In this document: positions 1 through 64,000 of the stretch, one piece after another
How positions within the stretch are numbered: position 1 is the first letter of the stretch
How the letters are laid out: every line of letters begins with the position of its first letter
Source: Nakamurella flavida
GTDB taxonomy: Bacteria; Actinomycetota; Actinomycetes; Mycobacteriales; Nakamurellaceae
NCBI RefSeq assembly: GCF_030811475.1
Contig: NZ_JAUSQV010000001.1
Location: 496,001 to 560,000 of the forward strand
DNA: 64,000 bases
Reading direction: 5' to 3'
Notes under the pieces: generated by a model
What the model saw: the letters and a program-made list of their open reading frames with translations, nothing else
Told to the model about the DNA's origin: nothing
The model's database searches: none
Made by a program: the position numbers and the translations under genes

Positions 1-1198
1 TGTCGATGCTGTCCACGCCGTCGACCGGCTTGTCCGTCACCAGCGCGACGCCGGTGTCGTAGAAGTCCAGGCCCTCGGTCACGGCCGGCTTCTCGCCGCC
101 ACGGGCGATGGTGACGATCGCGTTGACGCCGAGCTGGGCCATCAGCAGCGGGTACTGCTGCGAGGTGGCGCCGATGGTGCCGTTCTTGACGTTGGAGACG
201 CCTTCGCAGCCACCGTCGACGGAGACGACGAGGGTGTCGGTCTTGCCGGCGGCCTGCAGCGCGCTGGCGGCACCGATGGCAGCCTGCTCGTTGATGGTGT
301 AGACGACGTTGATGTCGGGGTTGGCGGCCAGGCAGTTCTCCATGGCCGTCTTGCCGCCGTCAGGGGTGGCCTGCGAGGCCTCCTGGCAGGCGATCTCGTA
401 CTCGCCACCGTCGTACGAGCCGGTCTTGGCCTCGTCGCCCTTGACGGTCTTGTCGGCGACGTCGATGCCCATGCCGGACAGGAAGCCCTGGTCGCGGTTG
501 ACGTCGACGGTCACGATCTTGTCGTTGAACGCGTCGAGCAGGGCGATGGTCGCCTTCTGGCCGGCCAGGGAGCCCTTGGCCCACTCGCCGACCAGGTTGC
601 CGGCCGAGAAGTTGTCGGTGGCGAAGGTGATGTCGACCGTGTCGGCCGGGTCCGGCGGGGTGTCCAGCGCGATGACGAAGAGGCCGGCAGCGCGGGCCTT
701 CTCGATCGCCGGGTTGACCGCGGGGCCGTTGGGGGTGATCAGGATGCCCTTGTCGCCGCGGGCGATGGACTGCTCGATCGCGTCGACCTGGCCCTGCTCG
801 TCACCGTCGGCCTTGCCGGCGGCGATGGTGATGGTGACGCCGTTGAGCTCGCCGGCGGCCTTCTGGGCGCCTTCCTGCATGGCGATCCAGAACGGGTTGG
901 TGGAGTCCTTGGTGATCAGGGTGACCGAGACCGGGTCGCCGTCCGGAACCGCGGCGCTGGAGGCGCTGGAGGAGCCGGCCGAACCGGAGGTGGCCGACCC
1001 GGAGGCGGCGCTGCTCGAGGCGGTCGCGCTGCTCACGGCGCTGCCGGCCGCGGAGGTCGCGGACGACACGGCGCTGCCGGCGGCGCTGGTGGCCGAGCTC
1101 GCCGTGTCGGAGGCGCCACCACAGGCGGAGAGCACCAGGGCGGAGGCGGCCACGAGGGCGAACGGGGCCGTCCACCGACGGAGGGAAGAGGTCTGCAT
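1..1198 (-). CDS. Sugar ABC transporter substrate-binding lipoprotein (RbsB/FrcB-like), C-terminus cut by window edge
   Basis: Translating the minus strand from the ATG at 1198 gives about 399 residues that stay open to base 1, so the C-terminus is missing. The N-terminus is a lipoprotein signal with lipobox LSAC (Cys26). A Ser/Ala-rich linker (residues about 30-83) follows, holding an 11-residue unit repeated at 34-44 and 45-55. The rest is a type I periplasmic-binding fold as in ribose or fructose binding proteins (ITKDSTNPFWIAMQEGA near 95). It should be anchored outside the membrane and deliver a sugar or polyol to an ABC importer beyond the left edge. The divergent polyol dehydrogenase genes support that substrate class. 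The exact substrate is unknown. Confidence 0.85.
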   Translation of the reverse strand, partial: MQTSSLRRWTAPFALVAASALVLSACGGASDTASSATSAAGSAVSSATSAAGSAVSSATASSSAASGSATSGSAGSSSASSAAVPDGDPVSVTLITKDSTNPFWIAMQEGAQKAAGELNGVTITIAAGKADGDEQGQVDAIEQSIARGDKGILITPNGPAVNPAIEKARAAGLFVIALDTPPDPADTVDITFATDNFSAGNLVGEWAKGSLAGQKATIALLDAFNDKIVTVDVNRDQGFLSGMGIDVADKTVKGDEAKTGSYDGGEYEIACQEASQATPDGGKTAMENCLAANPDINVVYTINEQAAIGAASALQAAGKTDTLVVSVDGGCEGVSNVKNGTIGATSQQYPLLMAQLGVNAIVTIARGGEKPAVTEGLDFYDTGVALVTDKPVDGVDSID

Positions 1199-1369
1199 GT
1201 GTTCTCCGAGCACTCATCTGGTGCGCACTCACGCACCATTGCGGATGTCGATTCACCCTCGGTGACGCCGGGAACTGGACGGGGACGAGCCGGGCCGGAG
1301 CCCAGCTGATCACCGCGTTGTGGTCGCCGTCACGAAGACTGTGCGAGGACCATAAGGCTGCCAACATGC

Positions 1370-1377
1370 TTGCGCAA
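1370..1377. promoter_or_regulatory. TTGCGCAA palindrome, candidate LacI-family operator
   Basis: TTGCGCAA is a perfect 8-bp palindrome with a central CG step, the arrangement typical of LacI-family operators. It lies between the divergent transport and dehydrogenase genes, and a LacI regulator is encoded at 3519-4544. Binding is inferred. Confidence 0.4.
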
Positions 1378-1414
1378 CCACTTGCGGTAACGCTTCGGAC
1401 TCGGTCTCCTGTGC

Positions 1415-1432
1415 CGCGCAAATCATTGCGCG
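1415..1432. promoter_or_regulatory. Perfect 7-4-7 inverted repeat, candidate operator
   Basis: CGCGCAA and TTGCGCG form a perfect inverted repeat around ATCA. The arms share the GCGCAA half site with the palindrome at 1370-1377, about 45 bp away, so the two could be bound together by one regulator. Confidence 0.45.
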
Positions 1433-1598
1433 AACCCTTGCCCTGTGGGACGCTCGCCGGGCCCGGATCACCGTCGACGCGGCGGCGATCCAGGTCCGCC
1501 GCGCACGGGCCCGCTCTCTCACCAGCCCCCTCGCGCGCGGCCCGGTGTCAGCGCAGACGTGTTGTCACCTCCCGTCGTCCCACGGAGGTTCCCACCCC

Positions 1599-2648
1599 AT
1601 GACAGCAGCCACCTCGGTCGTCGCAGGCGAGACCCTGCCGAGCAGCATGCGCGCCAGCGTCCTGACCGGCGCGTTGAAGATCTCGATGGACGAGCGCGCC
1701 GTTCCCACCCCCGCGCTGCATCAGGTCCTGGTCCACGTCTCGAAGGTCGGTGTCTGCGGGTCGGACATCCACTACTACCGCGAGGGCCGGGTCGGCCCCT
1801 TCGTCGTGGACGCGCCGCTGGTCCTGGGGCACGAGCTGTCCGGCCGGATCGTCGCCGTCGGCGAGGGCGTGGACACCTCCCGGATCGGCGAGCGTGTCGC
1901 CGTGGAGCCGCAGAAGCCGTGCCGGCTGTGCAGCCAGTGCAAGGCCGGCCGCTACAACCTGTGCCCGTTCATGGAGTTCTACGCGACCCCGCCGATCGAC
2001 GGTGCGTTCTGCGAGTACGTCGTCATCGAGTCCGACTTCGCCCACGCGGTGCCCGACGCGGTGAGCGACGAGGCCGCCGCGCTGATCGAGCCGTTGTCGG
2101 TGGGTATCGCGGCGTCCCGCAAGGCGCGCATCGTCCCCGGCTCGCGCGTGCTCATCGCCGGCGCGGGCCCCATCGGCGTCATCGCCACCCAGGCGGCGCG
2201 CGCGTTCGGTGCCGCCGAGGTCATCGTCAGCGACCCGGTCGCCGAGCGCCGGGCCATGGCCATGCGGTTCGGCGCCACCTCCACCATCGACCCGATGACC
2301 GAGGACTCCCGTCCGCTCAAGGTCGACGCCTTCGTCGACGCCTGCGGCATCCCGCGCGCCATCGTCTCCGGCCTGGAGTCGCTGCGCGGAGCCGGTGTCG
2401 CCGTGCTGGTGGGTACCGGGTTCGACGAGGTCTCGATGCCCATCCCGACCATCATGAACAACGAGCTGGTGGTGACCTCGGTGTTCCGCTACACCGACAC
2501 CTGGCCGCTGGGCGCGCATCTCGTCGCCTCCGGCCAGGTCGACCTGGATTCCCTGGTCACCAGTCGTTTCGACCTGGACACCGTCGAGGACGCGTTGAAC
2601 GCGGACAAAAACCCGGACAACCTCAAGACCATCGTGGAGGCCAAGTGA
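1599..2648 (+). CDS. Zinc-dependent polyol (sorbitol/iditol-type) dehydrogenase
   Basis: A 349-aa medium-chain dehydrogenase. The N-terminal GroES-like catalytic part has the zinc ligands CGSDIHYY and GHELSG, and a four-cysteine structural zinc lobe (CRLCSQCKAGRYNLC). A Rossmann domain (AGAGPIGVIATQAARAFGA) follows. HYYREGRVGPFVV is characteristic of sorbitol and xylitol dehydrogenases, which oxidise a polyol to a ketose with NAD. The start is the ATG at 1599 with GGAGG 10 bases upstream; the frame is open further upstream but without a better site. The stop overlaps the next start by four bases (GTGA), so the two genes are translationally coupled. Substrate preference cannot be read from the sequence. 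Confidence 0.88.
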   Translation: MTAATSVVAGETLPSSMRASVLTGALKISMDERAVPTPALHQVLVHVSKVGVCGSDIHYYREGRVGPFVVDAPLVLGHELSGRIVAVGEGVDTSRIGERVAVEPQKPCRLCSQCKAGRYNLCPFMEFYATPPIDGAFCEYVVIESDFAHAVPDAVSDEAAALIEPLSVGIAASRKARIVPGSRVLIAGAGPIGVIATQAARAFGAAEVIVSDPVAERRAMAMRFGATSTIDPMTEDSRPLKVDAFVDACGIPRAIVSGLESLRGAGVAVLVGTGFDEVSMPIPTIMNNELVVTSVFRYTDTWPLGAHLVASGQVDLDSLVTSRFDLDTVEDALNADKNPDNLKTIVEAK

Positions 2649-3409
2649 GCGTCCTGGACAGCTTCTCCCTGGCCGGCAAGCGGGCCCTGGTCACCGGGGG
2701 CAACCGTGGGCTCGGTGAGGCGTTCGCCCGCGGGCTGGCCGAGGCCGGTGCCCAGGTGATGATCTCCGGGCGCGACGAGGAGCGGAACGCCGCCGCGGTG
2801 GCGTCCGCCGCGAGCGACGGCCTGACCCTGCACAGCGTCGTCGCCGACATCACGAAGGACGCCGACATCGCCGCGATGACCGCGGCCACCGTCGAGACCC
2901 TCGGCGGCATCGACATCCTCGTGAACAACGCCGGCATCTGCTACCACCGCGATTCCTGGGACGTGCCGGACGACGAGTGGGACCACGTCTTCGATCTGAA
3001 CGTGCGCGCGCTGTTCAAGTGCAGCCGCGCCGTCGGTGAGCACATGAAGGCGACCGGCGGGTCGATCGTCAACATCGGATCCATCTCGGCCATGATCGTC
3101 AACCGCCCGCAGAACCAGGCCGCCTACAACGCGTCCAAGGCCGCGGTGCACCAGTTGACGAAGTCGTTGGCCGCCGAGTGGGCGCCGTACAAGATCCGCG
3201 TCAACGCGGTGTCGCCGGGGTACGTCAAGACGGAGATGGCCCCGGTCGACGAGCCGCAGTTCAAGCGGATGTGGATCGAGGACTCCCCGCAGCAGCGCTA
3301 CGCGGTGCCGTCCGAGATCGCCGGCAGCGTGGTCTTCCTGGCCAGTGACGCGGCCGCGTTCTGCACCGGCACCATCCTGGTCATCGACGGCGGTTACACC
3401 GTCTACTGA
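2645..3409 (+). CDS. SDR-family oxidoreductase (polyol/ketose type)
   Basis: A 254-aa classical short-chain dehydrogenase with the cofactor motif TGGNRGLG, the structural NNAG motif and the catalytic Ser and YNASK (Tyr/Lys), ending in the usual DGGYTVY. Proteins of this type interconvert polyols and ketoses such as sorbitol, arabinitol or xylulose. It starts at GTG 2645 inside the stop of the zinc dehydrogenase (overlap GTGA), so the two enzymes probably form a two-step oxidation pathway fed by the transporter at 1-1198. The natural substrate is inferred from context only. Confidence 0.85.
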   Translation: MSVLDSFSLAGKRALVTGGNRGLGEAFARGLAEAGAQVMISGRDEERNAAAVASAASDGLTLHSVVADITKDADIAAMTAATVETLGGIDILVNNAGICYHRDSWDVPDDEWDHVFDLNVRALFKCSRAVGEHMKATGGSIVNIGSISAMIVNRPQNQAAYNASKAAVHQLTKSLAAEWAPYKIRVNAVSPGYVKTEMAPVDEPQFKRMWIEDSPQQRYAVPSEIAGSVVFLASDAAAFCTGTILVIDGGYTVY

Positions 3410-3518
3410 TCCGCGGCGGGCCTGCCGCGCGTGGTGCACCCCGGCGGGCGGTGCGGTCGGTCGTCCCGGCCGCGCCGTCCGCCGTCGTGCATCACTCCGC
3501 GCGCGGGCGGCAGCCGGT

Positions 3519-4544
3519 TCAGACCGGATCCGGGAAGCACCCGCAGGATTCCCGGTGCACGAAGGACGGGGTCATCACCACCCGGCGGGTCTCCCGGCCG
3601 GGGGTGGCCAGCCGGGACATGGCCAGTTCGACGGCCTGCTCGGCCATCCGCCCGGTGGGTTGGGCGATGACGGTGAGTCGTGGCCGGAACAGGTCGGCCC
3701 ACTCGAAGTCGTCGAAGGCGACGAGGGCGACGTCCCGCGGCACCTCGAGCCCCAGGCGGCGCAGGGCGCGCATCGCCCCGATCGTCATCCGGTTGTTCCC
3801 GACCACCAGGGCCGAGGGCGGCCGCGCGGAGGTCATCGCCCGCACGATGAGCTCCTCGGTGCGGCCGGCGGCGCCGTGCCCGGGCAGGATGTTGTCCGGT
3901 CGCACCTCCAAACCGTTGCGCGCCATGGCCTGTCGGAAGCCCCGGGTGCGCTCGTCGGTGGTGCTGATGCCCGGGAACCCGCTGACCAGGGTGATGTCCT
4001 GGTGACCGAGACCGGCCAGGTGGTCGACCAGCTGGCCGGTGGAGACGACGTTCTCCGAACTGATCTGGTCGACGTCGGCGTCCACCGTGCGGTCCAGCAG
4101 GACGACGGGGACGCCCTGGCCCTGGGTGTACCGCAGGGCCGCGGTCGGGTCGGCCGACGGTGCGAGCAGGATGGCCTCGACCTGACGGGCCATCAACCCC
4201 GACAGCGCCCGCAGCTCGACCGAGACGTCGTCGTGGGTGTCGCTGAGCAGCAGCGAGTACCCGAAGCGTGATGCCGCCCGTTCGATCCCGTTGATCAGCT
4301 CGTCGAACGACTGGTTGGAGATCGCCGACATCGCGACCCCGAAGGTCCGGTTCCCGGTGTTCGGACTGCCCAGACCGCTGTGCAGGTAACCGACCTCGGC
4401 GATCGCCGCGAGCACGGCCTCCTCGGTGGCGGCTCGGACGGGGCGCGTGCGGTTGATGACGTGGGAGACGGTGGTGATGGAGACGCCGCTGGCCCGGGCG
4501 ATGTCCGCCATGGTCGCCGGGCGGCGGTGTCCCTTCGGCGGCAT
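3519..4544 (-). CDS. LacI-family transcriptional regulator
   Basis: A 341-aa LacI regulator. The N-terminal helix-turn-helix is ATMADIARASGVSITTVSHV, followed by the hinge and a sugar-binding periplasmic-type core. The ATG at 4544 is chosen although the frame is open to 4766, because the domain begins there and TACTAT ends six bases before it, implying a leaderless transcript. A 12-bp palindrome overlaps that -10 box and could allow autorepression. The gene is convergent with the dehydrogenase pair, so it is the likely local regulator of the polyol locus. Confidence 0.85.
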   Translation of the reverse strand: MPPKGHRRPATMADIARASGVSITTVSHVINRTRPVRAATEEAVLAAIAEVGYLHSGLGSPNTGNRTFGVAMSAISNQSFDELINGIERAASRFGYSLLLSDTHDDVSVELRALSGLMARQVEAILLAPSADPTAALRYTQGQGVPVVLLDRTVDADVDQISSENVVSTGQLVDHLAGLGHQDITLVSGFPGISTTDERTRGFRQAMARNGLEVRPDNILPGHGAAGRTEELIVRAMTSARPPSALVVGNNRMTIGAMRALRRLGLEVPRDVALVAFDDFEWADLFRPRLTVIAQPTGRMAEQAVELAMSRLATPGRETRRVVMTPSFVHRESCGCFPDPV

Positions 4545-4550
4545 GTGCGG

Positions 4551-4565
4551 ATAGTACGCGCGTAC
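4551..4565 (-). promoter_or_regulatory. lacI leaderless promoter overlapped by a 12-bp palindromic operator
   Basis: On the minus strand TACTAT (4556-4551) is followed by six bases and the ATG at 4544, placing the transcript start on the start codon. GTACGCGCGTAC (4554-4565) is a perfect palindrome with a CG centre that overlaps the -10 box. Both are read directly; autoregulation is inferred. Confidence 0.5.
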
Positions 4566-4663
4566 CAGCCATTTTCTCCCCCGCCAGGGGCGATCAGCGG
4601 CGTCCCGCACGGGCTTTCGGCCGAGCGCGACCCGCCGCTCGGGACGCCTGCCCGGACCCGGAA

Positions 4664-4689
4664 GGCCCACCTCCCGGGGGAGGTGGGCC
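4664..4689 (-). terminator. Hairpin terminator after the MMPL gene
   Basis: GGCCCACCTCC and GGAGGTGGGCC form an 11-bp perfect stem with a 4-base loop, 25 bases past the MMPL stop. There is no U tract, which is common in high-GC actinobacteria. Confidence 0.65.
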
Positions 4690-4713
4690 GTCGGGCAGAT
4701 CGGCGGAGCGGGA

Positions 4714-6963
4714 TCAGCGGGTGGAGCCGACCAGGTCACCCCGCGGGTCGTCCGCACCGGTGGCACCGCCGCCCTGGCCCCCGGCGCCGGCCGCGCTCGG
4801 GGTGGACGGCTGCTCGTCCTGGGTCAGCGCACTGCCCTCGACATCCAGGTGCGGCAGCTTCTGCAGCCAGCGCGGCAGCCACCACGCCCGCTCGCCGAGC
4901 AGGGCGAGAGCGGCCGGCACCAGGATCATCCGCACCACGAAGGCGTCGAACAGGATGCCCGCGGCGAGCGCGAACGCGATCGACTTGATGGTGGCGTCGC
5001 CCGCCGGCACGAACCCGGCGAACACCGAGAACATGATGAGCGCGGCGGCGACGACCACCGGGGCGGCCTGCCGGAACCCGGTCCGGATCGCCCCGGCGGC
5101 GGACTCGCCGCGGGTGTGGGCCTCGTGCATCCGGGACACCAGGAAGATCTGGTAGTCCATGGCCAGCCCGAACAGGATGCCGATGACCAGGATCGGCGTG
5201 AGGCTGATCAGCGGACCGGCACTCTCCAGATTGACCAGGGAGCCCAGCCACCCCCACTGGAAGACCGCGGTGGTCGCACCGAGGGACGCACCGATGGTGA
5301 GCAGGAAGCCCAGCACTCCGACCAGCGGGACCAGCAGCGAACGGAAGACCAGGATCAGCAGTACCAGGGCCAGACCGACGACCAGCAGCAGGTAGATCGG
5401 CAGGGCCTCGTCCAGGCTCTGCGCCACGTCCACGCTGACCGCGGTCGCCCCGGTCACCGAGGCGGTCGTGCCCCCCGCGTTGTCGGCCAGGAACGCCCGG
5501 AGGTCGGCGACCAGGGTCTCGGTCGCCTCGGTGGTCGGACCGGAGCCGGGGACGACGGTCAGCAGGGCCGCGGTACCGGCGGGGTTCGGGATGGGCGGGG
5601 TCACGGTGACCACGTCGGCGAGCGCGGTGATGCCCGGGGTGGCGGCCGCCGCGGCCTGGGTCGCTCCGGCTCCGTCGAACAGCACGGTGATCGGCCCGGT
5701 GAAGCCGGGCCCGAACCCGTCGACCAGCAGCTGCTGGGCGCGGGCCTGGGTGGTGCCGTCCGGCGGGGTCTGGATGAGCGTGGTCTGCATCGAGGCGAAC
5801 GGGACGGCCACGGCGCCGAGGGCGACGACGGACAGCAGCAGCGCGACGACGCGGTGGCGGGTCACCGTCCCGATCCAGCCGGGCAGGAACCGGCCCTCAC
5901 GGGGGGTGACGGGGGCGGCGTGCGCCCCGTACTGGGCGGCCCGCTGCCGACGCGGCAGCACGCGGCGGCCGAGCAGGGAGAGGACGGCCGGCACCAGGGT
6001 CAGCGCGACCAGCACGGCCACGACGATGGTGGCCGCGGCAGCCAGACCCATCTGCGTCAGGAACGGGATGCCGACGACGGTCAGCCCGGCGAGCGCGATG
6101 ACCACCGTGATGCCGGCGGTCACCACGGCCGATCCGGCCGTGCCGACCGCGAGCGGGATGGCCTCGGCGACGCTGCGGCCGCGGGAGAGTTCCTGCCGGT
6201 ACCGGCTGATGATGAACAGGCCGTAGTCGATGCCGACGGCCAGACCGAGCATGGCCGCCAGGATCGGGGTGGTCGAGGACAGCTCGGTGAAGCCGGTGAC
6301 GATGGTGATGCCCAGCACGCCGACGCCGACGCCGATGAGAGCGGTCAGCAGGTTCATGCCCGCGGTGATCAGCGTGCCGAAGGTGATGGCCAGGACGACG
6401 AGGGCGACGACCACGCCCAGGATCTCGGCGATGCCGCCGATGTGCAGCGGAGCCTGGGCAGCCTCTCCGGTGACCTCCAGGGTCAGGCCGGTGGCGGCCG
6501 ACTCCGCGGTGAGCGCGTCCGTCATCGCGGTCTGCTCCTCGGCGGTCACCTCGCCGGGCACTGCGGTGTAGGTGACGGTGCTGTAGGCGGTGTTCTGCTG
6601 CTGGTTGACCGTCGGCGCGGTGGGGCTCAACGGGTTGCTGGCCGACGCCACCCCCGGCAGGGTGCCGAGCTTCTCCACCAGGGTCGTCACCGCGGCCGCG
6701 TTCTGCGGCGAGGTCAGCTGCTGACCGTCCGGCGCCCGCATCACGACCTGCGCGGTGGCCCCGGACCCGGTCCCGAACTCCTGGCCGATGCGCTCCAGGG
6801 CGATGGTCGACTCCTGGCCCGGGATGGAGAACGAGTTCGACGTCTGCGGGGTGACCGAGACGGCGCCGGCCGCGCCGCCGATGAGGACGGCGAGCCAGAC
6901 GAGGACGACGAGCATCCGGCGGCGGTGCGCGAACGCACCGAGACGGGACAACAGAGCAGCCAT
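4714..6963 (-). CDS. MMPL/RND-family transporter
   Basis: A 749-aa membrane protein with the duplicated MMPL layout. A TM helix at about 15-35 is followed by an extracellular domain, five TM helices (about 180-340), a second lone TM and extracellular domain, and five more TM helices (about 510-690). Both halves have the family motifs near GLAVGIDYGLFIISRYRQEL and GLAMDYQIFLVSRMHEA, with the transmembrane Asp-Tyr pairs used for proton coupling. The tail is a short Gly/Ser-rich cytosolic segment. Such proteins export lipids, siderophores or drugs in actinobacteria. It starts three bases after the TetR stop, so the two are co-transcribed and probably TetR-controlled. Cargo unknown. Confidence 0.88.
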   Translation of the reverse strand: MAALLSRLGAFAHRRRMLVVLVWLAVLIGGAAGAVSVTPQTSNSFSIPGQESTIALERIGQEFGTGSGATAQVVMRAPDGQQLTSPQNAAAVTTLVEKLGTLPGVASASNPLSPTAPTVNQQQNTAYSTVTYTAVPGEVTAEEQTAMTDALTAESAATGLTLEVTGEAAQAPLHIGGIAEILGVVVALVVLAITFGTLITAGMNLLTALIGVGVGVLGITIVTGFTELSSTTPILAAMLGLAVGIDYGLFIISRYRQELSRGRSVAEAIPLAVGTAGSAVVTAGITVVIALAGLTVVGIPFLTQMGLAAAATIVVAVLVALTLVPAVLSLLGRRVLPRRQRAAQYGAHAAPVTPREGRFLPGWIGTVTRHRVVALLLSVVALGAVAVPFASMQTTLIQTPPDGTTQARAQQLLVDGFGPGFTGPITVLFDGAGATQAAAAATPGITALADVVTVTPPIPNPAGTAALLTVVPGSGPTTEATETLVADLRAFLADNAGGTTASVTGATAVSVDVAQSLDEALPIYLLLVVGLALVLLILVFRSLLVPLVGVLGFLLTIGASLGATTAVFQWGWLGSLVNLESAGPLISLTPILVIGILFGLAMDYQIFLVSRMHEAHTRGESAAGAIRTGFRQAAPVVVAAALIMFSVFAGFVPAGDATIKSIAFALAAGILFDAFVVRMILVPAALALLGERAWWLPRWLQKLPHLDVEGSALTQDEQPSTPSAAGAGGQGGGATGADDPRGDLVGSTR

Positions 6964-6966
6964 GGA

Positions 6967-7569
6967 TCAGGCCTCCAGCTGGTGGGGATCGGACGGGTGC
7001 ACGCCGGGGCTGCGTCGGCCGAGCGTGTCGAGACAGGTGGTGAGGATGAGCGGACGCCACGTGATGGCCTGGTCGTGCTCGGTGGCCGCCAGGGTGAGCA
7101 GGGCCAGCGCGGCCAGGGCGCCCAGGACGCGGACCGTGCGTTCGGTGACCGCGGCGGCCGGGTCGACGCCGAACAGGGCGATCACCCGGTCGCCGATGCG
7201 GTGGATCTCCTCGTCGGGCCCTTCGGCCGGCCCGTGACCGACGGGGGACAGCAGCAGGGCGACCAGTCCGGGATGGGCCAGGGCCAGATCGACCAGGACC
7301 TCCAGTGCGCGGGCGTCCCGGGACGGGCCGGTCGGCACGTCGCCGATGGCCTCGACGGCCTGGGCCTCGAGCGACGCGGCCCGCGAGAAGACGGCCGCGC
7401 GCAGCGCTTCCTTGCTCGGGAAATGGTGCAGCAGACCGGCTTTGGACAGCACGACCGCGTCGGCGATGTCCTGGACGGAGGTCTTGGCGAATCCGCGCTG
7501 TGCGAAGAGCGCCGCGGCCCGGTCGACGATGTCCGCGTCGGCCTGCGCGCGGAACGCTCGGGTGGTCAC
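6967..7569 (-). CDS. TetR-family regulator of the MMPL exporter
   Basis: A 200-aa TetR protein. The helix-turn-helix region is IADAVVLSKAGLLHHFPSKE (about 37-56), and the C-terminal ligand domain is divergent. The start is GTG 7569. A palindromic operator lies 33 bases upstream, and the MMPL gene follows with a three-base gap. The simplest reading is an autorepressor released by the exporter's cargo. Confidence 0.85.
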   Translation of the reverse strand: MTTRAFRAQADADIVDRAAALFAQRGFAKTSVQDIADAVVLSKAGLLHHFPSKEALRAAVFSRAASLEAQAVEAIGDVPTGPSRDARALEVLVDLALAHPGLVALLLSPVGHGPAEGPDEEIHRIGDRVIALFGVDPAAAVTERTVRVLGALAALALLTLAATEHDQAITWRPLILTTCLDTLGRRSPGVHPSDPHQLEA

Positions 7570-7601
7570 GCAGACGACAGTACGCCGCCGGCGACCAGGG
7601 C

Positions 7602-7629
7602 GGTCGGTTTACCGACCAGATCGGTCGGT
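7602..7629. promoter_or_regulatory. TetR operator: overlapping inverted repeats of GGTCGGT
   Basis: GGTCGGT (7602-7608), ACCGACC (7611-7617) and GGTCGGT (7623-7629) make two perfect inverted repeats that share the middle arm, with spacers of 2 and 5 bases. This sits directly upstream of the TetR gene, as expected for its operator. Confidence 0.65.
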
Positions 7630-7637
7630 CGGGTGCG

Positions 7638-9287
7638 TCATAGAATCGGCAGGATCAGGTGCGACGGCCGTTCCGCGTCGTGGAACACCTCGAACGTGCA
7701 CCGCACCCCGCCGGTGGCCGTCGCGAAGGGCTCCCCGGTGCCGTGGTTGCGGGCGAAGCGGGGGAAGGCGCCGCCGCTGACCTGGACCCGGAGCCGGTGC
7801 CCGGCGCCGACCCGGTAGGCGGTGGGGAACAGTTCGACGTCGACCGCCAGCACTCCGTCGGCACCGACCGTCACGTCCGTGGCCGGGACGGTGCGCGGGT
7901 CCAGGCGCCGGATGCCGTCGGTGATGTTGCGGGACACCCCGGCGGGGTCGACGTCGCACAGCCGGACGAACACGTCGGCGTGGGGGAGCGAGGTACGCGC
8001 GTAGACGCGGGCGCCGACCGGCCCCACGAGGTCCAGATCGGCGTCCAGCACAGGCCCGGTGAACACCAGAACGTCGTCCCGGGCTTCGACCGGCGCGTTG
8101 TCCGCCTGCTTGCCGGGGCCGGACAGCAGGGGACCGCCCACGGTCGGCGTGGGGTCGGCCGGGTCGTAGGTGAAGCGGTCGGCGTCCTCGTCGCCCGTCG
8201 GGGCCGCTCCGGACAGCTGTCCGGACGGGGCGAGGTACAGCGGCGTCGGGATGCGGTCGGCCGGCGGCCACAAGTCCAGACCCAACCAGCTGCCCGACTG
8301 CTGCAGGTGGATCCGCACGGGCGGGCCGCCCGGTGCGGGGCCGCCGCGCAGGTGGTGGTCGAGCCAGACCAGGTCGCTGTTCACGGCGGCCTTCAGCTCG
8401 GCCGGTTCGCCGTGCTGCCACGGGCCCACCACGAGTCGGGCCGGGACACCCGCGCGCTGCAGGGCGGTGAAGTCGTCGAGGTTGCCGGCCAGGAACAGGT
8501 CCCACCAGCCGGTCACCATGCTTACCGGCGGCATCCGCGCGACCTGGGCGGCGTGGTCGGCACCGGACCAGAAGTCGTCACCCGGTGCGGCGTGCCCGGC
8601 GAAGTCCCGCCAGAACGGCACCGGCGCCCCGGCCACCGCGACATCCGCCGCCTGCAGCGGCAGCCGGTCCAGGGCGCGGCGGAGCCGGTTCTGCTTCCCG
8701 GGGCGCAGGGCGTCGAGTCCTCCGCGCTCCTGTCGGCCGATGCCCGCCGACCAGCCCAGGGCGGTCTGCGTCGAGGGGGCGCCGCCGGGGTAGAAGATCC
8801 GCTGCGCGATGTCCGCCGAGGTGATGTGCGGGGACGCGCAGACCAGGGGCGGGTCGGCATAGGGAGCCACCGCCCACTGGGTGTGGCCGAAGTAGCTGCC
8901 GCCGACCATGGCGACCCGGCCGTCGCACCAGGGCTGCTCCCGCAGCCAGGCCAGCGTGGCCATGCCGTCCTCGTGCTCGGTGGTGAACGGTCGGAACTGA
9001 CCGCCGGATCCGAAGGTGCCCCGGGTGGCCTGGATGAACACCTGGAAGCCGCGCCGGGCCAATGGTGCCGGGTAGACCTGCCCGAACGCTCCGGCCCGCC
9101 CGTACGGCAGGCGGATGAGCACCACCGGCATCGGCCCGCTCTGCCGCCGTGGGGCGTACCGGTCGCCGAGCAGGGTCACCCCGTCCGGCATCCGGACGGC
9201 GATGTCACGCTCGACGTCGTACCGGGTGGCGCGGGGCGAGCGACCGAGGGCGAGGTCCGCCGCGGCACCGATGAGCGTCCTGAGCAC
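7638..9287 (-). CDS. CocE/NonD-family (peptidase S15-type) hydrolase
   Basis: A 549-aa alpha/beta hydrolase. The catalytic Ser131 sits in GGSYFG, with later Asp (TGWWDLF) and His (VGPWQHGE) completing the triad, and the C-terminal part is the jelly-roll domain of X-Pro dipeptidyl peptidases and cocaine esterase. It hydrolyses acyl or peptide bonds of an unknown substrate. The frame is open to 9422, but GTG 9287 is preferred because AGGAG lies six bases upstream; ATG 9302 is an alternative. No signal peptide is evident. It ends just before the TetR operator. Confidence 0.82.
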   Translation of the reverse strand: MLRTLIGAAADLALGRSPRATRYDVERDIAVRMPDGVTLLGDRYAPRRQSGPMPVVLIRLPYGRAGAFGQVYPAPLARRGFQVFIQATRGTFGSGGQFRPFTTEHEDGMATLAWLREQPWCDGRVAMVGGSYFGHTQWAVAPYADPPLVCASPHITSADIAQRIFYPGGAPSTQTALGWSAGIGRQERGGLDALRPGKQNRLRRALDRLPLQAADVAVAGAPVPFWRDFAGHAAPGDDFWSGADHAAQVARMPPVSMVTGWWDLFLAGNLDDFTALQRAGVPARLVVGPWQHGEPAELKAAVNSDLVWLDHHLRGGPAPGGPPVRIHLQQSGSWLGLDLWPPADRIPTPLYLAPSGQLSGAAPTGDEDADRFTYDPADPTPTVGGPLLSGPGKQADNAPVEARDDVLVFTGPVLDADLDLVGPVGARVYARTSLPHADVFVRLCDVDPAGVSRNITDGIRRLDPRTVPATDVTVGADGVLAVDVELFPTAYRVGAGHRLRVQVSGGAFPRFARNHGTGEPFATATGGVRCTFEVFHDAERPSHLILPIL

Positions 9288-9349
9288 GGTCAACTCCTGC
9301 ATCTTCGGTGGACCCGATCCATCACCCGGACGACAGCAGGATGCACGAG

Positions 9350-9375
9350 GGCCCCGGAGTGGATGCTCCGGGGCC
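9350..9375 (-). terminator. Hairpin terminator after the 51-aa gene
   Basis: GGCCCCGGAG and CTCCGGGGCC form a 10-bp perfect stem with a 6-base loop between the stop at 9428 and the hydrolase gene. Confidence 0.65.
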
Positions 9376-9427
9376 GGTCGGCGTGCCGGTCGGGGCCGGC
9401 CTCGAAAGGGTCGGCCCGACAACCGGG

Positions 9428-9583
9428 TCAGAGGTTGAGGCTGGCCCGGAACGCGTTGAGCTCGACCTCGTGCTTCTCGCGGTCGGCGGGGTCCATGTCG
9501 TCCTCGTCGGTGCGCAGGGAAGCGGGGGCGGTGTTGCCCTCGTGCTCGTCGGCCTGGGTGGGCTTGTCGTCGGGCGTCGTCAT
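9428..9583 (-). CDS. Small acidic hypothetical protein (51 aa)
   Basis: The minus strand from ATG 9583 encodes 51 residues beginning MTTPDDKPTQADEHEG and ending FRASLNL. It is rich in Asp and Glu, with no membrane segment or cysteine. The support is a good ribosome site (AAGGAG six bases before the start), strong third-position GC and a terminator hairpin after the stop. I recognise no family. It could be a small regulatory or partner protein. Confidence 0.6.
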   Translation of the reverse strand: MTTPDDKPTQADEHEGNTAPASLRTDEDDMDPADREKHEVELNAFRASLNL

Positions 9584-9724
9584 GATGGCTCCTTCGATGG
9601 TGGTGCTGGATCCCCAGGCTACGAGGTCTGCCGACGGGCCCGGACCGTGCCGGCGCGCCGGTATCGGGCCGGTCGGCGGCGGAACGGGGAGTTCGGGCCG
9701 AGCCCGTGAGGATCAGGTGGATCG

Positions 9725-9810
9725 TGGTGTCCGAGGGGGGACTTGAACCCCCACGCCCTTGCGGGCACTAGCACCTCAAGCTAGCGCGTCTGCCATTCCG
9801 CCACCCGGAC
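9725..9810 (-). tRNA. tRNA-Leu (anticodon GAG)
   Basis: The 86-base minus-strand gene has a 7-bp acceptor stem (GTCCGGG with CTCGGAC, one GU pair), a D arm, an anticodon loop TTGAGGT on stem GCTAGC/GCTAGT, a long variable arm (GTGCCCGCAAGGGCGT) typical of leucine tRNAs, and T arm GGGGGTTCAAGTCCCCC. The discriminator A and CCA are encoded. It reads CUU/CUC leucine codons. Confidence 0.93.
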
Positions 9811-9941
9811 AGGTGTGCCACGGCCGTGTCGGCCGCGCTGGACGAGCTTACTCGATCCCCGGGGCCCGGCGTGCCACCGCGGACGTCCCGGCGATGACCA
9901 CCATCGCCGCGCCGACGGGGGACGCGATGGTAGGAACAGGT

Positions 9942-11279
9942 ATGCCTGCCGACCACCCCGCCACCGCCCCCGCCCGCAGCGCCGCCGAGAACGAGGTGGT
10001 GCAGCTGTGCAGCGAGCTCATCCGGTTCGAGTCGGTGAACACCGGAGATCCGGCGACCATCGGGGACGGGGAGGCGCGGGCCGCGCGCTATCTGCAGGAC
10101 AAGCTGGAGGAGGTCGGGTACGAGACCACCTACCTGGAGGCCGCACCCGGCCGGGGCAACGTCATCTGCCGACTGGCCGGCGCCGACCGGAGCCGCGGTG
10201 CCCTGCTGGTGCACGGCCACGTCGACGTCGTCCCGGCCAACCCGGCCGAGTGGACCGTCGATCCGTTCTCCGGTGCCGTGCAGGACGGGTTCGTCTGGGG
10301 TCGTGGCGCCGTCGACATGAAGGGCATGGTCGCCATGTCCGTCGCGGTGGCCCGGCAGCTCAAGGCCGAGGGGGTGGTGCCGCCCCGGGACATCGTCTTC
10401 GCCTTCATGTCGGACGAGGAGGCCGGCAGCGCGTACGGCGCCCAGTGGCTCGTGGAGAACCACCCGCAGCTGTTCGACGGGGTCACCGAGGCCATCTCCG
10501 AGGTCGGCGGGTTCTCCGTCCCGCTCGACGACACCCGCCGCGCCTACCTGGTCGCCGCGGCCGAGAAGGGGGTCGCCTGGGCCACTCTCACCGCCGACGG
10601 CACCGCCGGGCACGGCTCGATGGTGCACGAGGACAACGCCGTCACCCGGGTGGCCGAGGCTGTGGCCCGGCTCGGTCGGCACGAGTTCCCCATCACCCGC
10701 ACGGCCACCGTGGACGCGTTCCTGGCGCGCATCACCGAGCTCACCGGTCTGGAGTTCCCCGAGGACGACCTGCTGGGCGCCGTCGGCAAGCTCGGCCCGG
10801 TCGCCCGCATGGTCAACGCCACCCTGCGCAACACCGCGAACCCCACGATGCTGCAGGCCGGCTACAAGGCCAACGTCATCCCGTCCACCGCGCAGGCCAC
10901 CGTCGACTGCCGGGTGCTGCCGGGCTCGCAGGACACCTTCCGCGAGCAGATCCAGGAGATCGTCGGGGACGGGATCACCATCGACTGGACGTGGCTCAAG
11001 CCGCTGGAGTACCCGTTCGAGGGGAGCCTGGTCGACGCGATGAGCGCCGCGCTGCGGGCCGAGGACCCGGACGGCCACCCGGTTCCCTACATGCTGTCCG
11101 GCGGCACCGACAACAAGGCCTTCGACGACCTCGGTATCGCCGGCTACGGCTTCTCACCCATGCGGCTGCCCGCCGATCTCGACTTCTCCGCCCTGTTCCA
11201 CGGGGTGGACGAGCGGGTCCCGGTGGACTCCCTGATGTTCGGTACCCGGGTGCTGAACCGCCTGCTGCGGGCGGGCTGA
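9942..11279 (+). CDS. M20-family metallopeptidase / amidohydrolase
   Basis: A 445-aa M20/M28-type zinc hydrolase of the ArgE/DapE/carboxypeptidase G2 group. HGHVDVVP carries a metal His and Asp, GRGAVDMKG the bridging Asp and DEEAGS the catalytic Glu-Glu pair. A dimerisation domain is inserted around 210-330, and the C-terminal metal His is in the last third. Substrates would be N-acyl amino acids or dipeptides. ATG 9942 is chosen (AGGA eight bases upstream); ATG 9927 is possible. Convergent with the DUF5703 gene, a pairing I recall from other actinobacteria. Confidence 0.82.
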   Translation: MPADHPATAPARSAAENEVVQLCSELIRFESVNTGDPATIGDGEARAARYLQDKLEEVGYETTYLEAAPGRGNVICRLAGADRSRGALLVHGHVDVVPANPAEWTVDPFSGAVQDGFVWGRGAVDMKGMVAMSVAVARQLKAEGVVPPRDIVFAFMSDEEAGSAYGAQWLVENHPQLFDGVTEAISEVGGFSVPLDDTRRAYLVAAAEKGVAWATLTADGTAGHGSMVHEDNAVTRVAEAVARLGRHEFPITRTATVDAFLARITELTGLEFPEDDLLGAVGKLGPVARMVNATLRNTANPTMLQAGYKANVIPSTAQATVDCRVLPGSQDTFREQIQEIVGDGITIDWTWLKPLEYPFEGSLVDAMSAALRAEDPDGHPVPYMLSGGTDNKAFDDLGIAGYGFSPMRLPADLDFSALFHGVDERVPVDSLMFGTRVLNRLLRAG

Positions 11280-11289
11280 CCGGCTGCGG

Positions 11290-11523
11290 TCAGAGGCTCA
11301 GGCCGGGGAGGATCCCGGCGGACCGCTTGCGGCGCAACCACACCCGGCGGCTGCCGTCCGGGAAGCGCAGCACCCGGGACAGTTCCCAGCCGGAGAACTC
11401 GGCGCGGACGGCCAGCATGGTGGCGGCGGCCGCCCGGGACACCGTCGGGTCCAGGCGCAGGGCCTGGTACTCGAACTCCGGCCCGGCGGACGACGCGGTG
11501 CTCGGTGACGCTGACGTGACGAT
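11290..11523 (-). CDS. DUF5703-family small protein with apparent AUC start
   Basis: A 77-residue frame contains EYQALRLDPTVSRAAA, WELSRVLRFPDGSRRVWLRR and a short basic tail, which I recognise as the actinobacterial DUF5703 pattern (function unknown). The frame has no ATG, GTG or TTG ahead of the conserved region. An excellent AGGAGGG (11534-11528) ends four bases before an ATC codon at 11523, so initiation at AUC is proposed. Downstream CTG codons within the conserved part would truncate it and lack a ribosome site. It lies 10 bases from the M20 peptidase stop, convergently. Confidence 0.65.
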   Translation of the reverse strand: MVTSASPSTASSAGPEFEYQALRLDPTVSRAAAATMLAVRAEFSGWELSRVLRFPDGSRRVWLRRKRSAGILPGLSL

Positions 11524-11592
11524 GACGCCCTCCTGACGCGCTCGTGGTGGCCGGCGGCGGGCCGTCCCGCAGGGGGAACGCCGCCGTGCCGG

Positions 11593-13611
11593 TCATTCTT
11601 CCGGCGGTTCCTCCATCTCGTCGAACGGCTCGTCCGGATCGCTGTCCGCATCGCCGTACCCGTCGGCGTCGACGGCATCCCCGGTGTCGACCGGGGGATG
11701 CCGCACCAGGGCGGCCAGCCGGGTGCGTCGGGGCACCGTGCCGATCTCGTGCACCGCGCGGGCCAGGGCCGGGCCGGCCGCGTGCACCACGGACAGGTGG
11801 ATCCGGGCCCGGGTCAGCGCGGTGTAGAACAGCGGCCGGGACAGCATCGAGCCCGCCTCCGGCGGGACCACCGCGACCACCGCCTCCCACTCCGATCCCT
11901 GAGCGCGGTGCACGGTGATCGCCCACCCGTGCAGCAGGTCGTTCAGGGCCTTGCCGCTGATCTCGGCCTCGCCGCCGGTGAACGCCACGCGGACGCCGTC
12001 CCCGGTGGACACCACCGTCCCGACCTCGCCGTTCGCGTAACCCACCGGTTCGGCCTCGGGATGGTTCGCGGTGGCCACCACCCGGTCACCCTTCTGGAAC
12101 CCGCGCACGGCATGACCGGCCTCGGCGGGCGGGTTGAGCCTGGCCTTCAGGGCGACGTTCAGCGCCTGCGTGCCGGCCGGACCGCGGTGCACCGGGGTGA
12201 CCACCTGCACCTGGTCGCCGCTCACCCCGAACACCCGGGGGATCGAGTCGGTGACCAGCTGGGCGACCCGGTGGGCGGCCTCGGCCGAGCCGCGCGCCGG
12301 CACGAGCACCACCTCGCGGTCGGGGTCGTCGATGACCGGCAGTTCGCCGTCGCGCACGGCGGTGGCCAGCCGCGCGATCGCGCCGCCCTCGCTCTGCCGG
12401 TAGAGCGTCCGCAGCTCGGTCACCGGGAACACCCCGGAGTCGAGCAGGTCGCCGAGTACCCGGCCCGGCCCGATGGACGGCAACTGGGCCGGATCGCCGA
12501 CCAGGAGCAGGTGGGTGCCGTCCGACAGGGCGTCGATCAGGGCGGCGGCCAGCTCCACGTCCAGCATCGACGCCTCGTCCACCACCACGAGATCGGCCTC
12601 GACGGGGTCGTCCGCGGTGTGCTCGAACATCGCGGACGCGGCGCCGGCGGCGCGGCGGGCACCGAGCAACCGGTGCACGGTGGTGGCCGGTGCCCCGGTC
12701 AGCTCCTCCAGCCGCTTGGCCGCGCGACCGGTCGGTGCGGCCAGCGCGACGGTGGCCGAGACCGCCTGGGCCAGGGCGACGACGGCGGACACCGTCCGGC
12801 TCTTCCCGGTGCCGGGACCGCCGGTGAGCAGGCTGACCCCGGCGCCGGCGACCTGGGTCACCGCGCCGGCCTGCACCGCGTCCAGCTCGCCGACCACCCG
12901 CTTGACCGCACGGGCACCGGCCAGCGACGTCGCCGTGCGCTGGAGACGCAGCAGCCCCAGGGCGATGTCGTCCTCGGCCGCCGCCAGCACGGACCGGGCC
13001 AGCCAGGTGTCCTGCGCGTCCGGCTCGCCGGCCCGGGCCGGATCAGTCACCCGGTCCACGGCCCCGGCGTCCGCGGCGGCGGCCACCGCCGAGGCCGCCT
13101 CGACCCCGAACGGTCGGAGCGCCTGGGCGACGAGGTCGGCCGGCGCGGCCGTGTGCCCGTCACGGGCGAAGCGGGCCAATGTCCAGTCGACCAGGGCCTT
13201 CCCCCGGCGCGCGTCCTCCCGGGAGACCTCGGGCTGGACGGAGCGGGCGAGCTGGTCGGCCTGGTTCACGGTGGCGTCCGGCAGGGCCAGCAGCCGCCAG
13301 GGATCGGTCCGCAGCACGCCGGCGGCGTCGTCGCCCAGGGCCTCGATGAGCCGCCCGGCCCAGCGCACCGGCAGGTCCAACGGGACGAGCAGTTCGGCCA
13401 CCGCGTAGGTCTGGCCCGCGCTGATCCACGAGGTGTACAGCCGGTCGGCCCGACGATCGGTCACCCGGGGCAGCGTGCGCAGTCGCTGGGCGGTGACGGC
13501 GGCGGGGGAGGTGATGCCGGCCTCGGCGAACTGGGCGGCCAGGGCCTGCCCGACACCGGGCCACAGGCCGTTCGCGCAGAACTCGGCGAAGACGGCGGTC
13601 TGGTCGGGCAC
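11593..13611 (-). CDS. RecD2-like ATP-dependent DNA helicase
   Basis: A 672-aa SF1B helicase. The N-terminus has helix-hairpin-helix-type repeats (about 15-130) as in RecD2. The motor has Walker A GGPGTGKS (about 265), motif II VVDEASMLD, motif III LLLVGDPAQLPSIGPG and a C-terminal UvrD-like part with WAITVHRAQGSEW. RecD2 proteins act in repair outside RecBCD and unwind DNA 5'-3'. No recB or recC is near. The start is GTG 13611. The tail (last 30 residues) is highly acidic. Confidence 0.88.
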   Translation of the reverse strand: MPDQTAVFAEFCANGLWPGVGQALAAQFAEAGITSPAAVTAQRLRTLPRVTDRRADRLYTSWISAGQTYAVAELLVPLDLPVRWAGRLIEALGDDAAGVLRTDPWRLLALPDATVNQADQLARSVQPEVSREDARRGKALVDWTLARFARDGHTAAPADLVAQALRPFGVEAASAVAAAADAGAVDRVTDPARAGEPDAQDTWLARSVLAAAEDDIALGLLRLQRTATSLAGARAVKRVVGELDAVQAGAVTQVAGAGVSLLTGGPGTGKSRTVSAVVALAQAVSATVALAAPTGRAAKRLEELTGAPATTVHRLLGARRAAGAASAMFEHTADDPVEADLVVVDEASMLDVELAAALIDALSDGTHLLLVGDPAQLPSIGPGRVLGDLLDSGVFPVTELRTLYRQSEGGAIARLATAVRDGELPVIDDPDREVVLVPARGSAEAAHRVAQLVTDSIPRVFGVSGDQVQVVTPVHRGPAGTQALNVALKARLNPPAEAGHAVRGFQKGDRVVATANHPEAEPVGYANGEVGTVVSTGDGVRVAFTGGEAEISGKALNDLLHGWAITVHRAQGSEWEAVVAVVPPEAGSMLSRPLFYTALTRARIHLSVVHAAGPALARAVHEIGTVPRRTRLAALVRHPPVDTGDAVDADGYGDADSDPDEPFDEMEEPPEE

Positions 13612-13661
13612 GTCCGGACCCTACCGGCGCACCGGCCCCGTCCCGGGCCGATGGGGACAGC

Positions 13662-14594
13662 TCAGATCGGAGCGTCGAACGGGTCGCTGACCTCGTCCAG
13701 GGCGGCCCGGATCTCCGCGGGCAGGATCAGCTCCTCGGCGGCCAGTGCGGCGGTCAACTGCCCCGCATCCCGGGCACCCAGCACCACCGAGGCGATCCCG
13801 GGCCGGTCCCGCGCCCACGCGCAGGCCACCGCGAGCGGCGTGCAGCCCAGCCCCTGGGCGGCGGTCACCGTGGCCTCGACGATCCGCGCCGCCCGCTCGG
13901 TGCGGTGCTTGCCGACGTACCGGGCGAAGTGGGCGGAGGCCCCGCGGGAGTCCGGGGGAGTGCCGTGCCGGTACTTCCCGGTCAGCACCCCGCGACCCAG
14001 CGGTGCCCAGCCGAGCACGCCCCAGTCGTGCACGGCCGCCGCGGGCAGGATCGCGTCCTCCGCCGACCGTTCCACCAGCGAGTACTCGACCTCCAGGGAC
14101 ACCACGCGGTACCGGCCGGTGCCCAGGTGGGCGGACAGCGTGGCGGCCTGCCAGGCGTTCTGCCCGGAGAGCCCGATGTAGCCGGCGCGACCGGAGTCCA
14201 CCGCGATCTGCAGGGCGGTGGCCGTCTCCTCGTAGGGGACGCCGGTGTCGAAGCCGTGCACCTGCCAGAGGTCGACGTGATCGGTGCCCAGCCGGACGAG
14301 GGTGGCGTCCAGCGCGTCGAGCAGGGCCCGACGGCCGCCGCCGACGCCCACCGTGGTCGTGCCGAGCACGATCGACGAGCGCGGCACCACGACGGGGACG
14401 AGCGAGCCGAGCATCTCCTCGGCCTTGCCGTCGCCGTAGACGTTGGACGTGTCGACGAAAGTGCCTCCGGCGGTGACGAACGACTCCAGCTGGGCCGCGG
14501 CGGCCTCGGCGTCGGTGTCCCGGCCCCAGGTCATGGTGCCCAGGCCGAGCCGGGAGACCCGCAACCCGCTCCGCCCCACCCGGCGTCCGTCCAT
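13662..14594 (-). CDS. Aldo/keto reductase
   Basis: A 310-aa AKR barrel enzyme reducing carbonyls with NADPH. The active-site Asp/Tyr are in FVDTSNVYGDGKAEEMLG, followed by HVDLWQVHGFD and a C-terminal cofactor region near PGIASVVLGARDAGQL. ATG 14594 is preferred over the longer frame because TAGGTT lies seven bases upstream without a ribosome site, suggesting a leaderless transcript. Divergent from the LLM gene. Substrate unknown. Confidence 0.85.
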   Translation of the reverse strand: MDGRRVGRSGLRVSRLGLGTMTWGRDTDAEAAAAQLESFVTAGGTFVDTSNVYGDGKAEEMLGSLVPVVVPRSSIVLGTTTVGVGGGRRALLDALDATLVRLGTDHVDLWQVHGFDTGVPYEETATALQIAVDSGRAGYIGLSGQNAWQAATLSAHLGTGRYRVVSLEVEYSLVERSAEDAILPAAAVHDWGVLGWAPLGRGVLTGKYRHGTPPDSRGASAHFARYVGKHRTERAARIVEATVTAAQGLGCTPLAVACAWARDRPGIASVVLGARDAGQLTAALAAEELILPAEIRAALDEVSDPFDAPI

Positions 14595-14601
14595 GGCCGC
14601 C

Positions 14602-14607
14602 AACCTA
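14602..14607 (-). promoter_or_regulatory. Leaderless -10 box of the aldo/keto reductase gene
   Basis: TAGGTT on the minus strand is followed by seven bases and ATG 14594, with no Shine-Dalgarno sequence. Confidence 0.5.
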
Positions 14608-14712
14608 CGGCCCGGCCCTGCTTCACCCCCGGGGGACTCGCCCGGCTGTACCGTCGGCCCGCGCCCGGACCGGGCTCGACCGGGAACGATCGTGACCGCA
14701 GGGAGATGCCAC

Positions 14713-15774
14713 GTGCGACTGGGAGTGGGCATCGGCTACGCCACCACCGCCGCCGAGCTGGCCGACAACCTGGCCCTCGCGCAGGCCGCCGACGAGTTCG
14801 GCTACGCCACCGTCTGGGCCGCCGAGGCCTACGGAAGCGACGCGGTCAGCGTGCTCACCGCGGTGGCCGCCCGCACCCGCCGGATCGGCATCGGGTCGGC
14901 CGTCCTCCAGATCCCCGGTCGCACCCCCGCGATGACCGCGATGACGGCGGCCACCCTGGACGCGTTGTCCGACGGGCGGTTCTCGCTCGGACTGGGCGTC
15001 TCCGGCGCGCAGGTGTCGGAGGGCTGGCACGGCGTCCGGTACGCCGACCCCATCGGCCGGACCCGGGAGTACATCGGCATCGTCCGGCAGGCGTTGGGTC
15101 GCCGGCGGGTCGTCGCGGACGGCGAGCACTTCACGCTCCCGCTGCCCGACGGCCCCGGCAAGTCGCTGCTGCTGTCCCTGCGCCCCGTGCGCCCCGAGGT
15201 GCCCGTCTACCTGGCCGCCCTGGGCCCGGCCAACCTCGCGCTCACCGGGGAGATCGCGGACGGCTGGCTGGGCCTGTTCGTCGACCCCGCGCACGCCGCG
15301 GCCCCCGGCGGCGCCGTCCACGCCATCCGTGCCGCCGCGGCCGCCGCCGGCCGACCCCCGGGTGCGGTCGACCTGTGCGCACAGGTCTCCGTCGCACTCG
15401 GCCCGGACGTCGCGACCGCCGCGGACCGCGTCCGGGGACACGCCGCGCTCTACCTCGGGGGCATGGGCTCGCGGACCGGCAACGTCTACGCCCGGCTGGC
15501 CGCGACCATGGGTCACGGGGATGCGGTGGCCACCGTGCAGGACCGGTACCTGAGCCGTGACCACGCCGGTGCGGCGGCTGCCGTCCCGCTGGAGTTCCTC
15601 CGCTCGACCAGCCTGCTCGGCCCACCCGGGGAGATCGGCGAGCGGCTCCTGGCCTACCGGGACGCCGGCATCGACGAGGTCACCCTGGGCGTGTTCGACG
15701 CCGATCCCGCCGCCCGCATCACCACCCTGAGAACCGTGCTGGAGACAGCCGAACGAGTCGGAGTCCTGGCGTGA
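14713..15774 (+). CDS. LLM-class F420/flavin-dependent oxidoreductase
   Basis: A 353-aa luciferase-like monooxygenase-fold protein (LGVGIGYATTAAELADNL at the N-terminus, LDALSDGRFSLGLGVSG near 90). In actinobacteria this class often uses F420 as cofactor. GTG 14713 has AGGGAG eight bases upstream. Its TGA overlaps the GTG of uppP, so it is the first gene of a unit with uppP. The redox substrate cannot be inferred. Confidence 0.83.
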   Translation: MRLGVGIGYATTAAELADNLALAQAADEFGYATVWAAEAYGSDAVSVLTAVAARTRRIGIGSAVLQIPGRTPAMTAMTAATLDALSDGRFSLGLGVSGAQVSEGWHGVRYADPIGRTREYIGIVRQALGRRRVVADGEHFTLPLPDGPGKSLLLSLRPVRPEVPVYLAALGPANLALTGEIADGWLGLFVDPAHAAAPGGAVHAIRAAAAAAGRPPGAVDLCAQVSVALGPDVATAADRVRGHAALYLGGMGSRTGNVYARLAATMGHGDAVATVQDRYLSRDHAGAAAAVPLEFLRSTSLLGPPGEIGERLLAYRDAGIDEVTLGVFDADPAARITTLRTVLETAERVGVLA

Positions 15775-16598
15775 CGATCTTCCAAGCGATCATCCTGGGC
15801 ATCGTGGAGGGCCTCACCGAGTTCCTCCCGGTGTCCTCGACGGGGCACCAGACCGTGGTGGCCAAGATGATGGGGCTGACCATCGACGACCCGTCGATCA
15901 CCTCGTTCATCGCCGTCATCCAGGTCGGCGCCATCGCGGCGTTGATCCTCTACCTGCGCAGGGACATCGTCCGGCTCGCCGTCGCCTGGTTCCGCGGCCT
16001 GCGCGACCCGGCGGCCCGGCGGGTGGACGACTACCGGATGGCCTGGCTGACGATCATCGGGTCGGTGCCGATCGTGCTGGTCGGGTTGTTCGCCCGCGAT
16101 CTGATCAAGGGACCGCTGCGGTCGCTCTGGGTGGTGGCCGCGGGGCTCATCGTCTGGGGCTTCGTGATGCTCGTCGCCGAGGCGGTGGCCAAGCAGAACC
16201 GCCGCGAGCAGGACCTCACCCTGCGCGACGTCGTGATCATCGGCGTCGCGCAGACCCTCGCGCTGATCCCGGGTGTCTCGCGGTCCGGCGCGACGATCTC
16301 GGCCGGTCTGATGCTCGGCTACAAGCGGGCCGAGGTGACCCGGCTGGGGTTCCTGCTCGGCATCCCGGCCCTGGCCGGCGCGGCCGTCCTGGAGACACCG
16401 GAGGCACTGAGCGGGGGAGTCGGTCTCGTGCCGACGTTGGTCGGCACGGTGGTCAGCTTCGTCGTCGCCTACTTCACCGTCGGCTGGATGCTCCGCTTCG
16501 TCTCCCGGCACACCATCCGGGTGTTCGTCTGGTACCGCTGGGCACTGGGTGTCGGCCTGATCATCGCCCTGTCCACCGGGGCCCTGGCCGCGACCTGA
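15771..16598 (+). CDS. uppP: Undecaprenyl-diphosphatase UppP (BacA)
   Basis: A 275-aa integral membrane phosphatase that recycles undecaprenyl pyrophosphate to the monophosphate carrier for cell-wall synthesis. The two family signatures are present: EGLTEFLPVSSTGH (about 12-25) and PGVSRSGATI (about 165-174). About eight TM segments are visible. The GTG start overlaps the LLM stop (GTGA), and the length is normal. Confidence 0.95.
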   Translation: MTIFQAIILGIVEGLTEFLPVSSTGHQTVVAKMMGLTIDDPSITSFIAVIQVGAIAALILYLRRDIVRLAVAWFRGLRDPAARRVDDYRMAWLTIIGSVPIVLVGLFARDLIKGPLRSLWVVAAGLIVWGFVMLVAEAVAKQNRREQDLTLRDVVIIGVAQTLALIPGVSRSGATISAGLMLGYKRAEVTRLGFLLGIPALAGAAVLETPEALSGGVGLVPTLVGTVVSFVVAYFTVGWMLRFVSRHTIRVFVWYRWALGVGLIIALSTGALAAT

Positions 16599-16622
16599 GC
16601 CGCGGGCGGGCACACTGGCCCC

Positions 16623-17489
16623 GTGAGTGCACCCCAGACGACCCCCGCCACCCCCGCCGGTGACCCGCCCGCGGCTGCACCCCCGGTGATCACCACCGTC
16701 ATCCTCATCCGGCACGGCCGCTCGACCGCCAACACCGCGGGCATCCTGGCCGGGCGCAGCGCCGGGGTGAACCTCGACGACACCGGCACCGCGCAGGCCG
16801 CCGCGGTGGCCGGCCGGCTCGCCGGGGTGCGGGTCGACGCCCTGGTCAGCTCCCCGATGGACCGCTGCCGGCAGACCCTGGCCCCGCTGGCCGAGGCGCT
16901 CGGCCTCCCCGTGCAGATCGACGACCGGCTCGCCGAGGTCGACTACGGCTCCTGGACCGGCCGGGCCCTGAAGGACCTGGGTGACGAGCCGCTCTGGCGC
17001 ACCGTCCAGCAACACCCGTCCGCGGCGGTCTTCCCGGACGGGGAGGGACTCGCCCAGGTCTCCGCCCGCACCGTTGCCGCCGTCCGCGACTGGGCCCTGG
17101 GTGACCCGGACCGGCCCGCGGCCGACGACTCCCCGGTCGTCCCGGGTCCCGACGCCCCGCTGATGTCCGGGGCGGCCGCCCGCGCGGCCGCCGTCCCCGG
17201 TCAGGGCCGGTGCCTGGTGGTCTGCTCGCACGGCGACGTGATCAAGGCGATCCTGGCCGACGCGCTGGGCATGCACCTGGACGCGTTCCAGCGCATCGTG
17301 GTCAACCCGGCCTCGGTGTCGGTGATCCGGTACACCCCGCTGCGCCCGTTCGTCGAGCGGGTCAACGACACCGGTGACCTCGGCTTCCTGCGGCCGCCGC
17401 CGCCCGAACCGGTCGCGGCGGGCGGTCAGGACTCGGAACCGGCGGTGGCCGACCCGTCCGACGCGGTGCCCGGGGGGACGACCCGGTGA
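16623..17489 (+). CDS. Histidine phosphatase, MSMEG_4193-type
   Basis: A 288-aa phosphoglycerate-mutase-fold phosphatase. The catalytic RHG is in LIRHGRSTANTAG, with a second catalytic His in VVCSHGDVIKA. An insertion rich in Asp/Pro (about 160-185) and a disordered acidic tail are extra. It is the first of the conserved actinobacterial string phosphatase-DUF3090-SCO1664 family-mshC, so a role linked to mycothiol or a co-inherited pathway is likely but unproven. CACACT six bases before GTG 16623 may be a weak leaderless -10 box. Confidence 0.85.
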   Translation: MSAPQTTPATPAGDPPAAAPPVITTVILIRHGRSTANTAGILAGRSAGVNLDDTGTAQAAAVAGRLAGVRVDALVSSPMDRCRQTLAPLAEALGLPVQIDDRLAEVDYGSWTGRALKDLGDEPLWRTVQQHPSAAVFPDGEGLAQVSARTVAAVRDWALGDPDRPAADDSPVVPGPDAPLMSGAAARAAAVPGQGRCLVVCSHGDVIKAILADALGMHLDAFQRIVVNPASVSVIRYTPLRPFVERVNDTGDLGFLRPPPPEPVAAGGQDSEPAVADPSDAVPGGTTR

Positions 17490-17534
17490 CCGGGCGCACC
17501 CACCCACGGCACCACGACGATCCGATCCGATGGT

Positions 17535-17540
17535 TAGGCT
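17535..17540 (+). promoter_or_regulatory. -10 box TAGGCT of the DUF3090 gene
   Basis: TAGGCT lies nine bases before ATG 17550. The transcript would carry at most two or three leader bases. Confidence 0.45.
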
Positions 17541-17549
17541 GAGAGAGTC

Positions 17550-18113
17550 ATGGCCCGTCAGGTTCACATCTTCCGTTCCCCCGAGCGATTCCTCGCCGGG
17601 ACCATCGGCCAACCCGGAGAACGTGAGTTCTACCTCCAGGTGGTCGACGGTCGCCGCGTGCTCTCCGTCTCCTGCGAGAAGCAGCAGGTCGCCGTCCTCG
17701 CCGACCGGTTGGGCACGCTGATCACCGAGGTCGGCAAGCGCTTCGGCGCCCAGGTCGACCCGGTCGCCGGCGCCGATGCCACCGCCGCGATGCTCAGCAC
17801 CCCGGTCGACGCCGAGTTCCGGGTGGGCACCATGGGCCTGGCCTGGGACGGCGAAGGCTCCCAGGTCATCGTCGAGCTGCTCGCGATCTCCGAGGAGGAG
17901 GTCGGTGAGGACGTCGTGCTGGAGGACCGGGAGGACGGCCCGGACGCCCTGCGGGTCTTCCTGTCCCTCGCCGAGGCGCAGCAGTTCGCCGACCTGGCCG
18001 GGCGCCTCGTCGCGGCCGGCCGCCCGCCGTGCCCGCTGTGCGCGAACCCGCTCGATCCGGAGGGGCACATCTGCCCCCGACTGAACGGGTACCACCGCGG
18101 TGTCCTCGGCTGA
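17550..18113 (+). CDS. DUF3090-family protein
   Basis: A 187-aa protein of a family found almost only in actinobacteria beside mshC. The N-terminus (MARQVHIFRSPERFLAGTIG) and the C-terminal zinc-knuckle-like CPLCANPLDPEGHICPRLNGY (Cys-Cys-His-Cys) are recognisable. Function unknown; the C-terminal motif suggests metal binding. It overlaps the start of the next gene by 14 bases. Confidence 0.85.
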   Translation: MARQVHIFRSPERFLAGTIGQPGEREFYLQVVDGRRVLSVSCEKQQVAVLADRLGTLITEVGKRFGAQVDPVAGADATAAMLSTPVDAEFRVGTMGLAWDGEGSQVIVELLAISEEEVGEDVVLEDREDGPDALRVFLSLAEAQQFADLAGRLVAAGRPPCPLCANPLDPEGHICPRLNGYHRGVLG

Positions 18114-19005
18114 CCCGACACCTGCCGACGCGAACGGCCCGGGGGACGAGGAAGACCTCGGCGACGAGGGCACCTACTCCGACGAGCCGGTCGAGATCAC
18201 CGTCCACGCGCCCGATCTCGACCCGGAGGTCGTCCGGATCGTGCTCACCGAGGGTGAGATTGAGGTCGACGGCCGGATGTCCGACGCGTCCAACCTGACC
18301 CTGCTGGGGCAGGCCGAGCTCAACGGCGTCTCCGTGCCCTGCATCTACAAGCCAACCCGCGGCGAGCGGCCGCTGTGGGACTTCCCGGACGGCACCCTGG
18401 CCGAGCGGGAGTACGCCTCCTACCTGATCTCCGCGGCGGCCGGCTGGCACTGCGTGCCGCTGACCCTGCTGCGTCCCGGCCCGTTCGGTAGCGGCATGGT
18501 CCAGCAGTGGATCCCAGACGCCGACCCGGACGACATCGTGGATCTCGTCCCCGCCGGCCGGATGCCCGCCGGCTGGCTCCCCGTCCTGCGGGCCCGGGAC
18601 AACGACGGCGATCCCGTCGTGCTGGCCCATGCCGACGTCGACGGGCTGGCCCTGCTGGCCGGGTTCGACCTCGTCGTCAACAACGCCGACCGCAAGGGCG
18701 CGCACATCCTGCCGCTGCCCGACGGGCGGGTGCTCGGCGTGGACCACGGACTGTGTCTGCACCACGAGGACAAGCTCCGCACCATCCTCTGGGGGTGGGC
18801 CGGTCGGGATCTCCCGGAACCGGTGCTGGCCGGTGTGCACGCGCTGCGCGAACAGCTCACCGGTGAGCTGGGTCGCGAGCTCGACGGCCTGATCACCCGG
18901 GGCGAGAAGCGTGCACTGGGACGGCGTCTCGCCGCCCTGGTGGACAACCCGGTGTTCCCGCACGCCCCGCAGAACCGCTCGCCGATCCCGTGGCCGCCCC
19001 TGTGA
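18100..19005 (+). CDS. SCO1664-family protein (kinase-like fold)
   Basis: A 301-aa member of the SCO1664 family, distantly related to PI3/4-kinase-type folds. GVSVPCIYKPTRGERPLWDFP resembles the nucleotide-binding lysine region, FDLVVNNADRKGAHIL the catalytic loop and GVDHGLCLH the metal-binding Asp. The N-terminal 40 residues are acidic and disordered. GTG 18100 lies inside the DUF3090 gene and the C-terminus overlaps the next gene by 16 bases, so all three are coupled. Substrate unknown. Confidence 0.85.
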   Translation: MSSADPTPADANGPGDEEDLGDEGTYSDEPVEITVHAPDLDPEVVRIVLTEGEIEVDGRMSDASNLTLLGQAELNGVSVPCIYKPTRGERPLWDFPDGTLAEREYASYLISAAAGWHCVPLTLLRPGPFGSGMVQQWIPDADPDDIVDLVPAGRMPAGWLPVLRARDNDGDPVVLAHADVDGLALLAGFDLVVNNADRKGAHILPLPDGRVLGVDHGLCLHHEDKLRTILWGWAGRDLPEPVLAGVHALREQLTGELGRELDGLITRGEKRALGRRLAALVDNPVFPHAPQNRSPIPWPPL

Positions 19006-19796
19006 CGCCGCCGCGCCGGGGTCCGCTGGACCTCGCCGGACGGGCCGCGTTCGGCGCCGTCCGCACCCTCACCCGCACCGCGACCGCGGCCGCCGCCGAC
19101 CTGACGAGCGGGGTCGCCCGGCTGGGGGAGGCCGCCGCCGATCTGGTCGGCGGAGAACGCACCGGACCGGCCACCCTGCGCGTCCGGGTGTTGATCCTGT
19201 CCGACGAGGGCGGCACCGCCCTGACCACGCCCGCCGCCGTGCAGCCGTCCCTGGACCGGGCGGACGAGGTGCTCCGCGAGGTCGGGATCCGGGTGCGGGT
19301 CACCGCGGTCGACACGATCACCGAGCCCGCTCCCACCCCGGCGCTGGACCCCCGGGCGAACCGGGCCCTGCTGCTCGACGACGTCCTGGGCCGCACCGAG
19401 TTCTACCGCCGGCACCTCGCCGTCCCGGCCAAGGAGATCACCCTGGTGGGCGCCCCGGTCACCGTGATCGTGGTGCGCGACATCGCCGGCTTCACCACGG
19501 GCTGTTCGCTGGGCATCAATGCCGACTGGGTGATCGCCCAGGCGCCGCTGTTCGACGCCGGACGACCGGACGCCTACGACGAGACCGTGCTCGTCCACGA
19601 ACTCGGCCACGCCCTCAACCTGCCGCACCACCGCGACGTGCAGAACCTCATGTTCCCGTCGTCCTCGCCGCCCGATCGCGTGCGCGGGAGCGATCTGCGG
19701 CCGTGGCAGGGCGCCGTCCTGCAGGCCAACCGCCACGTCCTGCCGGGCGTCCGCGAGTCCGGTGTCGGGCCGTCCGCGTCGCGTCACGAGGAGTAG
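18990..19796 (+). CDS. Metzincin-like zinc metalloprotease, cytosolic
   Basis: A 268-aa protein with an Ala-rich helical N-terminus (about 1-60) and a protease-like core. The zinc site HELGHALNLPH fits HExxHxxNxxH, a metzincin pattern with Asn for the usual Gly, followed nine residues later by NLMFP as a possible Met-turn. No signal peptide or lipobox is seen, so it should act inside the cell, which is unusual for metzincins. It is wedged between the SCO1664-type gene and mshC and overlaps the former. Target unknown. Confidence 0.7.
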   Translation: MAAPVTPPRRGPLDLAGRAAFGAVRTLTRTATAAAADLTSGVARLGEAAADLVGGERTGPATLRVRVLILSDEGGTALTTPAAVQPSLDRADEVLREVGIRVRVTAVDTITEPAPTPALDPRANRALLLDDVLGRTEFYRRHLAVPAKEITLVGAPVTVIVVRDIAGFTTGCSLGINADWVIAQAPLFDAGRPDAYDETVLVHELGHALNLPHHRDVQNLMFPSSSPPDRVRGSDLRPWQGAVLQANRHVLPGVRESGVGPSASRHEE

Positions 19797-19809
19797 TCCA
19801 CCGGCGCAG

Positions 19810-19815
19810 TAGGCT
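19810..19815 (+). promoter_or_regulatory. Leaderless -10 box TAGGCT of mshC
   Basis: TAGGCT is followed by six bases and GTG 19822, with no Shine-Dalgarno sequence, so mshC can be transcribed separately from the upstream genes. Confidence 0.55.
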
Positions 19816-19821
19816 CGCGTC

Positions 19822-21039
19822 GTGCTGTCCTGGAACCCGCCCTCCGTCCCGTCCGTCCCGGGTTCCCCGGTCACCCTGAACCTGTACGACCATGCGCGGG
19901 ATGCGGTGTGCGCCACCGCACCCGGCCCGACCGCGACGATGTACGTCTGCGGCATCACCCCGTACGACGCCACCCACCTCGGCCACGCCGCGACCTACCT
20001 CGCGTTCGACCTCGTGCACCGCATGTGGCTCGACGCCGGCCACCAGGTCGACTACGCGCAGAACATCACCGACATCGACGACCCGCTGCTGGAGCGGGCC
20101 GAGCGCGACGGGGTGCCGTGGCGCAAGCTCGCCGACCGGGAGATCCAGCTCTTCCGCGACGACATGGTCGGGCTGCGCGTCATCCCGCCGAAGCACTACG
20201 TCGGCGCCGTGGAGGCGATGGACGAGATCTCCGCCGCCGTCGACACCCTGCTGCGCTCCGGGGCCGCCTACCGGCTCGACGGCGACGAGTACCCCGACGT
20301 CTACTACGACCTGACCGCCGCCCCCCGGTTCGGGTACGAGTCCCGCTACGACCTGCCGACCATGCTGGCCCTGTCCGCCGAGCGCGGCGGCGACCCCGAC
20401 CGCGCCGGGAAGCGTGCGCCGCTGGATCCGCTGCTGTGGCGGGTGGAGCGGCCCGGCGAGCCGGCCTGGGAGTCACCGGTCGGCCGGGGCCGGCCCGGCT
20501 GGCACGTCGAGTGCGCGGTGATCGCGGGCAACTACCTCGGCGACACCATCGATCTGCAGGGCGGGGGCAGCGATCTCGTCTTCCCGCACCACGAGTGCTC
20601 CGCCGCGCACGCGGAGACCCTGACCGGCGAGCACCCGTTCGCCCACCACTACTCGCACGCGGCGATGATCGGCCTGGCCGGCGAGAAGATGTCGAAGTCC
20701 CGCGGCAACCTGGTCTTCGTCTCCCGGCTCCGGGCGCACGGGGTCGACCAGGTCGCCCTGCGGGCTGCGCTGATCAGCGGGCACTACCGCGTGGACCGCG
20801 ACTGGTCCGACGAGCTGCTCGTGCAGGCCCAGGAACGGGTCGCCCGCTGGCGGTCCGCCGCCACCCGTACCGGGGGCGGGGCCGAGGCCGTGGTGGCCGA
20901 GCTGCGCGCCGCGCTGGCCGACGACCTCGACACCCCGCGCGCACTGGCGGTTCTCGACCGGTGGGCCGCCGACGACGCGCTGGACGGCGACCTCGTCGCC
21001 ACCGCTGCCGACGCCCTGCTGGGGCTCGACCTGCGCTGA
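19822..21039 (+). CDS. mshC: Cysteine:GlcN-Ins ligase MshC (mycothiol synthesis)
   Basis: A 405-aa class I cysteinyl-tRNA-synthetase homologue that joins cysteine to glucosaminyl-inositol with ATP, the third step of mycothiol synthesis. The ATP motif HLGH is in [12 protein letters not shown] and KMSKS in [23 protein letters not shown] carries conserved zinc/substrate residues. It lacks the C-terminal tRNA-binding domain of CysRS and has normal MshC length. A leaderless -10 box precedes GTG 19822. Confidence 0.93.
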
Positions 21040-21070
21040 GCCGCAAGGCAGCGCAGCGCTCGGCGGACCC

Positions 21071-21090
21071 ACCGACGGGACGCCGTCGGT
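21071..21090 (+). terminator. Hairpin after mshC
   Basis: ACCGACGG and CCGTCGGT form an 8-bp stem with loop GACG about 30 bases past the mshC stop. There is no U tract. Confidence 0.4.
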
Positions 21091-21099
21091 CTGCGGCGC

Positions 21100-21105
21100 T
21101 ATCGT
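21100..21105 (+). promoter_or_regulatory. Leaderless -10 box TATCGT of the DUF4287 gene
   Basis: TATCGT ends six bases before ATG 21112; no ribosome-binding site is present. Confidence 0.5.
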
Positions 21106-21111
21106 CCCGTC

Positions 21112-21360
21112 ATGACGACGCCCCGCGTGACGGCACCCGAACCGCCGGCCGACGGCAGCCGACCGACGGGGCCGGCCTCGTACTTCGCCGGCATCGAGAA
21201 GACCCATGGCCGGCCGATCCAGGAGTGGCTGGACCTCGCCGCCGAGAGGCTGGCCGTCGAGCCCCACATGGCCGTGGTGTCCTGGCTGAAGAGCGAACAC
21301 GGGATGGGTCACGGCCACGCCAACGCGGTCGTGGCCTACGTGCGCAGCTCTCTCGCCTGA
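21112..21360 (+). CDS. DUF4287-family protein
   Basis: An 82-aa soluble protein matching DUF4287: SYFAGIEKTHGRPIQEWLDL and SWLKSEHGMGHGHANAVVAY. The His-rich GMGHGHAN motif is typical. Function unknown. It has a leaderless promoter and is convergent with the PAC2 gene. Confidence 0.8.
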   Translation: MTTPRVTAPEPPADGSRPTGPASYFAGIEKTHGRPIQEWLDLAAERLAVEPHMAVVSWLKSEHGMGHGHANAVVAYVRSSLA

Positions 21361-21421
21361 TCGGCGAGCCGGCGCCCGGTCAGCGCGGTGCGTGTGGACG
21401 GTCGCGCGCGGGCGAACGGGA

Positions 21422-22279
21422 TCAGCGGCGCCCGTCGGGACGGGGCCCGCGCCGGCGGAGATAGCGCTCGAACTCGGCGGCGATGGACTCGCCGGACGCG
21501 GGCTCGAGCGGCGGCTCGTCGGCCTCCTCGCGTTCCTCCAGCGACCGGATGTACTCGGTGATCTCCTCGTCCTCGGCGGCGATCTGGGAGACCTCCGCCT
21601 CCCACTCGGTGGCCTGCTCCGGCAACGCACCCAGCGGCACCTCGACGTCGAGGATCTCCTCGACCCGGTGCAGCAGGGCCAGCGTCGCCTTCGGCGAGGG
21701 CGCCTGCGAGACGTAGTGCGGCACGGAGGCCCAGAACGACACCGCGGGGATGCCGGCCTGTACGCACAGATCCTGGAAGACACCCGAGATGCCCGTCGGA
21801 CCCTCGTAGGTGGACCGGGTCAGGCCCAGCCGCTCGGCGGTGGCCTCGTCGTGCGCGGACCCGGTGACCTGGACGGGTCGGGTGTGCGGCACGTCGGCCA
21901 GCAGTGCCCCCAGGCTGATCACGGTGGTCACGTTGTGGTCGGTCACGACCTGCAGCAGCTCCGCGCAGAACGCCTTCCACCGGAAGTTCGGCTCGATGCC
22001 GTGCACGAGGATCACGTCGCAGGCGGCCTGCGGCAGTCGACACACCGACATCCGGGTGGTGGGCCACTCGATGGTCCGGGTCACCCCGTCCACCAGCTTC
22101 ACCGTCGGTCGGGAGACCTGGAAGTCGTAGTAGCCCTCGGGATCCAGTTCGCCCAGGGGAACCGCGTCCCAGGTCAGCGAGAGTTGTTCGACCGCGGAGG
22201 TCGCCGCGTCCCCCGCGTCGTTCCACCCTTCGAACGCGGCGATCATCACCGGATTCCGCAGTGCAGGAGCCTCACTCAC
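21422..22279 (-). CDS. PAC2-family protein
   Basis: A 285-aa protein of the archaeal/actinobacterial PAC2 (proteasome assembly chaperone 2-like) family. It begins NPVMIAAFEGWNDAGDAATS and keeps GIEPNFRWKAFC and YEGPTGISGVFQDLC. Its C-terminus is acidic and ends in a basic tail (YLRRRGPRPDGRR). The family often sits beside mshC. A molecular role in actinobacteria is not established; a chaperone or ligase-like fold is plausible. GTG 22279 has a leaderless -10 box. Confidence 0.83.
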   Translation of the reverse strand: MSEAPALRNPVMIAAFEGWNDAGDAATSAVEQLSLTWDAVPLGELDPEGYYDFQVSRPTVKLVDGVTRTIEWPTTRMSVCRLPQAACDVILVHGIEPNFRWKAFCAELLQVVTDHNVTTVISLGALLADVPHTRPVQVTGSAHDEATAERLGLTRSTYEGPTGISGVFQDLCVQAGIPAVSFWASVPHYVSQAPSPKATLALLHRVEEILDVEVPLGALPEQATEWEAEVSQIAAEDEEITEYIRSLEEREEADEPPLEPASGESIAAEFERYLRRRGPRPDGRR

Positions 22280-22285
22280 CCGACC

Positions 22286-22291
22286 AGCCTA
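22286..22291 (-). promoter_or_regulatory. Leaderless -10 box TAGGCT of the PAC2 gene
   Basis: On the minus strand TAGGCT is followed by GGTCGG and GTG 22279. Confidence 0.55.
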
Positions 22292-22370
22292 CGTCGGGCG
22301 GGTCGGGCCCTCGGTCACCCCGCGACCCGGCGACCCGGGCGGGGGACCCGATCGGCCACCGGGCCCCCAC

Positions 22371-22376
22371 TAGGCT
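22371..22376 (+). promoter_or_regulatory. Leaderless -10 box TAGGCT of the leader ORF
   Basis: TAGGCT is followed by GGGCGG and GTG 22383, the start of the 16-codon leader ORF, not by the phosphatase start itself. Confidence 0.5.
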
Positions 22377-22382
22377 GGGCGG

Positions 22383-22433
22383 GTGAGCTGCCTGACGACG
22401 TCCGCCGACCCGACGTCCCCGATCCGCGGATGA
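22383..22433 (+). CDS. 16-codon leader ORF before the HAD phosphatase gene
   Basis: GTG 22383 opens a 16-codon frame (VSCLTTSADPTSPIRG) whose TGA overlaps the phosphatase ATG as ATGA. The -10 box six bases before this GTG would put the transcript's 5' end on the leader start, and the phosphatase has no ribosome site of its own. Translation of the phosphatase is therefore expected to depend on ribosomes finishing the leader. No run of identical codons suggests a specific attenuator amino acid. Confidence 0.5.
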   Translation: MSCLTTSADPTSPIRG

Positions 22434-23134
22434 GCCGCGACCCCGGGCGTGTCCCGCTGCGGGCGGTGCTCTTCGACATGGACGGCACGCTCACCGACTC
22501 GGAGAAGCTCTGGACGATCGCCCTCGAGCGGTTGGCCGTGGAGCTGGGCGGGACGATGTCCGCGCAGGCCCGGGCGGCGATGGTCGGCAAACCCATCGGG
22601 CCGGCCATCGCGCTGCTGCACGCCGATCTGGGCATCGAGCGCGACGCGGCCGCGTCCACCGCCCGCTTGATGGAGTTGACCGGGGAGGTGTTCCGGGCCG
22701 GCATGCCGTGGCGGCCGGGCGCCCGCGAGCTGCTCGCCGACGTCCGGGCCGCCGGGTTGGCCACCGCGCTGGTCACCGCGACCTACCGCTCGCTCGTCGA
22801 GATCGCGTTGGAGACCCTGGGTCGGGACAACTTCGACGTCACCGTCTGCGGGGACGAGGTCGCCCGGGGCAAGCCGCACCCGGACCCGTACCTGCGGGCC
22901 ATGGAACTGCTCGACGTGGCCGCCCCGAACAGCCTGGCCGTGGAGGATTCGCCCACCGGCACCCGGGCCGCCGAACTTGCCGGCGTTGCCGTTCTCGTCG
23001 TGCCCTCCGAGGTGCCGGTGCCACCGGGACCGGCCCGGGCCTTCGCCCCGACCCTGGTCTCCATGACGGCCGGGTCGCTGCGGACCATCCACGCCGAGTT
23101 CGGCGCCGGGGACTGGGTCGGGGTGCAGTCCTGA
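22430..23134 (+). CDS. HAD-superfamily phosphatase (subfamily IA)
   Basis: A 234-aa HAD hydrolase with motif I LFDMDGTLTDSE (nucleophile Asp), motif II ALVTATYRS, motif III Lys in RGKPHPDPY and motif IV VEDSPTG. The cap domain lies between motifs I and II, as in sugar-phosphate or phosphoglycolate phosphatases. ATG 22430 overlaps the leader stop; the TGA at 23132 overlaps the next ATG (TGATG). The substrate is unknown. Confidence 0.85.
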   Translation: MSRDPGRVPLRAVLFDMDGTLTDSEKLWTIALERLAVELGGTMSAQARAAMVGKPIGPAIALLHADLGIERDAAASTARLMELTGEVFRAGMPWRPGARELLADVRAAGLATALVTATYRSLVEIALETLGRDNFDVTVCGDEVARGKPHPDPYLRAMELLDVAAPNSLAVEDSPTGTRAAELAGVAVLVVPSEVPVPPGPARAFAPTLVSMTAGSLRTIHAEFGAGDWVGVQS

Positions 23135-23520
23135 TGCACCGATTGCTCACCGCGCACGGCGACGCCCCGGCCGACACCGTGTGGATCCGGTACGTCGAAC
23201 CCGCCCGCTGGCCCGGATGGTCGCCGCAGATCCGGCGGGCCGAGAGCTCCGACCCGGTACTGCGATCCGGCAGCACCGGCCGGGTGTTCAGCCTGCCGGG
23301 GGTCTCGTTCCCCTTCACGGTGCTGTCCGTGGACGACGACCGCCGCCGCTGGGCCTGGAAGGTGCACCTGCCGCTGGGCGTCGTCCTCACCCTGGACCAT
23401 CTGGTGCAGCCGGACGGCGACGGCAGCCGGACCGCCCTGCGGGTGCACGGTCCGGCGCCGCTCGTCCTGGCCTACGCTCCGCTCGCGCAGATCGCGCTCA
23501 ACCGGCTCGTCCGCCGCTGA
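23134..23520 (+). CDS. SRPBCC-like small protein
   Basis: A 128-aa protein coupled to the HAD gene by a TGATG junction. WIRYVEPARWPGWSPQIRRA at its start and alternating hydrophobic strands are typical of the START/polyketide-cyclase (SRPBCC) fold, which binds hydrophobic ligands. The assignment rests on pattern only, and its partner ligand is unknown. Confidence 0.65.
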   Translation: MHRLLTAHGDAPADTVWIRYVEPARWPGWSPQIRRAESSDPVLRSGSTGRVFSLPGVSFPFTVLSVDDDRRRWAWKVHLPLGVVLTLDHLVQPDGDGSRTALRVHGPAPLVLAYAPLAQIALNRLVRR

Positions 23521-23532
23521 GCGCGGCCGGAC

Positions 23533-25071
23533 TCAGGGCGCCCGGGAGCCCCGTTCGTCCTCCTGCTCGACCAGCGCCTCCAGATCGGACAGCCGGGTCA
23601 ACCCCATCAGCGGCTGCTTCATCCGGAAGTTGCCGGACAGACCGTCCCGGTGCCGGTTCAGGAACCACCAGTACCCCGCGGTGAACGGGCAGGCCTTCTC
23701 GCCGACCCGGACCGTGGGGGAGTAGGCGCAGGGCTTGCAGTAGTCGCTCATCCGGTTGATGTACGCGCCGCCGCCCGCATACGGCTTGGTGGTGATCCGC
23801 CCGCCGTCCGCGTACTGCGACATGCCCACCACATTGGGCACCATCACCCAGTCGTACCCGTCCACGAACGCCCGGTGGAACCAGTCGGTGAGCTGATCGG
23901 GGCGCCAGCCGCGCTGCAGGCCATAGTTGCCCAGCACCATCAGCCGCGGGATGTGGTGCACCCAGCCGTGCTGCCGGACGTCGCGCAGGATCGAGGACAG
24001 GCACCGGGCCTGCACGGCGTCGGCGTCCAGATCCGCGAACCAGGCCGGCAGCGGTTCACGGGCCTGCAGCTCGTTGCCGTGCCGGTAGTCGTCCCCCAGG
24101 TGCCAGTACAGGTTCCACATGTAGTCGCGCCAGCCGATCACCTGCCGGACGAAGCCCTCCACCGCCTCGATCGGCGCGTCGCCGGCGCGGTAGGCCTGCT
24201 CGGCGGTGTGCACCACGTCCACCGGATCCAGCAGACCCAGGTTGAGCGAGGAGGACAGCAGGGAGTGCGCCATCCACGGGTCGTCGGCGAGCATCGCGTC
24301 CTCGTACCGGCCGAACGCGGACAACCGCCCGTCCAGGAAACGGCCCAGGGCGCTCTGCGCCTCGGCGGCGGTGGCCGGGAACAGTCGGGGCCCGTCGTCT
24401 CCGATGAAGGTGACGTCGCCGTCGGCCGCCCAGCGATCCAGGTCGGCACGCACCTCGGCGTCGATCTCGTCCTCCTCGGGCCACCACGGCGGCGGCACGT
24501 CCAGCACGCCGGCGCCGTCGCGCTGCACCCGCTCCGCCGGCTTCGGCGGGCCGCCGCGATTCTCGGCGTCGAAGTTCCACCGACCCTGCACCGGGTCGTC
24601 GCCGTCCATCAGCACACCCAGCCGCTTGCGGGCGAGCCGGTAGAAGTCCTCCATGAGCAGGGACTTCGACTTCCGCCCGCCGGCCCAGTCGGTGAACTCG
24701 TCCCGGGAGGTGGCGAATCCCCGGGCGGGCAGCATCCGGACGTCGTCGAGTCGCTCGACGAGCCGCACGGCGGCGAACGACGTCGGCTGGCACACCGAGA
24801 GGTCGACCCCGTCGGCCTGCGCGGCGGTGACGGCCTCGGCGTACGTGTCGGCCCTGACGTAGGTGCAGCGGTCACCGAGCTCGGCGGCCCGGTGCCGCAT
24901 GGCCGACAGCACCAGATGGGCCTTCTGGCGGTGGAACCGCCGCCGGGCGAAGACCCGCCGGGACTCGATCATCAGGACCGGCTGGTCGGCGGCGTCCAGG
25001 AAGTGCGGTCCCAGTTGGTCGCCGAACAGCCAGCGGGTGCCCGGATCGGCGCTCGCGACCTGACCACTCAC
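23533..25071 (-). CDS. Iron-sulfur cryptochrome/photolyase (FeS-BCP, PhrB-like)
   Basis: A 512-aa FAD protein of the iron-sulfur bacterial cryptochrome/photolyase family, which repairs (6-4) UV photoproducts. The N-terminus (RWLFGDQLGPHF) is the antenna-binding Rossmann domain. Four cysteines at about 357, 445, 448 and 461 have the spacing (88, 3, 13) that I recall for the [4Fe-4S] ligands of PhrB. HIPRLMVLGNY and WVMVPNVVGMSQYADGG are family signatures. GTG 25071 overlaps the upstream gene's stop (GTGA), which decides the start over the longer open frame. Confidence 0.88.
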   Translation of the reverse strand: MSGQVASADPGTRWLFGDQLGPHFLDAADQPVLMIESRRVFARRRFHRQKAHLVLSAMRHRAAELGDRCTYVRADTYAEAVTAAQADGVDLSVCQPTSFAAVRLVERLDDVRMLPARGFATSRDEFTDWAGGRKSKSLLMEDFYRLARKRLGVLMDGDDPVQGRWNFDAENRGGPPKPAERVQRDGAGVLDVPPPWWPEEDEIDAEVRADLDRWAADGDVTFIGDDGPRLFPATAAEAQSALGRFLDGRLSAFGRYEDAMLADDPWMAHSLLSSSLNLGLLDPVDVVHTAEQAYRAGDAPIEAVEGFVRQVIGWRDYMWNLYWHLGDDYRHGNELQAREPLPAWFADLDADAVQARCLSSILRDVRQHGWVHHIPRLMVLGNYGLQRGWRPDQLTDWFHRAFVDGYDWVMVPNVVGMSQYADGGRITTKPYAGGGAYINRMSDYCKPCAYSPTVRVGEKACPFTAGYWWFLNRHRDGLSGNFRMKQPLMGLTRLSDLEALVEQEDERGSRAP

Positions 25072-25436
25072 GACTCGAGGCGCTCGGCGGCGACCAGGGC
25101 GAGCAGGGACAACGCCGCCCACCCTCCGGTGACGGCGAGGATCTTCCCCTTCGGCGCGGGGGCCGGGAGTGTCGAGGCCAGGACGATGCCGTCGCCGAGA
25201 TCGAAGACGACACGGGCGGCGGTGGCGATCCGTCGGGCGCGGGGGGTGGAGGCGGCGGCGAGGACGGACCCGCTGACGACGTCTCGGACACCCAGGACCC
25301 GGCCGACGGTGCGCAGGCGCCGGGCGATGATCGGGTGCGTACCCGCCATCCTCGTCTGCTTCGCGAGCAGGTCGGGCTTCAGGAGCTCGAGGACTCCGTA
25401 GGCGGCGGTCAGGGATCCCACGACGGTGGTGGACAC
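25068..25436 (-). CDS. Small membrane protein of unknown function
   Basis: A 122-aa protein with about four hydrophobic segments (the first near 5-22, the last WAALSLLALVAAE). It looks like a DUF4267-type or similar small membrane family, but the match is not certain. GTG 25436 is preferred because GGAG lies seven bases upstream; ATGs at 25442 and 25460 are alternatives. The stop overlaps the photolyase start, so the two are co-translated. Confidence 0.65.
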   Translation of the reverse strand: MSTTVVGSLTAAYGVLELLKPDLLAKQTRMAGTHPIIARRLRTVGRVLGVRDVVSGSVLAAASTPRARRIATAARVVFDLGDGIVLASTLPAPAPKGKILAVTGGWAALSLLALVAAERLES

Positions 25437-25462
25437 AGGCATGCTCCGATCATCACCCATGA

Positions 25463-25494
25463 CCGGATCGGGCCTGGTGGCGGGCCCGATCCGG
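25463..25494 (-). terminator. Hairpin terminator after treZ
   Basis: CCGGATCGGGCC and GGCCCGATCCGG form a perfect 12-bp stem with an 8-base loop, 20 bases past the treZ stop. Confidence 0.65.
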
Positions 25495-25514
25495 AGGCGG
25501 GTCGGCGGGCGGGG

Positions 25515-27299
25515 TCAGCCGACCGGGGCGATCACCGCGGCGGTGTTGGCGGGCAGGGTGACCGACGAGCCCTGCACGCTGATGGCGTCGTCGGTGGCCA
25601 GCAGGAGGTCGCCCGCCGGTGCCCGCAGCGGCACGGTCCGGGTCGAGGTGCTCAGGTTGACCGCGATCCGCACCCCGGACCGGTCGATGACCAGCCAGCG
25701 TTGGTCGTCGTCCCACTGCGCGCTGACCTCGGTGAACCGCGGATCGGTGAGCTCCGGGCGGGCCCGGCGGAGGGCGGCCAGCCGGCGGTAGAGGTCGAGC
25801 AGGTCGGCATGGCCGGGCTCGGTGGTCTCCGACCAGTTCAGCTTCGAGCGGGTGAAGGTCTCCGGGTCCTGGGGGTTGGGCACCGTGTCCGGGTCCCAGC
25901 CCATCTCGGCGAACTCGGCGAGTCGGCCCTTGGCGGTGGCCTCGCCCAGTTCGGGCTCGGGGTGGGAGGTGAAGAACTGCCACGGGGTGGACGCCGCCCA
26001 CTCCTCGCCCATGAAGAGCATCGGGGTGAACGGGCCGGTGAGGACGAGCACGGCACCGACGAAGAGGTCGGAGGAGGTCAGCTTGTCGCTGATCCGGTCA
26101 CCCGCCGCGCGGTTGCCGATCTGGTCGTGGTCCTGCAGGTAGCCGACGAACCGCCAGGCCTGCAGGGTGGACGGGTCGATCCGGCGGCCGTGCTTGCGCC
26201 CCCGGAAGCTGGACCAGGTCCCGTTGTGGAAGAAGCCCTCGGTCACCACCTTGGCGATGGCCTCCATGGACCCGAAATCGCTGTAGTAGCCGACCGTCTC
26301 ACCGGTGAGGGCGACGTGCAGGACGTGGTGGAAGTCGTCGTTCCACTGCGCGGTGAGCCCGTAGCCGCCGGCCTCGCGGGGGGTGATGAGCTTGGGGTCG
26401 TTCAGGTCCGACTCGGCGATCAGCGTGAGCGGGCGGCCGAGGTGGGCGGACAGCGCAGCCACCTCCTGCGCCATCTCCTCGAGCAGGTGGACCGCCGAGT
26501 GGTCCTGCAGCGCGTGCACGGCGTCCAGTCGGAGGCCGTCGACGTGGTGGTCGCGCAGCCACATCGTGACGTTGTCCAGGATGAATCGGCGCACCTCGCC
26601 GGAGTCGGGACCGTCCAGGTTCACCGAGTCGCCCCAGGTGTTCCCGCGGCCGTCGTCGTGCAGGTAGGGGCCGTAGGACGGGAGGTAGTTCCCGCTCGCG
26701 CCCAGGTGGTTGTAGACCACGTCCTGGATGACGCCGAGACCGGCGGCGTGGCAGGCGTCGACGAACCGCTGGTAGCCGGCCGGGCCGCCGTACTGCTCCT
26801 GCACGGCGAACCAGAGAACCCCGTCGTAGCCCCAGTTGTGCTCGCCGTTGAATGCGTTGACGGGCAGGATCTCCACCAGGGTCACCCCGAGCCCGACGAG
26901 GTGGTCGAGCTTGTCGATGGCCGCGTCGAAGGTGCCCTGCGGGGTGAAGGTGCCGATGTGCATCTCGTAGATCAGCCCGCCGGCCAGCTGCCGCCCGGTC
27001 CAGGCGGTGTCCTGCCACGCATGCGCGGCCGGGTCGTAGGTGCGGGACAGCTGGTGCACGCCCGCCGGTTGCCGCCGCGAGCGCGGATCCGGCAGGACGG
27101 TGTCGGCGTCGTCGAGCCGGAACCCGTAGTCGACCTCAGCCCCGTCGGCGACCACGTCGGCACCCACCTGCGCCGCCCACCACCCGTCGGCCGAACCGGT
27201 CATGGGGACCTCGTGGCGGGCGCCGTCCACGGTCGCCCCGTCCAGGACGAGGGTGACGGTGTCGGCCCGGGGGGCCCACACGCGGAACGGTCGGGACAT
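25515..27299 (-). CDS. treZ: Malto-oligosyltrehalose trehalohydrolase
   Basis: A 594-aa GH13 enzyme that releases trehalose from malto-oligosyltrehalose made by TreY. The N-terminal CBM48-like domain starts [20 protein letters not shown]. In the barrel, [11 protein letters not shown] has the nucleophile Asp, IAESDLNDP the acid/base Glu and QDHDQIGN the stabilising Asp. The start is ATG 27299 with AAGGAG seven bases upstream; the open frame beyond it is a shadow. Last gene of the glgX-treY-treZ unit. Confidence 0.94.
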
Positions 27300-27379
27300 G
27301 GTGCTCCTTCGGAACTGCCGGACCCTTGCAGGCGGCGGGTTGACGGGCGGCGGGATGACGGACGGGTGGCGGGGAGGGG

Positions 27380-29665
27380 TCAGCGCTCGGTGGGGGCGAG
27401 CAGGGCCACCGGGTAGTGCGCGAAGAGCTCGCCCACCTCGGTGGTTCCCCCGGCCAGCTCCCGACCGGTGAGCACGTCGGTCAGGTCCGCCGACAGCTCG
27501 ACGGTGGTGCCGGACCACCCGCCGACCCGCTCCAGTCCGACCGGCAACCGGGTGGCCAGGGTGATCGCGCCACCGCGGTCGAAGCCGAGCAGGTGATCGG
27601 CGGCCGGGCCCGACGCGGTGATCGGGGTGTACCCGGTGAACAGCTCGGGGCGGTCCCGACGCAGGTGCAGGGCCCGGGTGGTGACCAGGAGCTTGGCCGC
27701 GCCCTCCTCGTCGACGGGGGGCACCCAGCCGCCGTCGATCCGGGTGAGCAGCTCGGCGCGCAGTGGGTGGTCCACCGGGCGCCGGTTGTCCGGATCGACC
27801 AGCGACCGCTCCCACAGCTCACTGCCCTGGTAGACGTCCGGCACACCGGTCGAGGTGAGCTGGACGAGTTTGGCGGTCAGCCCGTTGACCCGCCCGGGAC
27901 CGGCGAGCCGGTCGACCGTGCGCAGCACCGCGGCGTGCAGCCGCGGGTGGTCGTAGATCGCGTCGACCAGGGCGTGCATGGTCTTCTCGAAGTCCTCGTC
28001 GCCGTCGATCCACGCGGTGGAGTTGCCGGCCTCGCGGGAGGCCTTCTCCGCGTAGGCGTGCAGGCGCTCGCGCTCGATCGGCCAGGCGCCGACCGCCGCC
28101 TGGAAGAGCAGGTTGGCGAGCGGGCCGTCGGCCAGGGGTGCCCAGGCCAGCCACTGCCGGACGTCGGCGCTCCAGTCGGCGGCGATCTCGGCGACCACAG
28201 AGATCCGTGCCCGGGTGTCCTCACTGCGCTTGGTGTCGTGGGTGGTCATCGTGGTCATCGCGTACGGGCTGCGCCGGCCGCGCTCGATCTGCACCCGGTG
28301 GAACTCCTGCGGGGGCAGGGAGAACTCGGCCGGGTCGGCGCCCACCTCGGTAAGGGAGGTGAGCCGGGTCCACCGGTAGAAGGCGCAGTCCTCCACACCC
28401 TTGGCCATGACCATGCCGGAGGTCTGCTGAAAGCGGGTGCTGAACTCGGTGCCGATCTCCCGGAGCCGCTCGGACACCTGTCGCAGCGTGTCGGCCAGAT
28501 CTGGGCGAGTGGCGGTGGCGAAGGCCAGCGCCTCGTCCAGGTACTGCTCGCCCAGCGGCAGGTAGGTGCGGTAGACGCTGAACGAGGACAACAGCTCGGC
28601 GATCGCGTCGTCGGCCCCCTCGATGTCCGGCACCAGGCGCGCGAGGCGCAGGACCTCCGAGCGCAGGATGCCGTCGGCGACCGCACGCTTGGTGCTGCGG
28701 GTCATCCGGCCCCAGTCGACGACCAGGCCGCCGCGCAGATCGGTGTCCAGCAGGTCCAGCGCCTCCTGACCGGCCGGGTCGACGAGCACCCGGTCCAGCG
28801 CGGCCAGTGCCTCGTAGCCGGTGGTGCCGGCGGTGGCCCAGGAGGCCGGGACGGTCTCGTCGCCCTCGATGATCTTCTCGACCAGCACGTACCGGCCCCC
28901 GGTCAGCTGGGCCAGACGGTCCAGGTAGGCACCCGGGTCGTACAGGCCGTCCGGGTGGTCGATGCGCAGCCCGTCGATAAGGCCCTCGTCGATCCACCGC
29001 TTGATCTCGGCGTGCGACTCGTCGAACACGGCGGGCAGTTCGACCCGGATCCCGGCGAGGGTGGTCACCGCGAAGAACCGACGGTAGTTCAGCTCGGCGT
29101 CGGCCCGGCGCCAGCTGACCAGCTCGTAGGCCTGCCGGTCGTGCACCTGCTTCGCCGTCCCGCCGCCGGTCCCGGCCGCGATGGGGTAGCGGTTGTCGTA
29201 GTAGTGCAGCTCCCCGTCCTTGACCACGAGCTCGTCCAGCTCGTCCGGGCCGTCGCCGAGGACGGGCAGCCGGAGCCGCCCGTCGCCGGCAGCCCAGTCG
29301 ATGTCGAACGCTTCGGCGTACCGGGACCCCCGACCGTGGGTCAGCACGTCCCACCACCACACCGACTGCGCGGCGGTGGCCACGCCGACGTGGTTGGGGA
29401 CGATGTCCGCGAGCACGCCGAGACCGGCCGCGTGCGCCGCCTGCGCCACGGCCGCCAACCCGGCCGACCCGCCCCGGGACACGTCGACCCGGGAGTGGTC
29501 GGTGACGTCGTAGCCGTGCTCCGAGCCCTCCTCCGCCTGCAGGATCGGCGACAGGTAGACCCAGTCGGCACCGAGGCGGGCGATCTGCGGCACCAGGGCG
29601 GCCGCGGCGTGCAGATCGAACGACTCGGTGATCTGCAACCGGTAGGTGGACACAGGGATCTTCAT
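27380..29665 (-). CDS. treY: Malto-oligosyltrehalose synthase
   Basis: A 761-aa GH13 enzyme that turns the reducing-end alpha-1,4 bond of a maltodextrin into alpha,alpha-1,1. It begins [20 protein letters not shown], with [20 protein letters not shown] near 35. [14 protein letters not shown] carries the nucleophile and [11 protein letters not shown] the general acid. The length fits the family. ATG 29665 has GGGAGAGG upstream, and a strong hairpin lies just before it. It works between GlgX and TreZ in making trehalose from glycogen. Confidence 0.95.
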
Positions 29666-29680
29666 GGCGGGACCACCTCT

Positions 29681-29708
29681 CCCGCCGGCGCGCTGCAGCG
29701 CCGGCGGG
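29681..29708 (-). repeat. Perfect 11-bp hairpin in the treY leader
   Basis: CCCGCCGGCGC and GCGCCGGCGGG pair around a 6-base loop between glgX and treY. The foot touches the treY ribosome site, so it may slow read-through or limit treY translation relative to glgX. Confidence 0.5.
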
Positions 29709-29754
29709 TCGGACTGAACGGAGCGGATCGGCAGGGAGTGGCGGGTCACGACGG

Positions 29755-32070
<2,316 letters not shown>

Positions 32071-32287
32071 GAAGATGCTCCTTGGTTTCTCAGCGTGCAG
32101 GGGCGGCACGCCACCTGCTGGGCGCGCCATCACATCTGCGTGTCGGGGGCCGGCGCGATGCGCCTCCCCGGGTCGGAGGTACCCCGACCGGACGGGTTCT
32201 ATCTAACCGCAGGCCACCGACACCGGGTCCCGCGGCCCACGACTGCGGCCCGGCCCGCGGTCGGGCCGACTGTCGGTGGGTGCGCAT

Positions 32288-32293
32288 TACCCT
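32288..32293 (+). promoter_or_regulatory. Leaderless -10 box TACCCT of uvrC
   Basis: TACCCT is followed by CGCTGT and GTG 32300 with no ribosome site. Confidence 0.5.
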
Positions 32294-32299
32294 CGCTGT

Positions 32300-34405
32300 G
32301 TGGCCGACCCCTCGACGTACCGACCGGCGCCGGGTTCGATCCCGGAATCCCCTGGTGTGTACCGATTCAGCGATGCGCAGAGCCGTGTCATCTACGTCGG
32401 CAAGGCCAAGAGCCTGCGTTCCCGGCTGAACTCCTACTTCGCCGATCTGTCCGGCCTGCACCCGCGCACGGCCCAGATGGTGACGACCGCCACCTCCGTG
32501 CAGTGGACCGTCGTCTCCACCGAGGTCGAGGCGCTGCAGCTGGAATACAACTGGATCAAGGAGTTCGACCCGCGCTTCAACGTCCGGTACCGCGACGACA
32601 AGTCCTACCCCGAGCTCGCGGTGACCGTGGGGGAGGAGTTCCCGCGGCTGCAGGTGATGCGTGGCCCGCACCGCAAGGGGGTTCGCTACTTCGGCCCCTA
32701 CGCCCACGCCTGGGCGATCCGGGAGACCCTCGACCTGCTGCTGCGGGTGTTCCCCGCGCGGACGTGCTCGGCCGGGGTGTTCCGCCGCTCGCAGCAGATC
32801 GGCCGGCCGTGCCTGCTGGGGTACATCGGGAAGTGCTCCGCCCCGTGCACCGGGCAGGTCAGCCCCGAGGAGCACCGGGACATCGTCGAGCAGTTCTGCG
32901 ACTTCATGGCGGGCAAGGCCGACGGCCTGATGCGCCGGCTGGACCGGGAGATGGCGGCCGCCTCGGCCGACCTGGACTTCGAACGGGCCGCGCGCCTCCG
33001 GGACGACCTGGGTGCGCTGCGCCGTGCCGTGGAGAAGCAGGCGGTGGTGCTGGGTGACGGCACCGACGCGGACGTGGTGGGCATCGCCTCGGACGACCTG
33101 CTGGCCTCGGTGCAGGTCTTCCACGTGCGCGGCGGCCGGGTGCGCGGGCAGCGCGGCTGGATCGTCGACGTGGCGGAGCCGGCCGACGACCACGAGTCCC
33201 GGCTCGGCGACCTGGTGGAGAACTTCCTGCTGCAGTTCTACGGCTCACGGGCCGACGACGAGGGAGCCGCCGCGGTCCCCCGGGAGATCCTGGTCCCGGC
33301 CCTGCCCGGAAGCCTGACCCGCGAACGCGCCGGCACGGAGCCGGCCGACCCGGAGGCCGACGCCGGTGGCGCGGAGGATCTGGATGCCTGGCTGTCGGGC
33401 CTGCACGGATCCCGGGTGTCGCTGCGGGTGCCCCGGCGCGGGGACAAGCGCGCCCTGGCCGAGACGGTGACCCGCAACGCCGCCGAGGCGCTGGCCCAGC
33501 ACCGGCTCAAGCGGGCCAGCGACCTGACCGCCCGGTCCGCGGCGTTGGCCGAGCTGGGCGAGATGCTGGAGATGGAGAGCGCCCCGCTGCGCATCGAGTG
33601 CATCGACATCTCGCACGTGCAGGGCACCAACGTGGTCGCTTCGCTGGTCGTCTTCGAGGACGGGCTGGCCAAGCGCAGCGACTACCGACGGTTCGCCATC
33701 CGTGACCGCCCCGGCGACGACGTCGCGTCCATCGCCGAGGTCGTCCGGCGCCGCTTCACCCACGGGGCCGCGGGCAAGGGCGCGCTGGAGGAGGCCCCCG
33801 AGGAGACCGCAGGTCCGTCCGCCCCGCTCACCTCCGGGCCGGTCCCCGAGGCGCCGACCTCGAACGTGCCGCCCGCCATCGATCCGAACACCGGGCGGAT
33901 CCGCCGTTTCGCCTACCCGCCCCAGTTGCTGGTGGTCGACGGCGGCGCGCCCCAGGTCAACGCGGCCGCGGCGCAGCTCGCGGAGCTGGGCATCGTCGAC
34001 GTCACCGTGTGCGGCCTGGCCAAGCGGCTCGAGGAGGTCTGGGTCCCCGAACAGGAATTCCCGGTGATCTTCCCGCGGACCAGCGAGGCGCTCTACCTGC
34101 TGCAACGCCTGCGGGACGAGGCCCACCGCTTCGCCATCACCTACCACCGGGCCAAGCGGTCGTCGTCCATGACGGTGTCCGCGCTGGACTCGGTGCCCGG
34201 GCTCGGGGAGACCCGCCGCACCGCCCTGATCAAGCACTTCGGCTCCGTCGCCGCCATCCGCCGGGCCACCGTCGAGGACGTGATGGCCGTCCCGGGCTTC
34301 GGTCGCCGCACCGCGGAGGGCGTGGTGAAGGCGCTCGGTCCCGGGGCCACGCCGCCCTCGGCCGACCCCGATGCCGCGGCTCCGCCGATCGCGGCAAAAG
34401 CGTGA
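32300..34405 (+). CDS. uvrC: UvrABC excinuclease subunit C
   Basis: A 701-aa nucleotide-excision-repair nuclease that makes both incisions around a lesion. The GIY-YIG domain is at about 15-95 ([20 protein letters not shown]), the UVR motif at about 200-235, the RNase H-like 3' nuclease follows ([18 protein letters not shown]), and a helix-hairpin-helix pair is near the end ([20 protein letters not shown]). A Pro/Ala-rich insertion (about 500-535) interrupts the nuclease domain. GTG 32300 fits a leaderless transcript; the 24 bases of open frame before it are ignored. Confidence 0.95.
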
Positions 34406-34424
34406 CCGCGACGCCACCGCGGGT

Positions 34425-34430
34425 TAGCGT
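34425..34430 (+). promoter_or_regulatory. -10 box TAGCGT of rapZ
   Basis: TAGCGT lies eight bases before ATG 34439, in the 33-base gap after uvrC. Confidence 0.4.
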
Positions 34431-34438
34431 CTCGACCC

Positions 34439-35515
34439 ATGACGCGGCCGGTGCGGCCCCGTCCCGACCCGCGGCGGCCCCGGCCCCGGCGACCCCGGAA
34501 GGGTGACGCGTCCATGACCCAGCCACCCGATCGACCGCGGGAGCGTCCTGCTCCGCTGTCGCTCGTCCCCGATCTGCCCGCCCCGGCCGCGGACCCGCCC
34601 GAGCCCCTGGGGCCGCGGCGCGCACCGCTCGAGGTGGCCGAGCCCCAGGACCCGGACTCGGGCATCCAGGTCGCCATCGTCTCCGGCCTGTCCGGGGCGG
34701 GTCGGTCGACGGCGGCCAAGTGCCTGGAGGATCTCGGCTGGTTCGTCGTGGACAACCTGCCGCCGGAGCTGATCGCGACGATGGTCGAACTGGGCTCGCG
34801 GGCCCAGGGGGAGGTCACCCGGATCGCGGTGGTGCTGGACGTGCGCTCCCGGGCATTCACCCACGACCTGGCCGAGGTGATCCGGGATCTGGACAACCGG
34901 GGCTACCGGCCCCGGGTGCTCTTCCTGGAGGCCGGGGACGCGGCCCTGATCCGACGGTACGAGGCCAACCGGAGGGCCCACCCGCTGCAGGGTGACGGGC
35001 GCCTGGTGGACGGGCTGGCCGCCGAGCGCGCTCTGCTCGGGCCGCTGCGCGACGAGGCCGATCTGGTCATCGACACCTCGGACCTCTCCGTCCACCAGTT
35101 GCGGGCCGAGGTCGAGCGTGGTTTCACCGGCACCGGGCGCCGCCCGACGATGACGATCGTGTCGTTCGGCTACAAGTACGGTCTGCCGCTGGACTCCGAC
35201 CTGGTCATCGACATGCGCTTCCTGCCCAACCCGCACTGGATCCCGGAGCTGCGCGACCACACCGGGCAGGAGCGGGCGGTGTCGGACTACGTGCTGTCGC
35301 AGGAGGGCGCCGCGGAGTTCCTCGATCGGTACGTCCAGCTCGTCGACCTGGTCAGTGCGGGCTACCGCCGCGAGGGGAAGCGGTACCTGACCCTGGCGGT
35401 CGGCTGCACCGGCGGCAAGCACCGCAGCGTGGCCGTCGCCGAGGAGATGGCCCGGCGGCTGTCCAGCGACGCCCTCACCGTCTCCGTGGTCCACCGCGAC
35501 CTGGGTAGGGAGTGA
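34439..35515 (+). CDS. rapZ: RNase adapter protein RapZ (YvcJ family)
   Basis: A P-loop nucleotide-binding protein of 358 aa if started at ATG 34439. Walker A is GLSGAGRST, the Walker B-like region FVVDNLPPEL, and the C-terminal RNA/metabolite-binding part ends with GCTGGKHRSVAVAEEMA. The first about 75 residues are Pro/Arg-rich and not conserved, so ATG 34514 is a possible start; a -10 box before 34439 favours the longer form. In E. coli it controls glmS small RNAs; the actinobacterial role is unclear. It is coupled to yvcK by GTGA. Confidence 0.9.
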   Translation: MTRPVRPRPDPRRPRPRRPRKGDASMTQPPDRPRERPAPLSLVPDLPAPAADPPEPLGPRRAPLEVAEPQDPDSGIQVAIVSGLSGAGRSTAAKCLEDLGWFVVDNLPPELIATMVELGSRAQGEVTRIAVVLDVRSRAFTHDLAEVIRDLDNRGYRPRVLFLEAGDAALIRRYEANRRAHPLQGDGRLVDGLAAERALLGPLRDEADLVIDTSDLSVHQLRAEVERGFTGTGRRPTMTIVSFGYKYGLPLDSDLVIDMRFLPNPHWIPELRDHTGQERAVSDYVLSQEGAAEFLDRYVQLVDLVSAGYRREGKRYLTLAVGCTGGKHRSVAVAEEMARRLSSDALTVSVVHRDLGRE

Positions 35516-36630
35516 GTTCCCCGCGCCGCCCCCGGGTCGTCGCGTTGGGCGGCGGGCACGGCCTGTACGCGATGCTGCAGGCCCTCGTCGGCCTGGACGT
35601 CGACATCACCGCCGTGGTGACGGTGGCCGACGACGGCGGGTCCTCCGGTCGGTTGCGCCGTGAGGTGCCGGGCATCCTGCCGCCCGGTGACCTGCGGATG
35701 GCGCTCAGCGCGCTGAGCAGGGACGACGGAGCCGGACCGTTGTGGTCCAGTACCTTCCAGCACCGGTTCGGCGGCCAGGGGGCGCTGGCCGGGCATCCGG
35801 TCGGCAACCTGCTGCTGGTCGGGCTCACCCAGGTGACCGGCGATCCGGTCGCCGCCCTGGATGCGGCCGGGGACATGCTCGGCGCCCGCGGGCGGGTCCT
35901 GCCGATGTCGACGATCCCCCTGGACATCGCCGCCGAGGTCGAGGGACTCGACGAGGACCCGACCGCGCTGCGCCGCATCCGCGGCCAGGTCGCCGTGGCC
36001 AGCACCCCCGGCCGGGTGCGGTCGGTCTCCCTGGAACCGGCCGACGCCCCGGCCTGCCCGCAGGCCCTGGCCGCCATCGCGGGGGCGGACCTGGTGACCC
36101 TGGGGCCCGGGTCGTGGTTCACCAGCGTGCTCGTCCACCTGTTGCTGCCCGAGCTGGCCGCCGCGCTGCAGTCGACCACCGCGCACCGGTTGCTGGCCCT
36201 CAACCTCGTCGCGCAACCCGGCGAGACGGACGGCTTCTCGCCCGAACAGCACCTGGACGTGCTCGCGGCGCACGCGCCGGGTCTGCGACTGGACACCGTG
36301 CTGGCCGACCGGGGTGCGGTGAGCCTGCCCGGGCGGCTGTCCCGGGCCGCGGAACGCCTCGGTGCCCGGGTGGTCCTGGACGACATCGCGGTGCCCGGCG
36401 AGGACCGGCACGACACCCGCGCGTTGTCCCGCTCGCTGGACCGCATACTGTCCCGCGGTCCGGTCTCCGCGTCCGGCAGTGCACCGCCCGACGCCGGGCC
36501 GTCCCGCCCGGGCACGCCGCCGGGCCGGACACCGGCGGACGCCGGGGATCGGGTGCGCACGGCGGAGACCGACGGACCGACCGGTATCGGCCCAGCAGTG
36601 GGAGTCAGGGAGGGTGCCCGATGGCGATGA
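35512..36630 (+). CDS. yvcK: UDP-sugar-binding protein YvcK (CofD-like)
   Basis: A 372-aa Rossmann-like protein ([17 protein letters not shown] at the start, [17 protein letters not shown] near 40) that binds UDP-GlcNAc and supports cell-wall growth on gluconeogenic carbon. The last about 60 residues are a disordered extension. Its GTG overlaps the rapZ stop and its end overlaps whiA by 10 bases, so rapZ-yvcK-whiA are translated as one coupled unit. Confidence 0.92.
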
Positions 36631-37601
36631 CGGCCTCGGTGAAAGACGAATTGAGCCGCGTGGTGGTCAGCAAGGTCGCGGCCCGCAAGTCCGAGGTCTC
36701 GGCCCTGCTGCGCTTCGCCGGCGGGCTGCACATCGTCGCCGGCCGGGTGGTGGTGGAGGCCGAACTGGACACCGGGTCCGTGGCCCGACGGCTGCGCAAG
36801 GAGATCAACGAGCTCTACGGTCATGCGGCCGAGGTGCAGGTGCTCGGCCCGTCCGGTCTGCGCAAGGGCACCCACTACCTGGTCCGCGTGGTGGCCGGCG
36901 GCGACGCCCTGGCCCGGCAGACCGGACTGCTCGACCAGCGGGGCCGGCCCGTCCGCGGCCTGCCCCCGCAGATCGTCTCCGGGTCGGTCGGGGACGCCGA
37001 GGCGGCCTGGCGCGGCGCGTTCCTGGCCCACGGTTCCCTCACCGAACCGGGCCGCAGTGCCTCCCTGGAGGTCACCTGCCCGGGCCCGGAGGCCGCGCTG
37101 GCCCTGGTCGGGGCCGCCCGCCGGATGGGGATCGGGGCCAAGGCCCGCGAGGTGCGCGGCGCCGACCGCGTGCTCGTCCGTGACGGGGATGCCATCGCCG
37201 CCCTGCTCACCCGGCTGGGGGCCCATTCGTGCATGTTGGCGTGGGAGGAACGGCGGATGCGCCGCGAGGTGCGGGCGACGGCCAACCGGCTCGCCAACTT
37301 CGACGACGCGAACCTCCGCCGCTCGGCCCGGGCCGCCGTCGCGGCCGCCGCCCGGGTGGAGCGGGCGCTGGACATCCTGGGTGATCAGGCCCCGGATCAC
37401 CTGACCCAGGCGGGCCGGCTGCGCATCGCGCACGGGCAGGCCTCGCTGGAGGAGCTCGGCCAGCTGGCGGACCCGCCGATGACCAAGGACGCCGTCGCCG
37501 GACGCATCCGCCGGCTGTTGACGATGGCGGACAAGCGGGCCCACGACATGGGCATCCCGGACACCGAATCCGCCGTCACCGCCGACATGCTGGACAGCTG
37601 A
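36621..37601 (+). CDS. whiA: DNA-binding regulator WhiA
   Basis: A 326-aa protein with a LAGLIDADG-like N-terminal part ([12 protein letters not shown]) and a C-terminal helix-turn-helix region ([26 protein letters not shown]). It controls division and sporulation genes in streptomycetes and is kept in non-sporulating actinobacteria. ATG 36621 has AGGGAGGG upstream and lies inside the yvcK frame. Confidence 0.95.
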
Positions 37602-37684
37602 CGCCCGGCACCGGTGATCACGATCGGGTGACAGCGGCCGGGCCCGGCGGGCGGGTCGTCGTCCCGTCGGCGGGGTCGCCCCGG

Positions 37685-38827
<1,143 letters not shown>

Positions 38828-38833
38828 TCCATC

Positions 38834-38875
38834 GACCGCGGCGCATCCCTGAGGTCCCGGGGATGCGCCGCGGTC
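38834..38875 (+). terminator. 16-bp hairpin between gap and pgk
   Basis: Left arm 38834-38849 and right arm 38860-38875 pair perfectly over 16 bp with a 10-base loop, starting seven bases after the gap stop, followed by a weak T-rich stretch. It can end or reduce transcription into pgk. Confidence 0.7.
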
Positions 38876-38944
38876 GTGCTGTTTCCGGCCGGACGCCCCG
38901 GCCCGTGTCGCCCCGCCGCCCCACCCCGCTGGAGGAGAACCGCC

Positions 38945-40147
38945 GTGCTCACCCTGGATGACCTGCTCGCCGACGGTGTGGCCGACCGGACCGTGCTGGT
39001 CCGCGCCGACCTGAACGTGCCGCTCGACGGCTCGACGATCACCGACGACGGCCGCATCCGGGCCTCCCAGCCGACGCTGAACGCGCTGGCCGGCGCGGGC
39101 GCCAAGGTCGTGGTCATGGCGCACCTGGGTCGCCCCAAGGGTGCCCCGGAGGACCGGTACTCCCTGGCCCCGGTGGCCGATCGACTGGGTGAGCTGCTCG
39201 GCCGGCCGGTGGCCTTCGCCACCGATCTGGTGGGGGAGTCGGCCCGCTCCACCGTGGCCGGGCTGTCCGGCGGGTCGGTGGCCCTGCTGGAGAACGTGCG
39301 CTTCGATCCGCGGGAGACCGCGAAGGACGAGGCGGCCCGCGGTGAACTCGCCGCGGAGCTGGTCGACCTGGTCTCCGGTGGCGAGGGTGCGGCCTTCGTC
39401 TCCGACGGCTTCGGCGTCGTGCACCGCAAGCAGGCCTCGGTCTACGAGGTCGCCCGGTTGCTCCCGCACTACGCCGGCTCGCTGGTCTCCGCCGAGACGG
39501 AGGTGCTCCGTCGGCTGACCGGCGAACCCGAGCGGCCGTACGTGGTGATCCTCGGCGGGTCCAAGGTGTCGGACAAGCTCGGCGTCATCACCGCCCTGCT
39601 GCCCCAGGTCGACGCGCTCCTCATCGGCGGCGGCATGGCCTACACGTTCCTGGCCGCCCAGGGGCACGGCGTCGGTGACTCCCTGCTCCAGGCCGACCAG
39701 ATCGACACCACGCGCGGTCTGCTGGAGAAGTACGGCGACAAGATCGTGCTGCCGTCCGACCTGGTCATCGCCGACGACTTCGCCCCGGACGCCGCGACCG
39801 AGATCGTGGACGCCGCCGGCATCCCCGACGGCTGGCAGGGGCTGGACATCGGCCCGAACACCCGCGAGGCGTTCGGTCGGGTCATCGCCCAGGCCCGCAC
39901 CATCTTCTGGAACGGCCCCGTCGGCGTCTTCGAGATGAAGGCGTTCTCGGCGGGCACCCTGGCGGTCGCGCAGGCCATCGCGGCCAGTGACGCCTTCTCG
40001 GTCGTCGGCGGGGGCGACTCCGCCGCTGCCGTCCGCACCCTGGGCGTCGAGGAATCCGGCTTCTCCCACATCTCCACCGGGGGCGGTGCGTCCCTGGAGT
40101 TCCTCGAGGGTGCCGAGCTGCCCGGTATCGCCGTCCTGGAGGACTGA
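38945..40147 (+). CDS. pgk: Phosphoglycerate kinase
   Basis: A 400-aa kinase transferring phosphate from 1,3-bisphosphoglycerate to [16 protein letters not shown] is near the N-terminus, with MAHLGRPKG (substrate), [13 protein letters not shown] and the nucleotide-binding [14 protein letters not shown] 38945 has GGAGGAG about eight bases upstream. tpiA follows after six bases. Confidence 0.96.
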
Positions 40148-40153
40148 ACCGTC

Positions 40154-40951
40154 ATGAGCCCCACCCCCGCCGTCCGCAAGCCGCTGATCGCCGGCAACTG
40201 GAAGATGAACCTGAACCACCTCGAGGGCATCGCCCTGGTCCAGAAGATCGCCTTCACGCTCCCCGAGAAGTACTACGCCCACGTCGAGGTCGCGGTCATC
40301 CCGCCGTTCACCGATCTGCGGTCGGTGCAGACCCTGCTCGACGGGGACAAGCTGTCCCTCGTACTGGGCGCGCAGGATCTGTCCCCGAAGGATTCCGGTG
40401 CGTTCACCGGTGACATCTCCGGCTCCATGCTGGCCAAGCTCGGTGTGCACTACGTGCTGATCGGTCACTCCGAACGCCGGGAGATCCACGGCGAGTCCGA
40501 CGCGCTGCTGGCCCAGAAGGTCGCCGCCGCCTACCGCCACGGGCTCACCCCGCTGCTCTGCGTCGGTGAGGGCCTGGAGGTCCGCGAGGCGGGCAACCAG
40601 GTGCAGCACTCGGTGGATCAGCTGCTGGCCGCGCTCGCCGATGTCACCCCCGAGCAGGCCGCCTCGCTGGTGCTGGCCTACGAGCCCGTCTGGGCCATCG
40701 GCACCGGCCGCGTCGCCACCCCCGCGGATGCCCAGGAGGTGTGCAGCGCCCTGCGCGCCGCGCTCGCCGAGCGCTTCGGATCCGAGATCGCCGGCGCGAC
40801 CCGCATCCTCTACGGCGGTTCGGTGAAGTCCGGCAACGTGTCGGAGATCGTCGACCAGGACGACGTCGACGGTGCGCTGGTGGGCGGAGCGGCGCTGGAC
40901 GCCACCGAGTTCGCCACCCTGGCCGCCAACGCGGTCGGTGTCCTGGCCTGA
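40154..40951 (+). CDS. tpiA: Triosephosphate isomerase
   Basis: A 265-aa TIM barrel enzyme converting DHAP and glyceraldehyde-3-phosphate. AGNWKMNLN has the catalytic Lys, GHSERR the catalytic His, [11 protein letters not shown] the catalytic Glu, and YGGSVKSGN the phosphate loop. It lies six bases after pgk. Confidence 0.96.
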
Positions 40952-40960
40952 GCTGCGCGG

Positions 40961-40966
40961 TACGAT
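40961..40966 (+). promoter_or_regulatory. Candidate -10 box of secG
   Basis: TACGAT just after the tpiA stop matches an actinobacterial -10 element. No clear -35 is seen. A transcript from here would include the hairpin at 40999-41026. Confidence 0.4.
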
Positions 40967-40998
40967 CGGCGCGTTCCACCCCCATTTGATCCGTGTCC

Positions 40999-41026
40999 GC
41001 CGCCGCCCCGCTCCCGGGGCGGCGGC
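40999..41026 (+). terminator. 12-bp GC hairpin between tpiA and secG
   Basis: GCCGCCGCCCCG and CGGGGCGGCGGC pair around a 4-base loop, 24 bases before secG. It could end the glycolytic transcript or form part of the secG leader. Confidence 0.5.
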
Positions 41027-41049
41027 CGCACGCAGAGTGCAAGGCAGTC

Positions 41050-41289
41050 ATGAAACTGTTCCTGGAGATCCTGCTCGTCATCACCAGCCTCGCCATGATG
41101 GCCTTGATCCTGCTGCACCGGGCCAAGGGCGGCGGGCTGTCGTCGCTGTTCGGTGGCAGCATGCAGTCGTCGCTGTCCGGGTCGTCGGTGGTCGAGAAGA
41201 ACCTCGACCGACTGACCCTGTTCATCGCCGGGGTGTGGACCGTCTGCATCATCGGGATCGGCCTGCTGCTCAAGGTCGGGGCCTCCTGA
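41050..41289 (+). CDS. secG: Protein translocase subunit SecG
   Basis: A 79-aa membrane protein with two TM helices (about 4-22 and 53-75) and the conserved loop LLHRAKGGGLSSLFGGS. It assists SecYEG export. ATG 41050 is chosen since the extended frame upstream is non-conserved. Confidence 0.93.
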   Translation: MKLFLEILLVITSLAMMALILLHRAKGGGLSSLFGGSMQSSLSGSSVVEKNLDRLTLFIAGVWTVCIIGIGLLLKVGAS

Positions 41290-41360
41290 CCGTCCGACGC
41301 CGGTCGCGGCACGTGCACGGAGCCCCGGGACGTCCCGGAGCCTGAACCGAGGGGTCAGAC

Positions 41361-41708
41361 ATGGCGGGTGGCAGTCCCATCAGGGGATCCAGGATCGGTG
41401 CCGGGCGGATGGGTGAGGCCGACCGCGGCGAGTCCGCGCCCCGTCAACGCATGATGTTCTTCTGCGCCAACGGCCACGCCACGCGGTTGGCCTTCTCGAT
41501 GGACGCCGAGATCCCGCAGACCTGGGACTGCCCGCGCTGTGGGTTGCCGGCCGGCCAGGATCAGCAGGCGCCGCCGCCCGCCCTCCGCAACGAGCCGTAC
41601 AAGTCGCACCTGGCGTACGTCAAGGAACGGCGGACCGACGCCGATGGCGAGGCCCTGCTGGCCGAGGCCCTGGCCAAGGTCGCCGATCGCCGCACACCCC
41701 TCGGCTGA
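41361..41708 (+). CDS. rbpA: RNA polymerase-binding protein RbpA
   Basis: A 115-aa actinobacterial transcription factor that binds the principal sigma factor and stabilises open complexes. The N-terminal tail GSPIRGSRIGAG, the core FFCANGHATRLAFS and the zinc-type WDCPRCGLPAG are present. The C-terminal sigma-interaction helix region is RNEPYKSHLAYVKERRTDAD. A GAGGGG site precedes ATG 41361. Convergent with the acetyltransferase gene, 18 bases apart. Confidence 0.95.
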   Translation: MAGGSPIRGSRIGAGRMGEADRGESAPRQRMMFFCANGHATRLAFSMDAEIPQTWDCPRCGLPAGQDQQAPPPALRNEPYKSHLAYVKERRTDADGEALLAEALAKVADRRTPLG

Positions 41709-41726
41709 TCCGCAGGGCGCACCCCG

Positions 41727-42299
41727 TCAGAGGTGCTTGATCATCCTGGTGTTGCCCAGGGTGTTCGGCTTCACGTAGGGCAGATCGAGGAACTCGGCCA
41801 CGCCCGCGTCGTAGGAGCTGCGCAGCTCGGCGAACGCCTCCTGGGAGAGGTCGAGCTCGCCGATCGGGGCGAACCCGAGCGAGGCGAAGAAGTCCACCTC
41901 GAACGTCAGGACGAACAGCCGGGTCAACCCGAGGCGACGGGCCTCGACGAACAGTTCCTCGCACACCGCCCGACCCACCCCGCGCCCCCGCGCCCGGGGG
42001 TGGGTGGCGATCGTGCGGAGCTCGCCGAGGTCCTCCCACAGCACGTGCAGCGCTCCACAGCCGACGGCCGGAGCCGGGTCGGATCCCGGGTGCCCGTGCC
42101 GCTCGTCGCGGGCCACCCAGAACTCGGTGACGTCCTCGAACAGGTTGGCCAGACTCTTGCGGAGCAGGATCGGCCCTGCGTAGAAGTCCACCAATTCCTT
42201 GATCGCCCGGACGTCGCTCGCACGGGCCCGCTCGACCGACACGCCGGCGCCGGTGGGGGCGGGGGAGTGCGAGGGGGCGGGGTGCGCGACGTCGTTCAC
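41727..42299 (-). CDS. argA: N-acetylglutamate synthase-type acetyltransferase (ArgA, Rv2747 type)
   Basis: A 190-aa GNAT protein. ERARASDVRAIKELVDFYA at the start and the acetyl-CoA loop RARGRGVGRAVCEEL are clear, with FVLTFEVDFFASLGF and a C-terminal LPYVKPNTLGNTRMIKHL typical of single-domain ArgA enzymes that acetylate glutamate for arginine synthesis. The position next to pgsA-cinA-clgR matches the Rv2747 neighbourhood. GTG 42299 is chosen because TAGGGT lies seven bases upstream. Confidence 0.85.
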   Translation of the reverse strand: MNDVAHPAPSHSPAPTGAGVSVERARASDVRAIKELVDFYAGPILLRKSLANLFEDVTEFWVARDERHGHPGSDPAPAVGCGALHVLWEDLGELRTIATHPRARGRGVGRAVCEELFVEARRLGLTRLFVLTFEVDFFASLGFAPIGELDLSQEAFAELRSSYDAGVAEFLDLPYVKPNTLGNTRMIKHL

Positions 42300-42306
42300 G
42301 CCGACC

Positions 42307-42312
42307 ACCCTA
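42307..42312 (-). promoter_or_regulatory. Leaderless -10 box TAGGGT of argA
   Basis: TAGGGT on the minus strand is followed by GGTCGGC and GTG 42299. Confidence 0.5.
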
Positions 42313-42414
42313 GGGGCGGATCGGGACCCGTCCCGCACGGGGCCGGCGCGGCCCGGGGGGCGCGATCACGTCACCCCGGGGCCGTGGAGGTCCGTCGGGC
42401 GCGGCGGCGGCGAC

Positions 42415-42420
42415 TAGGGT
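42415..42420 (+). promoter_or_regulatory. Leaderless -10 box TAGGGT of rimO
   Basis: TAGGGT is followed by GATCGG and GTG 42427, with no ribosome site. Confidence 0.55.
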
Positions 42421-42426
42421 GATCGG

Positions 42427-43896
42427 GTGTCCACAGCCCCTCCGTCGACCGGTCGCCGGGTCAGCATCGTGTCCCTGGGTTGTGCGCGCAACGAGGTCGA
42501 CTCCTCCGAGATCGCCGGACGGCTCGACGCCGGCGGCTGGTCCTTAGTAGCGGAAGGCGCCGAGGCCGATGTCATGGTCGTCAACACCTGCGCCTTCGTG
42601 GCCAGTGCCAAGAAGGACTCGATCGACACCCTGCTGGCCGCGGCCGACACCGGCGCCAAGGTCGTGGCCGTCGGCTGCCTGGCCGAGCGGTACGGGCAGG
42701 AGCTGGCCGCGGCGCTGCCCGAGGCCGACGCCGTGCTCGGTTTCGACAGCTACCCCGATCTGGCCAACCTGCTGGGCGACGTCCTGGACGGGCACGCCCC
42801 GCCGTCGCACGTCCCCAGCGACCGGCGGACCCGACTGCCGTTGACCCCGGTCTCCCGTCCGGCCGCGGCCGCGGCGGTGTCCCTGCCCGGCCACGCTCCG
42901 GCCTCGGGCCCGACACTGGTGCGGACCCTGCTGCGGTCCGGGCCGATCGCGCCGGTCAAGATCGCCTCCGGGTGCGACCGGCGCTGCACGTTCTGCGCGA
43001 TCCCGTCGTTCCGCGGGGCCTTCGTGTCCCGCCCGGCGGGGGAGGTCGTGGACGAGGCGCACTGGCTGGCCGGCCAGGGGGTCCGGGAGATCGTCCTGGT
43101 GAGCGAGAACTCCACGTCGTACGGCAAGGACCTCGCCGGTGAGCGGCCGCTCGAGGAGTTGCTGACCGCTCTGGACGCGGTGCCCGGCATCGATCGCGTC
43201 CGGCTCTCCTACCTGCAGCCCGCCGAGACCCGGCCCTGGCTCATCGAGGCCATCGCGCAGTTGCCGTCGGTGGCCGACTACTACGACATGTCGTTCCAGC
43301 ACGCCAGCGCGGCGACGCTGCGGCGCATGCGGCGGTTCGGTTCGCCCGATTCCTTCCTCGGGTTGGTCGAGCAGATCCGGGCGGCCGCGCCCGAGGCGGG
43401 AATCCGGTCCAACGTCATCGTCGGGTTTCCCGGGGAGACCGAGGAGGAGCTGGCCGATCTCGAGCGGTTCCTCATCGCCGCCCGCCTGGACACCGTCGGG
43501 GTCTTCGGTTACTCCGACGAGGACGGGACCGCGGCCATGGACCTGCCCGACCACCTGCCGGAGGAGGTCGTCGCCGAACGCGTCGAGCGGATCACCTCGC
43601 TGGTGGAGGAACTCACCGCGCAGCGCGCCGAGGACCGCATCGGCACCGTGGTCGAGGTGCTGGTGGACGAACAGGATCCGCTGGACGCCGCTCCGGGCGA
43701 GCTGATCGGCCGCGCCGCCCATCAGGCGCCGGAGGTGGACGGCAGTACGACGCTGTTGCTGCCGGCGGGTCTGTCCCCGGAGGACGAGAGCCTGCGCCCG
43801 GGCCGGATCGTCCGCGCCCGGGTGGTCGCCTCGGACGGGGTCGACCTGCGCGCCGTTCCCCTCGCCCATGGGCCCGACGGAGTGCGTCTGCCGTGA
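42427..43896 (+). CDS. rimO: Ribosomal protein S12 methylthiotransferase RimO
   Basis: A 489-aa radical-SAM enzyme adding a methylthio group to an Asp of S12. The N-terminal UPF0004 domain begins [19 protein letters not shown], the radical-SAM cluster is CDRRCTFC (about 183-190), and a TRAM domain is C-terminal. An about 50-residue low-complexity insertion lies before the radical-SAM domain. Codon 40 is the rare Leu codon TTA (42544-42546). Coupled to pgsA by GTGA. Confidence 0.94.
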
Positions 43897-44498
43897 GCAC
43901 GCCGCAGCCCGTCCCCCTGGTGAACCTGCCCAATGCGCTGACCGTGTTGCGGCTGGTCCTGGTGCCGGTCTTCCTGCTGGCCCTGTTCGCCGGCGGCGGG
44001 CACGACACCACCTGGCGCTGGGTGGCCTTCCTCATCTTCGCGCTGGCCGCGATCACCGACCGGTTCGACGGTCACATCGCCCGCAAGCGCGGGCAGGTCA
44101 CCGACTTCGGCCGCATCGCCGACCCCATCGCCGACAAGGCACTCACCGGCTCGGCGTTGGTGGCCCTGTCCATGGTCTCCGACCTGGCCTGGTGGGTGAC
44201 CGTCGTGGTGCTGATCCGGGAGATCGGCATCACCCTGCTGCGATTCGCGGTGATCCGTTACGGCGTCATCTCGGCCAGCCCGGGCGGCAAGGCCAAGACC
44301 CTGGCGCAGGTGTTCGCCATCGGGCTCTACATCATGCCGCTGCCCGACGTCTTCGACTGGCTGCGCTGGCTCACCATGGGTATTGCCGTGGCGCTGACCG
44401 TGATCACCGGGATCGACTACCTGATCCGCGCCGCCGGCGTCGTCGCCCGTGGGCGGATCGCCGCCGCCGTCCGTCGCGGGCCCACCAGCCGGTCATGA
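43893..44498 (+). CDS. pgsA: CDP-diacylglycerol:glycerol-3-phosphate phosphatidyltransferase PgsA
   Basis: A 201-aa membrane enzyme of the CDP-alcohol phosphotransferase family making phosphatidylglycerol phosphate. The signature [12 protein letters not shown], continued by [12 protein letters not shown], is complete. About five TM helices. GTG overlaps the rimO stop, and cinA starts in its stop (ATGA). Its product phosphatidylglycerol is the usual lipid acceptor of MprF-type enzymes such as the one at 55936-58122. Confidence 0.93.
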
Positions 44499-45022
44499 CC
44501 CTGGCCGACGCGCTCGGTCTGGACGCGGACCTGTTGCCGACCGTGGTGTCGGCGCTGCGCGACCGGGGTTGGACCGTGGCCACCGCCGAGTCGCTGACCG
44601 CCGGTCTGCTCACCGCCGCGCTGACCGAGGTGCCGGGGTCCAGCACGGTGGTCCGGGGTGGCCTGGTCGTCTACTCGACGGACCTCAAGCACACGCTCGC
44701 CGGGGTGGACACCGACCTCCTCGCCCGCCGGGGTCCGGTGGATCGGGAGGTGGCCGAGGCCCTCGCCCGAGGAGCCGCCGCCCGGTGCGGCGCCGATGTC
44801 GGGGTCGGCCTGACCGGTGTGGCCGGACCGGATCCGCAGGACGGGCATCCTGTCGGAACCTGGTTCGCCGCGGTGGTGGGACCGGGCGGCCTGCTGCGCG
44901 AGGCCCGTGGACCGGGGACCGGCGGGACCCGGCACGAGGTGCGTGCGGCCGTCGTCCGGGCCGGTCTGCAGCTGCTGCGGGATGCGGCCGCCGCCGCGGA
45001 CCCGGATTCGGCACACGACTGA
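44495..45022 (+). CDS. cinA: CinA C-terminal-domain protein (nicotinamide-nucleotide amidase type)
   Basis: A 175-aa stand-alone CinA C-terminal domain (PncC type), which deamidates NMN. ATAESLTAGLLTAALTEVPG, GGLVVYSTDLKH and VGLTGVAGPDPQDGHPVGT are the family motifs. The N-terminal MoaB-like domain of full CinA is absent. ATG overlaps the pgsA stop. Confidence 0.9.
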   Translation: MTLADALGLDADLLPTVVSALRDRGWTVATAESLTAGLLTAALTEVPGSSTVVRGGLVVYSTDLKHTLAGVDTDLLARRGPVDREVAEALARGAAARCGADVGVGLTGVAGPDPQDGHPVGTWFAAVVGPGGLLREARGPGTGGTRHEVRAAVVRAGLQLLRDAAAAADPDSAHD

Positions 45023-45044
45023 CCGCCCTGACCCGCCGGCGGTC
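45021..45044 (+). terminator. Weak hairpin at the end of cinA
   Basis: GACCGCC and GGCGGTC form a 7-bp stem with a 10-base loop starting at the cinA stop. Evidence is modest. Confidence 0.3.
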
Positions 45045-45443
45045 CGTCCAGGTCGCGGGAAGCCCCGTCACCCACCACCCGTCCGAGTGATCGTGCCGGA
45101 CAGGGCCTTCCGGACCGTCCTGACACGGTCCCGTAACCCGGCCATCACGAGCCGGGTGGAACATTGCCGGACAGGAACACGTTGTGCCTTGTGATGAGAA
45201 CTCGCACCACATCCGCGGGGGTCCGCTCCCGCCCGACGGCGCCCGACGGCGTCGTCACCGCAGTCGTCCGACCCCGTCCCGCTGCTCCGTCCGACCCGAC
45301 ACCGCCGCCCCGAGGCGTCCTGTCGGGATACGCCGGTAGCGTGATGGGGAACAGTGCAGGGAAGAGCCGGTCGTCCGACACAGACCGCGACGCGGTGGCC
45401 CAGGCCGCCGTGGCCACGGTCGGCACGAGGGAGGAGGTGCGAC
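45023..45443. other. 421-bp intergenic region upstream of clgR
   Basis: No supported gene is seen between cinA and clgR. The right half holds the clgR promoter with a ClgR-box-like motif at 45331-45342 and a roughly 100-base leader. The left half holds only the weak cinA hairpin. Confidence 0.5.
45331..45342 (+). promoter_or_regulatory. ClgR-box-like motif overlapping the clgR -10 box
   Basis: CGC-CGGTA-GCG (45331-45341) matches the CGC-N5-GCG core I recall for ClgR sites, and TAGCGT (45337-45342) is a good -10 box within it. This suggests autoregulation of clgR; no -35 was found. Confidence 0.45.
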
Positions 45444-45806
45444 GTGCTACTGCGTAATGCTCTGGGTGAGACCCTGCGGGAAGCCCGCACGCAACAGAAC
45501 CGCACCCTGCGGGACGTCTCCACAGCGGCGAACGTTTCGCTCGGGTACCTCTCCGAGGTGGAACGCGGCCGCAAGGAGGCCTCCAGCGAGCTGCTGGCCT
45601 CGATCTGCGACGCGCTCGACCTCCAGCTCGCCGAGGTGCTCGACACGGTGAGTCGCACCATCCGGACCGAGATGGCCGCCGCATCGGCGAAGTCCGCCGT
45701 CACCGCCAACTCCAGCAAGCTCGGCCTCGACCCGGCCCGGCGCCTGGATCCGGCCCTGCGCATCGTCATGCCCTACAACGGTCGGCCAAGCACCCCGGTC
45801 GGCTGA
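45444..45806 (+). CDS. clgR: XRE-family regulator ClgR
   Basis: A 120-aa Cro/C1-type regulator of clp protease and chaperone genes. The helix-turn-helix is RTLRDVSTAANVSLGYLSEV followed by ERGRKEASSELLASI, nearly canonical for ClgR. GTG 45444 has GGAGGAGG six bases upstream. The position after pgsA and cinA is the conserved actinobacterial order. A terminator hairpin follows. Confidence 0.92.
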   Translation: MLLRNALGETLREARTQQNRTLRDVSTAANVSLGYLSEVERGRKEASSELLASICDALDLQLAEVLDTVSRTIRTEMAAASAKSAVTANSSKLGLDPARRLDPALRIVMPYNGRPSTPVG

Positions 45807-45812
45807 CCGGAC

Positions 45813-45835
45813 GCGGCCCCGGTCCCCGGGGCCGC
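45813..45835 (+). terminator. Hairpin terminator after clgR
   Basis: GCGGCCCCGG and CCGGGGCCGC form a 10-bp stem with a 3-base loop, seven bases past the clgR stop. Confidence 0.6.
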
Positions 45836-45893
45836 CGGCTGTGGGAGGGTGGTCCTCCGGGGGTCGACCTCCGGGGGAAAGAGGTACGCCCTC

Positions 45894-47093
45894 ATGGCGT
45901 TGCACGACGAAGCTCGCGAGCTGACCGCTGACCTGAGCGCTCTGCGGCGCGCCCTGCACGCGGTTCCCGAGGTCGGACTCGACCTCCCGGTGACCCAGCA
46001 GGTGATCCTGGACGCGCTGAGCGGGCTCGACCTGGAGATCAGCACCGGGACCGACACGACCTCCGTCACCGCGGTCCTGCGCGGTACCGGCGACGGCCCG
46101 GTCGTCCTGCTCCGCGGCGACATGGATGCGCTGCCCGTCACCGAGCTCACCGGGGAGTCGTTCGCCCCCGCCGCCGACTCCCCGCACCACGGATCGATGC
46201 ACGCCTGCGGCCACGACCTGCACATGGCCGGTCTGGTCGGCGCGGCCCGACTGCTGGCCGCCCGCCGGGCCGAGCTCACCGGTGACGTCGTCTTCATGTT
46301 CCAGCCCGGCGAGGAGGGCTTCGACGGCGCCTCGGTCATGCTGGCCGAGGGCGTACTGCAGGCCGCCGGTCGCCCGGTGGACGCGGCCTACGGCCTGCAC
46401 GTCTTCTCCGGCTACTTCCCCAACGGGCAGATCACGGCCCGCCCGGGTCCGCTGATGGCCTCGTCGGCCGGCCTGCACGTCCGGGTGGTCGGCGCCGGCG
46501 GCCACGGTTCCGCGCCGCACATGAGCAAGGACCCGATCCCGGCGGCGGCGGAGATGGTGCTCGCCCTGCAGACCATGGTCACCCGGCGGTTCAGCGTCTT
46601 CGACCCGGTGGTCATCACGGTCGGGTCGTTCCACGCCGGGACGAAGCGGAACGTGATCCCGGACGAGGCCGTCTTCGACGCCACCGTCCGCACCTTCGAC
46701 TCCGCGACCGCCGAGCGCGTCGCCGCCGAGGCCGTCGCCCTGTGCGAGGGCATCGCCCGGGCCCACGGACTGGTCGCCCACGCCGAGTTCCAGGGCGAGT
46801 ACCCGGTGACGGTCAACGACGACGCCGAGTACGCGTTCGCGGCCGAGACGGCCCGCGCGGTGTTCGGCGACGACCGGTTCGCCGAGTTGCCCTTCCCGCT
46901 CACCGGGTCCGAGGACTTCTCCCGGGTGCTGGCCGAGGTCCCGGGGGCCTACCTGTTCCTGGGGGCCGGGACGAAGCCGCTCGGCGAGGCGGCCAGCAAC
47001 CATTCGCCGCTGGCCTCGTTCGACGATGCCGTGCTGCCCGACGCGGCCGCCCTGCTGGCCGAGCTGGCCGTGCGCCGGATGGCTCGCGGCTGA
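45894..47093 (+). CDS. M20D-family amidohydrolase (hippurate/IAA-conjugate hydrolase type)
   Basis: A 399-aa metal-dependent amidohydrolase. RGDMDALPV, MHACGHDLHMAGLVG (Cys/His metal ligands) and FQPGEEGFDGA (catalytic Glu-Glu) are diagnostic, with the lid domain about 180-290 and a final metal His in ASNHSPLASF. It cleaves N-acyl amino acids. ATG 45894 has GAGG nine bases upstream; a longer start at 45849 is less likely. Confidence 0.87.
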   Translation: MALHDEARELTADLSALRRALHAVPEVGLDLPVTQQVILDALSGLDLEISTGTDTTSVTAVLRGTGDGPVVLLRGDMDALPVTELTGESFAPAADSPHHGSMHACGHDLHMAGLVGAARLLAARRAELTGDVVFMFQPGEEGFDGASVMLAEGVLQAAGRPVDAAYGLHVFSGYFPNGQITARPGPLMASSAGLHVRVVGAGGHGSAPHMSKDPIPAAAEMVLALQTMVTRRFSVFDPVVITVGSFHAGTKRNVIPDEAVFDATVRTFDSATAERVAAEAVALCEGIARAHGLVAHAEFQGEYPVTVNDDAEYAFAAETARAVFGDDRFAELPFPLTGSEDFSRVLAEVPGAYLFLGAGTKPLGEAASNHSPLASFDDAVLPDAAALLAELAVRRMARG

Positions 47094-47119
47094 GTCCGGG
47101 ACGGCTCGGCCGCATCCGG

Positions 47120-47965
47120 TCAGCGGCCGAGCCCACCCAGGATCTCCAGCGCCTCGTCCGCCCGGTCGGCGGGCACGAAGAGGTGGTCGTGGGTGTACCC
47201 GGCGACGACGTTGGCCGGGATGCCCCGGCCGGCCAGGGCGGTGGCGACGGCCGCGGTCAGCCCGACCGCGTCCAGCGCCGAATCCACCCCCAGTTCGATC
47301 CAGGCCAGCACCGGCTCGGCGGGGAAGCCGCCGGCCGCCGCCCCGTCCCGCGCCAGCACCAGGGTCAGGCCCTCGTCCTCGGTCACCGTGACGACGGGCG
47401 CGAGCCCGTCTGGGACCAGGGCCCCGGGGACGCGGCAGTACACGTACTCCCCGGCGCGGCGCCGGGGCCGCAGATCGGCCAGGAGGGCGTCGAGGTCCCG
47501 CACGGGTGTCCGCCGGTAGCTGACGAACCGGAAGCCCTCGCCGGGCTCGTCCCGGGTGACCTCCCACCGCGTCCGGTCGATGACCGGGAAGGTGGTGTCC
47601 CCGGCGACCTCCGCGTCCACGTGGGTGATCTCCAACCTGTCGGCGAGATCCAGGGTCTGCCGGTAGATCTCGCCGCCGCCGACCACCATGATCTCGCCGT
47701 CCCCGGCCAGCGCGATCGCCTCGGGCACCGAGGCGGCCGTCTGCACGCCGTCGACCGTCCAGTCGGCCTGCCGGGTGACCACCACGGTCTGCCGTCCCGG
47801 CAGGGGGCGGCCGATGGAGTCGTAGGTGCGGCGACCCATCACCATCGTGTGGCCCAGGGTCAGCGCCTTGAACCGGCGCAGGTCGGCCGGCAGCCGCCAC
47901 GGCAGCCCGCCGTCCGCGCCGATGACTCCGTTGGCGGCCACGGCCGCGACCAGGGTGATGCTCAT
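47120..47965 (-). CDS. dfrA: Dihydrofolate reductase fused to a C-terminal ACT domain
   Basis: A 281-aa protein. Residues 1-152 are a complete DHFR ([46 protein letters not shown]), reducing dihydrofolate with NADPH. A short linker leads to an ACT-type domain (about 172-281: [47 protein letters not shown]) of the COG3602 kind, usually a separate protein. The junction was checked base by base: no stop and no ribosome site before the internal GTG. The start ATGA overlaps the thyA stop. The ACT domain may sense a small ligand and tune the reductase. Confidence 0.88.
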
Positions 47966-48756
47966 ACCGCGATGGGGGCCTTGATGCCCGGGTGCGGGTC
48001 GTACCCCAGGACGGCGATGTGCTGCTGGTCGAAGGCGTCCAGTTCGGTGATGGTCGGATCCAGCTGCAGGGTCGGCAGGGGCCGAGGTTCCCGGGTCAGC
48101 TGCAGTCGGGCCTGGTCCAGGTGGTTGGAGTACAGGTGCGCGTCGCCCAGGGTGTGCACGAAGTCGCCCGGCTCCAGCCCGACGACCTGCGCGACCATCT
48201 GCGTGAGCAGGGCGTAGGAGGCAATGTTGAACGGCACCCCGAGGAACACGTCCGCCGACCGCTGGTAGAGCTGGCAGGACAGCTTCCCGTTCGCGACGTA
48301 GAACTGGAACATGGTGTGGCACGGCGGGAGGGCCATGTCGCCGACCTCGGCGACGTTCCACGCCGACACCAGGTGGCGTCGGGAGTCGGGGTTGGTCCGC
48401 AGCGAGGTCAGCACCTGCTGGATCTGGTCGATGTGTCCGCCGTCGGGGGTGGGCCAGGATCGCCACTGGTGCCCGTAGACGGGGCCGAGCTCGCCGTCCA
48501 CGTCGGCCCACTCGTCCCAGATGCTCACCCCGCGCTCCTGCAGCCATCGCACGTTCGTCGAGCCGCGCAGGAACCAGAGCAGTTCCACGACCACCGAACG
48601 GACGTGCACCTTCTTCGTGGTGACGAGTGGGAAACCCTCGGCCAGGTCGAAGCGCATCTGGTGTCCGAAGACGCTGCGGGTCCCGGTGCCGGTCCGATCG
48701 GACTTGTCCGTCCCGGTGGTGAGGATGCGGTCCAGGAGATCCAAGTACTGCTGCAT
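47962..48756 (-). CDS. thyA: Thymidylate synthase ThyA
   Basis: A 264-aa folate-dependent thymidylate synthase, complete. [22 protein letters not shown] (catalytic Cys) and [12 protein letters not shown] are present. It turns dUMP to dTMP and makes the dihydrofolate that the coupled DHFR recycles. ATG 48756 has TAGGCT six bases upstream, with the TAG shared with the stop codon of the preceding gene. Confidence 0.96.
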
Positions 48757-48762
48757 CGGCTC

Positions 48763-48768
48763 AGCCTA
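48763..48768 (-). promoter_or_regulatory. Leaderless -10 box TAGGCT of thyA, overlapping a stop codon
   Basis: TAGGCT is followed by GAGCCG and ATG 48756 on the minus strand. Its first three bases are the TAG stop of the acetyltransferase gene. Confidence 0.5.
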
Positions 48769-49317
48769 GGCGGGCGGCGGGCTGCCTTCCGTCAGATCGT
48801 CACGGCGCAGGCCGATCATCGCGTGGCCGTCGATCGGTGGGGTGTCGGGTCGGACGGCGCCGTCCGGCCGCCATCCGAACGCGGTGTAGAACGCCAGCGC
48901 CGGGGCGTTGAACCCCCACACCCACAGCCGGCCGGCGCGATGACCGGCCGCCGCCCAGGTCGACAGCGTCTCGGCCATCAGCAGCGAACCCGCCCCGGAA
49001 CGGGCGACCGTGGGGTCGACGTGCAGCTGATGCAGCTCGCGGGTGATCGCCGGGTCGGCCTCGGGGTGGTGGGGCGGCCCGGAGTGGGCCACGCCGATCA
49101 CCCGGCCCGCGCGTTCGGCGACCAGCACCAGCCGGCCGGGATCCGGCTGCAGGTGGGCGGGCCAGGCCGCCGCCGCCGCGGCGTTGCTGCGGTCGAGCGC
49201 CCCACTCCCCAGATGGCCGCGGTAGTAGCCGGTCCGTGCGGCCAGGTGCACCTCGACGATCCGACCGAGATCAGCCGGGCGGGCCGGCCGCACCGCGGTC
49301 CGGGCGTCGTCGGTCAC
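48766..49317 (-). CDS. GNAT-family N-acetyltransferase
   Basis: A 183-aa GNAT protein. VRPARPADLGRIVEVH begins the fold; LHQLHVDPTVARSGAGSLLM carries the acetyl-CoA loop, and LWVWGFNAPALAFYTAFGW the C-terminal motif. Substrate unknown. GTG 49317 overlaps the phosphatase stop (GTGA). Confidence 0.83.
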   Translation of the reverse strand: MTDDARTAVRPARPADLGRIVEVHLAARTGYYRGHLGSGALDRSNAAAAAAWPAHLQPDPGRLVLVAERAGRVIGVAHSGPPHHPEADPAITRELHQLHVDPTVARSGAGSLLMAETLSTWAAAGHRAGRLWVWGFNAPALAFYTAFGWRPDGAVRPDTPPIDGHAMIGLRRDDLTEGSPPPA

Positions 49318-50948
49318 GACAGGGTGAGGTGCTCGACCTCGTGCAGGGTGCTCCGCTCACCGGGGGAGCTGGCCTTGGCCAGCCGGAGCTCGGCGCGCCG
49401 GCCGGACAGGGCGAGCACGGCGATCTCGTCCCCGAAGAACGGCCCGGCGTCCCGGGTCCAGCTCAGCGGGGGGACCGGCACGGTGGCCAGCAGGCCGAGC
49501 ACGACGCGGGTGCAGCGTTCGGCGGCCCGGCTCCAGGCCCCGCGGAACAGCATCTTCATCACCGGCGGGACGTGGTTGTGCAGCGGCGAGCAGGTCAGCT
49601 GGTAGACGGCGGAGTCGACCGGTTCGGGGTAGTGGGCGGTGGCCACGTAGGCGTGGTGGACATCGCCCGACAGCACGCAGACGGTCGCCGGGGCGACGCC
49701 ACCCGGGGCGTGCTCGCCCGCAGCCACCGATCGGATCAGCCCGGACAGCCGGGCGAACGACTCCCCGAAGGAGGCCCAGTGCTCGAGATCGGCGGCGCGG
49801 CGCAGCTTCTCGGAGACCGCGGCGACGACCCTGCCCCGGCGGCCCGCGCCCAGGACCTCGTTCCAGGCCTCCACGTCGTGCATGGCCCGGGGCAGCAGCC
49901 AGGGCAGCGACGTGCCGAGCAGCAGGTGGTCGTAGTCGCCGGCGACCTGCTCGATGATCCAGTCGAACTCCGGATCGCTGACCATGGTCCGGCGATCGTC
50001 GGCCAGGATGCGCCCGCACCGCGAGTCGACGACCAGCAGCCGGACCCGGCCCAGATCGCGACGGTAGGACCAGCGGTAGCCCTTGGCCCCGTCGGCCTCT
50101 CGGTCGGCCGCGGCGGCGAAGACCCGCAGCAGCGGCTCGACGTCCCCGTCGTGGGTGAGAACCCGCTGGTAGAGATCGTCCGCGGCCAGCTCGGCCGGGG
50201 AGAGGTTGCCCAGGTGCTGGTACACCCAATAGCTCGACAGGGCCCCAATGACGCGTTCCTGCCACCAGGAGGTCCCCTGCATGTCGCGGCGCCAGGCGTG
50301 CGAGGTGTTCCAGTCGTCGTGCACGTCGTGGTCGTCGAAGATCATCGAGGTGGGCAGGACGGAGAACAGCCACCGCACGTCCGGATCGGTCCAGGACTCG
50401 TCGTAGAGCCAGGTGTACTCCTCGAAGTCCGCCACCTCCTCCTTCGCACCGACGGTCGGGTCGCGCCGGGCGGCGATCCGCTGCTTCGTCGCCGCCGAGG
50501 TGTCGTCCGCGTACACCTGGTCGCCCAGCATGAGAAGGGCGTCGGGCCAACGGTCCTGCGGGGTGTGGACGAGATCCCGGGCGTAGCAGTCCAGGGCGTC
50601 GTCGGCGAACTTCTGGCCGCGCACCGCGTCCTCGGTGGAGAACCGACAGGATCCGAAGACCACCCTGACGTCGTCGCCGCCCCCGAGGGTGCGGATCCGG
50701 CAGGCGGGCCGGGGATCGTCGGGCCGCGGCCAGACCAGGTCGTCGTCCAGTCTGACCTGGTACGGGTGGTCGGAGCCGGCCGCGAGCCCGGTGATCGTGA
50801 CCAGGGCGTAGTGGTGGCCGGCCATCGTCCAGGTGCGGGCGCGGTGACCCAGGATCTCGACCTCGCACGGCCCGTCGACCTCGACCCAGACGGTCGCGTC
50901 GTGGGTACCGACGTGCCGCAGCACCGGGCCGATCAGCAGACGGGTCAC
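49314..50948 (-). CDS. PhoD-like metallophosphatase, apparently cytosolic
   Basis: A 544-aa alkaline phosphatase D-family protein. An N-terminal Ig-like domain (about 1-90) precedes the metallophosphatase with FGSCRF, LMLGDQVYADD, FDDHDVHDDWN and LSGDVHHAYVA, which supply metal ligands. No Tat or Sec signal is visible, unlike secreted PhoD, so it may act inside on a phosphodiester. GTG 50948. Followed by an overlapping acetyltransferase gene. Confidence 0.85.
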   Translation of the reverse strand: MTRLLIGPVLRHVGTHDATVWVEVDGPCEVEILGHRARTWTMAGHHYALVTITGLAAGSDHPYQVRLDDDLVWPRPDDPRPACRIRTLGGGDDVRVVFGSCRFSTEDAVRGQKFADDALDCYARDLVHTPQDRWPDALLMLGDQVYADDTSAATKQRIAARRDPTVGAKEEVADFEEYTWLYDESWTDPDVRWLFSVLPTSMIFDDHDVHDDWNTSHAWRRDMQGTSWWQERVIGALSSYWVYQHLGNLSPAELAADDLYQRVLTHDGDVEPLLRVFAAAADREADGAKGYRWSYRRDLGRVRLLVVDSRCGRILADDRRTMVSDPEFDWIIEQVAGDYDHLLLGTSLPWLLPRAMHDVEAWNEVLGAGRRGRVVAAVSEKLRRAADLEHWASFGESFARLSGLIRSVAAGEHAPGGVAPATVCVLSGDVHHAYVATAHYPEPVDSAVYQLTCSPLHNHVPPVMKMLFRGAWSRAAERCTRVVLGLLATVPVPPLSWTRDAGPFFGDEIAVLALSGRRAELRLAKASSPGERSTLHEVEHLTLS

Positions 50949-51013
50949 CTGATCTTCTTACCAGGGGCGCCGCGTGACCCCGGTCGATCGGACCACCGAC
51001 GGTCGCCCGCCGG

Positions 51014-51805
51014 TCAGGCCCGGTCGGCGGTCTCCAGCCGGGAGCGCAACTGGGCGACCGTCCCGGAGCGGGGAAGGGCGCGGGCGGTCAGCTCGGCCTG
51101 GAGCCGGGTCTTGGTCCAGCCGCTGTAGTCCGCCGGCGGCGGGGATCCTGCGGCAGTGGATGGACCGGGAGCGGCGGGTGCGCTGGGCCCGATCGGGTCG
51201 ACGGTGGGCACCGTGTCGTCGGGTGTCGTCCGGCTGGGCGCGACCGCGGGCTCCGCGTCCGACGCAGCCACGGTGGTGTCTGCCGCCGTGCCGGCCGGGG
51301 GCGGTGTCGTCACGCGGTCGGTTTCCTGGTGGATGCCTGCCGAACCGGTGACGGAACCCGCTGCCGCCCGGGCCACGTCGACGGCGTCCTCGGCCCGTTC
51401 GCGCAGGGCGTCGGCCAGCCGTTCCGCCTGCTCCCGCGCCTGCTCGAGCTGCTGCTCGACGAGATGCGCGGCGGTCTCGACGTACGGCCGGATCGCTGCC
51501 ACCACGGACTCCAGGTAGGGACGGACGGCGTCCCCGGTGTGCTCGGCCCGCTCACGGGCCGCGGTCCGCACGCCGGCCTGCGCGTGGTCGACGGTGGTGG
51601 CGAGTTCCTGCTGCAGGTGGAGGATCTGCTCGGCGAGCGAGGCCGCCTGGTCGATCACCTGCTGCGGGTGCAGCGTGCCCGGACGGATGTCCTGCACCTT
51701 GTGGAGCAGGTCCTGGGTGGTCCGGGCCCAGGCCTGCACCCCGTTGACCACGGCCTCCTGCCCGGCGCGCAACACCTCGCCGTACTGCTCCTGCGGACTG
51801 GGCAC
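51014..51805 (-). CDS. Coiled-coil (phasin-like) protein with C-terminal SAP domain
   Basis: A 263-aa protein. Residues 1-150 are long amphipathic helices rich in Gln/Glu/Ala, resembling phasin or apolipoprotein-like proteins. A Pro/Ala/Thr linker follows (about 160-225). The end (YSGWTKTRLQAELTARALPR) is a SAP motif, usually DNA-binding. No signal peptide. It could tether a granule or membrane surface to DNA, but this is inference. GTG 51805. Confidence 0.7.
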   Translation of the reverse strand: MPSPQEQYGEVLRAGQEAVVNGVQAWARTTQDLLHKVQDIRPGTLHPQQVIDQAASLAEQILHLQQELATTVDHAQAGVRTAARERAEHTGDAVRPYLESVVAAIRPYVETAAHLVEQQLEQAREQAERLADALRERAEDAVDVARAAAGSVTGSAGIHQETDRVTTPPPAGTAADTTVAASDAEPAVAPSRTTPDDTVPTVDPIGPSAPAAPGPSTAAGSPPPADYSGWTKTRLQAELTARALPRSGTVAQLRSRLETADRA

Positions 51806-51921
51806 GTCGTTCCCCTGATGTCGGCGGTGATCCGGGGCGGACCCCGGTCCCCGACCAGGCTAGCGGCCGGGCGCACCGATCCCCCTGGCCGTGGTGCCGG
51901 CAGCACGGATCGCCGGAGCGC

Positions 51922-52659
51922 TCAGAGGCCGACGGCGCCCACGAGTTGACCGACCCCGTAGGTCACGGCCATGGCCAGTGCCCCGCCGACCACCAGGCGC
52001 AGGACGGCCGGGCGCTGCCGGGCGCCGCCCAGGCGGGCACTGATCGCGCCGGTCAGGGCCAGGGCCAGCAGGACCACCACGAAGGTCACCGGAACGCGCG
52101 CTCCGACGGGCGGGAGCAGGATGGCCAGCAGGGGGAGCAGCGATCCGGTGGTGAACGCGACGGCCGAGGAGACGGCCGCCTGCCCGGGGCTGGTCAGATC
52201 GTCGGGGTCGATGCCCAGCTCGGCGTCCACGTGCGCGGCGAACGCGTCGTGGGCGGTGAGTTCCTCGGCCAGGGTCCGCGCGGTCTGCGGGCTCGCCCCC
52301 TTGGCCACGTAGATCGCGGCGAGTTCCTCGAGCTCGGCCTCCGGGAACTCGGCCAGTTCGGCCCGCTCCTTGTCCAGCAGGGCCTTCTCGCTGTCGCGTT
52401 GACTGCTCACCGAGACGTACTCACCGAGCGCCATCGACACCGCCCCGGCCACCAGACCCGCGATCCCGGCGGTGAGGATGGGGCCGGTGGCCGTGGTCGC
52501 ACCGGCCACGCCGACCACCAGACCGGCCGTGGAGACGATCCCGTCGTTGGCGCCGAGCACCCCCGCGCGCAACCAGTTCAGCCGGGCCCCCAGGGCGCCG
52601 CTGTGCGGTTCTGCGGGGTGCTGGGTGGGGGTCGGGACATCCGATCCGTCGTCGCTCAC
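51922..52659 (-). CDS. VIT1/CCC1-family membrane transporter
   Basis: A 245-aa transporter of the vacuolar iron/manganese transporter family. WLRAGVLGANDGIVSTAGLV and SMALGEYVSVSSQRD are hallmarks; the cytosolic Glu-rich metal-binding insert (about 90-150) and C-terminal TM helices follow. It likely exports or stores Fe(II) or Mn(II). GTG 52659 with GGGAG upstream. Confidence 0.88.
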   Translation of the reverse strand: MSDDGSDVPTPTQHPAEPHSGALGARLNWLRAGVLGANDGIVSTAGLVVGVAGATTATGPILTAGIAGLVAGAVSMALGEYVSVSSQRDSEKALLDKERAELAEFPEAELEELAAIYVAKGASPQTARTLAEELTAHDAFAAHVDAELGIDPDDLTSPGQAAVSSAVAFTTGSLLPLLAILLPPVGARVPVTFVVVLLALALTGAISARLGGARQRPAVLRLVVGGALAMAVTYGVGQLVGAVGL

Positions 52660-52770
52660 GATGCTCCCGGGTTCGTCCTGCTTCCACTGCTCACGCCGGT
52701 CGAACGCTAGCGGGCGACGACATCTCCGGCCAGCAAGGCAAACCTGGGCTCACCCGGCACCTGGCACCCA

Positions 52771-53940
52771 TCACGTCCAGTAGAGGAACCGGGCCGCCGG
52801 GAGGCGTTCGGCCAGGGCCGACGGGAACCAGGCCTTCATCTCGTTCATGATCGGGGTCGGGTAGACGTACTTGACGGCGCCGAACTTGCCCCGCTTCTGC
52901 CGCCGCAGGTCCTCGTCCATCTCCAGCCGGGTGCGCGGATACCAGTCGAGCAGGATCTCCTTGCTGCGGGCGGTGAACCTGTGGGTGATCAGCTCCGCGG
53001 TGAGATCGAGCCCGGGAACCCCGCCGAGGATGCGCTGCGCCGCGTCGAACAGCTCGCCGTACTGCTCCTGCCAACCCTCCACCGGCATGATCGGCGCCAC
53101 GGTCAGGCCGACCGGATAGCCGGCCCGAGCGAGACGACCCAACGCGGCCAGCCGGGCCGGAACCGGCGAGGTACCGCCGTCGAACCGACCGGCGACATCA
53201 GCGGCGTTGACCGACATGCGGATGCGGGTGCGTCCCCCGTGGTCGAGGGTCAGCAGCGGTTCGACGGCGGCGAACTTGGTGGTGGCCCGTAGTTGCACGG
53301 GGCCGGCCCAGTCGTGCCGGCCGAAGTGCGCGATGGTCGCCGACAGGGACCCGGTGACGTCCTCGATCCCGAGCGGGTCGGTGTAGCAGGAGGCCTCGAA
53401 CGTCGTGCCCTCGTGCCGACGGTCGGTGCTGCGCGAGGTGACCGCCCCCTGGCCGACGGCCGGATCCAGCCCGGCGAGGATCTCCGGCAGGTTCGCGTAG
53501 GCGCGGATCACCGGTGGACCGGTCAACGATCCGGCCAGATAGCAGTACTGGCAGTGCGCCGGACATCCGACGGCCAGGTCGAACCGCCAGTCCGCGCTGG
53601 GCGGGATGGGCTGCAGGGCCCGCTTGGACGGCGGCGCGACGACGACGGCCAGGGTGGACTTGGCCAGGGCGTAGGCGGCGCGGGGGTTGTCCCCGCCGAG
53701 CGACGGCAGCCGGTCGGAGGTGAGCAGATCGATGTTCGCCACCCCGGCGGCCGCGCACCGGCGCAGGATCTCCTGCCCGTGCGGCAGCTCGGCGGCCGAG
53801 CGGGTGATCATCACCCGACGCGGTCGCCACCGTCGACCGGAACCCGGGGTGTCGTCGCCGTCCGTGTCGACGCCGGTGTCCGTCGGGTCCAGCGGGTCGG
53901 CGAGCGCCGGTGCCGGGAGGGCCGCGCTGGAGGAGGTCAC
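52771..53940 (-). CDS. Spore photoproduct lyase-family radical SAM protein
   Basis: A 389-aa protein. RPRRVMITRSAAELPHGQEI opens the domain, and the cluster motif CPAHCQYCYLAG has the CxxxCxxC cysteines of SPL. TFEASCYTDPLGIE and a C-terminal YVYPTPIMNEMKAWF region fit the actinobacterial SPL-like family. In Bacillus the enzyme reverses the UV spore photoproduct; the role in this lineage is unknown. GTG 53940 is preferred over the open frame to 54015. No ribosome site is obvious. Confidence 0.82.
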   Translation of the reverse strand: MTSSSAALPAPALADPLDPTDTGVDTDGDDTPGSGRRWRPRRVMITRSAAELPHGQEILRRCAAAGVANIDLLTSDRLPSLGGDNPRAAYALAKSTLAVVVAPPSKRALQPIPPSADWRFDLAVGCPAHCQYCYLAGSLTGPPVIRAYANLPEILAGLDPAVGQGAVTSRSTDRRHEGTTFEASCYTDPLGIEDVTGSLSATIAHFGRHDWAGPVQLRATTKFAAVEPLLTLDHGGRTRIRMSVNAADVAGRFDGGTSPVPARLAALGRLARAGYPVGLTVAPIMPVEGWQEQYGELFDAAQRILGGVPGLDLTAELITHRFTARSKEILLDWYPRTRLEMDEDLRRQKRGKFGAVKYVYPTPIMNEMKAWFPSALAERLPAARFLYWT

Positions 53941-54020
53941 ACCACAGTCAACGCGAGGCGGCCGCCGGTGCTGCCCGCGCCCGGTGTGACGTGCGACGAC
54001 AGCCGTGGTATCCACACGTC

Positions 54021-54614
54021 ATGGGTCAGCCGAACGACGATCTCGCCGCCGTGGACGAAGGTGCGTCGGCAGGCGAGCGCGCGGTGGTCGACGAACGCAT
54101 CCTGGGTCGGCAGGTGCTGCGAACCCGCGGGTCCTGGTGGCGCTTCGCCGGGGCCTCGGCGATCGTCGTCTGCCTCATCGGTTACATGGTCGCCGAACGG
54201 GGATGGGTGGGTCTGATCTGGATCGTCTTCCTCGTGCCGGGCGCGGTGCAGCGGATGATTCGGCCGCCCACCCTGGTCACCCGGACCGGTATCCGACGTC
54301 GGTGGCGTCGACCGGACGACCTGTACTGGTCGGCAGTGCAGGGGGTGGCCGCGCCTCAGCGCGGTGTGCCGATGGTCCGGCTGATGCTGAACTCGGGCCG
54401 CCCGGTCGATCTTGAGGACATCGCCGCTGAGCATTCCGCCGCGGTGGCCGCCCTGGGCGGCAAGGAGGTACTGGCCCCGCCGCGGCGAACTCCGCCGGCG
54501 GCCCGGGGTGGGGAGGTCGGCGACGAGCAGCGTGAGCTGGACGTGGAACGACGGGCGGCCCGGTTGGCGGCGGAGCGGGCCGAGATGCGGGCCCGCGAGC
54601 CGCGGGACCGGTGA
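54021..54614 (+). CDS. Membrane protein with PH-like domain, unknown function
   Basis: A 197-aa protein with two adjacent TM helices (about 45-62 and 66-80), then a region (TRTGIRRRWRRPDDLYWSAV to PVDLEDIAAE) that resembles bacterial PH-domain proteins, and a charged helical tail. No family is claimed with certainty. ATG 54021 has TATCCA six bases upstream, a near-match to the leaderless pattern. Confidence 0.65.
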   Translation: MGQPNDDLAAVDEGASAGERAVVDERILGRQVLRTRGSWWRFAGASAIVVCLIGYMVAERGWVGLIWIVFLVPGAVQRMIRPPTLVTRTGIRRRWRRPDDLYWSAVQGVAAPQRGVPMVRLMLNSGRPVDLEDIAAEHSAAVAALGGKEVLAPPRRTPPAARGGEVGDEQRELDVERRAARLAAERAEMRAREPRDR

Positions 54615-54623
54615 GGGCGGGCG

Positions 54624-54863
54624 TCAGCCGGCGCGGTTGGCGTCGATCGCGTCGTTGATGCGCTCGAGCAGGCGTCGCAGGGACTCGGAATCCTGCTCGT
54701 CGCCGGCCCTGGTGACGGCGGCGTTGACCTCGGCCTGGATGCGGGTGAGCACCTCGTACTCGCGGTCCCGGCGGTCCGGATCCCCGCCGCTGCCGCTCTC
54801 GACGGCGGTCAGGATGGTCTCGATCTCGGTGACGTCCGGTCCGGGCGCGGTGTTCTCGGGCAT
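54624..54863 (-). CDS. Small helical hypothetical protein (79 aa)
   Basis: A 79-aa acidic protein, predicted mostly helical (REYEVLTRIQAEVNAAVTRA, LRRLLERINDAIDANRAG). No known family. The leaderless -10 box TAGCAT six bases before ATG 54863 and good codon bias support it as real. Confidence 0.6.
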   Translation of the reverse strand: MPENTAPGPDVTEIETILTAVESGSGGDPDRRDREYEVLTRIQAEVNAAVTRAGDEQDSESLRRLLERINDAIDANRAG

Positions 54864-54869
54864 GCCCGG

Positions 54870-54875
54870 ATGCTA
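54870..54875 (-). promoter_or_regulatory. Leaderless -10 box TAGCAT of the 79-aa gene
   Basis: TAGCAT is followed by CCGGGC and ATG 54863 on the minus strand. It lies in the 9-base gap after, and slightly inside, the pentapeptide gene. Confidence 0.5.
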
Positions 54876-55712
54876 CGCGCGGGGCCCTCGACGCCGGGTC
54901 GCCCAGTGCGCCGGTTGGGTCAGCCGCGGGGGGAGCGCGGTGCTGTCGTCCCCGCGGGCGGACTCCAGCTGGGCCTGCTGGACGAACAGCGCGGTGCGGA
55001 GATCGGCCCCGCGGAGGTCCGCTCCGCGGAGATCGGCGCCGGTGAGATCGGCCAGCGCCAGGTCGACGCGACGCAGGTCCGCCCCGATCATCAACGCCCC
55101 GCGCAGGCTGGCTCCGCGCAGGTCCGCCGGCCGGAGATCGGCCCCGAACAGGTCGGCGCCGCGGTGGTCGGCCCGGGGGCCGGGGGAGGCGGAGCGGGCC
55201 TGGTCGGACGCCGCGCGGAGCAGCACGTTGGTCGAGGCGTGGAGGGCGTCGACGTCGAGCCGGCGCAGGACCTCGGGGGGAGCCGCCCGGTGGGCGGAGA
55301 GGGCGTCGACGCTGTCCTGCAGTCGACGGCGCAGCGCACCCGTGGTGACGTCCCGGGCGGCCACGACGAACCACAGCAGCTCGTGCAGGTCGCGGGCGAC
55401 CGGGAAGGTGGCGAACATGTCGCGGGCGAGGGCGGGGGACCCCTGCCAGCTGCGGCCGCCGAAGCCGACCTGGGTCAGTTGCTGGCCCGCGCCGAAGCAG
55501 TCGTAGACGGTGCATCCGGCGAAGCCGCGGTCCCGCAGGCGGGTGTGGATGCCGCACCGGGTGTCGGGCTGCAGATTCGGGCACGGCGTCCCGGCGGGCT
55601 TGTCGATCGCGAAGTCGGCGGATCGGGCGAACGCCGGGACGACGCAGCACAGACCGGCGCACCGGCTGCAGTCGGCGGCCAGGTCGGTGAGCTCCAGACG
55701 GGAACCGTCCAC
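54873..55712 (-). CDS. Cys-rich domain plus pentapeptide-repeat protein
   Basis: A 279-aa protein with two parts. Residues 1-75 hold a CxxCxxxCC cluster (CSRCAGLCC) plus CPNL, CGIH and GCTVYDCFG, resembling YkgJ-type metal-chelating domains. Residues about 185-245 are pentapeptide repeats of A(D/N)LxG form (GADLFGADLRPADLRGASLR), a right-handed beta-helix that often mimics DNA. Function unknown. GTG 55712. Confidence 0.78.
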   Translation of the reverse strand: MDGSRLELTDLAADCSRCAGLCCVVPAFARSADFAIDKPAGTPCPNLQPDTRCGIHTRLRDRGFAGCTVYDCFGAGQQLTQVGFGGRSWQGSPALARDMFATFPVARDLHELLWFVVAARDVTTGALRRRLQDSVDALSAHRAAPPEVLRRLDVDALHASTNVLLRAASDQARSASPGPRADHRGADLFGADLRPADLRGASLRGALMIGADLRRVDLALADLTGADLRGADLRGADLRTALFVQQAQLESARGDDSTALPPRLTQPAHWATRRRGPRA

Positions 55713-55757
55713 GTCACGTCACCGCCCCGTCAGCTCTCGTCGTCCGGACGAACGAAA

Positions 55758-55787
55758 AGGCCCGCCCGGGGACTCCCGGACGGGCCT
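55758..55787 (-). terminator. Strong intrinsic terminator of the tRNA-like RNA gene
   Basis: On the minus strand a 13-bp stem (one GU pair) with loop AGTC is followed by TTTTCGTT. It begins seven bases after the encoded CCA of the tRNA-like element and is the clearest U-tract terminator in the window. Confidence 0.85.
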
Positions 55788-55794
55788 CTCGCAC

Positions 55795-55848
55795 TGGTGG
55801 AGGACCCAGGAATTGAACCTGGCGAGGCGCCCCAAGTGCGCATCCCCC
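55795..55848 (-). ncRNA. Short tRNA-like RNA with alanine acceptor identity, beside an MprF-type gene
   Basis: The 54-base minus-strand element folds as a tRNA missing its D arm. The acceptor 5' strand GGGGGAT (55848-55842) pairs with GTCCTCC (55805-55799), with G-U at pair 3 and pair 7; discriminator A and CCA follow (55798-55795). The T arm is perfect: CCAGG, loop TTCAATT, CCTGG (55822-55806). Between them is one hairpin, GCGC-ACTTGGG-GCGC, and a 4-base linker. G3:U70 with A73 is the alanine identity recognised by AlaRS even in minihelices. A candidate promoter and a strong terminator flank it. It is too short for a ribosomal tRNA. I infer an alanylated RNA serving the adjacent aminoacyl-tRNA-dependent lipid transferase; an inert tRNA remnant is the alternative. 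Confidence 0.72.
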
Positions 55849-55862
55849 TTGTACTGAACGTG

Positions 55863-55891
55863 ACTGTACAACACCGTTCCGGCCGGTGCAA
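55863..55891 (-). promoter_or_regulatory. Candidate promoter of the tRNA-like RNA
   Basis: On the minus strand TTGCAC (55891-55886), a 17-base spacer and TACAGT (55868-55863) predict a start near A55855, seven bases before the acceptor stem. An inverted repeat TTGTAC/GTACAA (55849-55871) spans the -10 box and start and may be an operator. Confidence 0.55.
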
Positions 55892-55919
55892 ACCCCGCGG
55901 AGATGATCACCGCGGGGTT
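55891..55919 (-). terminator. Terminator of the MprF-type gene
   Basis: AACCCCGCGG and CCGCGGGGTT form a perfect 10-bp stem with a 9-base loop, 17 bases past the stop at 55936. It separates the protein gene from the tRNA-like gene, so the RNA needs its own promoter. Confidence 0.75.
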
Positions 55920-55935
55920 CACCCGGAGGTGTCGA

Positions 55936-58122
55936 TCAGTGCCGGACGACCGACAACATCTCACCGATGCCGGCGTTCGGCAGGTACGCACGGGTGATGG
56001 CCAGGCCGATCCGGGGCAGGTCGGCCTCGTCCCGGTAGACCATGTACATCGGGGTGAGCCGGGGCTGGAACTTGGCCTTGAACTTGTGCAGGGAACGGAA
56101 TCCGTACACCGGTTCCAGGGTGGCGCCCAGGGTGTTCAGGAACTTCTCCACCGCCTTCTCCGGGTGGCCCTCCTCGCCCTCCGAACGGGCCAGCGGCGCA
56201 CCGGACAGCGAGACGAATTTCGCCCCCTGGTCCTTGAACCACAGGCAGGACGAGGCGATGAGGAACTCCATGGTGGCCCGGAAGCCACCGTCGGCCCGGC
56301 GCATGAGATCCAGCGTCCACCCGGCGATCTCGCCGTCGCGGCCGTAGACCGGCATCCACGAGGTCACCCCCTGGACGATCCCTTCCTGGTCCAGGGCCAG
56401 GCCGACCCGGACCTCCGGGTCCAGGGCCTCGGTGAGCCCGCCGAGGGTGAATCCCATCTCGGGGAGCTTCTTGTCGCCCAGCCATTCCTGGGAGAGGTTC
56501 TCGACCTGTCGGACCAGTGCCCACGGCTCGTCGGAGAGGTTGACCATCCGGAAGGTGATGCCTTCCTTGGGGGCCTTGTTCAACGCCGTGCGGATGTCCT
56601 GCCACTTCTTGCCCTTGAACTCCAAGGCGGGCAGGTCGATGACGTTGTCCTCGGCGACCTGGGCGCTCTGCCACCCCAGGGCATCGGTGACCGCGGTGGT
56701 CTCGGCGGTGCACGAGAAGATGTAGGGCACCATCCCGGCCCGGTCGCACAGCGTCACGAAGGCGTCGATCGTGGCCTTCTTCGATCCGGGGGGCCCGACG
56801 GGATCGCCGAGGGCGACCGCAACGTTGGCGTGCCGCACGAACGCGATGAAGCTCTCCCCGTCCTCGGTGATCATGTGCCGGTTCTCCGACCAGGTGGTCA
56901 TCCAGGAGATCGTGTCGCCGCCCCACTTCTTGATCAGCTCGCGGGCGGTCTCGGGGTGGGCGCTGCTGGTGGCGAGCCTGCGCCGGCTACGCCGGGGGAC
57001 CCGGAAGGAGCGCCGGGTGACGATGAGCATGACCAGGAAGGACGCGGTGATCACCGAGGTGGCCACGAACTCCGGGATGCCGTCGAGATCGAGATCGGCG
57101 TCGGGGAAGATCAGCGACAGGATCCAGACCGCGATGACCAGGACGACGAGCAGCAGCGGGAGTGCGAGCAACACGATCTCGGTCACCCACGCCCAGCGGT
57201 ACCCGCGGCGGAGCCCGTTGGCGATGAGGACGGTCAGCAGCAGGATGCCCAGCACGAACCAGGTGGCGGTGTCGTCGACCCCGTCGTCCACTCCCAGGGG
57301 GGTGATCCGGTTGGGCAGCAGATTACCGATGATGAGCATGCCGGTGGTGACCAGCGACATGGCGAACGCCAGGAGCCGGACCTCGTGCCGGGTGGGCAGC
57401 GCGCGGGCCCGCAGGCCACGGGGCCCGGCCAACCGGGTCGAGAACGGGAGCGAGAGAGCCACGGCGACCAGGTGTTCCGCATCGGCCATCTGCCCGACGA
57501 AGAGGAACGAGAACAGGACGTAGATCCAGATCGCCAGCCGCAGCCGCAGTCGCCACGGGGGACGGACCGCTGCGGAGGCGACGCCCAGCACGGCGAGCAT
57601 CCCGGCCGAGAAGCCGACATCGGTCTCCTGGGCGCGGTCGGCCGCCCAGGTCCAGCCGGTGTTGCGGAAGATCAGGAAGACCAGGGCCACGACGAGGACG
57701 GCGACGACCTGGTACGCGACGGTGAGGACGATGGTGCGCCGGGTGCCGAGCTTGTATTCGGCGAACCCGGTGAGCAGGGCGAAGGCGCCGGCCACGAAGA
57801 GGTAGTAGACGGGGTACAGGGCGAAGAAGTTTCCGGTGACCAGCGTCCACCAGCGACCGGCCTCGAAGGAGGGGAGCCCGTAGGAGATGTCCGGGTACCA
57901 CGGCTTGTCCTCGGCGTTCGACCAGAGCGTGCCGAACGCTATCGACAGGGCCATGGTGATCAGCACGTAGGCGGTGGTGAACGGCACCCGCTTGGCCACG
58001 GCCAGGAACAGTGCCCGCTTGCGACCGGGCGCCGTGTCCGCGGCGACCGCCGCGGCCGTCGGGCCGCCGGTCGCCGGAGCCGCCACGCTTGCGCCCCCCG
58101 GCTTGTGCTCCACATCGGTCAT
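55936..58122 (-). CDS. MprF-type aminoacyl-phospholipid synthase with rhomboid-like membrane domain
   Basis: A 728-aa membrane protein. Residues about 45-230 look like a rhomboid-type membrane domain: GRWWTLVTGNFF (89-100), FAEYKLGTRR, GFSAG (170-174, Ser172) and a membrane His217. More TM helices run to about 345. Residues about 365-715 are a DUF2156/MprF catalytic domain (SFIAFVRHANVAVALGDPVG; FVSLSGAPLARSEGEEGHPE; LEPVYGFRSLHKFKAKFQPR), which moves an amino acid from aminoacyl-tRNA to phosphatidylglycerol or another lipid. ATG 58122 has GGGGGAGG nine bases upstream. The canonical flippase domain is replaced. The lipid and amino acid are not determined; the adjacent alanine-type RNA suggests alanine. 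Confidence 0.82.
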   Translation of the reverse strand: MTDVEHKPGGASVAAPATGGPTAAAVAADTAPGRKRALFLAVAKRVPFTTAYVLITMALSIAFGTLWSNAEDKPWYPDISYGLPSFEAGRWWTLVTGNFFALYPVYYLFVAGAFALLTGFAEYKLGTRRTIVLTVAYQVVAVLVVALVFLIFRNTGWTWAADRAQETDVGFSAGMLAVLGVASAAVRPPWRLRLRLAIWIYVLFSFLFVGQMADAEHLVAVALSLPFSTRLAGPRGLRARALPTRHEVRLLAFAMSLVTTGMLIIGNLLPNRITPLGVDDGVDDTATWFVLGILLLTVLIANGLRRGYRWAWVTEIVLLALPLLLVVLVIAVWILSLIFPDADLDLDGIPEFVATSVITASFLVMLIVTRRSFRVPRRSRRRLATSSAHPETARELIKKWGGDTISWMTTWSENRHMITEDGESFIAFVRHANVAVALGDPVGPPGSKKATIDAFVTLCDRAGMVPYIFSCTAETTAVTDALGWQSAQVAEDNVIDLPALEFKGKKWQDIRTALNKAPKEGITFRMVNLSDEPWALVRQVENLSQEWLGDKKLPEMGFTLGGLTEALDPEVRVGLALDQEGIVQGVTSWMPVYGRDGEIAGWTLDLMRRADGGFRATMEFLIASSCLWFKDQGAKFVSLSGAPLARSEGEEGHPEKAVEKFLNTLGATLEPVYGFRSLHKFKAKFQPRLTPMYMVYRDEADLPRIGLAITRAYLPNAGIGEMLSVVRH

Positions 58123-58438
58123 GACGGCCAACCTCCCCCTGCCCGGAGCCGGTGGCTCGGGGCTGTGTCGTGCATCCTAGGTCCCGACCGCCAGGTCGGA
58201 CGAGTGTTCGTGCAGGTCATGAGGGCCTGCGCAGTGCGGCGGGATCACCGTCCGGTGACGGCGGTCCGCCGGGTCCGATGTCCGCCTGCTGCCCGTCGAA
58301 CCCGTCCGGTCGCCGGTGCGCCGACCGGGTCGCAGGGGTCGCCGTCGACCGCCCTCGTGGCACGCACGTGCCGCATGTGGTCACCCTAGGTGGCCGGGGT
58401 GAACTCAGGGTTGCCGCCCAGCCGGCCGCTGGTCGAGG
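58123..58438. other. 316-bp region upstream of the MprF-type gene
   Basis: No supported gene is seen. It must hold the MprF-type promoter; TAGGAT on the minus strand at 58179-58174 is the best -10 candidate. The part 58200-58438 holds nothing I can recognise. Confidence 0.4.
58174..58179 (-). promoter_or_regulatory. Candidate -10 box of the MprF-type gene
   Basis: TAGGAT on the minus strand lies about 50 bases before ATG 58122, giving a leader of about 45 bases with the GGGGGAGG site. No -35 is clear. Confidence 0.35.
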
Positions 58439-59476
58439 TCAGGTGGACGGGCGCCACCCCAGGGCCGGGCCGAGGTGGGTGGCCATGTCGGTGAGGATCT
58501 GGACGTAGTCCTCGTGCCGGAAGCTGAACGGCAGGGCGAAGGCCACCTCGTCGACCTCGCGGAAGGCGGCGTGGGCGTACAACTGCTCGGCGATCTGCTC
58601 GCCCGTCCCGATGAGGTCCGGGGCGAACATCATCCGGGCCGGGCCCTGCGGGGTCCGGGTCCGCGGGTGCCGGGCGTCGACGTACTCCTGGTAGCGGCGG
58701 CGCTGGTCGGGGGTGGCCGAGTCCGTGGGGATGACGACCAGCCCCTGGGAGACCCGGGCCCGTTCCCCGTCGGGGTGGGCGGCGCGGAAGGCCCGGATGT
58801 GGCCGAGCTGGACGGCGGCGAAGTCGGGGTCGTCGGCGGACCCGTCCGCGGGTTCGGCCCGCACGACACTGCTGGCCAGCAGGTTGAGCCCCTGTTCTCC
58901 GGCCCAGGCCGCGGACCGGGTGCTGGCCGCGCCGTACCAGAGCCGTTCGGCCAGGCCGGCGGCCTGCGGCTGGACCCGGTCGGAGAACTCCTCGATGCCG
59001 GCGGTGCCGCGGAAGTCGGTGACCGGCTCGCCGGCGAGCATGCGCCGCAGACGGAGCACCCGTGCGTAGCTGAAGTCCTCGATCTCGGCGGTGTCCGGGT
59101 ACAGCGCACCCTTCACCTCGTCGTACCGCATCGGCGGCCCGACGCTGAGCCCCGGGTTGAGCCGGCCCCCGGACAGCAGGTCGACGGTGGCCCAGTCCTC
59201 CGCGAGCCGGAGCGGGTTCTCCCAGCCCAAGGGGGTGACGGCGGTGCCCAGCCCGATGCGGGAGGTCCGCTGCGAGGCGGCGGCGAGCACGGCGACGGGG
59301 GAGGAGACGCCGAACTGCAGATGGCGGTGCCGCAACCAGGCGCTGTCGAAACCGAGCTGCTCGCCCAGCTCGATGACCTGCAGCAGGTTCTCGTGACCGG
59401 CGCGGGGGTCGGCCTCGTCGAACAGGCCGATGGTCAGGAACCCGAGCTGGCGCAGCGGGACGTCCGGGGTGGGCAT
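58439..59476 (-). CDS. LLM-class flavin-dependent oxidoreductase
   Basis: A 345-aa bacterial luciferase-like enzyme (LGFLTIGLFDEADPRAGHEN at the start, LRLAEDWATVDLLSGGRLNP near 100, LAERLWYGAASTRSAAWAGE near 185). It resembles the FMN-dependent alkanal monooxygenase-like branch. The substrate is unknown. ATG 59476 is chosen as the conserved start; the long upstream frame is not conserved. Confidence 0.82.
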   Translation of the reverse strand: MPTPDVPLRQLGFLTIGLFDEADPRAGHENLLQVIELGEQLGFDSAWLRHRHLQFGVSSPVAVLAAASQRTSRIGLGTAVTPLGWENPLRLAEDWATVDLLSGGRLNPGLSVGPPMRYDEVKGALYPDTAEIEDFSYARVLRLRRMLAGEPVTDFRGTAGIEEFSDRVQPQAAGLAERLWYGAASTRSAAWAGEQGLNLLASSVVRAEPADGSADDPDFAAVQLGHIRAFRAAHPDGERARVSQGLVVIPTDSATPDQRRRYQEYVDARHPRTRTPQGPARMMFAPDLIGTGEQIAEQLYAHAAFREVDEVAFALPFSFRHEDYVQILTDMATHLGPALGWRPST

Positions 59477-59572
59477 GCCCGTGATCCTGCCAGCACCGTC
59501 GGTCCCCGCGGAGTCCGACGGCGGGCCGGCAGATCGGTGAGCATCAGGACAGCAGCTGTCCGCGGGGAGTCC

Positions 59573-59578
59573 TAGCGT
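59573..59578 (+). promoter_or_regulatory. -10 box TAGCGT of the DinB-family gene
   Basis: TAGCGT lies eight bases before ATG 59587; no ribosome site is present. Confidence 0.45.
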
Positions 59579-59586
59579 CTGCGGGC

Positions 59587-60168
59587 ATGACCACCACATC
59601 CGCCAGCACACCCGACGCCACACCCCCCTGGGAACCGCCGCTGGCCGGTTCCGATGTCGAACAGGTGGTGGCGTCCCTCGACCGGATGCGCTGGACGTTC
59701 CGGTGGAAGGCGGGCGGGCTGGACGCCGCCGGACTGGACACCCGCATCGGGGCGTCGGAGCTGACCCTGGGGGGCCTGCTCAAGCACCTGGCTTTCGTCG
59801 AGCACGAGAAGTTCGGGGTGAACCTGGTCGAGGCCGGGTACGGGCCGCCGTGGTCGGAGGGGGACTGGTCTCAGGGTCCGGGTTGGATCTTCACCAGCGC
59901 GGCGCAGGACACGCCGGCCGAGCTGTACGCGCTGTGGGACGGGGAGGTCGCCCGGGCCCGGGAACGCCTGGCCGGCGTCCTGGCCGACGGTGATCTCGAC
60001 CAGCCCGTCCCGGGGATGGCCGACGACGAGGGCCACCATCCCAGTCTGCGGCGGCTGCTGTGCGATCTGATCGAGGAGTACGGCCGGCACACCGGCCACG
60101 CGGATCTGTTGCGCGAGGCGGTGGACGGGTTGGTCGGGGAGGACCCGCCCGCGGGCTGGCGCCCCTGA
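59587..60168 (+). CDS. DinB-family (DUF664) protein
   Basis: A 193-aa four-helix-bundle protein of the DinB/YfiT-like superfamily, with metal-binding His residues in LLKHLAFVEHEKFGV and in IEEYGRHTGHADLLREA. Members include mycothiol-dependent transferases, so it may use the mycothiol whose synthesis gene mshC lies in this window. The substrate is unknown. Confidence 0.8.
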   Translation: MTTTSASTPDATPPWEPPLAGSDVEQVVASLDRMRWTFRWKAGGLDAAGLDTRIGASELTLGGLLKHLAFVEHEKFGVNLVEAGYGPPWSEGDWSQGPGWIFTSAAQDTPAELYALWDGEVARARERLAGVLADGDLDQPVPGMADDEGHHPSLRRLLCDLIEEYGRHTGHADLLREAVDGLVGEDPPAGWRP

Positions 60169-60229
60169 GGACGAGCGCGGGCCCGCCCCCGCGGAGAGCG
60201 GCGACGGGCCCGGGACCGCACTGCGGGAA

Positions 60230-62562
<2,333 letters not shown>

Positions 62563-62564
62563 GA

Positions 62565-62579
62565 TTGCAGACTCTGCAA
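62565..62579. promoter_or_regulatory. TetR operator TTGCAGA-C-TCTGCAA
   Basis: A perfect 7-1-7 palindrome starts two bases upstream of the repressor ATG at 62562. The location and symmetry indicate the repressor's own site. Confidence 0.65.
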
Positions 62580-62792
62580 GTTCTCACCAGCCCCGGGCGG
62601 GTGACAGGCGTCGCCACGGTCCGCCACCGGTGCGGGCCGGGTCGGTCTCGCGGGAAACGGGGTACCGGCACGGCGACTCCGAACCGCCGACCACCCGGCC
62701 GTGTCGGCGGACCGATGAGTTCCCGGCCCCCGGGCCGTCCACCCCCCGAACGACCGGCGGCGGCGCCGGCGGCTGACGGAGGGGAGGCACCG

Positions 62793-63803
62793 GTGACACC
62801 TGCCATCGAGGCCGTGGGCCTGGTCAAGGTCTTCGGCGACAACCGGGCGGTCGACGGGCTGGACCTGACGGTCGCGGCCGGGTCCGTGTACGGGGTGCTC
62901 GGACCGAACGGGGCCGGCAAGACGACGGCGGTGCGGATGCTGGCCACCCTGCTCCGCCCGGACGGCGGACAGGCCTCGGTGTTCGGGCACGACGTGGTGC
63001 GCGAGGCCGATGCGGTCCGCGGTCTGATCAGCCTGACCGGGCAGTACGCGTCGGTCGACGAGGACCTGACCGGGGTGGAGAACCTGGTGCTGCTCGGCCG
63101 GCTGCTCGGGTCACCCCGCCGGTCGGCCCGGATCCGCGCGACCGAGCTGCTGGAGGCGTTCGGGTTGACCGAGGCCGCCGACCGGCAGGTCAAGCAGTAC
63201 TCGGGCGGGATGCGGCGACGGATCGACATCGCGGCGAGCATCCTGTCCACGCCGCAGCTGCTCTTCCTGGACGAACCCACCACCGGTCTGGATCCGCGCA
63301 GCCGCAGCCAGGTGTGGGACATCGTCCGGGCCGTGGTCGCCCAGGGCACCACCGTGCTGCTGACCACCCAGTACCTCGACGAGGCCGACCAGCTGGCCTC
63401 CCGGATCGCCGTCATCGATCACGGGGCCGTCATCGCCGAGGGCACCAAGGGAGAGCTCAAGGCCTCGGTCGGGGTGGGCTCGGTGCACGTGCGGCTGCGG
63501 TCGCCCGAGCGGCGCGCCGAGGCGGCCGGGATGCTGGGCCGGGCGCTGGGGTCCGAGGTGGCGCTGGACGCCGATCCGGTCGCGCTGACCGCCCGCATCG
63601 GCGAGCGCACCGACCACGTGGCCACCCCGGTCACCGAGCTCGCTGCCGAGCAGGCGGCCCGCGCGCTGGCCGAGCTCGCCCGCGCCGGCATCGTCGTGGA
63701 CACCTTCTCGCTGGGCCAGCCGAGCCTGGACGAGGTGTTCCTCGCCCTGACCGACGGCGCCCACCCCCACAGCCCCGCCACCACCGGAAGGGAAGCGGCA
63801 TGA
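62793..63803 (+). CDS. DrrA-type ABC exporter ATP-binding protein
   Basis: A 336-aa ABC ATPase of the daunorubicin-resistance type. Walker A GPNGAGKT, signature [12 protein letters not shown], Walker [13 protein letters not shown] and switch [13 protein letters not shown] are present, with the C-terminal DrrA-specific extension ending [18 protein letters not shown] 62793 is chosen over ATG 62715 because GGAGGGGAGG ends five bases upstream. Its stop overlaps the permease start (ATGA). Confidence 0.9.
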
Positions 63804-64000
63804 CCGCCGACACCAGCGTCAGCACCCCGGTCGACCGCGAGGTCGACACCCGCGGGCTGGGCACCGTCCTGGCTACCGGTCAGCGTCCGCCGCGGCCCAG
63901 CGGACTGTCCGCGTCGGTCACCTTCGGGTGGCGCGCCGTGCTGAAGATCAAGCACGTCCCCGAGCAGCTGTTCGACGTCACCCTCTTCCCGATCATGATG
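63800..64000 (+). CDS. ABC-2 type permease (DrrB-like), cut by the window end
   Basis: The first 67 codons of a permease, coupled to the ATPase by ATGA. It has a disordered N-terminus ([15 protein letters not shown]) followed by [20 protein letters not shown] and FPIMM, typical of the first cytosolic and membrane part of DrrB. The rest lies beyond the window. Confidence 0.8.

Follow-up and report, generated by a model that had tools for sequence, protein, structure and literature searches.

A conserved tRNA-like RNA without an anticodon arm, associated in Actinomycetes with a truncated alanyl-tRNA synthetase paralog and MprF-type genes

The window, that is, the whole 64,000-nucleotide stretch of DNA analysed here, contains on its minus strand a gene for an MprF-type protein, and the stop codon of this gene lies 87 nucleotides upstream of a small tRNA-like RNA. 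The features of this locus, with the type of evidence for each, are as follows.

55936 to 58131, minus strand: MprF-type protein with an LPG_synthase_C domain (PF09924, profile match) and a putative N-terminal membrane region (from sequence only)
55863 to 55868, minus strand: weak candidate -10 box, TACAGT (sequence)
55795 to 55848, minus strand: tRNA-like RNA core of 54 nucleotides, lacking an anticodon arm (fold, conservation, covariation)
55842 to 55848, minus strand: 5' strand of the acceptor stem, GGGGGAU, with G3 at 55846 (sequence, covariation alignment)
55827 to 55841, minus strand: D-arm-like hairpin of 4 base pairs with a 7-nucleotide loop, GCGC-ACUUGGG-GCGC (stem covariation; the loop covaries with the T loop)
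55823 to 55826, minus strand: 4-nucleotide linker, CUCG, in place of the anticodon arm and variable loop (sequence)
55806 to 55822, minus strand: T arm, CCAGG-UUCAAUU-CCUGG (sequence, alignment)
55799 to 55805, minus strand: 3' strand of the acceptor stem, GUCCUCC, with U70 at 55801 (sequence, alignment)
55795 to 55798, minus strand: A73 and the encoded CCA, ACCA (sequence)
55755 to 55787, minus strand: terminator-like hairpin and TTTT (sequence, fold prediction)

Read from 55848 to 55795, the 54-mer consists of the segments from acceptor stem to ACCA in the order listed. It has the upper parts of a tRNA cloverleaf, namely, a 7-bp acceptor stem, a discriminator, a 5-bp T stem and a 7-nucleotide T loop. 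An initial annotation of this DNA had assigned G3, U70 and ACCA (55798 to 55795) to these positions, correctly as judged from the sequence, and the fold that it had drawn is the minimum-energy fold of the 54-mer, with acceptor stem, hairpin and T arm (-22.6 kcal/mol). With flanking sequence, the minimum-energy fold of the core depends on the chosen ends: it is kept in two of three longer stretches (55870 to 55795, and 55880 to 55740, where the terminator hairpin is added), and 55870 to 55745 folds the core differently. The gene on the 3' side of the RNA (54873 to 55712, minus strand) appears to code for a cysteine-cluster (YkgJ-like) protein with pentapeptide-like repeats.

A scan for this fold, in which the only sequence demand was a T[TG]CNA T loop, found a single site in the 64 kb, which is the 54-nucleotide RNA; the same scan of 30 Markov windows (1.92 Mb) gave one match, without NCCA. 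ARAGORN reported only a tRNA-Leu in the window and left the RNA uncalled. Rfam assigned the RNA no family at gathering score, and at a relaxed E value gave weak, unrelated matches, none of them to tRNA and 7 of 12 of them on the terminator hairpin. Neither program called a tmRNA in the window, and the unit is too small for a tag reading frame.

To judge from flanking signals, the RNA appears to be transcribed on its own. The initial annotation had proposed a candidate promoter and a 13-bp terminator with a U tract. Of the latter, the hairpin (13 bp including one G-T pair) and the TTTT are present, but a terminator scan of the window, which needs five T in eight bases, did not call it. The promoter is just a TANNNT-like box, TACAGT, because a sigma-70 promoter scan of the window gave no match at the RNA. 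In other copies of the RNA, perfect downstream arms of at least 12 bp are found in 70 of 129 flanks and in none of 387 shuffled flanks, and arms of at least 7 bp are absent from 54 of the 129. A TANNNT box lies 5 to 32 nucleotides upstream in 78 of the 129 flanks, as compared with a shuffle mean of 25.8, many of these flanks being from related species. At 55849 to 55871, the candidate promoter lies within a perfect inverted repeat of 6 bp, TTGTAC-N11-GTACAA, which is absent from six other RNA upstream sequences that we compared.

The unit is conserved. In a blastn search of 40 relatives, it was found in six further genomes of the window's genus, with similarity essentially limited to it. A first covariance model, built from the seven RNA sequences of this genus, identified the RNA in 7 of 17 genomes of the genus and in two additional genomes in a draw of 249 from the order. 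A draw from the class added six, and the RNA was present in 8 of 394 genomes, the same eight with a second model. A pattern scan of named genomes found at least 118 stretches, of which 116 fit the RNA fold; the two others (L100 and L161) were left out of later counts. Among the pattern matches listed, most are from Arthrobacter and its relatives, and others are from Pseudonocardia, Williamsia, Gordonia, Microbacterium, Agromyces and Pseudoclavibacter. The RNA is thus a conserved family in Actinomycetes. Typical actinobacterial copies also occur on contigs labelled Vibrio cholerae, Acidobacteria, Sporosarcina and Kitasatospora and on one whose taxonomy line reads cyanobacterium (L110, L165, L192, L126, L139), which are probably contamination or wrong labels.

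Weak covariance matches, of about 33 bits or less, were excluded: 17 such loci were inspected and none was accepted as the RNA. ARAGORN names tRNA-Ser in eight of them (L029 to L031, L036, L037, L053, L054 and L058), and the remainder seemed unrelated. In the genome from which the window comes, the sole other match at E of 0.1 or less covers 26 nucleotides of the terminator part. Matches in plasmid and phage collections were limited to the acceptor 3' end and the terminator part, and no viral contig carried the RNA pattern.

We aligned 77 distinct RNA sequences, in which 16 pairs are formed in 99.8% of cells. Seven pairs have two-sided changes, including a change from G-C to C-G at the first pair of the hairpin, and the covariation score is 0.293, versus 0.102 when shuffled; this alignment was fitted to the covariance model, and hence leans towards the structure. 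A MAFFT alignment of the RNAs of the genus (six distinct sequences) gives 100% pairing, with two-sided changes at two pairs. All of these compensatory changes fall in the D and T stems, which they support. The acceptor stem is nearly invariant (GGGGGA followed by U or C, with GUCCUCC, then A and C) and varies only by a change from U-G to C-G at pair 7.

The hairpin that the initial annotation had set apart from a D arm, in calling the RNA D-arm-less, does in fact correspond to one. Its last two loop bases are coupled with the T loop: the first coupling is G with U55 in 69 of the 77 sequences and A with G55 in the other 8, and the second, a G with C56 of the T loop, is found in all 77. The eight A:G55 sequences seem to belong to a single lineage, so that the coupling reflects only a few independent events. 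Judged by sequence, these contacts are the G18:55 and G19:C56 pairs of the tRNA elbow, and the hairpin is therefore read as the D arm, its loop and the T loop changing together as they do in that elbow. Several copies from Gordonia and Williamsia have a loop (CGGUUGGG or CGGAUGGG) that is near a standard D loop. The arm that is missing is the anticodon arm: in all 77 aligned relatives, a linker of four or five nucleotides between the D and T arms replaces it and the variable loop. The RNA is thus unable to decode, and on this point the original description stands.

So does its assignment of an alanine-type acceptor. The acceptor identity elements of bacterial tRNA(Ala) are A73, G2:C71, G3:U70 and G4:C69 (PMC9976931, in the portion available), and all are present in 77 of 77 sequences, although the pattern scan itself fixes most acceptor bases, these included. 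G3:U70, A73 and the acceptor stem are also identical in the 7 model-building sequences and at 8 further places found with the genus model, where these bases were not strictly required. ACCA is encoded in 39 of the 77.

The proposed association with MprF-type genes held up in several genera, but that reading had missed the main partner, which is a dedicated, truncated AlaRS paralog that often lies beside the RNA in other genera. Gene clustering of RNA loci outside Micrococcaceae revealed three recurrent neighbors: this paralog (about 465 amino acids; hereafter mini-AlaRS), an MprF-type protein (PF09924) and an esterase (PF00756) whose N-terminal stretch appears to be membrane-spanning. We would guess from the domain type that the esterase is PesT-like. 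At least one partner gene is present in 31 of 131 RNA loci examined, a set that includes pattern-scan matches as among the matches listed, and for which the stretch examined was 8 to 20 kb in nearly all cases. By label, the 100 loci without a partner are 90 of Micrococcaceae type, five of the window's genus, three with odd labels (Vibrio, Acidobacteria and Sporosarcina, whose neighbors cluster with Arthrobacter-type neighborhoods) and one each from Pseudonocardia pini (on a contig of 9.5 kb) and Williamsia limnetica. Once the Micrococcaceae-type loci, those of the window's genus, the three with odd labels and three duplicates are set aside, at least one partner lies near the RNA in 26 of the remaining 28 loci (26 of 31 with the odd labels), two of the 26 (Kitasatospora- and Rhodococcus-labelled) having doubtful labels. 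Gene order and strand vary among partner-bearing loci. Mini-AlaRS is present in 20 of the 26, with at least 57% identity to the queries, as compared with about 42% for canonical AlaRS, and in 14 loci, including one from the window's genus, a mini-AlaRS match lies within 180 nucleotides of the RNA. The idea that the RNA is confined to MprF neighborhoods is wrong, however: none of the 90 Micrococcaceae-type loci has a partner in the examined stretch, and the RNA there has a stable position of its own, in most cases flanked by an acetyltransferase gene and a response-regulator gene. The acetyltransferase reads as a mycothiol synthase.

Mini-AlaRS covers only positions 2 to 431 of the 552 in Pfam PF01411, corresponding to the catalytic and recognition domains; the protein ends after the latter, and the editing and C-Ala domains are absent. 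In a profile alignment it matches, over its full length, the crystallised catalytic fragment of E. coli AlaRS. A structure model of moderate confidence (pLDDT 74) aligns with AlaRS catalytic fragments with Z of 30 to 32 and rmsd of 2.8 to 3.6 over 342 to 408 residues; the next family, GlyRS alpha, gives Z 9.7 and rmsd 3.9 over 182 residues. In a tree, 30 mini-AlaRS are separated from 24 canonical AlaRS by a branch with 100/100 support. Mini-AlaRS of the window's genus are scattered in this tree and form no single group, which suggests horizontal transfer.

The class II motif residues, including the arginines, are intact in mini-AlaRS. Equivalents of Trp170 and Asp235 are retained in all 30, and the Asn and Asp that read G3:U70 (Asn303 and Asp400 in E. 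coli numbering, which fits the profile alignment) are present in 27 and 28 of the 30. In three proteins of a Gordonia/Rhodococcus-labelled clade (L083, L139 and L268), the Asn is changed, and in two of these the Asp also; their RNAs keep G3:U70. All 30 carry changes in the pocket region: the Trp of EIWN is Gly, a motif 3 Thr is Phe or Tyr, and there is a seven-column insertion. Because mini-AlaRS is systematically altered near the active site, the identity of the amino acid as alanine is uncertain.

The RNA and mini-AlaRS tend to occur in the same genomes. Among the 17 genomes of the window's genus, 9 have mini-AlaRS, including all 7 that have the RNA, and the RNA is in none of the 8 without mini-AlaRS (Fisher p 0.0019). 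In the class draw of 394 genomes, the RNA and mini-AlaRS are each in 8, with 6 shared (p 1.6e-10, kinship ignored). MprF orthologs of at least 65% identity are found in the same 7 RNA-bearing genomes of the genus and in G015, where mini-AlaRS and the MprF gene are divergent neighbors. Weaker homologs occur in G008 (51%) and in G004 (56%), which has neither the RNA nor mini-AlaRS.

Other results do not fit this association. Canonical AlaRS is the only form in eleven RNA-bearing genomes of Micrococcaceae type, namely, G250, G518 and nine identified from RNA loci in Arthrobacter, Paenarthrobacter, Sinomonas, Tersicoccus and Acaricomes. Ten of the 11 have a PF09924 protein; since 7 of 14 control genomes do as well, its mere presence says little. 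Conversely, in G008, G015, G358 and G530, mini-AlaRS is present and the covariance model found no RNA genome-wide, nor did an unfiltered covariance search and a fold scan find a diverged RNA within about 20 kb of mini-AlaRS. In the window's own genome, the RNA (at 551,795) and mini-AlaRS (at 1,492,288) are about 940 kb apart, and five other RNA loci of the genus lack a partner nearby. A second, distinct MprF-type gene lies about 4.7 kb from mini-AlaRS in this genome (L297), and a similar pair is found in L305. From the Micrococcaceae, the four genomes without RNA and the 940-kb gap, we therefore conclude that the parts are usable separately, or that canonical AlaRS can stand in for mini-AlaRS.

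Given the conservation and structure of the RNA, the genes linked to it and its co-occurrence with mini-AlaRS, we consider it probable that mini-AlaRS charges a non-decoding mini-tRNA that feeds a lipid transferase. In this scheme, a stand-alone gene would be transcribed into a small tRNA(Ala)-like carrier with acceptor stem, D arm and T arm, to which CCA would presumably be added where it is not encoded. The dedicated mini-AlaRS would read G3:U70 and A73 and charge the CCA end, probably with alanine. The charged RNA would hand its amino acid, most likely alanine, to the MprF-type membrane enzyme (similar to alanyl-diacylglycerol or alanyl-phosphatidylglycerol synthases), and thence to lipid; the membrane esterase may act on the product or in the same pathway. 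Because such a carrier never enters the ribosome, an editing domain would be dispensable, and lipid modification would not compete with translation for Ala-tRNA. A catalytic part can suffice for acceptor-stem RNAs, as excerpts on the mini-AlaRS of a virus and on a fragment of Aquifex AlaRS show; the corresponding E. coli fragment bound such RNAs poorly (PMC10036535). RNA, mini-AlaRS and lipid enzyme together suggest a private amino-acid supply apart from protein synthesis. With somewhat less assurance, we favor a broader view of an aminoacylation circuit separate from translation, in which a minihelix-like tRNA and a minimal AlaRS would use only the acceptor-stem "operational code", feed lipid modification and have spread in part horizontally across Actinomycetes.

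The same system might carry another amino acid, such as serine or glycine. The pocket changes in every mini-AlaRS and the missing editing domain are in keeping with this, but the Trp170 and Asp235 equivalents are kept throughout and the acceptor bases are those of alanine identity, so we regard another amino acid as unlikely, if well worth bearing in mind. It is also rather doubtful that ordinary AlaRS charges the RNA, as it always would in Micrococcaceae, on behalf of some other alanine transferase, for example a Fem-type enzyme making the cross-bridges of peptidoglycan, with the MprF link being secondary. This would account for the eleven genomes with canonical AlaRS only and the 90 loci without MprF in the examined stretch, and for Aquifex AlaRS a catalytic fragment is enough to charge a G3:U70 minihelix (PMC10036535, in part). 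It leaves the association of RNA, mini-AlaRS and MprF elsewhere unexplained, however, and the lipid route is open in Micrococcaceae-type genomes too, because PF09924 proteins are found in 10 of 11.

That the RNA is a regulator or decoy, charged or uncharged, we consider improbable; in that case it would titrate or sense mini- or canonical AlaRS and control the lipid genes, but would pass on no amino acid. Its apparent stand-alone transcription and the lack of an encoded CCA in many copies agree with such a role, but the elbow, the 12-bp stack of acceptor and T stems, the invariant identity bases and a synthetase with intact class II motifs are what a substrate needs, and CCA can be added to tRNAs after transcription. 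We give almost no credence to the idea that the fold arose by chance or that the unit is left over from a tRNA gene at an integration site. A T arm, CCA and terminator are typical of integrase target sites, and the covariance model gives weak matches to tRNA-Ser(GGA), whose acceptor stem is similar. The whole 54-nucleotide unit, including its 5' half, is nonetheless conserved in many genera with compensatory changes, its own genome holds only the terminator match described above, and the pattern was absent from viral contigs; covariation, spread and the rarity of the fold in the scan contradict both remnant and chance.

The proposed charging of a dedicated, non-decoding RNA by mini-AlaRS has partial parallels in known systems, here compared through the available portions of the papers. 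The tRNA-like domain of tmRNA is, like the RNA described here, the upper half of an alanine-accepting tRNA without an anticodon arm (PMC3929946). The present RNA, on which ARAGORN and Rfam are silent, differs in being stand-alone, with 54 nucleotides, a D stem and no mRNA part. LysX is an MprF protein fused to a LysRS paralog, and VlmL/VlmA pairs a SerRS paralog with an MprF-like ligase, so that in both a dedicated synthetase paralog serves an MprF-type user of aminoacyl-tRNA (PMC9437257, PMC2922099). These accounts, in the portions available, name no dedicated RNA, in contrast to the dedicated, non-decoding carrier proposed here, and the synthetase in our case is of AlaRS type, unfused and without an editing domain. 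A natural mini-AlaRS of Tupanvirus likewise lacks editing and C-Ala domains and charges a G3:U70 acceptor-stem RNA (PMC10036535). It differs in being viral, in having lost the Asn and Asp readers and in charging tRNA(Ala) as well, and the available text names neither a partner RNA nor a lipid enzyme. In Corynebacterium, a six-TM MprF homolog, AlaDAGS, makes Ala-DAG, and pesT was deleted along with its gene to remove Ala-DAG and Ala-PG synthesis; the excerpt mentions no dedicated RNA or AlaRS (PMC10580965).

Staphylococci have a non-translational tRNA(Gly) for cell-wall bridges, which is diverted from translation, with weakened EF-Tu binding, and, unlike the RNA described here, retains the whole cloverleaf with its anticodon. 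The open-access (PubMed Central) literature searched yielded, among the matches listed, no account of the RNA or the module. Dedicated synthetases for MprF-type enzymes and an alanine-accepting upper half in tmRNA are already known; no precedent was found among those open-access matches for a free-standing tRNA without an anticodon arm that would have its own synthetase. A 2023 review treats as open the question of how aminoacyl-tRNA is diverted from protein synthesis by MprF enzymes (PMC9976931, in part). If our reading is correct, a dedicated carrier that cannot decode, served by a synthetase of its own, would answer it directly for these bacteria and make it testable through one small RNA gene. 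The system would also be a natural counterpart to laboratory experiments with alanine minihelices and a ready orthogonal pair of synthetase and RNA.

With respect to origin, the acceptor stem GGGGGAU/GUCCUCC is near that of the tRNA-Ser(GGA) of the same genus, GGAGGAU/AUCCUCC, and because the two stems are alike, descent from a tRNA-Ser(GGA)-like tRNA is possible. In Gordonia desulfuricans, two copies of the RNA (L156, 2700 to 2755 and 6363 to 6418) lie on either side of one MprF-type gene.
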